Shown one piece after another: positions 1 to 49,128 of a stretch of 49,128 nucleotides of DNA. This DNA comes from Armatimonadota bacterium (GTDB lineage Bacteria; Armatimonadota; UBA5829): the NCBI GenBank assembly GCA_039679645.1, contig JBDKUO010000042.1, positions 1 through 49,128 of the forward strand. Reading direction: 5' to 3'. Under the pieces are notes generated by a model. The model did no database searches and was not told where the DNA came from. It saw only the letters and a program-made list of their open reading frames with translations. The first letter of the stretch is position 1; each line of letters opens with the position of its first letter. The translations under genes and the position numbers were made by a program.

Positions 1-27
1 GTCATATCTACGGAATAAACCCCGTTG

Positions 28-95
28 TATCGGGACACCCCTGTCCCGATACCTTGCTGCACCAGGGGCGTTTCGGGAGAAGGGTCTCCCGAAAC
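28..95. terminator. two adjacent strong hairpins, likely terminator of an upstream gene
   Basis: Two perfect inverted repeats follow each other: a 10-bp stem (28-37 with 42-51, CCCC loop) and an 11-bp stem (70-80 with 85-95, AGGG loop). The second is followed on the plus strand by AACTCTTTT, a weak U-rich tail. This suggests the end of a transcription unit lying left of the window. The remaining bases before the ispE promoter hold no recognisable gene. Confidence 0.5.
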
Positions 96-141
96 AACTC
101 TTTTCCGCAAATTTGACATACACCCTCCCTTGTCCACCCAT

Positions 142-170
142 TTGACATAACAGGCTGGCACTGATAAACT
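142..170 (+). promoter_or_regulatory. sigma-70 promoter for the ispE operon
   Basis: A perfect -35 TTGACA (142-147) is separated by 17 bases from TAAACT (165-170), a 4/6 match to the -10 box. Transcription would start about 40 bases before the TTG start of ispE. Another TTGACA lies about 30 bases upstream (from 112) but has no good -10 partner. Confidence 0.5.
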
Positions 171-217
171 ACCCAAGGGCGTCCGATCAGTCGGTCGCCT
201 TTCTTACGGGTGAGATA

Positions 218-1102
218 TTGAACAAAGTCGAGCTGGTCTCATATGCAAAAGTGAACTTCACGCTTGAGGTGTCGGATAGACGCCCGGACGGCTATCACGA
301 GATCGACAGCATCGTCCAGACAATAGACATCACCGACGATCTGGTAATGACCAAAGCCGAGCCTGGCGTGATTACAGTCACATGTGATATTGATGGTGTG
401 CCTGAGGGACCCGGTAACATAATATACCGAGCCTGCGAAGAGTTTTTTAATCGGGCAGGTCTCCATGCTGGAGTCGAATGCATGCTGAGAAAGCGTATAC
501 CTATGCAGGCGGGACTCGGCGGCGGTAGCGGGAATGCGGCTGCAGCAGTCGCGGGTCTTAACCGATTATATGACTGCGGCCTTTCGGCAAAAGAGCTTGC
601 GGATATTGCAGCGGCGGCAGGTTCGGATGCGCCGCTTTTTATATACGGTGGGACTGTGCGCATGCGCGGCAGGGGAGAGATAATTGATCCGCTGCCTGAC
701 GTGCTGCAGATGTATCTGGTTGTGATCAAACCCGATGTTGGGGTCTCAACTGCCTGGGCATATGGCGAGTTGGACAAGTCATCGTCAGGCAGGTGTGAGT
801 CGGTGAGCCAGAGAGCCGAAGATGCGGTCCGCGACTCTGATCGAGATAGCCTGATAGCGAGTATGTGCAATGATTTCGATCCGGTAGTGTCCGCTGCCTT
901 TGATGAGGTCAGACTGGCAAAATCCAGATTGATGGAAGCAGGCGCACAGAGAGCCATGCTCTCGGGTTCCGGCTCGGCAGTGTTTGGAGTGTTTGGAACT
1001 CACGAGATGGCGCAACAGGCGACTTTGAGCCTGATGGGCGAGTTTGCGCAGGTGTTCTTGACCTGCACAGTCTGCAGGGATAAGTCTTCCCTGATTGGTT
1101 AA
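218..1102 (+). CDS. ispE: 4-diphosphocytidyl-2-C-methyl-D-erythritol kinase
   Basis: IspE is the cytosolic GHMP-family kinase that uses ATP to phosphorylate the 2-hydroxyl of CDP-methylerythritol in the MEP route to isopentenyl diphosphate. The 294-residue length is normal. Visible hallmarks are an N-terminal AKVNFTLEV strand with the conserved Lys11, the glycine-rich ATP loop GLGGGSGNAA at residues 99-108, the catalytic-type Asp in AGSDAP (about residue 137) and the C-terminal GHMP motif MLSGSGSAVFG near residue 250. Translation appears to start at TTG, preceded by a weak GGTGAG Shine-Dalgarno; no in-frame ATG lies nearby. The next gene begins four bases after the stop. The operon also carries dxs, so two MEP-pathway enzymes are co-expressed. 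Confidence 0.95.
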   Translation: MNKVELVSYAKVNFTLEVSDRRPDGYHEIDSIVQTIDITDDLVMTKAEPGVITVTCDIDGVPEGPGNIIYRACEEFFNRAGLHAGVECMLRKRIPMQAGLGGGSGNAAAAVAGLNRLYDCGLSAKELADIAAAAGSDAPLFIYGGTVRMRGRGEIIDPLPDVLQMYLVVIKPDVGVSTAWAYGELDKSSSGRCESVSQRAEDAVRDSDRDSLIASMCNDFDPVVSAAFDEVRLAKSRLMEAGAQRAMLSGSGSAVFGVFGTHEMAQQATLSLMGEFAQVFLTCTVCRDKSSLIG

Positions 1103-1106
1103 TACA

Positions 1107-1862
1107 ATGAGTAAAATAGATGCAATAATATTGGCCGGAGCGCCCGCTGGTGCGGATTTGAACCCGACAGAGCCGTCCAAAAGCCGTGCTATGGTCGATA
1201 TAGGCGGCAAGAGCATGCTCGGCTGGGTTGTAGATGCCCTCAGAGCTTCACCGTCAATCGGCAGGATAGCGGCGGTAGGTGATGTCAGCGCCGATGGTCC
1301 GGATATGGTTATCGAACCCGGTGATAGCCTGGTAAGCAACATCAAACTGGGCATCGACGCTCTCAAATCGGACGGCAATGTGCTTATAGTTAGCTCGGAT
1401 ATCCCGCTTATCACGCCAGAGGCCATAGAAGATTTTCTTGAGCGCGCAGTCCGGCTTGATGTAGATTTCGCATTTCCGATCATTCCGAAGGCGCACTGTG
1501 TCAAACACTACCCTGAGCTTCATCGGACATATCTGAAGACCGGCGACGGCGTATTTACGGGCGGCAACCTTATGCTCGCAAGCCGCAGCTTCTTTGAGCA
1601 CAGTTGGGACGCCATTGCCAAAGCGTATTCAGCTAGAAAACACGTTATTGGGCTTGCTCGAATGATCGGGCTGAGCGTCCTGCTGAGAGTAATAATAGCG
1701 CAGATCATCCCGCAGGTGTTGAGAATATCCATGCTCGAAAGAGCGGTGTCGCGGATGCTTGACGCAAAGGTAGCCGCGGTTGTGAGCGCATATCCCGAGA
1801 TCGGCGAGGACGTGGATAAGCCCTCCGATCTGGAAGTAGTGAGAAGAATTTTAGGCAGTTAA
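1107..1862 (+). CDS. MobA-like NTP transferase domain protein between ispE and dxs
   Basis: The start reads IDAIILAGAPAGADL followed by MVDIGGKSML, the Rossmann-like pyrophosphorylase fold of nucleotidyltransferases (NTP_transf_3/MobA type). The metal-binding-type SSDIPLIT motif lies near residue 95. The classic LAGGxGxR loop is altered to LAGAPAGADL, so activity and substrate cannot be assumed. A hydrophobic, probably amphipathic stretch at about residues 165-190 may touch the membrane. Its position between ispE and dxs recalls the CDP-ME synthase IspD, also a nucleotidyltransferase, but the sequence does not show IspD's characteristic motifs, so this is only suggestive. ATG at 1107 is preferred; an in-frame TTG at 1095 would overlap ispE by 8 bases. 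dxs starts one base after the stop. Confidence 0.75.
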   Translation: MSKIDAIILAGAPAGADLNPTEPSKSRAMVDIGGKSMLGWVVDALRASPSIGRIAAVGDVSADGPDMVIEPGDSLVSNIKLGIDALKSDGNVLIVSSDIPLITPEAIEDFLERAVRLDVDFAFPIIPKAHCVKHYPELHRTYLKTGDGVFTGGNLMLASRSFFEHSWDAIAKAYSARKHVIGLARMIGLSVLLRVIIAQIIPQVLRISMLERAVSRMLDAKVAAVVSAYPEIGEDVDKPSDLEVVRRILGS

Positions 1863-1863
1863 C

Positions 1864-3765
1864 ATGGATAAGCATTTTTCGGTACTTAACAAGATAAATA
1901 CCCCGGCTGATCTCAAAGGGCTCAGCGATATACAGCGAAAACAGCTCGCCGATGAGATCAGGGCTACTATAATCGACACGGTCTCCAAGACCGGCGGTCA
2001 CCTTGCGTCCAACCTGGGCGTAGTCGAGCTTACGATTGCTCTCCACAGCGTCTTTAACTCTCCCGACGACAAAATGATCTGGGATGTCAGCCATCAATCA
2101 TACGCTCACAAGCTTCTCACCGGCCGCCGTGAGTCTTTCTCGACTCTGCGCCAGGGTGGGGGGCTCTCCGGCTTTACCAAGCGCGATGAGAGTGAGTATG
2201 ACCCCATGGGCGCAGGCCACGCCAGCACGTCCATATCGGCGGCGCTGGGCCTCGCCAAGGCGCGCGACCTGCGCGGCGGCAAGGAGCACGTGATCGCAAT
2301 CACAGGCGACGGAGCAATAACCGGCGGCCTTGCGCTCGAGGGCATGAACAATGCCGAGCAGCTCAAGACCGATGTGATAGTCGTGCTTAACGACAACAAG
2401 ATGTCAATTGCCGAGAACGTCGGGGCGATGGCGCTTCATCTGAGCAAACTGAGAATGGCCGAACTTTATAAGAGAGTTGAGACACGCGCCAAGGAAGTTG
2501 TAGGCAAGATGCCCGCAGGCAAGACACTTACCCGCACAGCCGAGGGTCTCAGTCATGGCGTGACCCGTCTTCTCGGCTCCAAGACAGGTGTGGTCTTTGA
2601 GGAACTCGGGTTTACATACCTTGGTCCCATAGATGGCCACAATACAGAGGTCCTGATGGATGTTTTCGAGAACGCCAAACGCATTAAGGGCCCGCTTCTG
2701 ATCCATGTGGTCACTCAAAAGGGCAAGGGCTATGAGTTTGCCGAAAACAATGCCCGCATCTTCCACGGCATCTCAGGTTTTGACGTGGCGGACGGCAATA
2801 TCGAGCGCGCCACAGGCAATACAAGTTATACCAAGGTCTTCTCCGAGACCCTGATCGAGATGGCAAAGCGGGACGAGAGAATAGTAGCGATCACTGCCGC
2901 TATGCCCGACGGTACCGGCCTTGCCAGGTTCGCCGACGCCTACCCTGACAGATTTTTTGACGTAGGCATCGCTGAGGAGCATGCGGTCACATTTGCGGCG
3001 GGGCTTGCGGCGGGCGGATTGCATCCGGTGGTGGCCTTATACTCCACATTTCTCCAGAGAGCCTATGATCAGGTTATACACGATGTCTGCCTGCAGAACC
3101 TGCCGGTCACCTTCGCGATAGACAGAGCGGGCCTGGTCGGCGAGGACGGCCCGACCCATCACGGCGTATTCGACCTGTCATTTCTCAGGCAAATCCCGCA
3201 TATGGTTGTGGCGGCGCCCAAGGACACGATGGAACTGCGCGACCTTGTGGCTACGGCTCTGACTCACGACGGCCCAATGGCAGTGCGATACCCCCGCGGC
3301 AGCGGTCCCTGCGCCTTTGAACCGGGTGAGCCCCAAATTCTGGCGATAGGCAAGGGCGAGAAGCTTACCGATGGTGACGACCTGGCGATAATAGCTGTCG
3401 GGGAGACTGTCTACCCGTCACTCGAAGCCGCCAGGATTCTTGATGAGCAAGGACTGAGCGTTGAGGTTATCAACGCACGGTTTGTGAAGCCTCTCGATGA
3501 GCAGTTGATACTGAGCGTGTTAAAGCGCGGGCTGCCTGTCTTGGTGATAGAGGACAACACGGTAGTCGGTGGGTTCGGCTCGGCTATACTCGAGCTTGCC
3601 TCGTCTAAAGGATACCCGCTAAATACTGTCCACAGGATCGGCGTGCCGGATGCCTTTATCGAGCACGACACGAACGGCAGACTCTATGAAATGCTCGGCC
3701 TGACTGCGGATAAGATTGCGGAGTCTGCCAAAAAGCTCCTCAAAGTTAAGAGCCTGGTATCATAA
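1864..3765 (+). CDS. dxs: 1-deoxy-D-xylulose-5-phosphate synthase
   Basis: Dxs condenses pyruvate and glyceraldehyde 3-phosphate into DXP, the first and usually rate-controlling step of the MEP pathway. The 633 residues match the family length. The thiamine-diphosphate/Mg motif is GDGAITGG (148-155) with NDNKMSI (176-182). Active-site histidines lie in GGHLASNLG (His46) and VSHQSYAHK (His77). The transketolase-type catalytic glutamate is in GIAEEHAVTFAAG, about residue 371. Central pyrimidine-binding and C-terminal transketolase domains are intact. It is the third gene of the ispE operon, starting at ATG one base after the previous stop. A strong terminator follows about 60 bases after its stop. 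Confidence 0.97.
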   Translation: MDKHFSVLNKINTPADLKGLSDIQRKQLADEIRATIIDTVSKTGGHLASNLGVVELTIALHSVFNSPDDKMIWDVSHQSYAHKLLTGRRESFSTLRQGGGLSGFTKRDESEYDPMGAGHASTSISAALGLAKARDLRGGKEHVIAITGDGAITGGLALEGMNNAEQLKTDVIVVLNDNKMSIAENVGAMALHLSKLRMAELYKRVETRAKEVVGKMPAGKTLTRTAEGLSHGVTRLLGSKTGVVFEELGFTYLGPIDGHNTEVLMDVFENAKRIKGPLLIHVVTQKGKGYEFAENNARIFHGISGFDVADGNIERATGNTSYTKVFSETLIEMAKRDERIVAITAAMPDGTGLARFADAYPDRFFDVGIAEEHAVTFAAGLAAGGLHPVVALYSTFLQRAYDQVIHDVCLQNLPVTFAIDRAGLVGEDGPTHHGVFDLSFLRQIPHMVVAAPKDTMELRDLVATALTHDGPMAVRYPRGSGPCAFEPGEPQILAIGKGEKLTDGDDLAIIAVGETVYPSLEAARILDEQGLSVEVINARFVKPLDEQLILSVLKRGLPVLVIEDNTVVGGFGSAILELASSKGYPLNTVHRIGVPDAFIEHDTNGRLYEMLGLTADKIAESAKKLLKVKSLVS

Positions 3766-3822
3766 GCCTCTCGTGTTTCCCTTGAGTGGGGTAGCAGTGA
3801 TAGTGCTGAATTCTACATTGTT

Positions 3823-3888
3823 GCCAAAACGAACTGAGCGTGAAATTCGGGTTTTTGAGCGTGGGGAGTTCGTTTTGGCTGTTTTTTT
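3823..3888 (+). terminator. rho-independent terminator of the ispE-dxs operon
   Basis: A perfect 13-bp inverted repeat (3823-3835 with 3867-3879, arms GCCAAAACGAACT and its complement) encloses about 31 bases and is followed immediately by a run of seven T. The enclosed loop carries a GAGCGTG direct repeat. Confidence 0.75.
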
Positions 3889-3918
3889 ATATCTGTAATT
3901 CCTTCCTCTTGCAATGAT

Positions 3919-3979
3919 GCTTCGCGAGCGTATGCTCCGAAGCGGCTGCACGGAGCTTCGGGACATATGTCCGCGAAGC
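3919..3979. repeat. inverted pair of GCTTCG-type palindromic units
   Basis: Two 25-base imperfect palindromes, 3919-3943 and 3955-3979, each begin with GCTTCG and end in CGAAGC. They share a CATA/TATG-like centre flanked by GAGC or GGAC arms and are arranged head to head. A third unit of the same design lies at 4605-4628. They resemble REP/BIME-type extragenic palindromes; no transposase is nearby. Confidence 0.5.
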
Positions 3980-4182
3980 ATTCACTCCTATAATTATAAG
4001 ACGACAACTCGGCCAAAATGTGGTTAACGGACCATGGTATTTTGATTAAATGTTGTTCACAGGTTGTGAATGGACGATGGGGTTGGGCGTGCTGCGGGAA
4101 CTTACGGCAGTGTGGATATGATAACTTGAGATGTATGCGCCGTTCCCGCAGCATAAAACAAGCTATATCAACCAACTATACT

Positions 4183-4235
4183 GATGGTCCGGGATTTGAA
4201 TCCCGGATCTGCGTATCAGGGACTTGAGTCCCATT
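4183..4235. repeat. double-hairpin palindromic repeat, copy A
   Basis: The first arm pair is GGTCCGGGATT...AATCCCGGATC (4186-4209); after a 9-base GTAT-containing spacer comes GGGACTTGAGTCCC (4219-4232). Essentially the same two-hairpin arrangement recurs at 38740-38786, and the first hairpin alone recurs at 22454-22477. Confidence 0.65.
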
Positions 4236-4604
4236 TCCAGCTTTCATTGCCAAACACGGAAAGTATCGCTGGTCCGGCGGCTTCGGCAGCGAGGTAGCTC
4301 AAAATTGATAGGCTGTACTAGATTGATTGCTGCACGAAGCAACGAATGGGTTAGGCTTAGAGAGGGTGTATTGAAGCCGTGCGACTGAAGTCACGGCTAC
4401 AATACACGAAGTGTCCCTTCGGACACTTTGGGAGGGGTTAGTTATATGTAGTGGGAACGGCTGAGTAATAAGATAGCTCAACGGTAAGTTACCGCGGCTC
4501 TTCACCTGCGTCGTATAGTGCAAGCTGCAGAAATTACGATTGATTTGGATTTCGAGGTTATATGACTAGCGCCATTCCCGGAGTATATGAATTACATTGC
4601 GCAA

Positions 4605-4628
4605 GCTTCGGGGCATACGCCCGCGAAG
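4605..4628. repeat. GCTTCG-type palindromic unit, third copy
   Basis: Arms GCTTCGGGGC and GCCCGCGAAG flank an ATAC centre. The design and spacing match the pair at 3919-3979, with compensating changes that keep the stem (GGGC/GCCC here, GGAC/GTCC there). Confidence 0.5.
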
Positions 4629-4746
4629 TATAAACACTGCTGAAATTTCCTCCCGTAAGTTTATGACCATAAACACGACATGATGATGCAGCTATTACAT
4701 GCAGCTTAAATGTTGTTCAAAATCTGCGGAAATTGCTTCAGATTGT

Positions 4747-4775
4747 TTGACAAACAAGCTCTGTCATGATATCTT
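4747..4775 (+). promoter_or_regulatory. sigma-70 promoter of the lipoprotein gene
   Basis: A perfect TTGACA (4747-4752), 17-base spacer and TATCTT (4770-4775) lie about 60 bases before the ATG of the following lipoprotein gene. Confidence 0.6.
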
Positions 4776-4834
4776 GCCATACGCTGCTCAATTGTGCATG
4801 AGTGGTCAAATAAATAGACCGGGAGGATATCAAT

Positions 4835-6028
4835 ATGCAACGAATAGTGACAGAAATGCGAATCTTGATCATGATAATCTCTTGTTTAGTCCTATGCCTA
4901 TGCCTGCTTGGCTGCGGTGGGGGAGGCTCATCCACTCCAAATGTGACTGCCGCAACGACTACAGCCACCGGACAGTTTATCGATGCTCCTGTGGCGGGGC
5001 TTACTTATGAGTCAGGCAGCATAACGGGTGTTACAAACGCTGATGGATCCTTTACATATGAAGTCGGTAAGTCTGTTCGCTTCTCAATCGGCGGCAAGTT
5101 GGCCCTTGGTGAGGCACAGGGCCAGTCGGTTATAACTCCTGTGGACCTTGTTGATGAAACCGGCGCTAATGCATCTACTCCGGAAGTTGTAAAGATTGTC
5201 AGGCTTCTCATGACGCTCAACAACAGCGGGACCAACGATAAAATGTCTTTCTCGAGTGGTGTGCTTGATAAGGCTGCTGACCAATCAATGACTAATATAC
5301 AGTCGCTCAGTAGTGATGGTTTGTTGAGTATAGTCAAGGCTCTTGACAGCACCAAGACGGCACTGGTCTCTGAAGCTGACGCGGAGGATCATCTTTCTGA
5401 CAATCTTGCTAAGCTTCTCGTGGGAACTTGGCTGTATCGTGATGGATCGCATATACTGGCCATTACGTTCCTTGACAGCAGTCGCTACATTGGCATCGAG
5501 GAAGGCGCGAGTGATGGCGGTGGCCATACTGGAATGGAGATCGGCTCATATACATGGGACCCCAAAACCAGTGCATTTACCGGCAGTGCGTCTAGTGTGA
5601 ACACAAATGGTGATTGGGGATTTGACGGCGGCTTTTCGAGCACGGCTGCAATCAGTGGAAATGTGCTGACAATACAGGGAGATATTGATAAGCTTACAAA
5701 AGTGGCCTCTGACTCCTCAAAGCCACTGGTTGGCGCATGGATTTCAGCAGATTCTAATAACGATGTTCTGCTCGTTTTTCTTGCGGATGGAACATACCTT
5801 ATGGCTGAGCATCATACTGCTGTTGAGTATAGCTGCGGAGACGGAATGGAGCGCGGCACATATTCATGGAATCCGGCTACGGGTGTAATCAGCGCGACAG
5901 TGATAACAGATACTTCCGGTGACTGGGGCTTTTCGGATGCAGGCATTGTGACGATTACAATTAGCGGCAATACACTGACATGGGTGAACAAAGACGGAAC
6001 TCATACTGCTATGCGTGTTACTGAGTAG
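4835..6028 (+). CDS. secreted lipoprotein with two tandem beta-domain repeats
   Basis: This is a 397-residue predicted lipoprotein of unknown function. A signal peptide ends in a lipobox, CLLGCGGGGSS, so the mature protein would carry lipid on Cys27. Residues about 45-95 (TGQFIDAPVAGLTYES, then TNADGSFTYEVGKSVRFSIGG) resemble the Ig-like start found in many bacterial surface proteins. A helical stretch follows. Two similar modules then occur at about 192-290 and 295-390; each begins LVG(T/A)W, contains Y(T/S)W(D/N)P and reaches a GDWGF(D/S) motif, indicating internal duplication of a lipocalin-like beta domain. A GGGAGGAT Shine-Dalgarno 6-8 bases upstream supports ATG 4835 over the downstream Met8. 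It is monocistronic, with its own promoter and a hairpin downstream. Confidence 0.85.
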   Translation: MQRIVTEMRILIMIISCLVLCLCLLGCGGGGSSTPNVTAATTTATGQFIDAPVAGLTYESGSITGVTNADGSFTYEVGKSVRFSIGGKLALGEAQGQSVITPVDLVDETGANASTPEVVKIVRLLMTLNNSGTNDKMSFSSGVLDKAADQSMTNIQSLSSDGLLSIVKALDSTKTALVSEADAEDHLSDNLAKLLVGTWLYRDGSHILAITFLDSSRYIGIEEGASDGGGHTGMEIGSYTWDPKTSAFTGSASSVNTNGDWGFDGGFSSTAAISGNVLTIQGDIDKLTKVASDSSKPLVGAWISADSNNDVLLVFLADGTYLMAEHHTAVEYSCGDGMERGTYSWNPATGVISATVITDTSGDWGFSDAGIVTITISGNTLTWVNKDGTHTAMRVTE

Positions 6029-6053
6029 CAGACATATTTGAGTTTGAAATAAT

Positions 6054-6085
6054 GCAGTCCTCTGCGAAGCAGCGCAGGGGACTGC
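6054..6085 (+). terminator. two-part hairpin after the lipoprotein gene
   Basis: Outer arms GCAGTCC/GGACTGC (6054-6060, 6079-6085) and inner arms CTGCG/CGCAG (6062-6066, 6073-6077) form a nearly continuous stem. No strong T-run follows on the plus strand, so termination efficiency is uncertain. Confidence 0.45.
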
Positions 6086-6165
6086 TTCTACCCTCATGAT
6101 AGCCTCCGAATCCGCCAATATGAACATAGGAACTGTTCGGGTCGCAAAATTCGTATTAACTCTGG

Positions 6166-6171
6166 TATAAT
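6166..6171 (+). promoter_or_regulatory. extended -10 promoter (TGGTATAAT)
   Basis: A perfect TATAAT preceded by TGG forms an extended -10 element about 50 bases before the next gene. No convincing -35 box is visible at the usual distance. Confidence 0.45.
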
Positions 6172-6223
6172 GTTGCATTGACGGTTTCATTTTACTTCTA
6201 ACTTCTATTCCGGGAGGCGTGGT

Positions 6224-6781
6224 GTGGTCATGCTGGGACTCAAGCGTCGCAAGCGACAAGAAGGCTGGGCGGTCGAGATCGACCCAAACGACGAGCGGCA
6301 GAGCGCCGGCCCTCTTCAGCGTATATCCGATAACAACAAACTCTGGATTGCCAGTTTGATAGCCGTCTTGCTGATGACTGTTGTTCTCATATGGACATCT
6401 TCAAGAGGCGGGACGCCTCCGCAGGAGTATGGCGGGCAACCGGGTTACAGGGGCAAGGGCACTTATGATGATGCCGCTCACGCCAAATTTGCGCTTAGTT
6501 TTGCAAAGAGCAAGTCCTACGGCACGGCTATTGACTCTGCCCGTTTTGTCGATCAGGAACACTTTGAGATTATTGTGGGTCAGGGTGTAAGCGCCGATGA
6601 GATAGACTACGCCGCGAGAATGGCAGCACAGATCATACTTGAGAAGTTCCGTCAGAGGGTAATCGTCGAGGTATACGATCAGGACTCAGCGGGCAAGCAT
6701 TTCCTGGCGAACACGCTCTGGGATGAAGAGAAATTGGGCTTTATAGTAAAATTTAATAAGTCCAGGTTCGGCACTCGATAA
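6224..6781 (+). CDS. single-pass membrane protein of unknown function
   Basis: The 185-residue product is not recognised. It has a charged, Arg/Lys-rich N-terminus (LKRRKRQ), one transmembrane helix at about residues 41-58 (LWIASLIAVLLMTVVLIW), a Gly/Pro-rich linker and a soluble domain of about 110 residues with alternating strands and helices (for example FEIIVGQGVSADEIDYAARM). N-terminus in, domain out is likely by the positive-inside rule. A GGGAGG Shine-Dalgarno supports GTG 6224 (spacing 6); ATG 6230, two codons later, is a reasonable alternative. It has its own promoter and is followed by a separately promoted SIMPL gene. Confidence 0.75.
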   Translation: MVMLGLKRRKRQEGWAVEIDPNDERQSAGPLQRISDNNKLWIASLIAVLLMTVVLIWTSSRGGTPPQEYGGQPGYRGKGTYDDAAHAKFALSFAKSKSYGTAIDSARFVDQEHFEIIVGQGVSADEIDYAARMAAQIILEKFRQRVIVEVYDQDSAGKHFLANTLWDEEKLGFIVKFNKSRFGTR

Positions 6782-6811
6782 CATATAGGATGAGTTTTAC
6801 GCGCCTCCGGG

Positions 6812-6817
6812 TATAAT
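6812..6817 (+). promoter_or_regulatory. -10 box (TATAAT) before the SIMPL gene
   Basis: A perfect TATAAT lies about 36 bases before the ATG, with a GGAGGTG ribosome site in between. A -35 box at normal spacing is not clear. Confidence 0.4.
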
Positions 6818-6852
6818 AGCGGCAAACCAGCAAATTACTCGGAGGTGTTTTT

Positions 6853-7539
6853 ATGTACCGCATTTGCTTTTCTATCGTTGTAACTTTGTTGCTGTTGCCT
6901 GCAATTGCAGCGGCGGCGGATGCAGAGACCACAGGCATAATGGTAACCGGATCGGGTGAAGTCAAAGCTCAGCCGGATATCGCTTACGTGACACTTGGGG
7001 TGAATACCCAGTCCGATGATGCCGCAAAAGCCGCCAAGGATAACGCCGGGATAACGAACTCAGTCATCGCCGCTGTCATGAAAGCGGGAATCGCCAAGAG
7101 CGATATCGAGACCACCAATTACTCCGTCAACCCGATAATGGACTACAAAAAGTCACCTCCTGTTACTGTGGGATACGGCGTGTCCAACCAGATTCGCCTC
7201 ACAATCAGGAATTTGGCTCGCGTTGGCTCGATAATTGATATAGGTGTCAAGGCGGGTGCGAACAACGTTCAGGGCGTAGATTTTTCCATAGAGAACGATA
7301 CTACGCTTCGCGGCCAGGCTCTGGTCAAGGCGATAGCTCAGGCAAAATCCAAGGCGCAGGCAATGGCTGATGCGGCTGGTGTGAAGCTGGGCAGGCTTGT
7401 CTCTATGTCCGAGGCGGGAGGTTACGCCCCCAGGCCCATGCTGGCGGGTCTGACCAAGTCCGAGGCCGCTCCGACCCCGATCATACCCGGCGAACTGACA
7501 GTATCCGCGTCCGTGACCATGGTTTACGCGATATTGTAG
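6853..7539 (+). CDS. periplasmic SIMPL (DUF541) domain protein
   Basis: The 228-residue protein has a Sec signal peptide (hydrophobic core VVTLLLLPAIAAAA, probable cleavage before DAE at residue 23). It continues with the SIMPL/DUF541 pattern: IMVTGSGEVKAQPDIAYVTLGV at the mature N-terminus (about residues 29-50), the YSVNP strand, YGVSNQIRLTIRNL and a helical ALVKAIAQAKSKAQAMADAAGVKLG segment near 170-190. Members of this family form periplasmic or outer-membrane assemblies; some relate to oxidative stress or kinase signalling, but no single function is established. Start ATG follows a clear GGAGGTG site. No partner gene of the family is adjacent. Confidence 0.88.
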   Translation: MYRICFSIVVTLLLLPAIAAAADAETTGIMVTGSGEVKAQPDIAYVTLGVNTQSDDAAKAAKDNAGITNSVIAAVMKAGIAKSDIETTNYSVNPIMDYKKSPPVTVGYGVSNQIRLTIRNLARVGSIIDIGVKAGANNVQGVDFSIENDTTLRGQALVKAIAQAKSKAQAMADAAGVKLGRLVSMSEAGGYAPRPMLAGLTKSEAAPTPIIPGELTVSASVTMVYAIL

Positions 7540-7612
7540 GAGATCGCCCGGTTTGGCGTATTGAGCCTTGGATGTGATACAATGGGGCGACAATACGGAT
7601 TCAGGTGATGCA

Positions 7613-8701
7613 ATGAGAGTTGGAATCGTGGGGTTGCCGTCGTCCGGCAAGACCACTTTATTTAAGGCCCTGACAAGGGGCACTGTTAAAATTGAGGAGA
7701 GCTACGGCCAGTCAGCCAAACCCAATATCGGTGTGGTGAGCGTTCCGGACAGCCGTGTAGATTATTTCGTCGAGGAATATCATCCCAAAAAGATAACATA
7801 CGCCAGCATTGAGTTTATCGACGGCGCTGCTAAGATATCGACCGACCAGGGTAAGACCAGGTTCGGCTCTGATTTCTTTTCGGACGTGCGGCAGGTGGAT
7901 GCGCTGGTGCATGTGGTCCGGGGCTTTGCGGGATCAGCAGGCGAGCAGGCGACGCCTGTGGCAGACCTTCAAAACCTGCAGGACGAGCTGATGATTGCCG
8001 ATCTGCAGCTTGTTGAAAACCGCATTTCGCGTGTAGAAAAGCAGCTTCATGGGGTCAAGAAGGGCACTTTGACACCCGCGGCTACTGAGATGGAACTGCT
8101 GGAGCGCATCAAGGCTGCGCTGGAGGAGGGGAACTCTCTCAAGACTCTGGAGTTTACGCCAGAGGAAGAGAAGACCATCCGCGGCTATGACTTTCTGACC
8201 CTGAAGCGAATGATTGCGGTGTTGAACATTGCAGAAGACCGTATCGGCTCTGCGGATGAGCAGATACTTGCATTCCGAAAGGCCTGCGAAGAGTCGGGAG
8301 TGCCGGTGATCGAGCTGTGCGCACAGGTCGAGATGGAGGTATCTCAGCTTTCTGACGAGGAAGAAGCAGAGTTTTTGCAGTCCATGGGTATTGAGGAGCC
8401 TGCCAGAAACGTGCTGATACGGGCTTGTTACAAGGCTCTGGGTCTTATATCATTTCTTACCGCCGGTGAGCCGGAGGTGCGCGCCTGGACGATCCACGCG
8501 GGCGACAGGGCAGTCGATGCCGCCGGGACAATCCACTCGGACATCGCGCGAGGCTTTATCCGCGCTGAGATAGCCAATTTTGAGGACGTAAAAGCAGCCG
8601 GTGGCTGGGACGCTGCAAAGCAGAAAGGCATAGTGGCGCTTCAGGGAAAAGACTATGTCGTTCAGGACGGCGACGTGATGTATATTAGGTTTAAGGTTTG
8701 A
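7613..8701 (+). CDS. ychF: YchF/OLA1-like (DUF933) nucleotide-binding protein, divergent G motifs
   Basis: The 362-residue length and the C-terminal TGS-type domain (LGLISFLTAGEPEVRAWTIH... and HSDIARGFIRAEIANFED) match YchF, an ATP-preferring Obg-family protein that binds ribosomes. The N-terminal P-loop is GLPSSGKTTLF (residues 7-17), whereas typical YchF has GLPNVGKSTLF. The G3 region, normally DIAGLVKGAS followed by a glycine-rich GLGN segment, reads DGAAKISTDQ and RFGSDFF. Residues after this (VRQVDALVHVVRGF) fit the family again. It may therefore be a YchF paralogue with altered hydrolysis. ATG 7613 with an AGGTG site gives the family N-terminus; an upstream in-frame TTG at 7568 adds 15 unrelated residues. 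Confidence 0.82.
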   Translation: MRVGIVGLPSSGKTTLFKALTRGTVKIEESYGQSAKPNIGVVSVPDSRVDYFVEEYHPKKITYASIEFIDGAAKISTDQGKTRFGSDFFSDVRQVDALVHVVRGFAGSAGEQATPVADLQNLQDELMIADLQLVENRISRVEKQLHGVKKGTLTPAATEMELLERIKAALEEGNSLKTLEFTPEEEKTIRGYDFLTLKRMIAVLNIAEDRIGSADEQILAFRKACEESGVPVIELCAQVEMEVSQLSDEEEAEFLQSMGIEEPARNVLIRACYKALGLISFLTAGEPEVRAWTIHAGDRAVDAAGTIHSDIARGFIRAEIANFEDVKAAGGWDAAKQKGIVALQGKDYVVQDGDVMYIRFKV

Positions 8702-8820
8702 CCTGCTTGGAGATTGTTGCGATATAGAAAATTTGGCCGCGATTTTATTGCCTTCCCGCTTAATTGAGGAGCGGTCGAGCAGGAAAATCGCTGGGTTTGA
8801 TCTCATCGCAATTGCCTCGC

Positions 8821-8850
8821 TTGTAAGATAGTTGAGCGGTATGATATAAT
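8821..8850 (+). promoter_or_regulatory. promoter of rpmH (extended -10)
   Basis: TTGTAA (8821-8826), an 18-base spacer and a perfect TATAAT (8845-8850) preceded by TGA. It lies about 28 bases before the rpmH ATG and likely drives the rpmH-rnpA-yidD-yidC run. Confidence 0.6.
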
Positions 8851-8878
8851 TGCTCAAGCTAGGGGGTATAGTAAACGA

Positions 8879-9013
8879 ATGAAACGCACATACCAACCCA
8901 AATGCCGGGCGCGCAAGCGTGAACATGGTTTTATGTCACGCATGTCTTCGCGCAATGGACGAAGGGTATTAAAATCAAGGCGCGCAAAAGGCCGCTGGGA
9001 ACTTACTGTTTAA
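8879..9013 (+). CDS. rpmH: 50S ribosomal protein L34
   Basis: This is a small gene of 44 codons plus stop, normal for L34. The protein begins MKRTYQPK, continues [23 protein letters not shown] and ends [13 protein letters not shown], which is the L34 pattern: a basic peptide that binds 23S rRNA in the large subunit. It lies directly before rnpA, the arrangement found in most bacteria, where both are made from one transcript. The start is the only ATG giving the conserved N-terminus. Confidence 0.96.
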
Positions 9014-9077
9014 TGATGTGTGATGGCGCGCCCTTTAGCATAGGGCGCGCGGTCGCCGTTGGCGGCGAGGCAGAATA

Positions 9078-9416
9078 ATGTTACCCTCGGCGTGGCGGCT
9101 GCGGCGAAGGTCGCAGTTTGCAAAGGTGTATTCAAAAGGGAGGTCCGCTGCAACGGACCTCATTGTAGTGTACGCACTTGCCAATAACGAGCGGATAACC
9201 CGCGTGGGTTTTTCCGTAAGCAAGAAGCTCGGTGGTTCTGTCGATCGCAACCGCATAAAGAGGCTTCTGAGGGAGGCCGTCAGGCTGATGCTTACTGATA
9301 TCGCCGACGGGTATGATGTCGTGATTGTGGGGCGTCGAAGGGCCGCGGGGGCGACGCTGGCCGAGTTTGAAGTGTCCGTCGATAGGCTTTTTCGAAAGCT
9401 GGGCATCCTGAAGTGA
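9078..9416 (+). CDS. rnpA: ribonuclease P protein component
   Basis: RnpA is the protein cofactor of RNase P, which with its RNA removes 5' leaders from tRNA precursors. The 112-residue protein starts LPSAWRLRRRSQFAKVYSKGR. It carries the signature RNRIKRLLREAVR (about 57-69), preceded by VGFSVSKKLGGSV, the substrate and RNA-binding face. It follows rpmH by 64 bases and overlaps yidD by four bases (GTGA), indicating translational coupling. Confidence 0.96.
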   Translation: MLPSAWRLRRRSQFAKVYSKGRSAATDLIVVYALANNERITRVGFSVSKKLGGSVDRNRIKRLLREAVRLMLTDIADGYDVVIVGRRRAAGATLAEFEVSVDRLFRKLGILK

Positions 9417-9628
9417 TTCGAAAGATTATCCTACTGCTTATAAGAGGTGTTTACCAACAGGCTTCGAGACGATTTTGGCCGCGGACCTGCAGATATTTGC
9501 CGACCTGTTCCGAGTATGCGGCACAGGCGATAGAGAAATACGGCTGCCTTAAGGGCATCTGGATGGGAATCTGCAGAATATGTCGCTGTCACCCCTGGGC
9601 TGAAGGGGGCTATGATCCGGTCAAATAA
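9413..9628 (+). CDS. yidD: membrane protein insertion efficiency factor YidD
   Basis: YidD is a small protein at the inner membrane that assists YidC-dependent insertion. The 71 residues contain the family core CRYLPTCSEYAAQAIEKYG (about 26-44) and the end motif RICRCHPWAEGGYDPVK, with the invariant cysteines and GGxDPV present. GTG start overlaps the rnpA stop. The gene is followed by yidC 26 bases on, as in most genomes. Confidence 0.95.
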   Translation: MIRKIILLLIRGVYQQASRRFWPRTCRYLPTCSEYAAQAIEKYGCLKGIWMGICRICRCHPWAEGGYDPVK

Positions 9629-9654
9629 CCGATCCGCCTGTCCAGTTACTTACT

Positions 9655-10911
9655 ATGAGACTTCCCAAGACATCACTTGCACTTATATTTATCCTCTTGA
9701 TTTCTTTGAGCGCTGCAACTTTCAGCTTTGCTTCCAAGGCAGATGTACTCTTCGCCAAGGCAGACAAAGCCGTTGCAGCCGCCGAGAAATCCACGCGTAC
9801 TTCCGATAAGAACGATAACTACCAGCAGGCAATCAAATATCTCAATGATATAGCTAATAACAAGAAATACTCCGGCATGCCGGAGGGCGCAAAGGCGCTT
9901 TATGAGACAGCCCTGATCTATGGGACAGCCGACAAGCGGACGAAAACCTTTAATCTGAACACTTCCGTAGAAACCTTTAAGAGGCTGATCAACAATTATG
10001 ACCGGCCTAAGTCGGAACTGCTCAATGATATGGAAGATTCTGAAGCTCGGCAGGTTCTTGATATTGTTGCCGATGCTAAGAAGATGCGGCTTAAGTTCGC
10101 CAGTGAACTTGATAAACAGAATTCGAAAGGCATTCTATACAAAATCATCGATTCTTTTGTAAAGCTCACAGGTTCCAATCCTGACTACAGCTATGGGATT
10201 GCAATTATCCTAATTACGATTATCATAAAAATCCTGATTACACCTCTAACCAAGGCTCAGTTCAAGAGCATGAAAGAGATGCAGAGGATAGCGCCTCTGG
10301 TGAAGCAGCTTCAGGAAAAGTATAAGGGCGATCAGAAGGCCATCGGCGAGAAGACGATGGACCTGTATAAAGAGCATGGGGTCAATCCCTTTGCGAGTTG
10401 TCTGCCGCTGTTGGTGCAGATGCCGATCCTGATGATGCTCTTTTATATGATAAACGCTTACAAGTTCCAGTTTGAGAAGGCGTCTTTCCTGTGGATAGGC
10501 AGCGGCATATCGCACCTTTGGGGGCAAACTCTGCCTATCGGCCCGGTGGGTGGCAAGGTATGGTTTACCGCCGGAAATCTGGCAGAAGCGGACCTGATAC
10601 TGGTAGTGCTCTATCTGATCAGCATGTATATATCGACCAAGATGTCTGCTGTAGACCCCACGCAGGCCGAGCAGCAGAAGATGATGTCGATAATGATGCC
10701 GCTGATGTTTGCGTTTATCTTCGCGGGCTATCCGTCTGCGTTCTTGCTTTACTGGCTGGTGCTGAACATACTTCAGACCGGGCAGCAGTATTTGATCATG
10801 CGCGCTCCCGAGCCGCCTGCCGCCGGAGCAGCAGCGCCCGGTGCGCCTGCTCCGACTGAGCCGACCGATACGGACAGAGCCTCGCGCTCCAGGCGCAGAC
10901 GACGAAGATGA
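9655..10911 (+). CDS. yidC: membrane protein insertase YidC
   Basis: YidC inserts and folds inner-membrane proteins, alone or with SecYEG. A signal-anchor helix (residues 7-26) leads to a soluble, helix-rich N-terminal segment at about 28-160. It contains repeats of helices with KADKAVAAAEKS and SVETFKRLINNY, resembling TPR-like tails rather than the beta-supersandwich of E. coli YidC. The conserved 60KD_IMP core begins near SYGIAIILITIIIKILITPL (about 180), with the hydrophilic-groove arginine equivalent not certain by eye; QLQEKYKGD and NPFASCLPLLVQMPI are typical. Later membrane helices and a Pro/Ala linker follow, ending in an Arg-rich tail (RSRRRRRR) suited to ribosome contact. No clear ribosome site precedes the ATG, so coupling to yidD is likely. 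Confidence 0.93.
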   Translation: MRLPKTSLALIFILLISLSAATFSFASKADVLFAKADKAVAAAEKSTRTSDKNDNYQQAIKYLNDIANNKKYSGMPEGAKALYETALIYGTADKRTKTFNLNTSVETFKRLINNYDRPKSELLNDMEDSEARQVLDIVADAKKMRLKFASELDKQNSKGILYKIIDSFVKLTGSNPDYSYGIAIILITIIIKILITPLTKAQFKSMKEMQRIAPLVKQLQEKYKGDQKAIGEKTMDLYKEHGVNPFASCLPLLVQMPILMMLFYMINAYKFQFEKASFLWIGSGISHLWGQTLPIGPVGGKVWFTAGNLAEADLILVVLYLISMYISTKMSAVDPTQAEQQKMMSIMMPLMFAFIFAGYPSAFLLYWLVLNILQTGQQYLIMRAPEPPAAGAAAPGAPAPTEPTDTDRASRSRRRRRR

Positions 10912-11009
10912 TTTGAATGGGTTACTTGAGCACTGAGTGTATGTTGGACAGTGTCAGCCCATCACCCAGCACCCAATACCCAAAACCTATAACTTAATGG
11001 AGGCGTCAA

Positions 11010-11729
11010 TTGAATACAGTTGAGGCTAGTGGAAGAACAATAGAAGAGGCCGTGGCAACAGCCGCCCAGCAGTTGGGCGTGAGCGCCGACGGCGTTGAGT
11101 ATGAAATAGTCGAGGAGGGCACCAAGGGTTTCCTGGGCCTGGGTCAGATGCCGACCACGGTTAAAGCGTGGGTGAAAGAGGGCTATGTGCCAAGCGCGGC
11201 GCCTGTTGAAGAAGCCAGAGAGGTGCCTGTGGAAGTGGTTACCGACGAAGAGCCTGCCGGCTTCTCGGGCGAGGGCGATGTCTTTGTAGATGAAACACTG
11301 CGCATAGTCGGTGATGTGCTTAAAGCAATGGAAGTCAATGCCAAGCCTGTTTTGAAGTCTGCGGATGCTGAAGAGGTTGTGGTAAACATCGCCGGTGACG
11401 ACGTTGCGATCCTCATAGGCAAGCACGGTCAGACTCTTGATGCGCTGCAGTATATCGTCGGCCTTGCGGTTGCCAAGTATTCCGATACTCGCCGCCGCTT
11501 GATATTGGATGCCGAGAACTACCGCGCACGCCATCAGGAGATTATCGAGGCCAAGGCGCACGAATATGCCGATGCCGTAAGGGCCGAGGGCAGAGAAGCT
11601 GTGTTGGACCCTCAGAACCCCCGAGACCGCAGGATCGTGCATATGACTCTGGCCGAAGACCCGGATGTATATACTTACAGCGAGGGCGAAGGCGACTATC
11701 GCCACGTTGTGATATCACCGAAAAAGTGA
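11010..11729 (+). CDS. jag: Jag/KhpB RNA-binding protein (Jag_N-KH-R3H)
   Basis: The 239-residue protein has the three domains of Jag (also called KhpB/EloR), an RNA-binding regulator linked to cell-envelope growth. Jag_N comes first (ASGRTIEEAVATAAQQLGV through GFLGLG, residues 5-50). A charged linker follows. The KH domain contains the loop ILIGKHGQTLDALQYIVG at about 132-149, and the R3H domain (RAEGREAVLDPQNPRDRRIVH) is near 192-212 with the conserved R-x3-H spacing. TTG 11010 is chosen because GGAGGC lies 7 bases upstream and gives the exact Jag_N start. It sits between yidC and mnmE as in many bacteria. Confidence 0.94.
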   Translation: MNTVEASGRTIEEAVATAAQQLGVSADGVEYEIVEEGTKGFLGLGQMPTTVKAWVKEGYVPSAAPVEEAREVPVEVVTDEEPAGFSGEGDVFVDETLRIVGDVLKAMEVNAKPVLKSADAEEVVVNIAGDDVAILIGKHGQTLDALQYIVGLAVAKYSDTRRRLILDAENYRARHQEIIEAKAHEYADAVRAEGREAVLDPQNPRDRRIVHMTLAEDPDVYTYSEGEGDYRHVVISPKK

Positions 11730-11732
11730 TCG

Positions 11733-11778
11733 GTTGACGGTTGACGGTTATCAGTTGAAATAACCGTCAACCGTCAAC
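11733..11778. promoter_or_regulatory. perfect 19-bp inverted repeat abutting the mnmE start
   Basis: Arms 11733-11751 (GTTGACGGTTGACGGTTAT) and 11760-11778 are exact complements around an 8-base loop. Each arm is itself built of GTTGACG units. The hairpin fills the gap between jag and mnmE; the mnmE ATG is 12 bases beyond and no Shine-Dalgarno is visible. It could end jag transcription, limit mnmE translation, or be a selfish repeat. Confidence 0.6.
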
Positions 11779-11789
11779 TGTCAACCATT

Positions 11790-13145
11790 ATGAACTCAAT
11801 TGATACTATCGCCGCAATAGCTACTCCTGTCGGGTCCGCAGGCATAGGAGTGATAAGGATAAGCGGCCCCAAAGCGCTCAGCGCCGCATCACGTTTATTT
11901 ACCTGCGGTGATAAAGATATAGCGAAACTGCCCACACATACCGCCCACCACGGCACTCTGATCGACCCCAAGACCGGCAGCGCAATAGATGATGTAGTCC
12001 TGACGATCTTCCGCTCTCCTGCAAGTTACACTGGTGAGGATGTCGTCGAGATATCCTGCCACGGCGGGATCGCGGTTTTAAGGCGTGCATTGTCTGCTGC
12101 GCTCGACGCGGGTTCTCGTCTTGCTGAGCCGGGCGAGTTTACTAAGCGGGCGTTCCTAAACGGCAAGATAGACCTAGCTCAGGCCGAAGCGGTCAATGAC
12201 CTCATACGCGCCCAGACGGATGATGCGCGAAAAGTCGCGCTGCGCCAGCTTGACGGCGCACTCTCGAAGCGGGTGGGGGAGATCAACGCCCGCATCTTGG
12301 GAGTGATCGCTGCCATAGAGGCCGCAATAGATTTCCCGGATGACGTTTCTGAGCCCGAGCCGGACTGGATAAAGGCTGAACTCGAAGGCTCGCGGGACGA
12401 TGTTAACGATCTGCTAAAGTCGTTCGGCAGAGGGCGGGTCTATAGAGAGGGTCTGCGACTGGTGATCGCCGGACAGGTCAATGTCGGCAAGTCGAGCCTG
12501 CTCAATGCACTGCTGAGGCACGCCAGGGCGATTGTGACCCCAATTCCGGGTACCACGCGTGACGTGATAGAGGAGAGCCTTGAAATTAACGGCATCCCAA
12601 TTGTCGCTATGGACACAGCGGGCCTGCGAGCGACGGACGACCCGGTGGAGAAGATAGGCGTCGAGCGGACAAGGGAGTCGATACAGTCGGCCGACCTGGT
12701 CCTGCTGGTCCTGGACGCAACAGGCGATCTTCGCGCCACTCTCCCCAAAGAGTGCGAGGGCAAACCTGCGATAATCGTAGTCAACAAAGTCGATCTCGTT
12801 CCTGAGGGTGAAATTTCTATTGACAGCAGTATGCCTGTCGTAATGACAAGCGCGGCGACAGGTCAGGGTATAGACGAGCTGGAAGCCAGGATCGCTGATA
12901 CTGCCGTCTCATCGGCAGCAGCGGGCGAGAGTGTGCTGGTAAGCAATGCTCGTCACCAGCGCTCACTTATCTCAGCCTCCGAGAGCCTTGACCAGGCGCT
13001 TGAGACACTCAAATGCGCCGAACCTATAGACCTGCTCAGTGTCGATTTGATTGCCGCTCGAAACAGACTTGGGTTGATTACAGGCGAAAGCGCAAGCGAA
13101 GACCTGCTCGACAGGATATTCTCCGAGTTTTGCATCGGGAAGTAG
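11790..13145 (+). CDS. mnmE: tRNA modification GTPase MnmE
   Basis: MnmE works with MnmG to place the aminomethyl-type group on uridine-34 of certain tRNAs. The 451-residue protein has the N-terminal tetrahydrofolate-binding domain (DTIAAIATPVGSAGIGVIRISGP at residues 4-26), a helical domain, and an inserted GTPase. GTPase motifs are G1 GQVNVGKSSLL (about 229-239), G2 GTTRDVI, G3 DTAGLR and G4 NKVD. The essential C-terminal FCIGK with the active cysteine is present. Its stop lies only 5 bases from the stop of convergent glnD, with no terminator between them. Confidence 0.97.
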   Translation: MNSIDTIAAIATPVGSAGIGVIRISGPKALSAASRLFTCGDKDIAKLPTHTAHHGTLIDPKTGSAIDDVVLTIFRSPASYTGEDVVEISCHGGIAVLRRALSAALDAGSRLAEPGEFTKRAFLNGKIDLAQAEAVNDLIRAQTDDARKVALRQLDGALSKRVGEINARILGVIAAIEAAIDFPDDVSEPEPDWIKAELEGSRDDVNDLLKSFGRGRVYREGLRLVIAGQVNVGKSSLLNALLRHARAIVTPIPGTTRDVIEESLEINGIPIVAMDTAGLRATDDPVEKIGVERTRESIQSADLVLLVLDATGDLRATLPKECEGKPAIIVVNKVDLVPEGEISIDSSMPVVMTSAATGQGIDELEARIADTAVSSAAAGESVLVSNARHQRSLISASESLDQALETLKCAEPIDLLSVDLIAARNRLGLITGESASEDLLDRIFSEFCIGK

Positions 13146-13150
13146 AGAAT

Positions 13151-15712
13151 TTAATTTACCAGCGCTTGCCCGAGGCTTTCCAATTCAGCCTCATTGAGCT
13201 TCCGGCCATCCTTGTTCGTGATATAAAAGACGTCCCTCGCCTCGTGTCCCCATGTCGCCACACGAGCGGAGTGTATGTCGAAACCCAACTCGGAAATTTT
13301 ACGCGTGAGGTAGTGCAAGATTCCGTGCGCATCAAATGCTCGGAATTCGATCACGCTCTCGTGGTCCGAGAGATTATCCAGCACGCTCATGCTCAACTTT
13401 TCGGACTTCTCAAACTTCTTCTTTCCCCAGCGGCTGAGCAGGTTGTCAACGCTTACCTGTCCTGTAAGCACGCTTGTCAGATCACCTTCAAGCTGCCACT
13501 TTTTCATCTGGGTGAGCTGGCGTCCCTCGAAGTCTATGAAAAGTATGTCTATTGCTATGTGGTCGGTTGAGTGGCGGGTGAATATCTGAGCTGCATGTAC
13601 GTCGATGTTCATTGCATTCAACGCTCCGGCGATATCGCTTAAGAGGCCTTTTTTGTCCTTCGCGACAACAGTCAGCACTGTAAACTGCCCTGTCCGGTCG
13701 TCTCTGATCTCAATAGCGGGAGAGCCTTTTCTGGCATTTCGGACATAGCCTATATGCGCCGCAAGCTCGTCCGGAGGAGTGTTGAGTAGGTAGCTGGCGG
13801 GCATGGATGCGCAGTGCTCATCAACCTCGTCCGGCGGCAGGTTTGCCAGGCACAGTTCCCTGCGCACTCTTCTCTTGTGCCTGTCGAGGTCGGGTGACGA
13901 CGACTCAGGAGACCGCAGTGCAGCCATGGCGCGCTCATGCAGCTCCATCAGGAACCTCACTTGAATCTGATTCCAGTTACGCGTGCCGACCGCTCTCTGA
14001 TCGGCTACAGTCAGTAAAAAGAGCATATCCAGCAGTTGAGAGTCTTTTACGACCGACATAAAATCTCGGATTGTTCGTTTTTGATGCAGGTCGCGCAGTC
14101 TTGCCGTCTCAGCCATTCGCAGATGATGCTTGACCAGGAATTCGACTTTTGATTGTGACTCTTCAGGCATCCCAAGCGCGACTGCCGTCTTGCGCGCGAT
14201 TGATGCGCCGACCCTGGCATGGTCGCGCCCGGCGTCGGACTTACCTGCGTCATGAAGCAGCGCGGCTAGATACAGTACCTCCAGTTTTTGCACTCGCGAA
14301 AGCACATCCGTAAATTGCTCGTCATTACCGGTAAAGAGCGCATCCAACTGCTCGACAGTACGTAGGCTATGTTCGCCGACCGTGAACTTGTGCGCCGCAT
14401 CACCGGGGACTGTAGTCATCAAGTTCTTGAATGCGGGCACAACCGTTTCAAGCACGTCAAGTTCAGCCATAGATCGCAACACGGCGCCTGCCCCCGGTCT
14501 TGAGATGATATCGATAAAGCTCCGCAGCGAATCGCTTCCGGGATTGTGACCATTTGCGCTGTCGGTGATAAGACCGCATGCCTCGCGGTGTATGCGCAGG
14601 TCATAGTCGCGCGCATGCTGAAATACTCTGAGCAGAGCGGCTGGTTCGCGTGCAGCAAGACCCCTGTCGAGTATTTTCAGCATTCCTGCATGTGCAAATA
14701 TGCCGGGCTCGATCTCAAGCTGCTGCTCAAGACATGCCTCCGCCACTTTATGAAAAACCTGCCGGATACTTTGCATGTGATTGTAGAGAGCCGAGAGAAA
14801 CTTCTGCGGAGTCGGGCAGTTATTACTGCAATAGCCCAGCTTTTCTGCTGTCTCCTGGTGCCTGCCGGAACTCAGAGTATCCATTCCACGACCAGTGAGC
14901 AGGTGTAGAGTATTGCGGGTCCTGGCCATGAATTCGGTTGCATTCATTACTTCGTTTATATCGACATCGGATACCACTCCGCGCGACCGCAGGCCGTCCC
15001 AAATATCCGGTCCTGTAAGGTCGAACGCGACTTGTGCGACCCACCGCGCGGCGTGCAGATCACGCAAGCCTCCTCGCCCTTCTTTGATGTTGGGTTCGAC
15101 CAGGTATGGCGTGCCGGTTGAGTTGTCTCTGGTGTTTATATGGCCGATCACGAATGCGGCGGGAGTGATTGCCTGCCTGAGAGCCGACTCGAATGCGTTG
15201 AACAGAGCTTTATTGCCTGATATCCATCTTGCATCAAGGAGCGCAGTCTCGGTCTCCAGCGGCAGGTTTTCCACGTCATCTACGCGCCTGTAGGAGTATC
15301 CGACCTTGATCTGGGCATGTTCCAGAACGTCCATCAATATCCGAAAAGCGCGCTTGACTACCAGGTCTATATCGTCATCATCACCTGTGCCTGCGATGAA
15401 TGTGACATCGACATCCGAGAACGGCGACATCTCCCTTCGCCCATAACCTCCGACTGCGGCTATAGCGATTTCGCGCAGAGCTTTCTTTGCGGTGTTGGGA
15501 TCATCCTGTTCTGCGGCCTTTGCGGCGATTTGAAAAATCCGGCGGACAAGAGCATCGGTGAGGTCGCTGTAGGCGTGCATCATCTCGATGCCGCCCGTTT
15601 CGGCTAAATGATCGGCCAACTCCTCGCGCGCGGATGATAGTTTGTCGGCCAGTTGTTTTGCGTCCGTCGAAGATTCGAAGCGTGTCTCCAGTCCGGCTTT
15701 AGTAAGGTCCAT
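13151..15712 (-). CDS. glnD: bifunctional [protein-PII] uridylyltransferase/uridylyl-removing enzyme
   Basis: GlnD senses glutamine and adds or removes UMP on PII. The 853-residue length is normal. The nucleotidyltransferase motif GGYGRREMSPFSDVD (88-102) keeps the catalytic Asp pair. The HD hydrolase motif LLHDAGKSD with downstream HARVG is near residues 490-505, and two ACT domains (around 690 and 785; motifs KDKKGLLSDIAGAL and DAHGILHYLTRKI) bind glutamine. The first ATG lies two bases after the glnB stop, so glnB and glnD are translationally linked. The substrate PII encoded next door has Tyr51, consistent with a working uridylylation cycle. Confidence 0.95.
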   Translation of the reverse strand: MDLTKAGLETRFESSTDAKQLADKLSSAREELADHLAETGGIEMMHAYSDLTDALVRRIFQIAAKAAEQDDPNTAKKALREIAIAAVGGYGRREMSPFSDVDVTFIAGTGDDDDIDLVVKRAFRILMDVLEHAQIKVGYSYRRVDDVENLPLETETALLDARWISGNKALFNAFESALRQAITPAAFVIGHINTRDNSTGTPYLVEPNIKEGRGGLRDLHAARWVAQVAFDLTGPDIWDGLRSRGVVSDVDINEVMNATEFMARTRNTLHLLTGRGMDTLSSGRHQETAEKLGYCSNNCPTPQKFLSALYNHMQSIRQVFHKVAEACLEQQLEIEPGIFAHAGMLKILDRGLAAREPAALLRVFQHARDYDLRIHREACGLITDSANGHNPGSDSLRSFIDIISRPGAGAVLRSMAELDVLETVVPAFKNLMTTVPGDAAHKFTVGEHSLRTVEQLDALFTGNDEQFTDVLSRVQKLEVLYLAALLHDAGKSDAGRDHARVGASIARKTAVALGMPEESQSKVEFLVKHHLRMAETARLRDLHQKRTIRDFMSVVKDSQLLDMLFLLTVADQRAVGTRNWNQIQVRFLMELHERAMAALRSPESSSPDLDRHKRRVRRELCLANLPPDEVDEHCASMPASYLLNTPPDELAAHIGYVRNARKGSPAIEIRDDRTGQFTVLTVVAKDKKGLLSDIAGALNAMNIDVHAAQIFTRHSTDHIAIDILFIDFEGRQLTQMKKWQLEGDLTSVLTGQVSVDNLLSRWGKKKFEKSEKLSMSVLDNLSDHESVIEFRAFDAHGILHYLTRKISELGFDIHSARVATWGHEARDVFYITNKDGRKLNEAELESLGQALVN

Positions 15713-15714
15713 AC

Positions 15715-16183
<469 letters not shown>

Positions 16184-16210
16184 GCCTTCAGATATCTTAC
16201 CTGGAGGCTG

Positions 16211-17518
16211 CTAGAGATTGTAGCCGACTTCACCGTGCTGGCTCAGGTCGAGACCGGTCTCTTCGTCTGCCTTGCTGACCCGAAGCGGGGTGAATATATT
16301 GATCACTTTCAGGATAATGAATGTGACAACAAACGAGTAAGCTGCGACAGTCACTATTGCAATAAGCTGTTTGCCGAGCAATGCGGCATTTCCATGAAAA
16401 AGACCGTTTGCACCGGCAGGATTGATTACTGCGCTGGCGAACAGACCCGTCGCAATGGCTCCCCAGGTTCCCCCGACACCATGCACTCCAAAGACGTCCA
16501 GAGCGTCATCGTAACCGAGCTTGCCCTTGATCAGGATTGCGCAGTAACATATCGGGCTGACAACCAAGCCGAGTAAAACTGCTGCCATAGGCCCGACGTA
16601 TCCGGAAGCAGGCGTGATTGCCACCAGTCCGGCTACGGCTCCACTGGCGAACCCCAGAGCGGTCGGCTGACCCCTGTGCAGCCATTCGATTATAACCCAT
16701 GATAGCGCGGCTGTAGCTGCAGCCGTGTTGGTTACAACAAACGCGTTAACTGCAAGTCCGTTAGCCGCGAGAGCGCTGCCTGCGTTAAACCCGAACCATC
16801 CGAACCAGAGCAGGGCAGTCCCTACAAGTGTCATGGTCAGGTTGTGCGGTTTGAACTCCTCGCGTCCGTAGCCCTTTCTTCGCCCGATCACAATAGCGCA
16901 GCACAGAGCAGCGATACCCGAGCAGATGTGAACGACGGTGCCGCCGGCGAAATCCAATGCGCCCATTTTTTGCAGCCATCCGCCTGAACCCCATACCCAG
17001 TGCGCGACCGGGCAATACACCACAGTTAGCCAGACTATAATAAATATAAAAAATGCATTAAACCTGATGCGTTCGGCGAAGGCGCCTGTGATTAGTGCGG
17101 GAGTGATGATGGCGAACATCGCCTGGAAGATCATAAACGCCTGATGAGGAATGGTCTGGCCGGGCAGTGGAGTCATCCCTACACCCCTGAGGCCAACATA
17201 TTCAAGGGAGCCTATGAGCCCGCCGTGGTCTGTGCCGAAAGCAAGGCTGTAGCCCCACAGGACCCAGATCACTGCGGCAAGCCCGCACATCATAAAGCTC
17301 TGCAAGATTGTGGCCAGAGCATTTTTCTTGCGCACCATGCCTGCGTAAAAGAGTCCAAGACCCGGTGTCATAAGCATGACCAGCGCGCTCGAAACCAGCA
17401 CCCAAGCAGTGTCTCCGCTGTCTATCTTACCGGCTGAGTCCGCAAATGCCGTTTGCATACCGACCAGCATGCACACGAATATCGCAGCCGCCGTCTTAAA
17501 GTTGAGTAGTCTTCTCAC
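16211..17518 (-). CDS. amtB: ammonium transporter AmtB
   Basis: AmtB is the trimeric inner-membrane channel for ammonium uptake, blocked by PII of the GlnK type. The protein has a cleavable signal-like segment (AAAIFVCMLVGMQTAFA) and then about 11 membrane helices. Typical family segments are visible: GLGLFYAGMVRKKN, GAFAERIRF, AHWVWGSGGWL with the first pore histidine region, GTVVHICSGIAAL, WFGWFGFNAGSAL, and FGVHGVGGTWGAIATGLFA with the second pore histidine. GTG 17518 is chosen because GAGGAGG lies about 8-10 bases upstream; the longer frame would start at 17587 inside the operator region. It is the first gene of amtB-glnB-glnD. Confidence 0.94.
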   Translation of the reverse strand: MRRLLNFKTAAAIFVCMLVGMQTAFADSAGKIDSGDTAWVLVSSALVMLMTPGLGLFYAGMVRKKNALATILQSFMMCGLAAVIWVLWGYSLAFGTDHGGLIGSLEYVGLRGVGMTPLPGQTIPHQAFMIFQAMFAIITPALITGAFAERIRFNAFFIFIIVWLTVVYCPVAHWVWGSGGWLQKMGALDFAGGTVVHICSGIAALCCAIVIGRRKGYGREEFKPHNLTMTLVGTALLWFGWFGFNAGSALAANGLAVNAFVVTNTAAATAALSWVIIEWLHRGQPTALGFASGAVAGLVAITPASGYVGPMAAVLLGLVVSPICYCAILIKGKLGYDDALDVFGVHGVGGTWGAIATGLFASAVINPAGANGLFHGNAALLGKQLIAIVTVAAYSFVVTFIILKVINIFTPLRVSKADEETGLDLSQHGEVGYNL

Positions 17519-17535
17519 TCCGCTCTCCTCCTCAT

Positions 17536-17615
17536 GTAACCTCTGCTTAAAGTTTAGGTAACGTATGTTACAAGCAGGTTTCGGCATGGTTACGCTTTGG
17601 TTGCCGGTGTGTTAC
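17536..17615 (-). promoter_or_regulatory. cluster of GTAAC/GTTAC half-sites before amtB (candidate nitrogen operator)
   Basis: Five GTAAC or GTTAC pentamers lie in 80 bases: 17536-17540, 17558-17562, 17567-17571, 17589-17593 and 17611-17615. The middle two form an inverted pair spelling GTA-N8-TAC (17558-17571), which is the consensus of the cyanobacterial nitrogen regulator NtcA; GTnAC boxes are also used by actinobacterial GlnR. The amtB start is 18 bases beyond the nearest box. Which regulator acts here is not shown by the sequence. Confidence 0.55.
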
Positions 17616-17649
17616 AAGTGAGCGTGAGGATGCTTTGGCATGCCGTCTA

Positions 17650-18873
17650 CTATGTCTGTATGAGGGCCGGGTTGTCCCTGCAATCCCGCCATGCCTGTAT
17701 TATTGCGCGTATGTGGCTTTCGGGCAGGTTGCCGGGGAGGTTATGGACGCCCGCGAACAGGTAACCGCCGCCCGCACTGAATATCTCGATGTTGCGCTTG
17801 ACCGCTTCATAGACCTGCTGCTGCGTCATTTCGTTGGGATACAGCGTGGCGTCGAAGACGCCGCCATAGAAGATTATTTTGTCGCCCCAGTTGGCTTTCA
17901 ATGTGGTGGGGTCCATCCTGGAGGCGGATATCTGGACGGGGTTATATATGTCTACGCCGCACTCGACCAGGTCGTCCATAATATCGAAGTTCGAGCCGCA
18001 TGAGTGGAGATTGACTTTCATCTTGGTGATTTTGTGCCACTCGGTAAAAAGCCTTTTATAATGCGGCTTGTAGATTTTTCTCCAAAGCTCGGGGCCTATG
18101 GTAACGCCATTCTGGCCGCCGATATCATCTGCGATCCCCATGAACGCGCAATATTTACCGATTGCCTGTTCAAGCTGTCTTATATTTGCAATTGCGGCGT
18201 CTACCGCCTTGTCCAGAAACTCGTGGACGGCATCCGGCTCCGTTACCATTCGCATCCACCAGCTCATCAGCCCGCCGGGCGCTATCTGCAGGTCGAAGAT
18301 ATACTCTCCGCATGCGATGGCGTAATCTGTGTTTTCATACAGCCACTTTGCGTCGGCTTCCAGACGTTTGAGCAGAGTCTCAGGCATTTCATGTGGCGGA
18401 TTGAAGTCGTCAGGGGATGGCTGCTCATTTTCACCAGGAAGGGTATTGTTTTGAGCAGGCGGCATGTCAAAGTAAATCTCTCCCGGAGGGCACTTGGCCG
18501 CATTGTTCCACCACCATGTGCCGTCAGGGTCTTTGCGAAACTGCCAGTCCCCTGCCACCTGAATAGTCGTGCCCCATATATCCAGCGGTTTCCACTGCGC
18601 ATCGGCTTCAGGTGTCCAGAAGCGGGACGGACACATCTTGGAACCAAGCAAAATTACATCGCCGTCCATAGCTTTCAATACCGAAGGTTCAAAGACGGCA
18701 TTGTTCATGAACGTGCAGACGCGGTTTTTGGGGTCGGATACTCCTAAGATGTTTTTGAGCGTCTTATAAGCCAGATTGTGCAGCCCGGCGGTTTCACAAC
18801 CTCCGAGTCCGTTGGGTATTCTGTCAGCAGGTTCACGATTGAGCAATCGCATAATCCGTTCGCGAGATGTCAT
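17650..18873 (-). CDS. uroporphyrinogen decarboxylase-superfamily protein with HxC metal motif
   Basis: The 407-residue protein has the URO-D/MtaA fold pattern: start MTSRERIMRLLNREPADRIP, a central GIADDIGGQNG, and NLHSCGSNFDIMDDLVECGVD (about residues 290-310). The His-Ser-Cys of the last motif is the zinc site of cobamide-dependent methyltransferases such as MtaA. The end FAGVHNLPGNLPE also fits the family. A role in methyl transfer or demethylation is more likely than haem synthesis, since the N-terminal substrate arginine region of true HemE (normally RQAGR) is not seen. No corrinoid protein is encoded next to it. It lies upstream of amtB on the same strand, separated by 131 bases with the GTAAC cluster. 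Confidence 0.8.
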   Translation of the reverse strand: MTSRERIMRLLNREPADRIPNGLGGCETAGLHNLAYKTLKNILGVSDPKNRVCTFMNNAVFEPSVLKAMDGDVILLGSKMCPSRFWTPEADAQWKPLDIWGTTIQVAGDWQFRKDPDGTWWWNNAAKCPPGEIYFDMPPAQNNTLPGENEQPSPDDFNPPHEMPETLLKRLEADAKWLYENTDYAIACGEYIFDLQIAPGGLMSWWMRMVTEPDAVHEFLDKAVDAAIANIRQLEQAIGKYCAFMGIADDIGGQNGVTIGPELWRKIYKPHYKRLFTEWHKITKMKVNLHSCGSNFDIMDDLVECGVDIYNPVQISASRMDPTTLKANWGDKIIFYGGVFDATLYPNEMTQQQVYEAVKRNIEIFSAGGGYLFAGVHNLPGNLPESHIRAIIQAWRDCRDNPALIQT

Positions 18874-18952
18874 ATGTTTCTAAGCTCCATGTAGAGTATA
18901 TACCTGTTTGCCACTTTGACGATGAAGATAAAGTTCCTTCATACTCTGTTGT

Positions 18953-19087
18953 GGCAGATTTGCAATCTGTCCCCTTTGGGGCAATCTCTGGATATGAGAT
19001 TCCGTTAACCGCTAAGCCAGCATATAAGTGCTAGGTAGTGGCATCAGAGATGCCATTTGGCCCTTTTCGGCGCAGATTTTAATCTGC
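18953..19087. repeat. cluster of short palindromes in the 18.9-19.2 kb gap
   Basis: The 339-base divergent gap holds hairpins at 18953-18972 (GGCAGATT...AATCTGTCC), 18971-18981 (CCCCTTTGGGG), 19040-19054 (GGCATC-AGA-GATGCC) and 19072-19087 (GCAGATT-TT-AATCTGC). The first and last share the CAGATT/AATCTG core. No gene is visible here; an extended -10 (TGCTATACT, 19160-19168) for the next gene lies at the right end. Confidence 0.5.
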
Positions 19088-19212
19088 CCGAACAAAGCGG
19101 AGACATATTTCTTAAGATGTGTTCGCCCTGACCGCAGGTGCGGATAACAAGCTTTCCTATGCTATACTTATAATTGCCGAGCACTTTCAACTAATTTTGG
19201 GGCAACATAACG

Positions 19213-19758
19213 ATGACACAAATAAAGACACTCCTTCATGTCGAATATCTTCAGCAGTTCCTGCCGGGCTGTCCCGATAAAGAGAACGGCTGCTGCGGTC
19301 CGGCATCCCTTACGATGTGCGCATGTTACGCCATAAGCAGGAAACCCGAGTCAAACGATATCGTATCGGTCCTGGCAAACCTCGGGCACCGGCTCGACGG
19401 CACCGGCGGCGGCACACGCTGGACAGAACTCCTGGGCGCGGGCAAAGAAGTCTTTGGCCTTGATGGCCTGGCGAAAGAAATATGGGGTATTGATGAGATC
19501 AAATCCGAGATAGCGCAGGGCAGACCCGTGATCATTGGTCTGAAGTCGGGCTTTCTGACCAATCGCAACTACGAATTTGCAGGCGGTCATTATGTCGCCG
19601 CAGTCGGATTCGATTCCGATCACATTATCTGCCTGGACCCCGCCGCCAGGTCGAGCGAGCCTTTTTACTACAGCAATACCGATATGCACTCCGCTATGAT
19701 TGAGTTAGGAGAAAATGTACCCAACGGCGTTATGCACGGCTTCAGCGTGAAGACCTGA
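19213..19758 (+). CDS. C39-like papain-fold peptidase
   Basis: The 181-residue soluble protein has the cysteine-peptidase motif ENGCCGPASLTM (catalytic Cys28), the histidine motif AGGHYVAAVGFD (about 123-134) and the following Asp/Asn motif CLDPAARS (about 140). This order is that of the peptidase C39-like family (C39_2), in which substrates vary and many members are stand-alone. It lacks the ABC-transporter part of bacteriocin-processing C39 proteins and no signal peptide is seen, so it probably acts in the cytosol on an unknown substrate. The start follows a weak GGGGC site; no closer alternative exists. Confidence 0.75.
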   Translation: MTQIKTLLHVEYLQQFLPGCPDKENGCCGPASLTMCACYAISRKPESNDIVSVLANLGHRLDGTGGGTRWTELLGAGKEVFGLDGLAKEIWGIDEIKSEIAQGRPVIIGLKSGFLTNRNYEFAGGHYVAAVGFDSDHIICLDPAARSSEPFYYSNTDMHSAMIELGENVPNGVMHGFSVKT

Positions 19759-19796
19759 TATTTGGGTGTTTGTTCAAACCAGCAAACTGTAGGGAA

Positions 19797-19851
19797 GAAG
19801 CATTTGCCCTTCGCATTTGGCAAGCTTCTCAATTAATGTCGCAAATGCTTC
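19797..19851. terminator. inverted repeat between convergent genes
   Basis: Arms GAAGCATTTGC (19797-19807) and its exact complement (19841-19851) flank 33 bases in the convergent gap between the peptidase and the Nudix gene. It could serve both strands, although neither side has a long T-run. Confidence 0.4.
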
Positions 19852-19865
19852 ATCCGCCACAACTT

Positions 19866-20294
19866 CTATACCGGACTATCGTCTCTAATCAATATCGGAA
19901 AGACTAAGCCATTTCTATCATTGGAAAGTGGAATAGCCCACTTGATGTTCCGAACGCATTGCTCCAGGCTCATCACCGAGCAGAGTTCCGGCATCTCATC
20001 AGTCGGGTAAGTCACCTGACTAAGAACAGCACTAACAGCTTCCGTCGAGTGGGCACGGTAGTAGAAGACAGTCCAATCCGGTCCATCGTGCCGGATTGTG
20101 TATTCCCATTGGTCGAAAGTGACGCCGGTCTCTTCCTGAAACTCACGGCACATGGCTTCTATAGGGCGCTCGCCATCTTCAATCTTGCCGCCGATCCCAT
20201 TCAGCAAACCAGCCTGCCACTGTGGTCGAACCTTTCGGATAAGTAGAACATTGGTTCCTTCATCATCGAACAGAAATCCATCTACAAAATGCAT
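19866..20294 (-). CDS. Nudix hydrolase
   Basis: The 142-residue protein contains a complete Nudix box at residues 36-58: G, five residues, E42, seven residues, R50-E51-F52-x-E54-E55-x-G57-V58. It hydrolyses a nucleoside diphosphate linked to another group; the substrate cannot be read from the sequence. The start FVDGFLFDDEGTNVLLIRKVRPQW resembles MutT-like enzymes of the 8-oxo-dGTP or NADH-type sets. ATG is preceded by AGGGTGAT. It is a lone minus-strand gene between two plus-strand genes. Confidence 0.88.
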   Translation of the reverse strand: MHFVDGFLFDDEGTNVLLIRKVRPQWQAGLLNGIGGKIEDGERPIEAMCREFQEETGVTFDQWEYTIRHDGPDWTVFYYRAHSTEAVSAVLSQVTYPTDEMPELCSVMSLEQCVRNIKWAIPLSNDRNGLVFPILIRDDSPV

Positions 20295-20430
20295 ATATCA
20301 CCCTGCCAAGCCAAGACTACAACAGCATTCGCCTATCGGCATCAATTCCCCTGCCATAAGAAGGAACAATCTTCCAAACGGCTAAGCAGTTATGGAGTAT
20401 CTTCATACCGGATTGAAAGGAAGAATGGTA

Positions 20431-21666
20431 ATGGCCGACAACTACAAAGCCGAATATAATTTATTAGTCGACAAACTCGCCGCGCGCGGTGTTGACGTTG
20501 ATAAAGTAAAATCAAAGCTCAAAACGCAAAAGATAGAGACCCCGAGCTGGGGCTTTGCCGATTCAGGCACCAGGTTCGGACCGTATAAGCAGCCCGGCTC
20601 GGCAGTCACGATCGAAGAGAAGATCGCCGACGCAGCCCAGGTCAACAAATTCACAGGTATCGCACCGACTGTGGCAGTGCATGTCCTTTGGGACTTTCCC
20701 AATGGTCTCCAAGATGCCGATAAGCTTGCCGCCTACGCCAAGTCTCTGGGAGTCAAGATAGGCGCTATCAATCCCAACGTCTTTCAGGACCGCGAATATT
20801 TCTTCGGTTCTGTCACCAATGAGGACCCGGCTGTCCGCAAAAAGGCTATCGCGCACATGATCGATTCCGTGGAGATAGGAAAGAAGCTCGGCTCCGATGT
20901 GCTCTCACTGTGGTTCGCCGACGGCACCGACTACCCCGGCCAGGGAGACTTCCGACGCAGAAAGCATTATGCCGAGGAGTCACTCAAGGAAGTCTACAAC
21001 GCCATGCCGGCCAATATGCGCATGCTCATCGAGTATAAGCCCTTCGAGCCTGCCTTCTACCACACCGACTTCGGCGACTGGGGCATGAGCTATTCGTTCG
21101 CTAATAAGTGCGGCCCCAACGCTCACGTGCTGGTCGATCTGGGTCACCACTTCATCGGCCAGAATATCGAGCACCTGGTCTCATTCCTTATCGATGAGGA
21201 GAGGCTGGGCGGCTTCCATTTCAATAATCACAAATATGCCGACGACGACCTCACAGTCGGTTCGATCAACCCGTATGAGCTCTTCCTGATCTACAACGAG
21301 TTGGTCAAGGCAGAGGATAAGCCTAATAACAACCCGCCGATAGCCTATATGGTCGACCAGGCGCACGTCACCAAAGCCAAGATCGACGCCATGATCCAGA
21401 CGATCATGCACATCCAGAGCGCCTACGCCAAGGCCATGTGTATCGACCGCAAGAGGCTCTATACGGCGCAGATCGGTCAGGATGTTGTCGGCGCCGAGAC
21501 ATGCATGCAGGAGGCTTTTGCTACGGACATCGAACCTCTGCTTAAAGTGGCTCGCGAGGAGATGGGCCTCGATCCCAATCCTCTGGACGCATTCCGCGCA
21601 AGTGGCTACTGGGCTAAAGTGAGCAAAGAGCGTGGAATCCGCTCCGGCGCAGGAGTAGGAGCCTAA
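20431..21666 (+). CDS. rhaI: L-rhamnose isomerase-type sugar isomerase
   Basis: The protein (411 residues from this start) is a TIM-barrel metal-dependent ketol isomerase of the Gram-positive/Pseudomonas L-rhamnose isomerase type. It includes SWGFADSGTRFGPY near the start, LSLWFADGTDYPGQGDF, the metal-site segments MLIEYKPFEPAFYHTDFGDWG, HVLVDLGHHFIGQN and GGFHFNNHKYADDD, and the ending ASGYWAKVSKERG. Members interconvert L-rhamnose and L-rhamnulose, often with broad aldose/ketose range. ATG 20431 has AAAGGA 9 bases upstream; ATG 20425 and 20392 are in-frame alternatives. No rhaB, rhaD or rhamnosidase gene is adjacent, so the pathway context is missing here. Confidence 0.86.
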   Translation: MADNYKAEYNLLVDKLAARGVDVDKVKSKLKTQKIETPSWGFADSGTRFGPYKQPGSAVTIEEKIADAAQVNKFTGIAPTVAVHVLWDFPNGLQDADKLAAYAKSLGVKIGAINPNVFQDREYFFGSVTNEDPAVRKKAIAHMIDSVEIGKKLGSDVLSLWFADGTDYPGQGDFRRRKHYAEESLKEVYNAMPANMRMLIEYKPFEPAFYHTDFGDWGMSYSFANKCGPNAHVLVDLGHHFIGQNIEHLVSFLIDEERLGGFHFNNHKYADDDLTVGSINPYELFLIYNELVKAEDKPNNNPPIAYMVDQAHVTKAKIDAMIQTIMHIQSAYAKAMCIDRKRLYTAQIGQDVVGAETCMQEAFATDIEPLLKVAREEMGLDPNPLDAFRASGYWAKVSKERGIRSGAGVGA

Positions 21667-21714
21667 CTGATTTAGTATTTGAGATATTGGATTTTATATT
21701 TAAGGTAAATTGAT

Positions 21715-21739
21715 GGGCCGGGGAATCTTTCCCCGGCCC
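21715..21739 (+). terminator. GGGCCGGGG hairpin after the sugar isomerase
   Basis: A perfect 9-bp stem (21715-21723 with 21731-21739) with a seven-base AATCTTT loop. Nearly the same bases, including the preceding GAT, recur after serC at 41729-41753, so this is a repeated terminator-like element. Confidence 0.55.
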
Positions 21740-21773
21740 TACACATACGGCGATTTCCTATCGACCTCAACTT

Positions 21774-22283
21774 TTACTTCTGAACTCTTACTACTTGAAC
21801 TCTGGTAATCTTCTTTTCGTTGTCTGTCGAAATATTGACTGCGATCTCTTCGCCATTATCGCCCGCAACTGAAAACACGGCCATCTTGTTGTCGCCGGTG
21901 TTCTGATTGAATGAGTTCTTTACATTCTTGAGATTCGATTTATAGAACCCGTAGACTTTTTCAAAGTTGTCCGAAGTCGTCAGTATACAATTGTGCATCT
22001 TTTCTGTTTGGCCTTTGCTGTCGCCTTCATAGCTGCCGGCAGTCTCGACCTTTGCGCCGGGGTATACGGGCACTCCAAGCTCTTTAGCAGTAATATTCTT
22101 TTTATCGACTTCTATCGTCGCCTTGCCTTCGGCTGTCTTAACCTCAACCTTTTTAGCTTTTCCCTGCTTCTCACTTACAGTCACTTTGCCGCCCGGAGCA
22201 ATATAGGTATGCTTTCTTGCACACCCCGCCGAGATGACAACGATCAACGTCAGTGCAATTGCAACAATTCCTAATCTATTCAT
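21774..22283 (-). CDS. small lipoprotein of unknown function
   Basis: From ATG 22283 (GGGGAGGC six bases upstream) the product has 169 residues. A signal peptide, NRLGIVAIALTLIVVISAGC, ends in a lipobox with Cys20. The mature part has a Lys-rich strand region (TVSEKQGKAKKVEVKTAEGK) and then ELGVPVYPGAKVE, a motif seen at the start of a small domain in various bacterial lipoproteins. The rest (FEKVYGFYKSNLKN, then GEEIAVNISTD) looks like a compact alpha/beta domain. No function is known to me. A longer in-frame start at 22400 would bury the signal peptide and is rejected. Confidence 0.8.
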   Translation of the reverse strand: MNRLGIVAIALTLIVVISAGCARKHTYIAPGGKVTVSEKQGKAKKVEVKTAEGKATIEVDKKNITAKELGVPVYPGAKVETAGSYEGDSKGQTEKMHNCILTTSDNFEKVYGFYKSNLKNVKNSFNQNTGDNKMAVFSVAGDNGEEIAVNISTDNEKKITRVQVVRVQK

Positions 22284-22753
22284 ACAAGCCTCCCCCAAAT
22301 GAAATGTAATCAGCCACTTCAACAAGTAAATGCTGCTATCCTCTATTAACATCCTGTTTAGTGAGGCTTGCCGCCGGAGCCGTCGAATGCGCCAACCCAT
22401 CCGACTGCCACAATGAACATTTGCGCTTTTATCGAAGTCTATTATGTCTCGATGGGCCGGGATTTGAATCCCGGACCATCGTATGGGGGATATTTATCAC
22501 CAACCATGCCTTGCCTCAATGACATCCCAATCCAAGTATTTGTATTATGCACGAACATTTCTCACGATTGTGCGTTATGTAAGTGACTTACCGTGAATTG
22601 CTTGGCACTTCAAAACTCGTGACGATGCAAGGAGGGATATTTTTTAATGCATCGAAATCTACTATAACAAACAGATGGCAATTCAAGCATTCTTGCCCTG
22701 GGTTCCATAAAGCTTTCGATCTACCTCCGACTTCTATCTCTAGGGGGCCGACT
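22284..22753. other. 470-base divergent intergenic region
   Basis: This gap between the lipoprotein and the AAA ATPase holds copy B of the palindromic repeat (22451-22477) and no supported gene. An open frame runs from 22583 into the ATPase, but its first 57 residues lack the family pattern and a ribosome site. Confidence 0.5.
22451..22477. repeat. palindromic repeat, copy B (first hairpin only)
   Basis: Arms GGGCCGGGATT and AATCCCGGACC (22454-22477) match the first hairpin of copies A and C. The following GTATGGGGGATATTTATCACC (22481 onward) looks like a decayed second hairpin. The preceding GATGGGCCGG also matches the start of the terminator-like repeats at 21712 and 41726. Confidence 0.6.
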
Positions 22754-24232
22754 ATGCCGCCAAGTAAAATTGACACCGAGATAAGCACTCTTATACGCGC
22801 GCGGTACCCGATTATCTATATCGTTTCATGGGAGGAGCGCCGTGTGGAGGATGCGCTGCGCGAGATTGCTCACCCGTCCAAAAAGATATATACCTGGAGT
22901 CTGACGCAGGGGGTTCGTCCGTCGCCGCCGGTCGGTGGGCAGGCGAGCACACTCCTTGCCGCTCTGGAGTTTGTCGATAAGTGTGATGAGGACGCTCTAT
23001 TTGTCTTCAACGACATGCACTCGATGATCTCCGACCCGGTGATCATCCGGCTGCTGCGGGATATGGTCGTAAACCTCAAAAGCAGCCACAAGAGCCTTAT
23101 TATCCTTTCACCTATACTTCGTCTGCCGCCTGAGCTTGAGAAAGATATTACTGTGGTCGATTACAGTCTGCCCGATTTTAACGAACTCGGCGATTTGCTG
23201 GCACTGATAATCGACAAGATGAAGCGCGACGGCGCCGACGTGAATATCAATCTTAACTCCGATGATCGCGAGAAGATAATCAAGGCAGCGCAGGGGCTTA
23301 CTATTACCGAGGCCGAAAACGTTTTTGCGCGGAGCCTTGTCGAGAGGCGCGCATTTGATATCGATGTGATCCTCAAAGAGAAGGAACAGATCGTGCGTAA
23401 GAGCGGTCTGCTGGAATATTATCCGGCAAATGAGAAGTTCTCCGATATCGGCGGGCTGGGTGTCCTCAAAGACTGGCTTGCCAAGCGCGGATCCTCTTTT
23501 ACTCAAAAGGCGCGCGATTATGGTCTGCCGGAGCCTAAGGGAATACTGCTGCTGGGTGTGCAGGGCTGCGGGAAGAGTCTGTCGGCAAAGGCTGTCGGTG
23601 CGCTCTGGAACCTGCCCATACTGCGGCTGGACGTGGGCAAGATTTTCAGCGGGATAGTCGGCTCCAGTGAGCAGAATGTCCGGCGTGCAATACAAGTTGC
23701 GGAGTCGGTGGCGCCTGTCGTGCTGTGGATGGATGAGATGGAGAAGGGCTTCGCCGGTGTGCAAAGCTCGCCGCTATCCGATGCGGGCACGACATCGCGC
23801 GTATTCGGCACATTCATCACATGGCTGCAGGAGAAAAGCGCGCCGGTCTTTGTCGTAGCCACTGCGAACGACATCACTCAGCTTCCGCCCGAGCTTTTAC
23901 GCAAGGGCAGGTTCGATGAGATATTCTTTGTGGACCTGCCGAGTCGTGACGAACGCGCCGAGATATTCCGGATCCACCTTTCAAAGCGAAAGCGTGAGCC
24001 TGGCAGCTTTGACGTCGACTCATTTGCCTCAGCATCCGAGGGTTTCAGCGGCGCGGAGATTGAACAAGTCGTCGTGTCGGCGCTTTTTGATGCATTTGCC
24101 TCTAGCCGGGAAGTGACGAGCGATGATATACTTAATTGCATCCAATTGTCCGTTCCGATATCGGTCACCATGGCTGAGCAGATCGCCTATCTGAGAGGGT
24201 GGGCCGAAAAGAGGGCGCGCAGGGCGTCATAG
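22754..24232 (+). CDS. Ycf46-like AAA+ ATPase
   Basis: From ATG 22754 (GGGGG site 8 bases upstream) the protein has 492 residues. An N-terminal domain of about 240 residues starts [31 protein letters not shown] and contains [10 protein letters not shown], a degenerate P-loop-like fold typical of Ycf46 proteins. A full AAA domain follows: Walker [15 protein letters not shown] (about 267-280), Walker [15 protein letters not shown] (about 322-335), sensor [24 protein letters not shown] with the arginine finger, and a C-terminal helical lid ([18 protein letters not shown]). The family is linked to carbon-dioxide or photosynthetic control in cyanobacteria but its general function is unclear. Not FtsH: no membrane or protease part. 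Confidence 0.85.
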
Positions 24233-24301
24233 CTTTCGTTATGAGTTTTGAGTTGTGTGTTTCGAGTTACTTGAGCGGTAGGCTAGCTGAGGAGGAGAGG
24301 A

Positions 24302-24688
24302 ATGTCTGTCATTGAAAGATTTGAGGATATTCAGTCATGGCAAGAAGCCCGCGCATTGACTAAGCAGATATACACACTCACTTCACAGGGCGACTGGGCG
24401 AGAGACTTTGGATTGCGGGACCAGATTAGGCGGGCTTCAGTTTCGATAATGTCGAATATAGCAGAGGGTTTTGATCGTCGTAACAATGGTGATTTTCATC
24501 GGTTTCTTGCAATTGCCAAGGGATCGGCAGCAGAGGTCAAAGCCCAGCTATACGTGGCGCTTGACATGGGATATATAGATGAGGATGTCTTCATGAAAGT
24601 ATATGGATCAGCGGACAAAACTGCTCGTCAAATAGGAGCACTAATGAACTATCTTAAGGCTCATACCATCAAGACCCATAACCCATAA
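24302..24688 (+). CDS. S23-type four-helix bundle protein
   Basis: The 128-residue protein fits the 23S rRNA-intervening-sequence/four-helix-bundle family: SWQEARALTKQIYTLTSQGDW, then FGLRDQIRRASVSIMSNIAEGFDR and FHRFLAIAKGSAAEVKAQLYVALDMGYID. Relatives are found inside 23S rRNA insertions, as the Avd subunit of diversity-generating retroelements, and often, as here, alone. No reverse transcriptase or rRNA is near. GAGGAGAGG lies just before the ATG. It is followed by smc after 18 bases and is probably co-transcribed with it. Degenerate ATGAGTTTTGAGTTGTGTGT-like and ACCCATAACCCATAA sequences flank it, suggesting an inserted cassette. Confidence 0.86.
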   Translation: MSVIERFEDIQSWQEARALTKQIYTLTSQGDWARDFGLRDQIRRASVSIMSNIAEGFDRRNNGDFHRFLAIAKGSAAEVKAQLYVALDMGYIDEDVFMKVYGSADKTARQIGALMNYLKAHTIKTHNP

Positions 24689-24706
24689 ATCACAACAGGA
24701 CTGATT

Positions 24707-27700
24707 ATGTTCGTTAAAAAAATAGAATTATTCGGCTTTAAGACCTTTGCTGAGAAGACAACGGTCGAGATGGACCACGGCATTACGGTTATTGTCGGGC
24801 CTAACGGTTCGGGCAAGAGCAATATTGCCGATGCGCTGCTGTGGGTCCTCGGTGAGACCAATATCCGCAATATCCGCGGCCAGAAGGCTGTCGATGTAAT
24901 CTTCAACGGCACCGAGAAGCGCAAGCCGCTGGGTGTGGCTGAGGTCTCGCTCACTCTCGATAACACCTGCGGGACTCTGCCTCTCAATTTTAACGAGGTC
25001 ACTGTCACCCGCCGCGCATACAGGTCGGGTGAGGCTGAGTATTTCATAAACAAGACCCGCTGCCGCCTCAAAGATATCTACGAGTTGTTCCTGGATACGG
25101 GCATAGGCCGCGAGGCGTATTCGTTTATTACCCAGGGTGAGATAGACGCTGTTCTGTCTGCCAAGAGTGAGGATCGCCGTGAGCTTTTGGAAGAAGCAGC
25201 CGGTATCAAGAAATATCGCTATCGGCGCACTGAGGCTTTGCGCAAACTCGAAAAGACAGAGGCGAATCTCAACCGCGTCCGAGACATTATGGCTGAGATC
25301 AGCGGTCAACTCGAGCCGCTGGCCGAGCAGGCTGAGCAGGCCAGAAGGCTTGATGATCTCCAGAGCAGGCTGCGCGAGATCGAAATTGGAATTTTGATCA
25401 GAGATTTGCGGCGCTTTACCGGCAGTCTCGATGATGTGCGCTCATCCAAAGAGGGCGCATCTGAGAAGATCGAGGCTTACGACAAGCAGATCGCCGATCT
25501 GGAATGGGAAAAGGAAAAGCAGACCATCAATGTCAAGCATCTTGAGGAAGAGGTCGATAATTCACGGCGAATTGTGCAGAACCTGTCGGCAAATGTGCAG
25601 AGGCTGGAGGGCAAGTTTGCGCTGGTCGAGGAGAGGCTCAAATCAGCCGGTTCGGCGCGTGAGCAGGCGGATGAGGATGTAGTCGCGATAGAGTGCAAGA
25701 TCGAGGAAGCGCGCGAGCGTATAGAGAAGCTGGAGCTTGAAGTGAGTGTCTCTGCCGAGACTGAGCACCGCGCAAAGACAGCCTCCGAAGAACGCGCCGC
25801 AGCTCTTGCTGACCTGGACCGCCGCTACGAAGAGATCACTCGCGCGGTAACCGATCAGAAAGCAAATTATCTGGAACTTGCCAAGCAGCTCGCCACAAAG
25901 CGCAATGCTCTGCAAAACTCTAGAGACCGTGTAGCTCAGCTCGAATCGGGTCTCAAGAAATATGCCGATGAGATCGACGCTTTGCAGGCTCAGAAGCAGG
26001 ATGCCGTCAAGCTTGGCGAGGAGGCGTCTGCTCAGGTCGAACAGCTCAAGAAGCAGGTTCAGAATTGCGCTGCGGAAATTTCGCGTCTTGCGGAAGAACG
26101 CAAGCAGGCTGAGAAGGAACTGGCTGAGTTTGGCCGCAAGCTATCGGATATCTCACGCGATATCGCGGGCAGGTCATCGCGACTTGCCACTCTTCGCGAG
26201 ATGGCCGAGTCGCATGAGGGCTTCTTTGAGGGAGTCCGGTCTGTTATGGCGGCTCGAAACGCAGGTAAGCTGCGCGGTGAGTTCGCTGTAGTTGCAGATG
26301 TGATCAACGTTCCCAAGGGCTATGAAACGGCCATAGAAATAGCCCTCGGCAGCAGCGTGCAGGATGTCATTACCGATACTGTGGGCGAGGCGAAGCAGGC
26401 CATCGCGTTCCTTAAAGAGAACCGGGTGGGCAGGGCGACCTTCTTGCCTCTGGATAATATGAGTGAGCACAAGCATCAGGTTCGCGGAAGGATGGACCCG
26501 CGCTCAGGCGCTCTGGGGATTGCAGCCGACCTGATAGGCTATGACGGCAAATACGACCCTGCCATACGCTCACTTCTGGGCCGGACCGTAGTCGCTGAAA
26601 ATATAGATGACGCCATTGCGCTTTCTCATGAGCTCGACGGCTGGAACAAGATCGTCACTATAGACGGCGAGTTGATTGTCCCGAGCGGAGCCATTACCGG
26701 CGGCGCTAAAAAGAACAGAGGCCCCGAGCTTCTGGCGCGCAAACAGGAGATCGATTCGCTGACATCCGAGATCAAGTCTCTCGAAAAGACTCATGATGAT
26801 CTTAAGTCTGATCAGAAGAACAGTGAGATCAGGCTTTCTGGTCTGCGGGGAATGATCGAGGGCGAGGAGAAATCGCTTTCAGAGAGCAGAATAGCTCTTG
26901 CAGAGCATCAGAAGCGAGCCGATTTTGCCGTAAAAGATGCCGAACAGATAAGCAGTCGGCTGGATATGGTCGTGCTCGAAAAGGATGAAGCCGGACTGCT
27001 GCTTAAGGACGAGGCCGAGTCGGTCAAGCGTTTGGAGGACGAGCTTCAGACGGCGGGCAAGGAGAACACCGATCTGGACCAGAAGGTGGCCGGAGCCGAG
27101 CAGGATATCGAGGAGCTTGCCGCCAAGCGCGCAACTGAGCGCGAGGAGCTCATGCGCCTCAATGTGGAGTTGGCGGGCGCGACTGAGCGCACATCCGCAC
27201 TTAAAAACTCTTTGCGTGAGGCCAATGCGCACGTCGGTGAGCTTACAGGTTCGCTGGATGCAAGACGTTCTCAGATAGACGGGATCGCGGTCGATGTGAC
27301 TGCTCTGACTGCTGACCGCGACAACACTCAGATCGAACTCGACCGCCAGAGACAGCTATTTGCCGCTGCTGATGTTTCTCTTAATGAACTGCTTGAAAAG
27401 CGCGCGCAGGAGAATGCCAGGGCAGCCGAGATAGATACTAATCTCAGGGAAGCCACTGCGCGCAGAAATCAGCTTGCAATCGACACCCACGATGCCGATG
27501 TAAAAGAGGCGCGTCTCGAAGTTCAAATTCAGCAATCGACTGAGAGATTGATGGCGGAGTATGAAGTTACGTTCGAGCAGGCTATGGATTGGCCGGAGGA
27601 GATCGAGATCGAACGTGGGACTGCCGGTGAGGTCGCGAGGCTGCGGCGAGAGATAAAAGAGATGGGTCCGGTAAATACCGGCGCTATTGCTGAATATGAT

Positions 27701-28321
27701 CGGATCAAGGAGCGCTGGGACTTTCTCACTGAGCAGCGAACAGACCTGGAAAGCGCGCGCGATCAGATACTCGACGCCATTAAAGAGATCGACACAAATA
27801 CTCGCGGCCTGTTTATGGACACGTTTAATACGGTCAAGTGCAACTTCGATATTGTATTCAAGCGTCTCTTCGGAGGCGGCAAGACCGAGCTTACGCTTAC
27901 GGACCCCGCGAACTTATTGGAGACGGGCATCGATATAATCGTCCAGCCGCCGGGGAAAAAGCTTCAGGATATGGCGCTGCTCTCGGGCGGAGAGAGGGCT
28001 TTGACTGCAACCGCGCTTGTCTTTTCACTGCTGATGAGCAAGCCAAGCCCGTTTGTATTGATGGACGAGGTAGATGCTCCGCTGGACGAGAGCAATGTGG
28101 AGAAGTTTGCAGAAGTGCTGAAAGACTTTTCGACCAACTCGCAGTTCATCGTTGTTACGCACAACAGAGCCACCATGGAAGCCGCAGACAGCCTCTACGG
28201 GGTCACAATGCAGGAGCCGGGGATAAGCAAGTTGATATCAGTGAAGCTCACCGCCGAAGGGCCGGTTGCCGGTGGATCAGGCTCCGAAACAAACGGCATT
28301 TTTGCTGTTGCTGCAAACTGA
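24707..28321 (+). CDS. smc: chromosome segregation protein SMC
   Basis: SMC forms the ATP-driven ring that organises and separates chromosomes with ScpA/ScpB. The 1204-residue product is full length. The N-terminal head has Walker A GPNGSGKSNIADAL (about 31-44) and the Q-loop region. Long coiled coils run at about 170-500 and 670-1010, the hinge spans about 505-660 (VRSVMAARNAGKLRGEFAVV, then GAITGGAKKNRG), and the C-terminal head has the signature LLSGGERALTATAL (near 1091-1104), Walker B FVLMDEVDAPLDE and the His switch VVTHN. The family's usual neighbours scpA, scpB and ftsY are absent. The promoter of the polysaccharide operon overlaps its stop codon. Confidence 0.97.
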   Translation: MFVKKIELFGFKTFAEKTTVEMDHGITVIVGPNGSGKSNIADALLWVLGETNIRNIRGQKAVDVIFNGTEKRKPLGVAEVSLTLDNTCGTLPLNFNEVTVTRRAYRSGEAEYFINKTRCRLKDIYELFLDTGIGREAYSFITQGEIDAVLSAKSEDRRELLEEAAGIKKYRYRRTEALRKLEKTEANLNRVRDIMAEISGQLEPLAEQAEQARRLDDLQSRLREIEIGILIRDLRRFTGSLDDVRSSKEGASEKIEAYDKQIADLEWEKEKQTINVKHLEEEVDNSRRIVQNLSANVQRLEGKFALVEERLKSAGSAREQADEDVVAIECKIEEARERIEKLELEVSVSAETEHRAKTASEERAAALADLDRRYEEITRAVTDQKANYLELAKQLATKRNALQNSRDRVAQLESGLKKYADEIDALQAQKQDAVKLGEEASAQVEQLKKQVQNCAAEISRLAEERKQAEKELAEFGRKLSDISRDIAGRSSRLATLREMAESHEGFFEGVRSVMAARNAGKLRGEFAVVADVINVPKGYETAIEIALGSSVQDVITDTVGEAKQAIAFLKENRVGRATFLPLDNMSEHKHQVRGRMDPRSGALGIAADLIGYDGKYDPAIRSLLGRTVVAENIDDAIALSHELDGWNKIVTIDGELIVPSGAITGGAKKNRGPELLARKQEIDSLTSEIKSLEKTHDDLKSDQKNSEIRLSGLRGMIEGEEKSLSESRIALAEHQKRADFAVKDAEQISSRLDMVVLEKDEAGLLLKDEAESVKRLEDELQTAGKENTDLDQKVAGAEQDIEELAAKRATEREELMRLNVELAGATERTSALKNSLREANAHVGELTGSLDARRSQIDGIAVDVTALTADRDNTQIELDRQRQLFAAADVSLNELLEKRAQENARAAEIDTNLREATARRNQLAIDTHDADVKEARLEVQIQQSTERLMAEYEVTFEQAMDWPEEIEIERGTAGEVARLRREIKEMGPVNTGAIAEYDRIKERWDFLTEQRTDLESARDQILDAIKEIDTNTRGLFMDTFNTVKCNFDIVFKRLFGGGKTELTLTDPANLLETGIDIIVQPPGKKLQDMALLSGGERALTATALVFSLLMSKPSPFVLMDEVDAPLDESNVEKFAEVLKDFSTNSQFIVVTHNRATMEAADSLYGVTMQEPGISKLISVKLTAEGPVAGGSGSETNGIFAVAAN

Positions 28322-28325
28322 GCGG

Positions 28326-28353
28326 TTGCGCAAACCCAATTAACTCGTATAAT
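28326..28353 (+). promoter_or_regulatory. promoter of the exopolysaccharide operon
   Basis: TTGCGC (28326-28331), a 16-base spacer and a perfect TATAAT (28348-28353) lie just after the smc stop. Transcription from here gives a leader of roughly 220 nt before the first gene. Confidence 0.55.
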
Positions 28354-28359
28354 AGAGTT

Positions 28360-28577
28360 GATGATTACGTTATTTTGCCTCTAGCTTTCAGCCTCCAAAG
28401 TCTAGAAAAACATGTTAGAGCTCTGCAGGTTTGGGGTAATTAGACTCGACGGGAACAACAATAGCCGAGTTCGCGTATACAAAGCGTCTGCGTGTGGTTT
28501 AACCTAAAGATGTCGAGCCAGACGGCGATAATTGATACTGCAGCTAACTGCGGTTTGACGCAAGGAGGATTCAATTC
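28360..28577 (+). ncRNA. structured 5' leader of the exopolysaccharide operon
   Basis: The leader contains a long-range 6-bp pairing CTCGAC (from 28445) with GTCGAG (from 28511) enclosing about 60 bases, and a local hairpin CTGCAG-CTAA-CTGCGG (28540-28555) close to the AAGGAGG ribosome site. No open frame occupies it. It does not match the c-di-GMP class I aptamer core or another riboswitch I can recognise. Regulation of EPS synthesis by this RNA is an inference. Confidence 0.4.
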
Positions 28578-29585
28578 GTGAATAAATTTAGTCCGGCGCT
28601 TGTAGCATTAGCGCTGTTTTGCTTCACGTCAATTTCATTTGCGGCTGATGGTCAGGTGTCGAGCAGTTTGAATACTCCTGTCGAGGCTCAAAATCAGCAG
28701 GAAGCGCAGCCCGCCAAGGTTGCGACCGATGTGCCTGCGGACTATAAGATAGCCGAAGAAGATGTTTTAAGAATGGATGTGTGGGGAGAGCAGCAGTTAT
28801 CCAATCTGGAAATGCAGGTAACTCCTGACGGCAAGGTCAATGTGCCCTATATCGGCGAGATGCAGGCCAAAGGTAAAACACAGCAAGAATTGACCCAAGA
28901 AATCGCCAAGGAATTTGAAAAAAGAGACATACTCATCAATCCGCAAATTCAGATAAGCCTTATCAACATCCATAAGCCCACGGTGCGCGTATGGGGCGCC
29001 GTAAATCGTCCAGGTGAAGTCCAGTATAAGGACGGCGACAGAGTGATGGATGCAGTTGCCGGCGCGGGGAGTTACATAATTGACAATTCATGGCTTGAGA
29101 AGGCTACACTTACCAGGAAGGACCCGGAAACAGGCAAGTGGGTGTCTCTGCCGATTGACCTGAAGAAAATGGTGTCTGGAGGCGATCTCACACAGAATTA
29201 TGAACTTCAAAAGGGCGATACGATCTACATTCCTACCGAGGATTACCAGAACAAATTCTATGTGCTCGGCCAGGTTATGAGACCGGGAATATATGACCTC
29301 AAAGACAATACTACCGTACTTTCGGCGATTGGTCTTGCCGGAGGAGCAACTGAACGCGGCAAGCTGCGTTCAACAGTTGTTGTTCGTGGTGATCCCAGCA
29401 AGCCCGAACGCGTGAAATGTAATCTTACCAACCTTTTTGATAAGGGAGACCTTACTCAGGATATAGTGCTTCAGCCAGGCGATGTGGTTGTCGTTCCTGA
29501 GACAAAGACTCCGGATATGAACAAGATCGCCTCAATCATTAGCTCTGTGATAAACCTGAGCTGGCTTCGCAAGAACGGCTTCTAA
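28578..29585 (+). CDS. polysaccharide export protein (Wza/EpsE-like, two SLBB domains)
   Basis: Predicted outer-membrane/periplasmic exporter of extracellular polysaccharide, 335 residues. A signal peptide ends at SFAADG (about residue 23) with no lipobox, unlike E. coli Wza. The Poly_export domain spans about 54-133 (DYKIAEEDVLRMDVWGEQQL, then VNVPYIGEMQAKGKT). Two SLBB domains follow, beginning RVWGAVNRPGEVQYKDG and FYVLGQVMRPGIYDLKDN, each ending in a LQ(K/P)GD motif. A short C-terminal helix (ASIISSVINLSWL) may enter the outer membrane. GTG start with AAGGAGG nine bases upstream. First gene of the EPS operon. Confidence 0.9.
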   Translation: MNKFSPALVALALFCFTSISFAADGQVSSSLNTPVEAQNQQEAQPAKVATDVPADYKIAEEDVLRMDVWGEQQLSNLEMQVTPDGKVNVPYIGEMQAKGKTQQELTQEIAKEFEKRDILINPQIQISLINIHKPTVRVWGAVNRPGEVQYKDGDRVMDAVAGAGSYIIDNSWLEKATLTRKDPETGKWVSLPIDLKKMVSGGDLTQNYELQKGDTIYIPTEDYQNKFYVLGQVMRPGIYDLKDNTTVLSAIGLAGGATERGKLRSTVVVRGDPSKPERVKCNLTNLFDKGDLTQDIVLQPGDVVVVPETKTPDMNKIASIISSVINLSWLRKNGF

Positions 29586-29603
29586 GTCGAGGAGGACAAG
29601 GAT

Positions 29604-31712
29604 TTGGAATTTTGGCGCTATTATAGGATTATACGCAGGAGGCGTTGGCTGATTATCCTCGGCATGGTGATCTGCGTTGGCGCTGTTCAAATAAATAATA
29701 TGCTCACGCCTCGGCTTTATATGGGACGGACCACTGTTATGGAGTCTCAGGGGATGTCCAGCGAAGGTACGCCGATCTATGCTGAGCAGCAGATGATGAT
29801 GATGGACGTTCAGCTCAAACTGTCCAACCTTGGAAATATCGCCACCAGTCAGAGAGTCTTGTCCAATGCGGCTGAGACACTCAAAGACATGAATCTATCC
29901 TATACTCCCGAACAAATCCTATCCAGGACTTCCGTTCAACCGGTTAAGGACACTAATATCCTTGCGATCGAAGTTACGATGGAAAACCCGCAGGAAGCAA
30001 AGGTAGCTGCGGACGTGATTGCTAATGAGTTCAAGAATGTCTATGCCGATATAAACAACTCAGCCGTCAGGCAGTCTCGAGAGTTCATTGAAGAGCAGTT
30101 GGAGACGACCCGCAAAGCTATGGTCAAGGCGCAGACTTCGCTGAAGGATTATAAAGAGAAGAACGGCATTGTAGCCATCGATCAACAGGGTCAGGCCGCT
30201 GTCCAGAGACTCATGCAATCCAAGATGGACCTCAACAGGGCACAGGCGGATTACAACGTGAACGCTGCACGTCTTGCGAAGGTAGATAATGAACGAAAAA
30301 GTCTACCCGAATATGAAATTTCAAACGAACAGACTTCCCGCGATCCGATATGGCAGCAGTATACTCAACAGCTTGCCCAGTTGGAGACACAAAAAGCAGG
30401 TATGCTTAATGGTATTGCAAACCAACCCCGGAGGGGTAAAAACCATCCCGAAGTTATGAATCTGCAGAGGCAGATTGATGACATTTGGAAAAAAATCAGC
30501 ACTATGAAGCAAGATTTTGTTTCCGGGAAGACCGAAAGCAAAAGTCAGGTCTATGTGAATACCATGGGCAATTGGGTGAATGCAAAGGTCGATGCGGTTG
30601 GATCGGCTGCACAATTGCAGGCGATGAATAATGTCCTCGAACAAACGCGCGAAGAAATTTCAGCGCTTCCTGAGCAGCAGGCAAAATATGCCGAGCTGGA
30701 GACGGACGTTACGGCAGCAACCAACACTTATGGTCTTATGAGAAGCAAATTGGATGAGGCCAAGATCAAGGAACAGCAGTCTAAGAACGAAGTGACGCTG
30801 AAGACAATTGATCCGGCCTACTGGGTACCGGTCGACCAGCGCAAGTCGCTCAAGCTCATAATGGCTCTTCTTCTGAGTCCGCTCCTTGGAATCGGCGCGG
30901 CATTTCTGCTCCACTATGCGGACAACGGAATCAGGACTCCTGTCGATGCGGAGAAGCTGCTGGGAATTCCGGTGCTGGCGGCTGTGCCTGCTTCAAGGGC
31001 TCACAGTCTGGCTAGGCAGCAGTGTCCGGAGATCGTCGACATATCTTATCAGATGCTTACGTCGAACTTATGGGTCGAAAGCCAAAGCCGGGACTTCAAT
31101 GCTATTGCTATAATAAGCGCGGAGCCGGATTCAGGGCGCAGCATCACAGCATCCAATTTGGCCGTGGCTCTTGCAAGAGAAGGCGCGCGCGTAGTGTTGG
31201 TGGATACCGACTTACGCAAGCCCACTCAGCATTTGATCTTTGGAGTAGATAACAAAGTCGGCTTGACAAATCTGTTAAGCGGCGCTGCCTCTTTGGAAGA
31301 GGCGATGGCTCCCACCAGGGTGCAGGGTCTTTTGCTGGTTTCAAGCGGTCCGGTTCCAGAAAATCCAGTAAAGCTGCTGCGCTCGCCCGAAATGAAGGAA
31401 TTTGCCGACGAGGTCAAATCACTGGCCGATTTCGTTATATACGATACTCCGGCGGCCGTCACATTTCCTGACCCGGTTCTTGTTGCGGCTCAGGTCGGAA
31501 ACGCAATTGTCGTGCATTCGGCAGGCCGTGTGCCGCGAGGCAGCGAGGCAGAGCTTCAGTCTCGATTGGCCTCGGTCGATGTTCATGAGATCGGCGCTGT
31601 GCTCAATAAGGTAAAGCGAGAAGACAGCAGTGGATACTTCCATTACAATCGATCATATGTCGGTGTAGGGACTGCGGGATTGCCTGTCGGACGGAAGGCG
31701 ATTCGATCGTGA
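29604..31712 (+). CDS. Wzz/Wzc-type polysaccharide co-polymerase with degenerate BY-kinase domain
   Basis: The 702-residue inner-membrane protein has a Wzz domain between two membrane helices (about 16-32 and 410-430). Coiled-coil regions lie in the periplasm (for example residues 155-235 and 330-390). A cytoplasmic CpsD/BY-kinase-like domain covers about 470-690. Such proteins control chain length and export, usually through tyrosine autophosphorylation. The Walker A loop reads EPDSGRSITASNLA; the invariant lysine is Arg512. Walker A' VVLVDTDLRKP is kept and the Walker B-like FVIYDTPAA is acceptable. The tail has three tyrosines in GYFHYNRSY. Kinase activity is therefore doubtful. TTG start follows GGAGGA. 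Confidence 0.88.
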   Translation: MEFWRYYRIIRRRRWLIILGMVICVGAVQINNMLTPRLYMGRTTVMESQGMSSEGTPIYAEQQMMMMDVQLKLSNLGNIATSQRVLSNAAETLKDMNLSYTPEQILSRTSVQPVKDTNILAIEVTMENPQEAKVAADVIANEFKNVYADINNSAVRQSREFIEEQLETTRKAMVKAQTSLKDYKEKNGIVAIDQQGQAAVQRLMQSKMDLNRAQADYNVNAARLAKVDNERKSLPEYEISNEQTSRDPIWQQYTQQLAQLETQKAGMLNGIANQPRRGKNHPEVMNLQRQIDDIWKKISTMKQDFVSGKTESKSQVYVNTMGNWVNAKVDAVGSAAQLQAMNNVLEQTREEISALPEQQAKYAELETDVTAATNTYGLMRSKLDEAKIKEQQSKNEVTLKTIDPAYWVPVDQRKSLKLIMALLLSPLLGIGAAFLLHYADNGIRTPVDAEKLLGIPVLAAVPASRAHSLARQQCPEIVDISYQMLTSNLWVESQSRDFNAIAIISAEPDSGRSITASNLAVALAREGARVVLVDTDLRKPTQHLIFGVDNKVGLTNLLSGAASLEEAMAPTRVQGLLLVSSGPVPENPVKLLRSPEMKEFADEVKSLADFVIYDTPAAVTFPDPVLVAAQVGNAIVVHSAGRVPRGSEAELQSRLASVDVHEIGAVLNKVKREDSSGYFHYNRSYVGVGTAGLPVGRKAIRS

Positions 31713-31744
31713 TATATGTAGAGTGTATGGATTTATTATGACAT

Positions 31745-31777
31745 ATGGACCCTTACCGTTGTGCGGCAAGGGTCCAT
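31745..31777 (+). terminator. hairpin between the co-polymerase and acyltransferase genes
   Basis: Arms ATGGACCCTT (31745-31754) and AAGGGTCCAT (31768-31777), with CCG/CGG pairing inside. No T-run follows, so it is more likely an mRNA-stability or partial-termination element within the EPS operon than a full stop. Confidence 0.45.
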
Positions 31778-31948
31778 TGTGCAGCGTCTATTGACGTGTA
31801 TTCTTCCATTCACACGACTGATCCGACTGTGGAATATATCTATAAGAATGACTCTGCAAAAGCAGCTTGGGAATCTTTGAACGACTATTATCGGTATGAA
31901 AAATGCCGAGTTATGAGAAAAAGCAAAGCAGATTATGGAGGACTGGGA

Positions 31949-32605
31949 ATGCCTGAGGTCATATTGGGCAAGGATGCTGAGATTGATGATGGCGTGAAAC
32001 TGGGCTATCTGACGGGCCGCAAGATCAAGGACCACACACTGCGCATAGGTGATGATGCGTGCATACGCTTCGGCACGGTTATCTATGGCGGTACGACTAT
32101 AGGAAACCGTCTTGCCACCGGCCACAATGTCACGATTCGTGAGGAAAGTGAGATCGGTGACGGCTTCAACGTATGGAACTGCACTACTATAGACTACGGC
32201 TGCAAGATCGGCAACAACGTTAAGATTCACTGCAACTGCTATATCGCGCAGTTTACGGTAGTCGAGGACAATGCATTTATGGCGCCTGGAGTGACAATAG
32301 CCAATGATATCCACCCCGGCTGCGAATTTTCAGGCCAGTGTATGCACGGTCCGCACATCGAAGAAGGTGTCGAGATCGGCGTAAACGTTACGATCCTTCC
32401 ATTCGTGCGGATCGGTGCGCATTCGGTAATTGGTTCAGGCGCTGTTGTGACCAAAGACATCCCCGCCGGGTCGGTGGTGGTCGGCAATCCAGGTCGCGTA
32501 ATATGCACAATTCATGACTTAAAATGTCAGTCCGGGTTGACAGATGAGCCATATAAAGCTATACTCCTAAATGGCTCCATGGAACCCCTACAGGACCAGA
32601 GGTGA
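31949..32605 (+). CDS. left-handed beta-helix acyltransferase (WlbB/WbpD-like)
   Basis: From ATG 31949 (GGAGG seven bases upstream) the protein has 218 residues, mostly hexapeptide repeats of the [LIV]-G-x4 type: [72 protein letters not shown]. It belongs to the trimeric acyl-CoA- or acetyl-CoA-dependent transferases; the GxVVxxGxVV-like end ([19 protein letters not shown]) is typical. Next to an aminotransferase and a Gfo/Idh dehydrogenase it probably acylates a 3-amino group on a UDP-sugar, as WlbB/WbpD do. An open frame extends upstream to the 31745 hairpin but without a ribosome site. It overlaps the codons before the next start. Confidence 0.86.
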
Positions 32606-32607
32606 GT

Positions 32608-33705
32608 ATGGTTCCCCTTATTGATCTTAAAATTCAGCACAAATCCATCGCTTCAGAGGTCGAGGCAGCAATTAAGAATGTCTGCGACAACACCGCGTTT
32701 ATTCTCAGCGATGAAATGAAAGAATTCGAGTCGGAGTTTGCCGCCTACTGCGGGGCAAAGCACGGCATAGGAGTAGCCAACGGCACGGAGGCTTTGTTCT
32801 TGGCGCTGCTTGGCCTTGGAATCGGCCAGGGCGACGAAGTAATCGTTCCTTCGAACACGTTTATTGCTACTGCAGCGGCAGTTTCGCATACGGGCGCTAC
32901 ACCTGTTTTTGTCGATTGTGACCCCGAGACCTATTGCATCGACCCCGCCAGGATTTGCTCGGCCATCACCGACAAGACAAAGGCCATCATGCCGGTGCAC
33001 CTCTACGGACACCCCGCTGATATGGACACAATTATGAGCATTGCGCGCGGCAGTGGTCTCAAGGTGATTGAGGACTGCGCCCAGGCGCATGGCACTCATT
33101 ACAAGGGCAGGCAGGTCGGTTCGATTGGTGACGCGGCGGGCTTTAGTTTTTATCCGAGCAAGACTCTCGGCGCATATGGCGACGCCGGTATGGTGATGAC
33201 GAACTCAGATGAGGTTGCGGACAGAGTCAAGCTGCTGCGGGACAATGGTCGCACGACGTGGTATGAACATGCGATTATCGGGTATAACTCAAGACTGGAT
33301 GGCATGCAGGCAGCCATACTGAGAGTGAAGCTCAAATATCTGGATAAATGGGTCGAAGCAAGGCGCGCGCATGCAAAGGCATATCGGGAACTGCTCTCGG
33401 ACGTTGAAGGGCTTGTCTTACCGACTGAGAAGCCCTACGCTCAGCACTCATATTATGTATATGTAGTGCGCGCGGCAAACAGAGATGCGTTCATGGCCAA
33501 GCTTAAAGAGAATGGTATCGGTTGTGGTATACACTATCCGCTGCCTTTGCATCTTCAGCCTGCATTCAGCTCCCTTGGCGGCAAGGTGGGTGACAACCCC
33601 GTAGCCGAGAATTATGCAAAGCATATTGTGTCGATTCCGATGTTTCCGGAGCTTACGCCCGAGCAGGTGGCGGAAGCCGCTGAAGTAATCAAGCAAGCTG
33701 TCTAA
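32608..33705 (+). CDS. DegT/DnrJ/EryC1/StrS family sugar aminotransferase
   Basis: PLP enzyme of 365 residues that transfers an amino group from glutamate to a keto-sugar nucleotide. Family marks include [24 protein letters not shown], the cofactor segment [18 protein letters not shown], and the PLP lysine Lys185 in [15 protein letters not shown]. The C-terminal half carries [17 protein letters not shown] and [12 protein letters not shown]. WbpE/WlbC-like activity (3-keto to 3-amino) fits the adjacent acyltransferase and dehydrogenase. ATG 32608 with AGAGG five bases upstream is preferred; GTG 32602 overlaps the previous stop and lacks a site. Confidence 0.92.
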
Positions 33706-33810
33706 TACCAACTAAATAACAAATATAAATTACTCAATACTAAATGAAAAGTCCGCCGTAGAGCGGAGCTATTATCTGGCAGGATGATGAAAAGGAGAGG
33801 GAGTATCGTT

Positions 33811-34515
33811 ATGGCAACGGTGGAGGGCGCCGCTGCAAAGGAGAATGGCACGCGGGTATACAGCGTGAGAAAAATCAGGCAGTATAAATCAAAACGCATA
33901 TTGGACCTGATTGCCGCGTCTGTAGGTCTTGTGTTGGCAGCACCCCTGGCAGCCATCATAGCTTTGTTCATCAAGGTTTCCAGCCCCGGCCCGGTTTTGT
34001 TCAAGCAGACCAGGATCGGCAGGGGAGGGGAGAAATTCACGTTCTACAAGTTCCGCAGTATGCGTGTGGGCAACGATGACAGCTCACATCGCAAGTATAT
34101 GAAGTTCTTCATAGAAGGAAATGAGGAAGGGCTTAAAAACTTCCACCAGCGCGGAAAAAAGATATATAAAATGACTTGCGACGACCGGGTCACGATGGTG
34201 GGCAGGTTCCTCAGGCGCACCAGTCTTGACGAACTGCCGCAACTGTTGAATGTGCTCAAGGGCGACATGAGCATGGTCGGCCCGAGGCCGCACATACCCT
34301 ATGAAGTGGACCTGTACCAGGATTGGCACCGCCGCCGCCTGCAGGGTCTGCCGGGAATTACGGGCTGGTGGCAGATCCATGGACGAAGCAGGGTCACCTT
34401 CGACGAGAGCGTGAAGATGGATATCTGGTATCTGGAGCATCAGTCGGTAATACTCGACATAAGGATTATGCTTCGCACCATCACCAAGGCTATCGTCGGA
34501 CGAGGAGCCTGTTAA
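33811..34515 (+). CDS. undecaprenyl-phosphate sugar-phosphate transferase (PF02397)
   Basis: The 234-residue protein is a monotopic phosphoglycosyl transferase of the PglC/WbaP core type, which starts repeat-unit synthesis by moving a sugar phosphate to undecaprenyl phosphate. After a basic stretch (RKIRQYKSKR) comes one hydrophobic re-entrant helix (LIAASVGLVLAAPLAAIIAL). Typical motifs follow: SPGPVLFKQTRIGRGG, FTFYKFRSMR, FLRRTSLDELPQLLNVLKGDMS with the catalytic Asp-Glu, and MVGPRP, ending LPGITGWWQIHGRS. ATG 33811 has GGGAG seven bases upstream; 33784 is an in-frame alternative. It sits between the amino-sugar genes and the dehydrogenase in the same operon. Confidence 0.93.
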   Translation: MATVEGAAAKENGTRVYSVRKIRQYKSKRILDLIAASVGLVLAAPLAAIIALFIKVSSPGPVLFKQTRIGRGGEKFTFYKFRSMRVGNDDSSHRKYMKFFIEGNEEGLKNFHQRGKKIYKMTCDDRVTMVGRFLRRTSLDELPQLLNVLKGDMSMVGPRPHIPYEVDLYQDWHRRRLQGLPGITGWWQIHGRSRVTFDESVKMDIWYLEHQSVILDIRIMLRTITKAIVGRGAC

Positions 34516-34542
34516 AACAAAAATTCTTCTGGCAGGGAAATA

Positions 34543-35553
34543 ATGAACATCAAAGTAGGCGTTGTTGGGGCGGGCTACTGGGGTCCCAATATCATTAGAA
34601 ACTTCAATCAGATCCCCACTTGCGAGATGGCAATCTGCTGCGATAAGGACGAAAAACGCCTTGCGCACATGAGCCGCCTATATCCGAATGTAAAGACCAC
34701 TACAAGTTTCGACGACTTGATTAATGATCCGACTATAGACGCTGTGGCCGTATGCACACATGTGTCGGCGCACTATCCGCTCGCAAAAAAAGCATTGGAG
34801 GCGGGTAAGCACGTTCTTGTCGAAAAGCCTTTGACTGCCAAAGTCAGTGAGGCTCAGGAACTGGTCGATCTGGCAAAGAAAAACGGCAGAGTCCTGATGG
34901 TGGACCACACGTTTGAGTATACCGCCGGTGTCAACAAGATGAAAGAAGTCATTGAGAGCGGCATACTGGGCGATGTGCTCTATGTTCACTGCGCAAGGCT
35001 TAACCTCGGCATTTTCCAGCGCGACATCAATGTAGTGTGGGACCTTGCTCCGCACGATCTTTCGGTGATCTTGTATGCTACGGGTCTCAAGCCCAAGACT
35101 GTGAGAACTGTCGGCATGAAGCTTCTGCATCCAAAGGTCGAGGATGCTGCGTTTGTGACGTTGAAATGCGAAAACAATGCGAGCGCCGTTATTCATGTCA
35201 GTTGGGTCGACCCGCGCAAGGTGCGTTCGGTGAGCGTAGTCGGCACCAAGCAGATGCTGGTATATGACGATCTCGACCCTTTAGCGAAGATACAAATCTA
35301 TGATAAAGGCGTGGACAACCCGCCGCACTATGATACGTTCGGTGAGTTTCTGTGTTCATATCACTACGGAGATATTCATATTCCCCGCCTGCAGGAGCAG
35401 GAGCCTCTTTCCGTTATGTGCAAGCACTTTTTGGAGTGCTGCGAAACGGGCAAAAAGCCGCGCAGTTCAGGCGAGAGTGGACTGAATATGGTCAAGATTC
35501 TCGCGGCATCGGATGAGTCCATCGCCAACGGTGGAATGGAGATATCCATCTGA
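34543..35553 (+). CDS. Gfo/Idh/MocA family oxidoreductase (WlbA/WbpB-like)
   Basis: The 336-residue NAD(P)-dependent dehydrogenase has the nucleotide loop GVVGAGYWGPNIIRNF (6-21) and the catalytic-type VLVEKPLT with Glu94-Lys95-Pro96. APHDLSVILYATG lies near residue 172, where related sugar dehydrogenases keep an Asp-x-x-x-His or His-Asp pair. In WlbA/WbpB enzymes this fold oxidises C3 of a UDP-N-acetylglucosaminuronic acid, giving the ketone used by the aminotransferase. That reading is an inference from the neighbours; other Gfo/Idh reactions are possible. Last gene of the EPS operon; a strong hairpin terminator follows 35 bases after the stop. Confidence 0.88.
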   Translation: MNIKVGVVGAGYWGPNIIRNFNQIPTCEMAICCDKDEKRLAHMSRLYPNVKTTTSFDDLINDPTIDAVAVCTHVSAHYPLAKKALEAGKHVLVEKPLTAKVSEAQELVDLAKKNGRVLMVDHTFEYTAGVNKMKEVIESGILGDVLYVHCARLNLGIFQRDINVVWDLAPHDLSVILYATGLKPKTVRTVGMKLLHPKVEDAAFVTLKCENNASAVIHVSWVDPRKVRSVSVVGTKQMLVYDDLDPLAKIQIYDKGVDNPPHYDTFGEFLCSYHYGDIHIPRLQEQEPLSVMCKHFLECCETGKKPRSSGESGLNMVKILAASDESIANGGMEISI

Positions 35554-35585
35554 TTTATTATCTAGTATTTTATATTGATTATTTT

Positions 35586-36095
35586 CTAATCCCTCCGGGC
35601 ATCTAGCCTGGAGGGATTTTCTGTTTCTCTCAGGCTCGATTCCATCTCAACCAGCCTCAGTTCTTTCACCCTCTCACGCCTGCCGGTGTCTTTGAACCCA
35701 ACTGAGCTCCAGAACGCGAGCGCCGGTTCGTTGTTGACGTAGACATTAGCGATGATAGTCTTGTGTCTGCCGAGTGACCGGCAGTGCTCCTTCACCTTCT
35801 CCACGGCCAGATGTCCGAATTTGCGCCTGCGGTGGAGTGGACGGATATAGAACTCATCGATGCGGTAGCTCAGGCAGATATCGCGCATAAAGCAAAAACC
35901 TATAGGTTCGTGGTCGTAGAGGATCAGAAACGGCACGCAGTGATCGTCTTGCCAGAAGTGGTCGAAACAGGGGTAGTGATATGCTCCGCCGCGGCGTTTC
36001 TCGTGGTCGTATTCAGACAGCTCGTGAGCGTATTCCTGATACATTTTCCAGAGCTTTTCTTTGCTCTCCTCGGGTGCTACTACGATTTCGATCAT
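35586..36095 (-). CDS. GNAT family N-acetyltransferase
   Basis: The 169-residue protein has the GNAT order: an N-terminal helix pair (EKLWKMYQEYAHELSEY), strands with PFLILYDHEPIGFCFMRD, the acetyl-CoA loop region IRPLHRRRKFGHLAVEKVKEHC (about 93-114; the usual R/Q-x-x-G-x-G/A appears as RRRKFG) and ANVYVNNEPALAFWSSVGF (about 123-141). It would acetylate an amine or protein N-terminus; the acceptor is unknown. AGGAG lies before the ATG. The last residues, NPSRLDARRD, are encoded within the terminator hairpin shared with the EPS operon, an unusual overlap. Confidence 0.85.
   Translation of the reverse strand: MIEIVVAPEESKEKLWKMYQEYAHELSEYDHEKRRGGAYHYPCFDHFWQDDHCVPFLILYDHEPIGFCFMRDICLSYRIDEFYIRPLHRRRKFGHLAVEKVKEHCRSLGRHKTIIANVYVNNEPALAFWSSVGFKDTGRRERVKELRLVEMESSLRETENPSRLDARRD
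35588..35620. terminator. bidirectional terminator overlapping the GNAT 3' end
   Basis: Arms AATCCCTCC (35588-35596) and GGAGGGATT (35610-35618), extended by GGC/GCC pairs, with TTTT on the plus strand and AAAA/TTTT context on the other. It ends the EPS operon and includes the last codons and stop of the minus-strand acetyltransferase. Confidence 0.7.
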
Positions 36096-36431
36096 GGCCG
36101 ATCTACTCCTTTCGCACTTGATGGAGTACTACCCGCTTACACATTCCGACCCGCTATTCCTCCGTCTTCCGGCAGACGGCGCTAGTGCTCATGTAACAAG
36201 TCACCATTACAGGAACATTAGGCTCAAAACTTGCTGAATTGTGCTGATAACGCAGCAAACTAACTGTATGTAACATGGTTGCGGTCCCGCTGATGAATGA
36301 AGCAAGCTTTTAATAAGTGCTTGTGCAAAAAAGGAAGGATTGCATCAGCTTGCGAAAGAATGCTGTTATGGATGGGGACATAGGCTCTCATCCGTCGTGT
36401 CTGAATTTCCAGCTTAAGGAGAAAACATACA
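36096..36431. other. 336-base intergenic region before the GH2 gene
   Basis: No supported gene. It contains an inverted TTGCTG...CAGCAA pair (about 36230-36258) and GCAAGC/GCTTGT pairing near 36302-36328, which may be operator or leader structure for the glycosidase gene. No convincing -35/-10 pair was found. Confidence 0.4.
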
Positions 36432-38696
36432 GTGATCAGAAAGTGCTTTTTTTGTATCGCCATGCTGATGCCGATCGGCGCATGTTGCGCCCAGTCGATC
36501 CCTCGGCCTGAGTATCCAGTTCCACAGATGAGGAGAGCCGAATGGATGAACCTCAACGGGACATGGGAGTTTGCTGAGACCGATGATAACGCTGCTGTAT
36601 TTCTTGATGAGCAGCCATATCCCGACAAGATAATCGTTCCGTTTTGCCGCGAGAGTAAGCTTTCGGGGCTGGCACGCAAGGGCTTTATTAACAATGTGTG
36701 GTATCGCAGGACTTTTGAGCTGCCGTCGGGCTGGAAGTCGCCGCGCACGCTGCTTCATATAGGCGCAAGCGATTACAGGACCGGTGTCTGGATAAATGGG
36801 CAACCTGTAGGTGAGCATATAGGTGGAAGCGCGCCATTTGCGTTTGACATAACTCGTTTCCTCAACAAAGGCAAGAATACTGTGGTTATTCATGCCTTTG
36901 ATGATACTCGCAGTGGACTGCAGCCCTTGGGCAAGCAGGCGTCATCACTGGAAAGCCAGGGCTGCGTATATACCAGGACTACCGGAATCTGGCAGAGCGT
37001 ATGGCTCGAGGGCGTCGGCTCCTCATATATCAAAGATTTCAAATTGGAGTCCGACCCGGACAACTCCAGAGCATTGATTCAGGCCGAGATTGACGGACTG
37101 AGCAAGGGCATGAAGCTCAAGGTCGACGCATACGCCGGAGGTAAGCTCGTGGGCAGCGCGACTACTACGGCCGATTGGCGAGACAATTATTTGGTGCTCA
37201 ATCTTGCCAAGAAGCATCTGTGGTCCATTGAGGACCCATTTCTGTATGATTTGAAGTTTACTCTTCTGCGCGGCAAAGATGTGGTCGACAAGCTGGATTC
37301 GTATTTCGGACTGCGAAAGGTTTCAATACAGGGCGCAGCCATTCTTATTAACGACAGACCGGTGTTCCAGAGAACTGTTCTGGATCAGGGTTTCTATCCC
37401 GACGGAATCTGGACCGCTCCGACTGATGAGGCTCTGCGTCATGATATCGAGATGTCGCAGGCGGCCGGATTTAACGGCGCAAGGCTCCATCAGAAGGTCT
37501 TCGATCCCAGATATCACTACTGGGCCGATAAGCTGGGCTACATAACATGGGGTGAGTTCCCTTGTTGGGGCCTTAACTACTCCAAGCCGGAGATCAATTT
37601 GAACGTAGTTGACGAGTGGGTGCAGGTTGTCCGCCGCGACCGCAACCATCCTTCGATAGTCGGCTGGTGTCCGTTCAACGAAAGCCCTGGCGATGCGGTT
37701 CCTCTTCAAAACAGTGTGGTAAACATTACTCGTGCAATAGACCCCTCGCGCCCGGTTATAGATTCCAGCGGCTGGTCGCATGGTCTGACTGACCCCGAGG
37801 TCCTTGACGCCCATGACTATGATCAGAACCCGGATACATTCAGGGGACGCTGGGTCGATGCGTTTGCGGGTGAGAACGGTGGTTTGCCGAAGCGCTATGG
37901 AACTTCAAAACTCAGAGCCAGGCTGCCTTTCTTTGTAAGCGAATATGGAGGCATCGGCTGGGAACTAGCCGGAGGCGGCTGGGGATACGGACAGGCTCCC
38001 AAAGATTTGGAAGAGTTCTACACCAGATATAAAGGCCTGACGGACGCATTGCTGGACAGCACGCACTTCGGGTTCTGCTATACGCAGCTCACCGATGTCG
38101 AGCAGGAGCATAATGGTATCTACACGTATGATCGCAAGCCCAAGTTCGATATAGCCAGGATCAAGCGGATAAACGCACGCAAGGCCAACTACGAGAAAAA
38201 TCCGCCGATCAATGTCTCTGAGAAGACGGTGGATGATGACTGGGACATACTGGTGGGGGCATTTCAGGACGGCAATATGGCAAAAGCATGGCGCTACAGC
38301 TTTGATAAGCCTGCTGATAATTGGATGAATCCTGGTTTTGATGATAATGCATGGCAAGTAGGCCAAGGAGCATTCGGCAGGAAAGACAAGTGGGAGCTCT
38401 ATATCGGCACGCCATGGACAAGCAAAGACATCTGGCTTCGACAGGCTTTTGATGTCAGCGACGCCAATATCAAAGATGCCATGCTCGCGATCCATTATGA
38501 TGATGACACTCAAGTATATCTCAACGGTGAGTGCGTCTGGCAGGCCAAGGGATGGAGCGACGGCTATATCGGGATAAACGTTGCCTCTGCCGTCAAGAAA
38601 GCACTCAGGTCCGGCAAGAATGTGATTGCTGTTCACTGCTGGCAGAACTGGGGCGGTCAGTTTATAGACCTGGCACTGCTTGCAAAAGACAAGTAA
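36432..38696 (+). CDS. secreted glycoside hydrolase family 2 enzyme
   Basis: The 754-residue protein has a signal peptide (IRKCFFCIAMLMPIGACCAQS), possibly a lipoprotein signal with Cys at IGAC. The GH2 order follows: sugar-binding jelly-roll (LNGTWEFAETDDNAAVF, then YRRTFELPSGWK, about 40-195), an Ig-like sandwich (about 200-305), and a TIM barrel. The acid/base Glu417 is in VGWCPFNES and the nucleophile Glu504 is in FFVSEYGG, both intact. A second jelly-roll-like domain (about 625-750; WMNPGFDDNAWQVGQGAFG) ends the protein. Substrate could be a beta-galactoside, mannoside or glucuronide; the sequence alone does not decide. GTG start lies ten bases after AAGGAG. Confidence 0.9.
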   Translation: MIRKCFFCIAMLMPIGACCAQSIPRPEYPVPQMRRAEWMNLNGTWEFAETDDNAAVFLDEQPYPDKIIVPFCRESKLSGLARKGFINNVWYRRTFELPSGWKSPRTLLHIGASDYRTGVWINGQPVGEHIGGSAPFAFDITRFLNKGKNTVVIHAFDDTRSGLQPLGKQASSLESQGCVYTRTTGIWQSVWLEGVGSSYIKDFKLESDPDNSRALIQAEIDGLSKGMKLKVDAYAGGKLVGSATTTADWRDNYLVLNLAKKHLWSIEDPFLYDLKFTLLRGKDVVDKLDSYFGLRKVSIQGAAILINDRPVFQRTVLDQGFYPDGIWTAPTDEALRHDIEMSQAAGFNGARLHQKVFDPRYHYWADKLGYITWGEFPCWGLNYSKPEINLNVVDEWVQVVRRDRNHPSIVGWCPFNESPGDAVPLQNSVVNITRAIDPSRPVIDSSGWSHGLTDPEVLDAHDYDQNPDTFRGRWVDAFAGENGGLPKRYGTSKLRARLPFFVSEYGGIGWELAGGGWGYGQAPKDLEEFYTRYKGLTDALLDSTHFGFCYTQLTDVEQEHNGIYTYDRKPKFDIARIKRINARKANYEKNPPINVSEKTVDDDWDILVGAFQDGNMAKAWRYSFDKPADNWMNPGFDDNAWQVGQGAFGRKDKWELYIGTPWTSKDIWLRQAFDVSDANIKDAMLAIHYDDDTQVYLNGECVWQAKGWSDGYIGINVASAVKKALRSGKNVIAVHCWQNWGGQFIDLALLAKDK

Positions 38697-38739
38697 CAGG
38701 TAACAAACACCAGGCAATAGAAAATATATAATTTCTGTT

Positions 38740-38786
38740 GGTCCGGGATTTAATCCCGGACCTATGTATGTGGGACTTAAGTCCCA
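38740..38786. repeat. double-hairpin palindromic repeat, copy C
   Basis: First hairpin GGTCCGGGATT/AATCCCGGACC (38740-38762), spacer CTATGTATG-like, second hairpin TGGGACTTAAGTCCCA (38771-38786). It is the most perfect copy and sits between the GH2 and URO-D-like genes, where it may act as a terminator. Confidence 0.7.
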
Positions 38787-38798
38787 GGGGTCAGTCGT

Positions 38799-39794
38799 AT
38801 GATAACCAATCGTGACAGGTTCAAACGTGTTCTGGATTTTCAACCTGTCGACCGTTTGCCAATGGTCGAATGGGCGACATGGTGGGATAAGACAATCGAC
38901 AGGTGGCATGGTGAGGGTCTGCCTGCCGAGTTGCGCGACGGCGGCGACATTCACGCTTACTTTGGGCTGGATCCTCATCAGCAGTATTGGATTTTTACAT
39001 GCGGACCGGATTGCCCGCAGCCCTCAGGCCATGGCATGCCTATAATAAATGACCGCGACGATTACCTTCGGATCAAGCCGTTTCTGTATCCCGAGAATGC
39101 TTTTGACCGTGATGTGGTCAGAAGCTGGGCAGAGCGGCAAAAGCGCGGCGAACTGGCTGTATGGATTACTCTGGAAGGTTTCTTCTGGTTTCCGCGCGTG
39201 CTTTTCGGGATCGAACCGCACCTGTATGCCTTTTACGACCAGCCGGATCTTATGAAGCAGATCAACGAGGACTTGTTGGCTTATCAGATTAGAGTGATTG
39301 AGCAGTTCTGCGAGATATGCACGCCGGACTTCATGACATTTGCTGAGGATATGTCGTATAACCATGGCCCGATGCTCTCACATGACCAGTTCGAAGAGTT
39401 TATGGCTCCATACTATCGACGAGTCGTACCCATGCTTCTGGAGCGAGAGATTGTGCCGTTTGTGGATACCGATGGCGACGTGACTGTCCCGGCGGAATGG
39501 TTTACAAGCGTAGGTGTGCGCGGTCTGCTGCCTCTTGAGAGGATGGCCGGGGTGGATGTCGCCCAGCTCAGAATTGATCACCCGATGCTGAATATGATCG
39601 GCGCGTATGACAAGACTATAATGCATCTGGGTGAGGGCAGGATCAGGCAGGAGTTTGACCGGCTGCTGCCTGTGATGCGGCAGGGAGGGTTCATACCCTC
39701 TGTAGACCATCAGACTCCGCCGGAGGTTTCGCTGGAAGACTATCGAACTTATCTGCGCGTTCTGAAGGAGTATTGCATCAAGGCGTGTGAGTAG
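38799..39794 (+). CDS. uroporphyrinogen decarboxylase-superfamily protein with DTDGD in place of HxC
   Basis: The 331-residue protein has the superfamily start MITNRDRFKRVLDFQPVDRLPMVEW, the MTFAEDMSYNHGPMLSHDQFEEFMAPYYRRV segment and a barrel-like length. Where the other paralogue in this window (17.65-18.87 kb) has HSCGSNFDIMDDLVECGVD, this one has VDTDGDVTVPAEWFTSVGV, so the His and Cys of the zinc site are both aspartates. It is thus unlikely to be a zinc-thiolate methyltransferase of the MtaA kind or a haem-pathway HemE. Possible roles include an O- or N-demethylase-like or sugar-related enzyme. It follows the GH2 gene, with a double hairpin between; functional linkage is unproved. Confidence 0.78.
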   Translation: MITNRDRFKRVLDFQPVDRLPMVEWATWWDKTIDRWHGEGLPAELRDGGDIHAYFGLDPHQQYWIFTCGPDCPQPSGHGMPIINDRDDYLRIKPFLYPENAFDRDVVRSWAERQKRGELAVWITLEGFFWFPRVLFGIEPHLYAFYDQPDLMKQINEDLLAYQIRVIEQFCEICTPDFMTFAEDMSYNHGPMLSHDQFEEFMAPYYRRVVPMLLEREIVPFVDTDGDVTVPAEWFTSVGVRGLLPLERMAGVDVAQLRIDHPMLNMIGAYDKTIMHLGEGRIRQEFDRLLPVMRQGGFIPSVDHQTPPEVSLEDYRTYLRVLKEYCIKACE

Positions 39795-39802
39795 TAATAA
39801 GT

Positions 39803-40047
39803 ATGGATAAAGATACAGCAAAGTAATAATTGAGAGATACGCCAAAGCGCTGGCAGATACGCAAGGTGTGGTCGGAGGAGTCCCTGAATCGAAACTACCA
39901 CCATGGTCAAGGATGCCGCCGGAGAGCGTGGACGCATATCATAAGATGAGGCAGTTCTCCTTGAACAGGAGCTTTACGAATATATGGCAACCGTATCTCG
40001 CTAGCCGACAATCCGGGAGAGAGCATGATAGACATAGAACAGATTAG
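39803..40047 (+). pseudogene. possible frameshifted small gene overlapping the fabZ start
   Basis: An open frame of 78 codons (39811-40047) has no usable early start, yet reads KVIIERYAKALADTQG, then PPWSRMPPESVDAYHKM and FTNIWQPYLASRQ, with codon choice like neighbouring genes. Just upstream, in another frame, ATG 39803 reads MDKDTAK and stops. One base more at the junction would join them into a single frame. This suggests a recent frameshift, a sequencing error or an unusual start. No family is recognised and no ribosome site is clear. Confidence 0.3.
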
Positions 40048-40456
40048 AGATACAATCCCGCATCGCTATCCGTTTCTGCTGGTGGACCGCATTATAGAGG
40101 TCAACGAAGAGGGCACTGCTTGTACCGGGATAAAGAATATTACCGCAAATGAAAAGATACTTCAGGGTCATATGCCCGGCCAGGCTATCTTTCCGGGGGC
40201 GTTACTGGTCGAGCATATGGCCCAGGTCGGCTGCTATCTGCTGTTGAATAAGCCTGAGGTCGAAAACAAGCTGGCTATGTTTGCTGCGATAGATGACGTC
40301 CGATTCAAGCGCAATGCGGTGCCGGGAGACAAGGTCGTTACTAAGGTCGAGCTGCTCTCCGGCAGGCGCGGCATATGGAAGATCAAAGCCGAGTCACGCG
40401 TTGAAGGCGAACTCGTCTGTCGTGGTATATTAACCTGCGCACTGGTGGACTATTAG
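40025..40456 (+). CDS. fabZ: 3-hydroxyacyl-[acyl-carrier-protein] dehydratase FabZ
   Basis: FabZ removes water from 3-hydroxyacyl-ACP in fatty acid synthesis. The 143-residue hot-dog-fold protein starts with IEQIRDTIPHRYPFLLVDRI. It carries the catalytic His49 in ILQGHMPGQAIFPG and the catalytic Glu63 in GALLVEHMAQVG, then the family ending VPGDKVVTKVELLSGRRGIWKIKAE. The length is typical. No other fab or lpx genes are adjacent; it stands alone before serC. GGGAGAGAGC lies just upstream of the ATG. Confidence 0.95.
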   Translation: MIDIEQIRDTIPHRYPFLLVDRIIEVNEEGTACTGIKNITANEKILQGHMPGQAIFPGALLVEHMAQVGCYLLLNKPEVENKLAMFAAIDDVRFKRNAVPGDKVVTKVELLSGRRGIWKIKAESRVEGELVCRGILTCALVDY

Positions 40457-40614
40457 TTAGCCTGCTCCCCTCCCGAAGCGGGATGGGAAAGTCGTCTCCC
40501 TACTTGGAACTTGAGCGGAAGAAGAAGGGTTTTTATGTCTCCCCGCCTAATATCCACAGTGTAAGCAGTTCATCTTCTTGGCTACTAACTCTTTGACATA
40601 TGCGAGGAACAAAA

Positions 40615-41697
40615 ATGGCACGAATCTACAATTTCAATGCGGGACCTGCGGCGCTGCCGCTGCCGGTTCTTGAAAAGGCGCAGAGCGAGCTTCTGGATAT
40701 CGCGGGCAGCGGCATGTCCGTGATGGAGATGAGCCACCGCAGTAAAGAGTTCAAGGAGATCATCGAATCTGCAGAGGCGGGCGTTCGCAAGCTGATGGGC
40801 GTCTCTGACGACTATGCTGTGCTCTTTATGCAGGGTGGGGCAAGTCTGCAGTTCGCGATGATACCCATGAACCTTCGCGCACCGGGCAAGAGCGCTGATT
40901 ATGTCGATACCGGAAGTTGGGCTTCAAAGGCAATAAAAGAAGCCAAAGTCGGTGACGGCGCTTGCAATGTGGTCTGGTCCGGCAAGGAAGAAAAATATAT
41001 GCGCGCTCCAAAACCCGAGGAGCTGAAGTTCAGCGCGGATGCCCAGTACGTTCACATATGCTCGAATGAGACCATCGGCGGCATACGTTATCCTGTCTTT
41101 CCTAAGACCGACGCGCCGCTCATTGCCGACATGTCCAGCGAGATCATGAGCCGGGTTATAGATGTTAATCAGTTTGGAATGATCTATGCGGGTGCTCAGA
41201 AAAATATCGGACCGTCCGGCCTCGCGCTGGTTATTATTCGCAGAGACCTGATCGAGCGCACTCCCGACAGTGTGCCTATTATCCTGCGATACAAGACTCA
41301 TGCCGAAGAGGGCAGCCTTTACAATACGCCTAACACCTGGGGCATATATATAGTCAAGCTCATTACCGACTGGGTTGCCTCGATAGGTGGGATAGCCGCT
41401 CTTCAGAAGACCAACGAGCAGAAGGCTGGTAAGCTCTATTCGCTGCTTGATTCCAGCAACTTCTGGACCGCTCCGACAGACAAAGCCAGCCGCTCGATCA
41501 TGAACGTGGTCTGGAGACTGCCGAGCGAGGAGCTTGAAGAGAAGTTTGTGAGCGAAGCAAAGAAGGCGGGCATGATCGGTCTTAAGGGTCACCGCTCGGT
41601 CGGCGGTATCCGCGCAAGCATCTATAACGCCGTCCCGATGGAGGCTATCGATGCCCTGGTAGACTTTATGAAGGACTTTGAGTCTGCAAACGGCTAA
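40615..41697 (+). CDS. serC: phosphoserine aminotransferase
   Basis: SerC converts 3-phosphohydroxypyruvate to phosphoserine using glutamate and PLP. The 360-residue protein starts IYNFNAGPAALPLPVLEKAQ. It contains MEMSHRSKEF, MQGGASLQFAMIPMNL, HICSNETIGGIRY, the PLP lysine in YAGAQKNIGPSGLALVI, and the C-terminal LKGHRSVGGIRASIYNAVP, all hallmarks of the family. ATG 40615 has GAGGA seven bases upstream; an in-frame ATG at 40600 is less well placed. It is monocistronic, ending in a GGGCCGG hairpin. Confidence 0.96.
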   Translation: MARIYNFNAGPAALPLPVLEKAQSELLDIAGSGMSVMEMSHRSKEFKEIIESAEAGVRKLMGVSDDYAVLFMQGGASLQFAMIPMNLRAPGKSADYVDTGSWASKAIKEAKVGDGACNVVWSGKEEKYMRAPKPEELKFSADAQYVHICSNETIGGIRYPVFPKTDAPLIADMSSEIMSRVIDVNQFGMIYAGAQKNIGPSGLALVIIRRDLIERTPDSVPIILRYKTHAEEGSLYNTPNTWGIYIVKLITDWVASIGGIAALQKTNEQKAGKLYSLLDSSNFWTAPTDKASRSIMNVVWRLPSEELEEKFVSEAKKAGMIGLKGHRSVGGIRASIYNAVPMEAIDALVDFMKDFESANG

Positions 41698-41728
41698 GCG
41701 GTGTTAGAAACAAGCTAGATAACATGAT

Positions 41729-41753
41729 GGGCCGGAGAATCTTTCCCCGGCCC
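41729..41753 (+). terminator. GGGCCGG hairpin after serC
   Basis: Arms GGGCCGG and CCGGCCC (41729-41735, 41747-41753) around AGAATCTTTCC, then TGTTTAT. Apart from one base it copies the element at 21715-21739. Confidence 0.55.
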
Positions 41754-41791
41754 TGTTTATTTGCCAAAATCAGTTATGCTGATCTTAGAGT

Positions 41792-42526
41792 TTACTTTCG
41801 GAATCTTCGATATCCGACAATGCCGCCTAGACCGGCCAGAAGAGCCATTATGCTTGTCGGTTCGGGGACTGCCAGTTGTCCGGTGACAGAGGTAGTCTCC
41901 CATGCGCTGTTGGCGTCTTCCCTAACCTGAAGATCAGCGCCGAAATAAGTCTGATACGTGATCATCTCCTGGGCAAGAGCTGCAACGTCCGCAGCATCGG
42001 TCTCATCATACTTGGTTCCGCCGGTGTCGAGCGGATTGGCGTAGTTGTCGTTTGCCCACCAACTGCAACCTATTGTGCCTACCACACCGCTGACGTTGCT
42101 CGAATTTGTATATTCCGTCCAAAACGGGAACGTGGTCCCAGTTGTTATCTGCGACCAACTCGTGCTGTAAGCGGTTCCTTCCCAGTCGTAATTATAGCGA
42201 AACTGGACATTGCCACTGAGTGCGGCAATGGTTTTCCCTGGGATCCAGAATGTCCACAAAAGCATGCTGCCGTTGTCTCCGGTGCTGTAGACTATGGCCT
42301 CTTGCGCATTGAAGATCGTTGTCCCCGGGTGTGCGCCGCCGCCCATGTTTGTGTATGTGCCGTTTGCTGCCGCGGCAAATGCGCTCGGCGTCCAAGCAGA
42401 AAACAGGGTTGAATTCCACCCATCGGGACCGGTGTCTATATACATATGGACATCCACTGCCTGTGCAGCTGCGACTGTGACCAGAAGCAGGACGCAAATG
42501 CACACTACTACGCTGATCTTTTTCAT
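41792..42526 (-). CDS. PEP-CTERM sorting-signal protein, paralogue 1
   Basis: The 244-residue secreted protein has a signal peptide (KKISVVVCICVLLLVTVAAAQA, cleavage near residue 23). It ends in a PEP-CTERM tail: VPEPTS, a hydrophobic helix (IMALLAGLGGIVGY) and RRFRK. In known systems such tails are cut and anchored by an exosortase, often together with EPS production. The middle region is rich in Trp, Tyr and Gly (AHPGTTIFNAQEAIVYSTGD, then FRYNYDWEG and YDETDAADVAALAQEM) and matches only the neighbouring paralogue, so it appears to be an uncharacterised surface-protein family. AGGAGGAG precedes the ATG. Confidence 0.85.
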   Translation of the reverse strand: MKKISVVVCICVLLLVTVAAAQAVDVHMYIDTGPDGWNSTLFSAWTPSAFAAAANGTYTNMGGGAHPGTTIFNAQEAIVYSTGDNGSMLLWTFWIPGKTIAALSGNVQFRYNYDWEGTAYSTSWSQITTGTTFPFWTEYTNSSNVSGVVGTIGCSWWANDNYANPLDTGGTKYDETDAADVAALAQEMITYQTYFGADLQVREDANSAWETTSVTGQLAVPEPTSIMALLAGLGGIVGYRRFRK

Positions 42527-42611
42527 AACTTCTCCTCCTTTAGTGTGTGTGGCATCTTCTGTTTGATCGCCGGATAATATATAAGCCCGGTCGTCAACAG
42601 AAACGTTACGT

Positions 42612-42640
42612 ATTGTAGCTGCAAATCATTGTAAAGTCAA
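42612..42640 (-). promoter_or_regulatory. sigma-70 promoter of PEP-CTERM paralogue 1
   Basis: On the minus strand TTGACT, a 17-base spacer and TACAAT. The leader to the ATG is about 80 nt and ends ACACACAC..AGGAGGAGAA, similar to that of paralogue 2. Confidence 0.65.
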
Positions 42641-42742
42641 CACATGAAGCAAAATCAGGTAATAATACCGAAAATGATGTTACAGCATGTTAGATATAAT
42701 TGCATACATTAGACGTAAATGCGAACGGTTGGGTATAGAAAA

Positions 42743-42768
42743 TGCCGAGAATCTTTCGACTCCCGGCA
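42743..42768 (-). terminator. hairpin after PEP-CTERM paralogue 2
   Basis: Arms TGCCGaGA and TCcCGGCA (42743-42750, 42761-42768; one mismatch) with TTTTC beyond on the minus strand. It separates the two PEP-CTERM genes, which are therefore transcribed independently. Confidence 0.5.
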
Positions 42769-42822
42769 CTGTTATTAATGGTAATGTTTCCCGACGAACA
42801 TGGGACCCTATATGTGGCATGT

Positions 42823-43521
42823 TTACTTTCGGAATCTTCGATATCCGGCAATGCTGCCGATGCCGACCAGGAGCGCCATTATACTTGTCGGCTCGGGGGT
42901 GGCCACATACCCGGTCAGTGTTTGTGACTGCCATGCGCTTTCAGACGAGTCTCGGACCTGTAGCTCGGCTGCGGAATATCCATTGCAGGCTACCATTTGA
43001 GCGGCAACAGTGGCTATGTCTGCTGCGTCCGTTTCGTCATATGGTGTTCCACCAGTATCAAATGGAGCAGCGCTGTCGTCAACGGCCCAATTAGCGCATC
43101 CAAAAGTTCCCACAACTCCTGTGCCATAGTTTATCATACTGGGGACAGTCGTACGCCAAGTTGTAGTAGCTTCTGTTCCGTCCCAATTGTAGGTATATCT
43201 ATACTGGATGTTGCCCGTGAGATCAGTGACTGTTTTATCGGGAATCCAGAAAACCCACTGAACAAAATGACCCAGGTCTCCGGTGCTGTAGACTATTGAC
43301 TCCAGCGGATCGAAGAGATTTGTTCCAGGGTGCGCACCGCTTCGCATATTGACGTATGTCCCGGCTGCAGCGGCAGCATATGCATCTGTCTTCCATGCTG
43401 CATATGCAGCAGATGCATTAGGGGCGGTGTCGATATAGAAGTTGACATTCATTGCCTGCGCCATAGTTCCTGCAATTAAAAGCATGGCACAAATACACGT
43501 TAGTACAAATACCTTTTTCAT
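42823..43521 (-). CDS. PEP-CTERM sorting-signal protein, paralogue 2
   Basis: The 232-residue protein is similar along its length to the gene just downstream. It has a signal peptide KKVFVLTCICAMLLIAGTMAQA, then FYIDTAPNAS, SGAHPGTNLFDPLESIVYSTGD, GTPYDETDAADIATVAAQM and LQVRDSSESAW. The tail is TPEPTS, IMALLVGIGSIAGY and RRFRK. Only the PEP-CTERM tail shows how it is processed; the domain has no function I recognise. DNA identity with paralogue 1 is highest at the 3' end, pointing to recent duplication or gene conversion there. GAGGAG precedes the ATG. Confidence 0.85.
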   Translation of the reverse strand: MKKVFVLTCICAMLLIAGTMAQAMNVNFYIDTAPNASAAYAAWKTDAYAAAAAGTYVNMRSGAHPGTNLFDPLESIVYSTGDLGHFVQWVFWIPDKTVTDLTGNIQYRYTYNWDGTEATTTWRTTVPSMINYGTGVVGTFGCANWAVDDSAAPFDTGGTPYDETDAADIATVAAQMVACNGYSAAELQVRDSSESAWQSQTLTGYVATPEPTSIMALLVGIGSIAGYRRFRK

Positions 43522-43648
43522 GACTTTTCTCCTCTTGATGTGTGTGCGGCTTGTTCTGCTTGCTCCTTAGGTGGCCCTCGGCCTAGGCGGACAAGCAAGA
43601 TTGAAGCTGGCAAACTGTTAGTTCAATTGAACCGCAGTATTAATCCGA

Positions 43649-43677
43649 ATAGTAAGACAATATCACTAAAATGTCAA
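43649..43677 (-). promoter_or_regulatory. sigma-70 promoter of PEP-CTERM paralogue 2
   Basis: On the minus strand a perfect TTGACA, 17-base spacer and TACTAT. The roughly 120-nt leader contains a hairpin with GCTTG/CAAGC outer arms (within 43553-43591) and GGCC/GGCC inner arms. Confidence 0.7.
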
Positions 43678-44065
43678 CTCAAATAATTAAAAACAGGTAT
43701 TATTGCCGGCATTATATCATTGGCGTTTTCAGCATAATACACAATGGCTGGGAATACTCCGAATACCCACACCAAATTTAGGTGCATCCCTCAAAATTTA
43801 TTAATGCTGCGTATGTTTATTTTGCGACTTTTCCCAACAAAAACATGGTCGAATATCGCGCTGGGCGGGTAATTATCTCCAAAGCGGGCATTGCGCGCGG
43901 CACATGGCACGTGCGGATTGGAGGTGATTTTCGATATGCGCCACTCGCGAATATACAACCGAGCCATGGTCCAAGTTACAGACCGTATGCAAACAGGCAA
44001 CATGGCGACTTTTTGCATTTGGCCGAGTAAGAGGGTCCATGCTTGAGATTGGAACGGAGGAAAAG
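43678..44065. other. intergenic region before the SLH porin
   Basis: Divergent gap of nearly 400 bases; the left part is AT-rich. An open frame at 43782-44030 lacks a ribosome site and recognisable features. The region probably holds the porin promoter and a leader, but no clear -35/-10 pair was found. Confidence 0.35.
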
Positions 44066-46003
44066 ATGAACAAGACAACATATCTGATAGTGGTGATATT
44101 GCTGCTGTGCGCCGCTCCCATTTATGCTCAGCAGGCTTTCACCGATGTGCCCACCGATCACTGGGCATACGACGCAGTAAGGACACTCGTAGATGACGGG
44201 ATTATACTCGGCTACCCGGACGGAACGTTCGGCGGCAAGAGAGCAATTACTCGCTATGAGTTCGCTGCCGCTATTGCACGCCTCGTTCAGTATATACCGC
44301 AGTTGGTTCCGGGTGAGAGGGGCAAGTTCGTTACGCAGGAAGAGCTTGACAATGCCCTTAAGGATTATGCCAGGAAGAGTGAGATCCCCCCATCTCAGAG
44401 CCTGGCTAGTCTTGCGAGCAAAGAAGACCTGGAGTGCGTGCGCAAACTCGTTGACGAATTCAAAGATGAACTTGCTGCACTGGGTGTTGATGTAGACACG
44501 TTGAAAACGCAGGTAGCTGATCTTTCCTGCCGGGTCGCTGTGCTGGAAGCCGAGGCCCGAAGGGTGAAGATAACGGGTGACGCCAATGTGTTTGCAATCG
44601 CTAATGATCACCGAAGCGGCGTTGTGCCTGCAGTGGACCTCGATAACAGAACGATACCGTTCACGGCCACCCTGGGCCGTACGATAGGCGTGGTGCGTGA
44701 TTTCGATCTCAATGTCGTGGGACGCATCAACTGCAATACCACTGCTAACGCAACTATCGACTATGGCAACTACCTGAACTATCTGGTTGCGGTTGACGAC
44801 TATGTTGACGGCGTCCGTCAGACATCCAGAGAGGATTCGAGAACGGTCGGTACGCTGGAACACCAGTTCGTGGATGCGTTCTTCCCATACTATGCATATA
44901 TTGACGCTGGAATCTGCACCGGTGCCGTAAAAGCCGGACGTTTTCCGCTTCAATTTACTCCGTATACACTTAAGAAAATCGATGTAGATTCTTATACGAC
45001 GATCCTGAAGACCGATGACGGCTACTATCCTATGGACGGTATCAGCCTGATGAACAACTTCGGCGGGGTGGACATCACTCTGTTCGCTGCAAAAAACAAC
45101 CAGAACGATTATCTGGTCAACGGCCTGACCGGCCAGCCGAGAAACGACATCGGCACTTTCAACCAGGTCGGAGGTAATGCAGTTGGTGGGCTGACCCAAC
45201 TGATCTCGCAAACCGCGGGCGGTCGCGCTGTGTTAGGTATTCCATGGAGCGGAAAAGCGGGCTTTACATTCTATCAGGCATGGTCTCAGGACGAGTTCAA
45301 TGATCTTGCAAACTACGATCAAGCCAGAGTATACGGCGCAGACTTGTCTGTGCCTGTCGGTATATTCAACTTTGCTGGTAGTTGGACTCAGAGCGATGCG
45401 CTTGTCCGCAAAGGCGCAGCCGGAGTCACCGATGTAAATGATGACGCCACAGCCTGGGATGGCAGGTTTGGCGCTAATGTCGGCAAACTGGGTGTACGCG
45501 CGGGCTACAAGTCTATCGGTCGCAACTTCACCGCCGCCGGCTTCTGGGATAAAATAGGCCACTGGGCCAATCCCGTAAATATCAAGGGTCCATATGCTGA
45601 TTTTATGTATCCGCTTATGGGCAATTTGAATTTTGTGGCCAATGGGGAGTACCTGACAGTGAAGGACCCGTCAACAGTCACTGGGAATACTGCTCTGACG
45701 CAAGATGACAAGATTATCAAGGCCGAGGGCGGCCTGCAGTGGGGCCTGTCCAAAGCCAACTCGCTTGCGTTGGGCTATCAATGGGTGCGATTCAGTCCCG
45801 ATTCTGCTGCCCTGAATGACGCCACCGAGACATATCTGACAATCGGCTGGGCCTATAAGCTGAACCCGAACACGGCGTTCAACGTAGGCTATCAGTACAT
45901 CAATTATGACGGCGGCAGTAATCCTGTCGGGACGACCTTTGCCTATGGACCCGATACCTACCGTGCCGGAGAGGGAGTGGTCCAGTTCGGAGTGTCGTTC
46001 TAG
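44066..46003 (+). CDS. SLH-domain outer-membrane porin (OmpM/Slp-like)
   Basis: From ATG 44066 (GGAGG six bases upstream) the protein has 645 residues. A signal peptide ends PIYAQQA. One SLH domain follows at about residues 24-68 (FTDVPTDHWAYDAVRTLVDDG, then GYPDGTFGGKRAITRYEFAAAIARL). A coiled-coil-like region (about 90-170; LASKEDLECVRKLVDEFKDE, then DVDTLKTQVADLSCRVAVLEAEA) comes next, then a long beta-barrel with alternating strands, ending in FGVSF with a terminal Phe. This architecture tethers the outer membrane to cell-wall polymers in Negativicutes, Deinococcus, cyanobacteria and similar diderms. A strong terminator follows. It is a good indicator that the host is a diderm without typical Proteobacterial Lpp/OmpA tethering. 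Confidence 0.92.
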   Translation: MNKTTYLIVVILLLCAAPIYAQQAFTDVPTDHWAYDAVRTLVDDGIILGYPDGTFGGKRAITRYEFAAAIARLVQYIPQLVPGERGKFVTQEELDNALKDYARKSEIPPSQSLASLASKEDLECVRKLVDEFKDELAALGVDVDTLKTQVADLSCRVAVLEAEARRVKITGDANVFAIANDHRSGVVPAVDLDNRTIPFTATLGRTIGVVRDFDLNVVGRINCNTTANATIDYGNYLNYLVAVDDYVDGVRQTSREDSRTVGTLEHQFVDAFFPYYAYIDAGICTGAVKAGRFPLQFTPYTLKKIDVDSYTTILKTDDGYYPMDGISLMNNFGGVDITLFAAKNNQNDYLVNGLTGQPRNDIGTFNQVGGNAVGGLTQLISQTAGGRAVLGIPWSGKAGFTFYQAWSQDEFNDLANYDQARVYGADLSVPVGIFNFAGSWTQSDALVRKGAAGVTDVNDDATAWDGRFGANVGKLGVRAGYKSIGRNFTAAGFWDKIGHWANPVNIKGPYADFMYPLMGNLNFVANGEYLTVKDPSTVTGNTALTQDDKIIKAEGGLQWGLSKANSLALGYQWVRFSPDSAALNDATETYLTIGWAYKLNPNTAFNVGYQYINYDGGSNPVGTTFAYGPDTYRAGEGVVQFGVSF

Positions 46004-46067
46004 AAGTCAATATCCTTTCGGACGTCGTGCCTGGATGAAAAAAGAATCTGAAACATATTGATTACAC

Positions 46068-46150
46068 GCCGGGAGGCAGTATCCCGGCAATTTGGTTCCA
46101 AAAAGGCAAAAAGCGAGAAACCATCGCAGAGATAGTTTCTCGCTTTTTTT
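46068..46150 (+). terminator. tandem hairpins ending the SLH porin transcript
   Basis: A 7-bp stem GCCGGGA/TCCCGGC (46068-46074, 46082-46088) precedes a 13-bp stem (46108-46120 with 46136-46148, AAAAAGCGAGAAA arm) that ends in seven T. The second is a classical, probably bidirectional, rho-independent terminator, also serving the convergent PEP-CTERM gene. Confidence 0.8.
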
Positions 46151-46200
46151 GCGAAATTGATTGCACACTTTCTTGAATCTGCTTTAACTCCGTAAGCCTG

Positions 46201-47115
46201 CTAACATCGTTTTCGCAGGGCCAGAGATGCACCAGCCAGTGCGCAGAGCAATGTTATGCATGTGCCTGGTTCGGGGACTGTATTAGCTACCACAAACCTG
46301 CCTGTGTATGGGGCAAGGTCTATGAACTCTCCAGTGTTCCAGTTGTACCTGGCCAACTTACTATTGGCACCTGCCGACAGGTAGTGGTTCAGGAACAAGT
46401 CTCCGTTTGCGGTGAAAGCAACTGAGTCAAAACCATAGTTATTGAGTGGAGGTGCAATTGCCTCATAGAACTGCTTTGTAGACCTGTTCAGTTTATAAAG
46501 GCCGAATGCGCACTGGTTTAGGGCATAAATGCCTCCTGATGGGGCTGTTATCAACTGCCGAGGGACGACTAGGTCTTTTGTGCCCGCATACTTTTCCACC
46601 AGATTTCCCGTGGCTACGTTATAGCGGAAAACCACATCCGCCGAGGACCAACTGCCCTCACACACATACAAATCACCATCAGCCCCAAATGTTAGGCCTG
46701 TAGGTTCATAAATGGATGTGTTTAGAGGCACTGCACTGACTAAGCCCGTGTTCAGATTAACCTGGATAATTCTGTTGTTGTAGCGCTGAGTTGCATAAGC
46801 ACAGCCGTCCGGGCCGAGTGCGAGCCCACCTATTTCTGTTCCGTAACCTGTCGGGAGCACGTACGAGCGCAGAACCTGGCCGTCATCCAGATTTATCGCC
46901 TTTAGTTCGTAGTTGACAGATGTATATAAAGTGCCCTGAGTTCCGGATACCATATATCCGGTTGTGCATTTGACCCTGCCGATCAGAGCACCTGTGGATG
47001 GATCATACTTAGCAAATCCTCCTTGTTCCTGCATGACCAGAATCTCTTTTGCGACCGCCGGTAGGGAGACCATCAATACACATGCAGTAAATAGAAATAT
47101 CTTGATTAGTTTCAT
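46201..47115 (-). CDS. PEP-CTERM beta-propeller-like surface protein
   Basis: From ATG 47115 (AGGAGG ten bases upstream) the protein has 304 residues. It has a signal peptide KLIKIFLFTACVLMVSLPAVA and about six repeats of an NHL/lyase-like blade: FAKYDPSTGALIGRV, ALGPDGCAYATQRYNNRIIQVNLNTG, TFGADGDLYVCEG, TAPSGGIYALNQ, AFTANGDLFLNHY. The tail is VPEPGT, a hydrophobic helix and RKRC, a PEP-CTERM signal. A propeller exposed on the surface is likely; ligand unknown. It is transcribed away from the sigma-factor fusion gene across a 215-base gap. Confidence 0.86.
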   Translation of the reverse strand: MKLIKIFLFTACVLMVSLPAVAKEILVMQEQGGFAKYDPSTGALIGRVKCTTGYMVSGTQGTLYTSVNYELKAINLDDGQVLRSYVLPTGYGTEIGGLALGPDGCAYATQRYNNRIIQVNLNTGLVSAVPLNTSIYEPTGLTFGADGDLYVCEGSWSSADVVFRYNVATGNLVEKYAGTKDLVVPRQLITAPSGGIYALNQCAFGLYKLNRSTKQFYEAIAPPLNNYGFDSVAFTANGDLFLNHYLSAGANSKLARYNWNTGEFIDLAPYTGRFVVANTVPEPGTCITLLCALAGASLALRKRC

Positions 47116-47202
47116 TTGTCTTTTTCCTCCTAGAGCAATGTAATTAAGAAGCTTCCGGGCGATATACTGAATGTATGCCTCTATCAACTAGATGCGTCTG
47201 CA

Positions 47203-47266
47203 GGCGCGATGGTTGCGCGTTACTAGATAAATTTTTCTAGAATAAATTGCGGCGCAGAATCGCGCC
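47203..47266. promoter_or_regulatory. nested inverted repeats in the divergent gap (candidate operator)
   Basis: Outer arms GGCGCGAT (47203-47210) and ATCGCGCC (47259-47266) enclose inner arms CTAGA (47223-47227) and TCTAG (47236-47240). The element lies between the promoter areas of the PEP-CTERM propeller gene and the sigma-factor gene, suitable for shared control. Confidence 0.4.
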
Positions 47267-47287
47267 TAAACGTCAACTCGCCGCGTC

Positions 47288-47293
47288 TATAAT
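47288..47293 (+). promoter_or_regulatory. -10 box (TATAAT) before the sigma-factor gene
   Basis: A perfect TATAAT lies 38 bases before the TTG start. No standard -35 is seen; CGTCAACTCG just upstream resembles neither a clear housekeeping nor a clear ECF -35 element. Confidence 0.35.
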
Positions 47294-47330
47294 ATATACA
47301 TCATTTGTCGATTGTAGGAGGATTGTACTG

Positions 47331-48551
47331 TTGAGTGAGGAGTTTGAGCAGGTCTGGGAATCACACTGCAGTCATGTTCGCCTAGTTTTGCTCTCAATCG
47401 CTTGTGATGTAGATATTGTGGAGGACTGCCTTCAAGAGACATACCTAAAGGCCCGTGCTGGGTTTTCGAGCTATAGGGGCGAAGGTCTGCATTCCTGGCT
47501 TGCTACTATTGCCAGGAATGTATACTATTCATATGCTCGACGAAAATATTTCAACTCCGAAGAGAGCCTGGACAAGATCGATAATTACCCGAGCACCGAG
47601 ATCGGCGTTGGCTCGGATGACTACCTTTCTCTCCTTGTGATTCGGGAAGCCATTTCTACCCTTCAACCTGAGCTTCGCCAGGCCTTGATCATGAAGCATT
47701 ATGGTGGTTGCGATTATCGCGATATCGGTAACTATCTCTCCTGTACTCCTAATATTGCCAAACACAGGGTGTGGCGTGCTATGTGTAAGGTCAGGGACAT
47801 GATCGGTTGGGACAAAACATACGCAGTCGAGTGCAATGAGTTGAGTGGTCTTAAAGTATTGGACTGGCTTTACAACTCACTCCCAGCTCATGAGATGGAG
47901 GAGATTAAATCCCATATCAAGTTCTGTCCATCCTGCAGGAAGGTGCTGTCGGAGTTTCGCAGGCTGAGCAGGCTCCTTGACACTATCGAAGGAGACTACC
48001 GCATACTCACATTGGTCGAACTCGACGAACATGGACACACAACCCGCTACGCGTGGGTCAAGCATATTAATGAACATCATGATCCCCTGTATACCTGGCG
48101 GTGGTTGATGTGGAATGATTGGAGCGTTGAATATCTTGCCCTGCAAAGTGAACCCGCCCAGATACACTGGCTTGCAAAGCCAGCTCCGGCAGGCTTGCGT
48201 AGACTTGAGGGTGACTTGCCGAACCCGGTGCCCATGGGTGGGATGGTGGAGGCAATGTATGTAGCATGTCCGCCTTTCGGCTCTCACTGGAATGCTCACA
48301 AGCGCGATGATGGCTCTTGGCACTATCACCATAAGCACTCGCCGTTTCCAAAGAGTCAAGGCTTGCTTGTGGTTACTCTCAGGCTGCCAAAGGGAGCCAA
48401 GCTCATCGGAGTCAATCCCAGCCCGCAGAAACACACCACCAGCGGAGGCAGGACATCGCTCACGTGGCGGGCAATGCTGGAGCCTATCGAGCTAATTAAC
48501 GGCGATGATTCGCGCTGGCAATTCGAGGTGCATTTGGACTACCGGCTGTAG
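47331..48551 (+). CDS. ECF sigma factor fused to zinc-finger anti-sigma-like segment and novel C-terminal domain
   Basis: From TTG 47331 (AGGAGG nine bases upstream) the protein has 406 residues. Sigma region 2 spans about 5-75 (EDCLQETYLKARAGFSSYRGEGLHSWLATIARN). Region 4 spans about 105-160 (TLQPELRQALIMKHYGGCDYRDIGNYLSCTPNIAKHRVWRAM). A zinc-finger motif of the anti-sigma (ZAS) kind follows: HEMEEIKSHIKFCPSCRKVLSEF, about 188-210, with H..C..C spacing. The last 190 residues form a beta-rich domain, ending in VVTLRLPKGAKLIGVNPSP and SLTWRAMLEP, that I do not recognise. There is no membrane helix. Sigma and anti-sigma are normally separate proteins, so this could be self-inhibited and ligand-switched. 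Confidence 0.82.
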   Translation: MSEEFEQVWESHCSHVRLVLLSIACDVDIVEDCLQETYLKARAGFSSYRGEGLHSWLATIARNVYYSYARRKYFNSEESLDKIDNYPSTEIGVGSDDYLSLLVIREAISTLQPELRQALIMKHYGGCDYRDIGNYLSCTPNIAKHRVWRAMCKVRDMIGWDKTYAVECNELSGLKVLDWLYNSLPAHEMEEIKSHIKFCPSCRKVLSEFRRLSRLLDTIEGDYRILTLVELDEHGHTTRYAWVKHINEHHDPLYTWRWLMWNDWSVEYLALQSEPAQIHWLAKPAPAGLRRLEGDLPNPVPMGGMVEAMYVACPPFGSHWNAHKRDDGSWHYHHKHSPFPKSQGLLVVTLRLPKGAKLIGVNPSPQKHTTSGGRTSLTWRAMLEPIELINGDDSRWQFEVHLDYRL

Positions 48552-48805
48552 ATCATCTGGCGATCGTTAGAGGGCTTAATACTCGGGTAAAAACAACGCA
48601 AGTTTCGCAAGCTAAGACGAGTCTGATACGAAATACACAGGTCAGAGGCTGTCTCTTGCATTCCACAAATTCGAACCAAGGGCAAAGAACGGAAACTATA
48701 GGTGATGTGTGTGGAGGAAGTCCGGTCGCAAGGCTGTTGTCGCGAACTCGTCCTTAGCAAAAACTGAACTCAGGTGCGCTGTGGATCGGTCGTGGGCGAT
48801 GAAGA

Positions 48806-48847
48806 ATTAAAAAGCGGAAAACCCTACAAGAGAAGGTTTTCCGCTTT
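48806..48847 (-). terminator. terminator of the tRNA-Glu gene
   Basis: Perfect 13-bp stem (48811-48823 with 48835-48847) with an 11-base loop; on the minus strand the stem ends in a T5 run. It lies immediately downstream of the tRNA. Confidence 0.75.
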
Positions 48848-48852
48848 ACATT

Positions 48853-48929
48853 TGGTAGCCCCGACGGGGTTCGAACCCGTGATCTCATGGCTGAGAACCA
48901 TGCATCCTGGACCGCTAGACGACGGGGCC
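48853..48929 (-). tRNA. trnE: tRNA-Glu (anticodon CTC)
   Basis: On the minus strand GGCCCCG and CGGGGCT form the acceptor stem (one G-U at the end). GTCTAGCGGTCCAGGAT is the D-arm region, CATGG-TTCTCAG-CCATG is the anticodon stem-loop with CTC, and a GGTTCGAACCC-type T arm follows. Discriminator A and an encoded CCA follow (77 bases with CCA). The CTC anticodon reads GAG. It is a single tRNA with its own terminator. Confidence 0.93.
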
Positions 48930-49025
48930 ACATTGTGGAATTGCATTGAGAGTATAGCAAACACATAAGGAACTTGTCAATAGTTCGCGTTGCCTCTGCC
49001 TCGGGTGCATGTCAGATTTACGGAA

Positions 49026-49128
49026 TCACGCTGCAATTTTGGCAGCCTCTAATATATTGCCAGTTCTTTTATTAAGCACTGCAGAGCGCAAATGTGCGAT
49101 TGTCTCGATTCCGTGCCTCTTCCAGCGC
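49026..49128 (-). CDS. C-terminal fragment of an unknown protein, cut by the window edge
   Basis: One minus-strand frame is open from the window edge to a TGA at 49026-49028. It encodes about 33 residues ending TIAHLRSAVLNKRTGNILEAAKIAA. The amphipathic, Ala/Lys-rich pattern looks coding, but the piece is too short to name a family. Confidence 0.35.
   Translation of the reverse strand, partial: RWKRHGIETIAHLRSAVLNKRTGNILEAAKIAA

Follow-up and report, generated by a model that had tools for sequence, protein, structure and literature searches.

A soluble ECF sigma factor of Armatimonadota fused in one chain to a zinc anti-sigma domain and a predicted M1 aminopeptidase-type beta domain

Ordinary anti-sigma factors are separate proteins with a membrane anchor and an outer sensor. 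Anti-sigma brakes built into the chain of the sigma factor are already known from ECF48, ECF52, ECF53 and IutY. In ECF52 (SCO4117 of Streptomyces coelicolor), ECF48 and ECF53 an ECF sigma factor likewise carries at its C terminus a zinc anti-sigma domain plus one more domain (PMC5826349, PMC8999054); these proteins have membrane helices and were described from Actinobacteria, and ECF52 carries an extracellular carbohydrate-binding module, whereas the protein analysed here is soluble, comes from Armatimonadota and has an M1-like beta domain instead. IutY (ECF243) of Pseudomonas putida also holds sigma and anti-sigma in one chain, the sigma factor being freed by proteolysis, but it belongs to membrane-bound cell-surface signalling, and the part of the source that deals with it reports no combination of a zinc bundle with a soluble beta domain (PMC8999054). 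Removal of the extension frees the sigma factor in published fusions, as found for IutY and with supporting data for SCO4117 (PMC8999054, PMC5826349). In ChrR of Rhodobacter sphaeroides, too, a beta-rich sensor domain comes after a soluble zinc anti-sigma domain, but ChrR is a protein separate from its sigma factor and its second domain is a cupin (PMC8999054). The extensions of ECF41, ECF42 and ECF238 (CorE) are SnoaL_2, TPR or Cys-rich domains rather than an anti-sigma bundle with an M1-like domain (PMC8103513, PMC8999054), and some members of ECF270 carry extensions according to a review. No published description of a soluble sigma/anti-sigma fusion ending in an M1-like domain was found, and a peptidase-like beta domain of this kind is not known from sigma factors described so far. 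New in the present case are a soluble family of single origin, the fold identity of its beta domain, promoter-like elements and a conserved start at the joint between sigma and anti-sigma parts.

The gene lies at the right end of the window, that is, the whole stretch of DNA analysed, a contig of 49,128 bases (G000:C42) from a genome of 3.4 Mb. A first-pass annotation had read it as a single chain of ECF regions 2 and 4, a zinc anti-sigma domain and a beta-rich C-terminal part devoid of a membrane helix, and the reading frame, Pfam matches, hydropathy and an AlphaFold model all bear this architecture out (Table 1). From the TTG at 47331 to the stop codon ending at 48551 neither internal stops nor frameshifts were found on reading the sequence. 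Downstream, a tRNA-Glu gene on the minus strand (48853-48929) is followed by the contig end, and no separate anti-sigma gene was found between the fused gene and that end. An ECF sigma factor was taken to have regions 2 and 4 and to lack regions 1 and 3. This composition was found in the window protein, in which the Pfam search proposed by the annotation returned Sigma70_r2 at residues 11-72 and Sigma70_r4_2 at residues 103-151, both above cut-off, while the TIGR02937 model (sigma70-ECF) gave 52.4 bits against a cut-off of 42.9. The region 4 helix-turn-helix of the window copy reads CTPNIAKHRV, as against mostly CPVGTAK-RV in its homologues (alignment A4).

Table 1. Features of the fused gene and its surroundings, with positions counted in the window.
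Feature	Position	Strand	Basis or remark
Fused ECF sigma / anti-sigma / beta-domain gene	47331..48551	+	406 aa; TTG start; single open frame
Shine-Dalgarno sequence AGGAGG	47316..47321	+	9 nt 5' of TTG; sequence
Sigma region 2 (residues 1-72)	47331..47546	+	Pfam PF04542, E 5.6e-7
Sigma region 4 (residues 101-158)	47631..47804	+	Pfam PF08281, E 9.6e-7
Zinc anti-sigma domain (residues 166-218)	47826..47984	+	zf-HC2 21.1 bits; Hx3Cx2C; helices in model
All-beta C-terminal domain (residues 222-406), predicted M1 aminopeptidase N-terminal-domain fold, no catalytic part	47994..48548	+	AlphaFold; VIA-align
His cluster HWNAHKRDDGSWHYHHKH in beta domain	48285..48338	+	sequence; alignment A6
GCGTCTA, possible -10 of fused gene	47283..47289	+	AAC 11 nt before, vs 16-17 nt in homologues
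ECF-type element AACC-N15-GCATCTA facing PEP-CTERM gene	47189..47214	-	sole pattern match in window; 0.06 expected
Divergent gene for secreted beta-propeller-like protein with PEP-CTERM tail; candidate target	46201..47154	-	Pfam DUF6923, E 6.6e-7
Joint start sequences of homologues			gctGAGGAGaagccgATG (G004); AAAGGAGatgcgaaaaATG (G005); AAAGGAGaatggcgATG (G228); GGAGGAacagaccATG and AAAGGAGccaaggagcATG (G224)

A protein search of 41 genomes returned full-length relatives from the same genus (L002 in G004, 33% identity) and from the same family (L003 in G005, 31%), and a profile of the C-terminal domain, run against all 291 Armatimonadota genomes, added L043 (G228) and two loci of one genome, L044 and L054 (G224). 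The search of related genomes for the same fusion, also suggested by the first-pass annotation, therefore yielded five loci besides that of the window, and all six have the same three-part order, each in one frame. Among the matches listed from a scan of named genomes, the full-length loci were L055 (G005) and L056, the latter being the L054 locus of G224. No clear unfused copy of the C-terminal domain was found in the 291 genomes, partial matches with E above 1e-4 being set aside as weak. The C-terminal half lies in the same frame as the rest in all six loci, and the concern that it might belong to a separate gene or be the product of a missed frameshift is thus ruled out. In a tree of 65 sigma domains the six fused ones form one clade with support of 100/99 on a long stem, which argues that the fusion arose once; the longest branch within this clade is that of the window copy. 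Judged from the sequences, the fused architecture is genuine and ancient, and it arose once within the sample examined.

Among the best matches listed for a combined sigma and zinc profile, those at other loci that reach the zinc domain have a stop codon between the sigma and zinc genes, and such split pairs in the phylum often share one frame with a single stop between them. This arrangement suits a reading in which the stop between operonic sigma and anti-sigma genes was lost once and the fusion has since been tolerated without acting as a switch, the window copy now drifting; the patchy occurrence (6 loci in 291 genomes), a TAG at a conserved Trp near the start of L044 and the long branch of the window copy are consistent with it. 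However, across three families, and with identity at about 25-40%, the frames have remained open for 390-550 codons, and the zinc ligands, sigma motifs and beta fold have been kept. Because frame, ligands, motifs and fold have been maintained over such divergence, a useless fusion is considered quite unlikely.

Several observations on individual loci may be added. The TAG of L044 (L044:880-960, G224:C57; GLDAM*AAHQQ) stands where the other five proteins have their near-start Trp, which points to a nonsense mutation, a start codon further downstream or an error in the assembly; L044 also carries a C-terminal TPR extension. In other Armatimonadota, ECF sigma matches lie inside open frames of about 800-1100 residues (G031:C47, G031:C18 and G028:C289), possibly as very long sigma extensions.

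The zinc anti-sigma (ZAS) assignment was based on Hx3Cx2C with an upstream ligand inside a helix bundle. In the window protein the ligands are C168, H195, C199 and C202, with H195 (47913-47915) in HIKFCPSC, and in the AlphaFold model the anti-sigma part is formed by helices within residues 173-218; the zf-HC2 match at residues 178-203 scores 21.1 bits, slightly below the Pfam cut-off of 22.2. Among the homologues zf-HC2 was found in five of six, with a best E of 1.6e-7. The first-pass annotation had made its reading depend on conservation of the zinc motif in orthologues, and here the outcome is divided: Hx3Cx2C is kept in five of the six fused proteins although the identity of the zinc domain is only about 30%, and all zinc ligands are lost in L054. 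Class I anti-sigma domains without the zinc motif are common and groups mixing zinc and non-zinc members are known (PMC7406223), so the loss in L054 does not refute the anti-sigma assignment; it does indicate that zinc is dispensable in some members. The input could also be a metal or the redox state, sensed by the zinc bundle, or by the His cluster in the case of the window copy, with the beta domain acting only as a spacer. Sensing of oxidation is common among soluble zinc anti-sigma domains (PMC8999054, PMC7406223), and the window protein has six His within 18 residues. Since this cluster is missing from the homologues (alignment A6) and L054 has no zinc ligands, such a sensor is unlikely.

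No sign of a membrane helix was seen in the 406-residue protein, whose most hydrophobic 19-residue stretch, at 1.50, falls within the sigma domain. No 19-residue stretch of the six fused proteins exceeds a Kyte-Doolittle (KD) value of 1.5, and none of these proteins has a transmembrane helix after the zinc domain, the trait of ECF52, ECF48 and ECF53, in a comparison made by domain make-up. In contrast, five of six separate anti-sigma proteins from the same phylum contain a hydrophobic stretch with a KD maximum of 1.9-2.2. This difference suggests that in the fused family a soluble domain has replaced the membrane anchor.

The M1 aminopeptidase family is characterised by an N-terminal beta domain and a catalytic domain with HEXXH and GXMEN, and the M1-type beta fold occurs in aminopeptidases, oligosaccharyltransferase and TFIID. 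No sequence match to the C-terminal domain was found in Pfam or PDB. Modelled alone with AlphaFold, as the first-pass annotation had advised for what it called an unknown domain, and with a six-sequence alignment, it gave a pLDDT of 88 and a pTM of 0.83. The AlphaFold model that shows the helices of the anti-sigma part has 13 beta strands from residue 224 to residue 405. Both Foldseek and VIA-align returned the N-terminal beta domain of M1 aminopeptidases as the top fold match, and the predicted domain has the same fold as ribophorin I/Ost1, LTA4H, IRAP, ERAP1 and TAF2 (VIA-align Z 14.4, 13.9, 13.5, 13.3 and 12.9, respectively; overall range 12.5-14.4), with about 160-172 of 191 residues aligned at an rmsd of about 3 Å and at a sequence identity of 4-13%. 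On the predicted model, then, the C-terminal domain has the M1 N-domain fold. It differs from the M1 aminopeptidases in missing their catalytic domain, and a motif search found neither HEXXH nor GXMEN in any of the six fused proteins. The modelled fold points to contact with a protein or peptide rather than to polymer binding; fold sharing alone demonstrates no function.

Taken together, the window protein is read as a soluble, self-inhibited ECF sigma factor, with a probability of about 0.62. Regions 2 and 4 would bring RNA polymerase to an ECF-type promoter, and the zinc helix bundle, as a class I anti-sigma domain, would clamp them in cis and so block polymerase binding. The M1-like beta domain would stand where ordinary anti-sigma factors have their membrane anchor and outer sensor, and would most likely serve as a docking face for a cytoplasmic protein or peptide, although this kind of partner is a guess. 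Contact with the partner, or oxidation or loss of zinc, could then loosen the clamp. The fused gene would probably activate its own promoter and, in the window genome, perhaps also that of the divergent PEP-CTERM gene. The intramolecular switch put forward in the first-pass annotation is well founded by analogy with ECF52, ECF48, ECF53 and IutY; an internal brake is the natural reading of a fusion of single origin, while cis inhibition, like the release mechanism and autoregulation, is something we infer.

In five of the six genes, the window copy being the exception, an ATG is found 1-4 codons ahead of the first zinc-ligand position, with a Shine-Dalgarno-like sequence (GAGGAG, AAAGGAG or GGAGGA) 6-9 nt 5' of it, although the surrounding linker is unconserved. 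A separate anti-sigma gene would begin at this position, and the joint start may survive as a relic or still initiate a second product. In the latter case the first start would give the fusion and the joint start a free anti-sigma protein, made of zinc bundle and beta domain, that brakes in trans. Just 0.8-8.6% of the codon positions of these genes show equally strong predicted anti-Shine-Dalgarno pairing, which favours two products, but shuffling of synonymous codons, which leaves the protein unchanged, yields similar pairing (combined p 0.12), owing to the many Glu, Lys and Arg residues of the linker, and selection on an internal Shine-Dalgarno sequence beyond amino-acid content was not detected by this test. 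The window copy, moreover, has lost the joint start, and a start codon inherited from an unfused pair fits the same facts. A two-product gene is accordingly regarded as possible, if somewhat doubtful. Its fullest form, in which in-frame internal initiation makes one gene encode two regulators, a self-braked sigma factor and a free brake, with the M1-like domain as a cytoplasmic receptor and the window copy as an obligate single-chain switch after losing its second start, is a tentative and rather speculative proposal.

Upstream of four of the six fused genes (those of G004, G005 and G228 and the second of G224) the promoter-like pattern AAC-N16/17-GCRTCTA was found, and AAC-N16-GCATCT lies farther upstream of the first G224 gene. 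The full pattern occurred in at most one of six regions across 3000 shuffled sets, a comparison that overstates the case, since the motif was picked after viewing the sequences. Some of the sites are very close to the listed start, which means that translation of those genes must begin further downstream. The spacing is different in the window (Table 1), and the fused gene has no properly spaced -35 element. With the longest branch, an altered region 4, no internal start and a misplaced -35, the window copy may have changed its role or be drifting.

The first-pass annotation had further supposed that a ligand or surface polymer may be sensed by the C-terminal domain and that the neighbouring PEP-CTERM and SLH genes may be under the control of the protein. 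One neighbour lends this some colour: the ECF-type element on the minus strand lies 35 nt upstream of the start of the divergent PEP-CTERM gene, whose PEP-CTERM tail scores 15.8 bits, under the Pfam cut-off. From its upstream sequence this gene is a candidate for control by some ECF factor, and the fused sigma factor is a plausible one. The element is not assignable to the fused factor in particular: the genome encodes 16 or more ECF-like loci, and members of the genus without the fused sigma factor retain a similar element in front of another gene. The claim for the remaining neighbours falls away: no GCRTCTA was found near the SLH gene or the other two PEP-CTERM genes, both of the latter have sigma-70-type promoters, and the neighbourhood is unconserved, a motif search over about 8 kb around the homologues finding neither PEP-CTERM nor SLH genes. 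Direct sensing of a surface polymer is unlikely because the protein has neither signal peptide nor membrane helix, and its best fold matches are M1 peptidase N-domains; the surface-polymer reading as a whole is very improbable. A large regulon was rejected, as AACC-N15/16-GCRTCTA was no commoner than a reversed control genome-wide in ten genomes.

The two PEP-CTERM genes with sigma-70-type promoters, at 41792-42526 and 42823-43521 on the minus strand, are adjacent and similar to each other. On the plus strand at 29604-35553, translations examined by eye include a chain-length/tyrosine-kinase-like protein, an acyltransferase, an aminotransferase, a sugar transferase and an oxidoreductase, a run that looks like an exopolysaccharide cluster. 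Elsewhere in G004 and G000, L198 (G004:C2) and L209 (G000:C13) encode a small, conserved acidic protein whose tail, KRKRGRPSK, resembles an AT-hook. GGAACC and CGTC precede genes of this type in several genomes of the genus, including relatives lacking the fused sigma factor, and the site was rejected as a target of the latter; the small protein is probably a target of some ECF sigma factor, likely another one. The element AAACATTATGC-N7-CTGCGTCTA lies between convergent genes in both genomes (L189, G004:C12; L190, G000:C31), ahead of a C/T-rich stretch and a hairpin; its interpretation as a small RNA was dropped, the flanks being equally conserved.

If the preferred reading of a self-inhibited sigma factor is correct, these proteins would constitute a compact, soluble one-chain sigma switch, free of membrane and partner gene. 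This would make them straightforward to assay in vitro or in E. coli, and they might serve as a genetic part. They join a sigma factor to the predicted M1-type beta domain, here without any enzyme.
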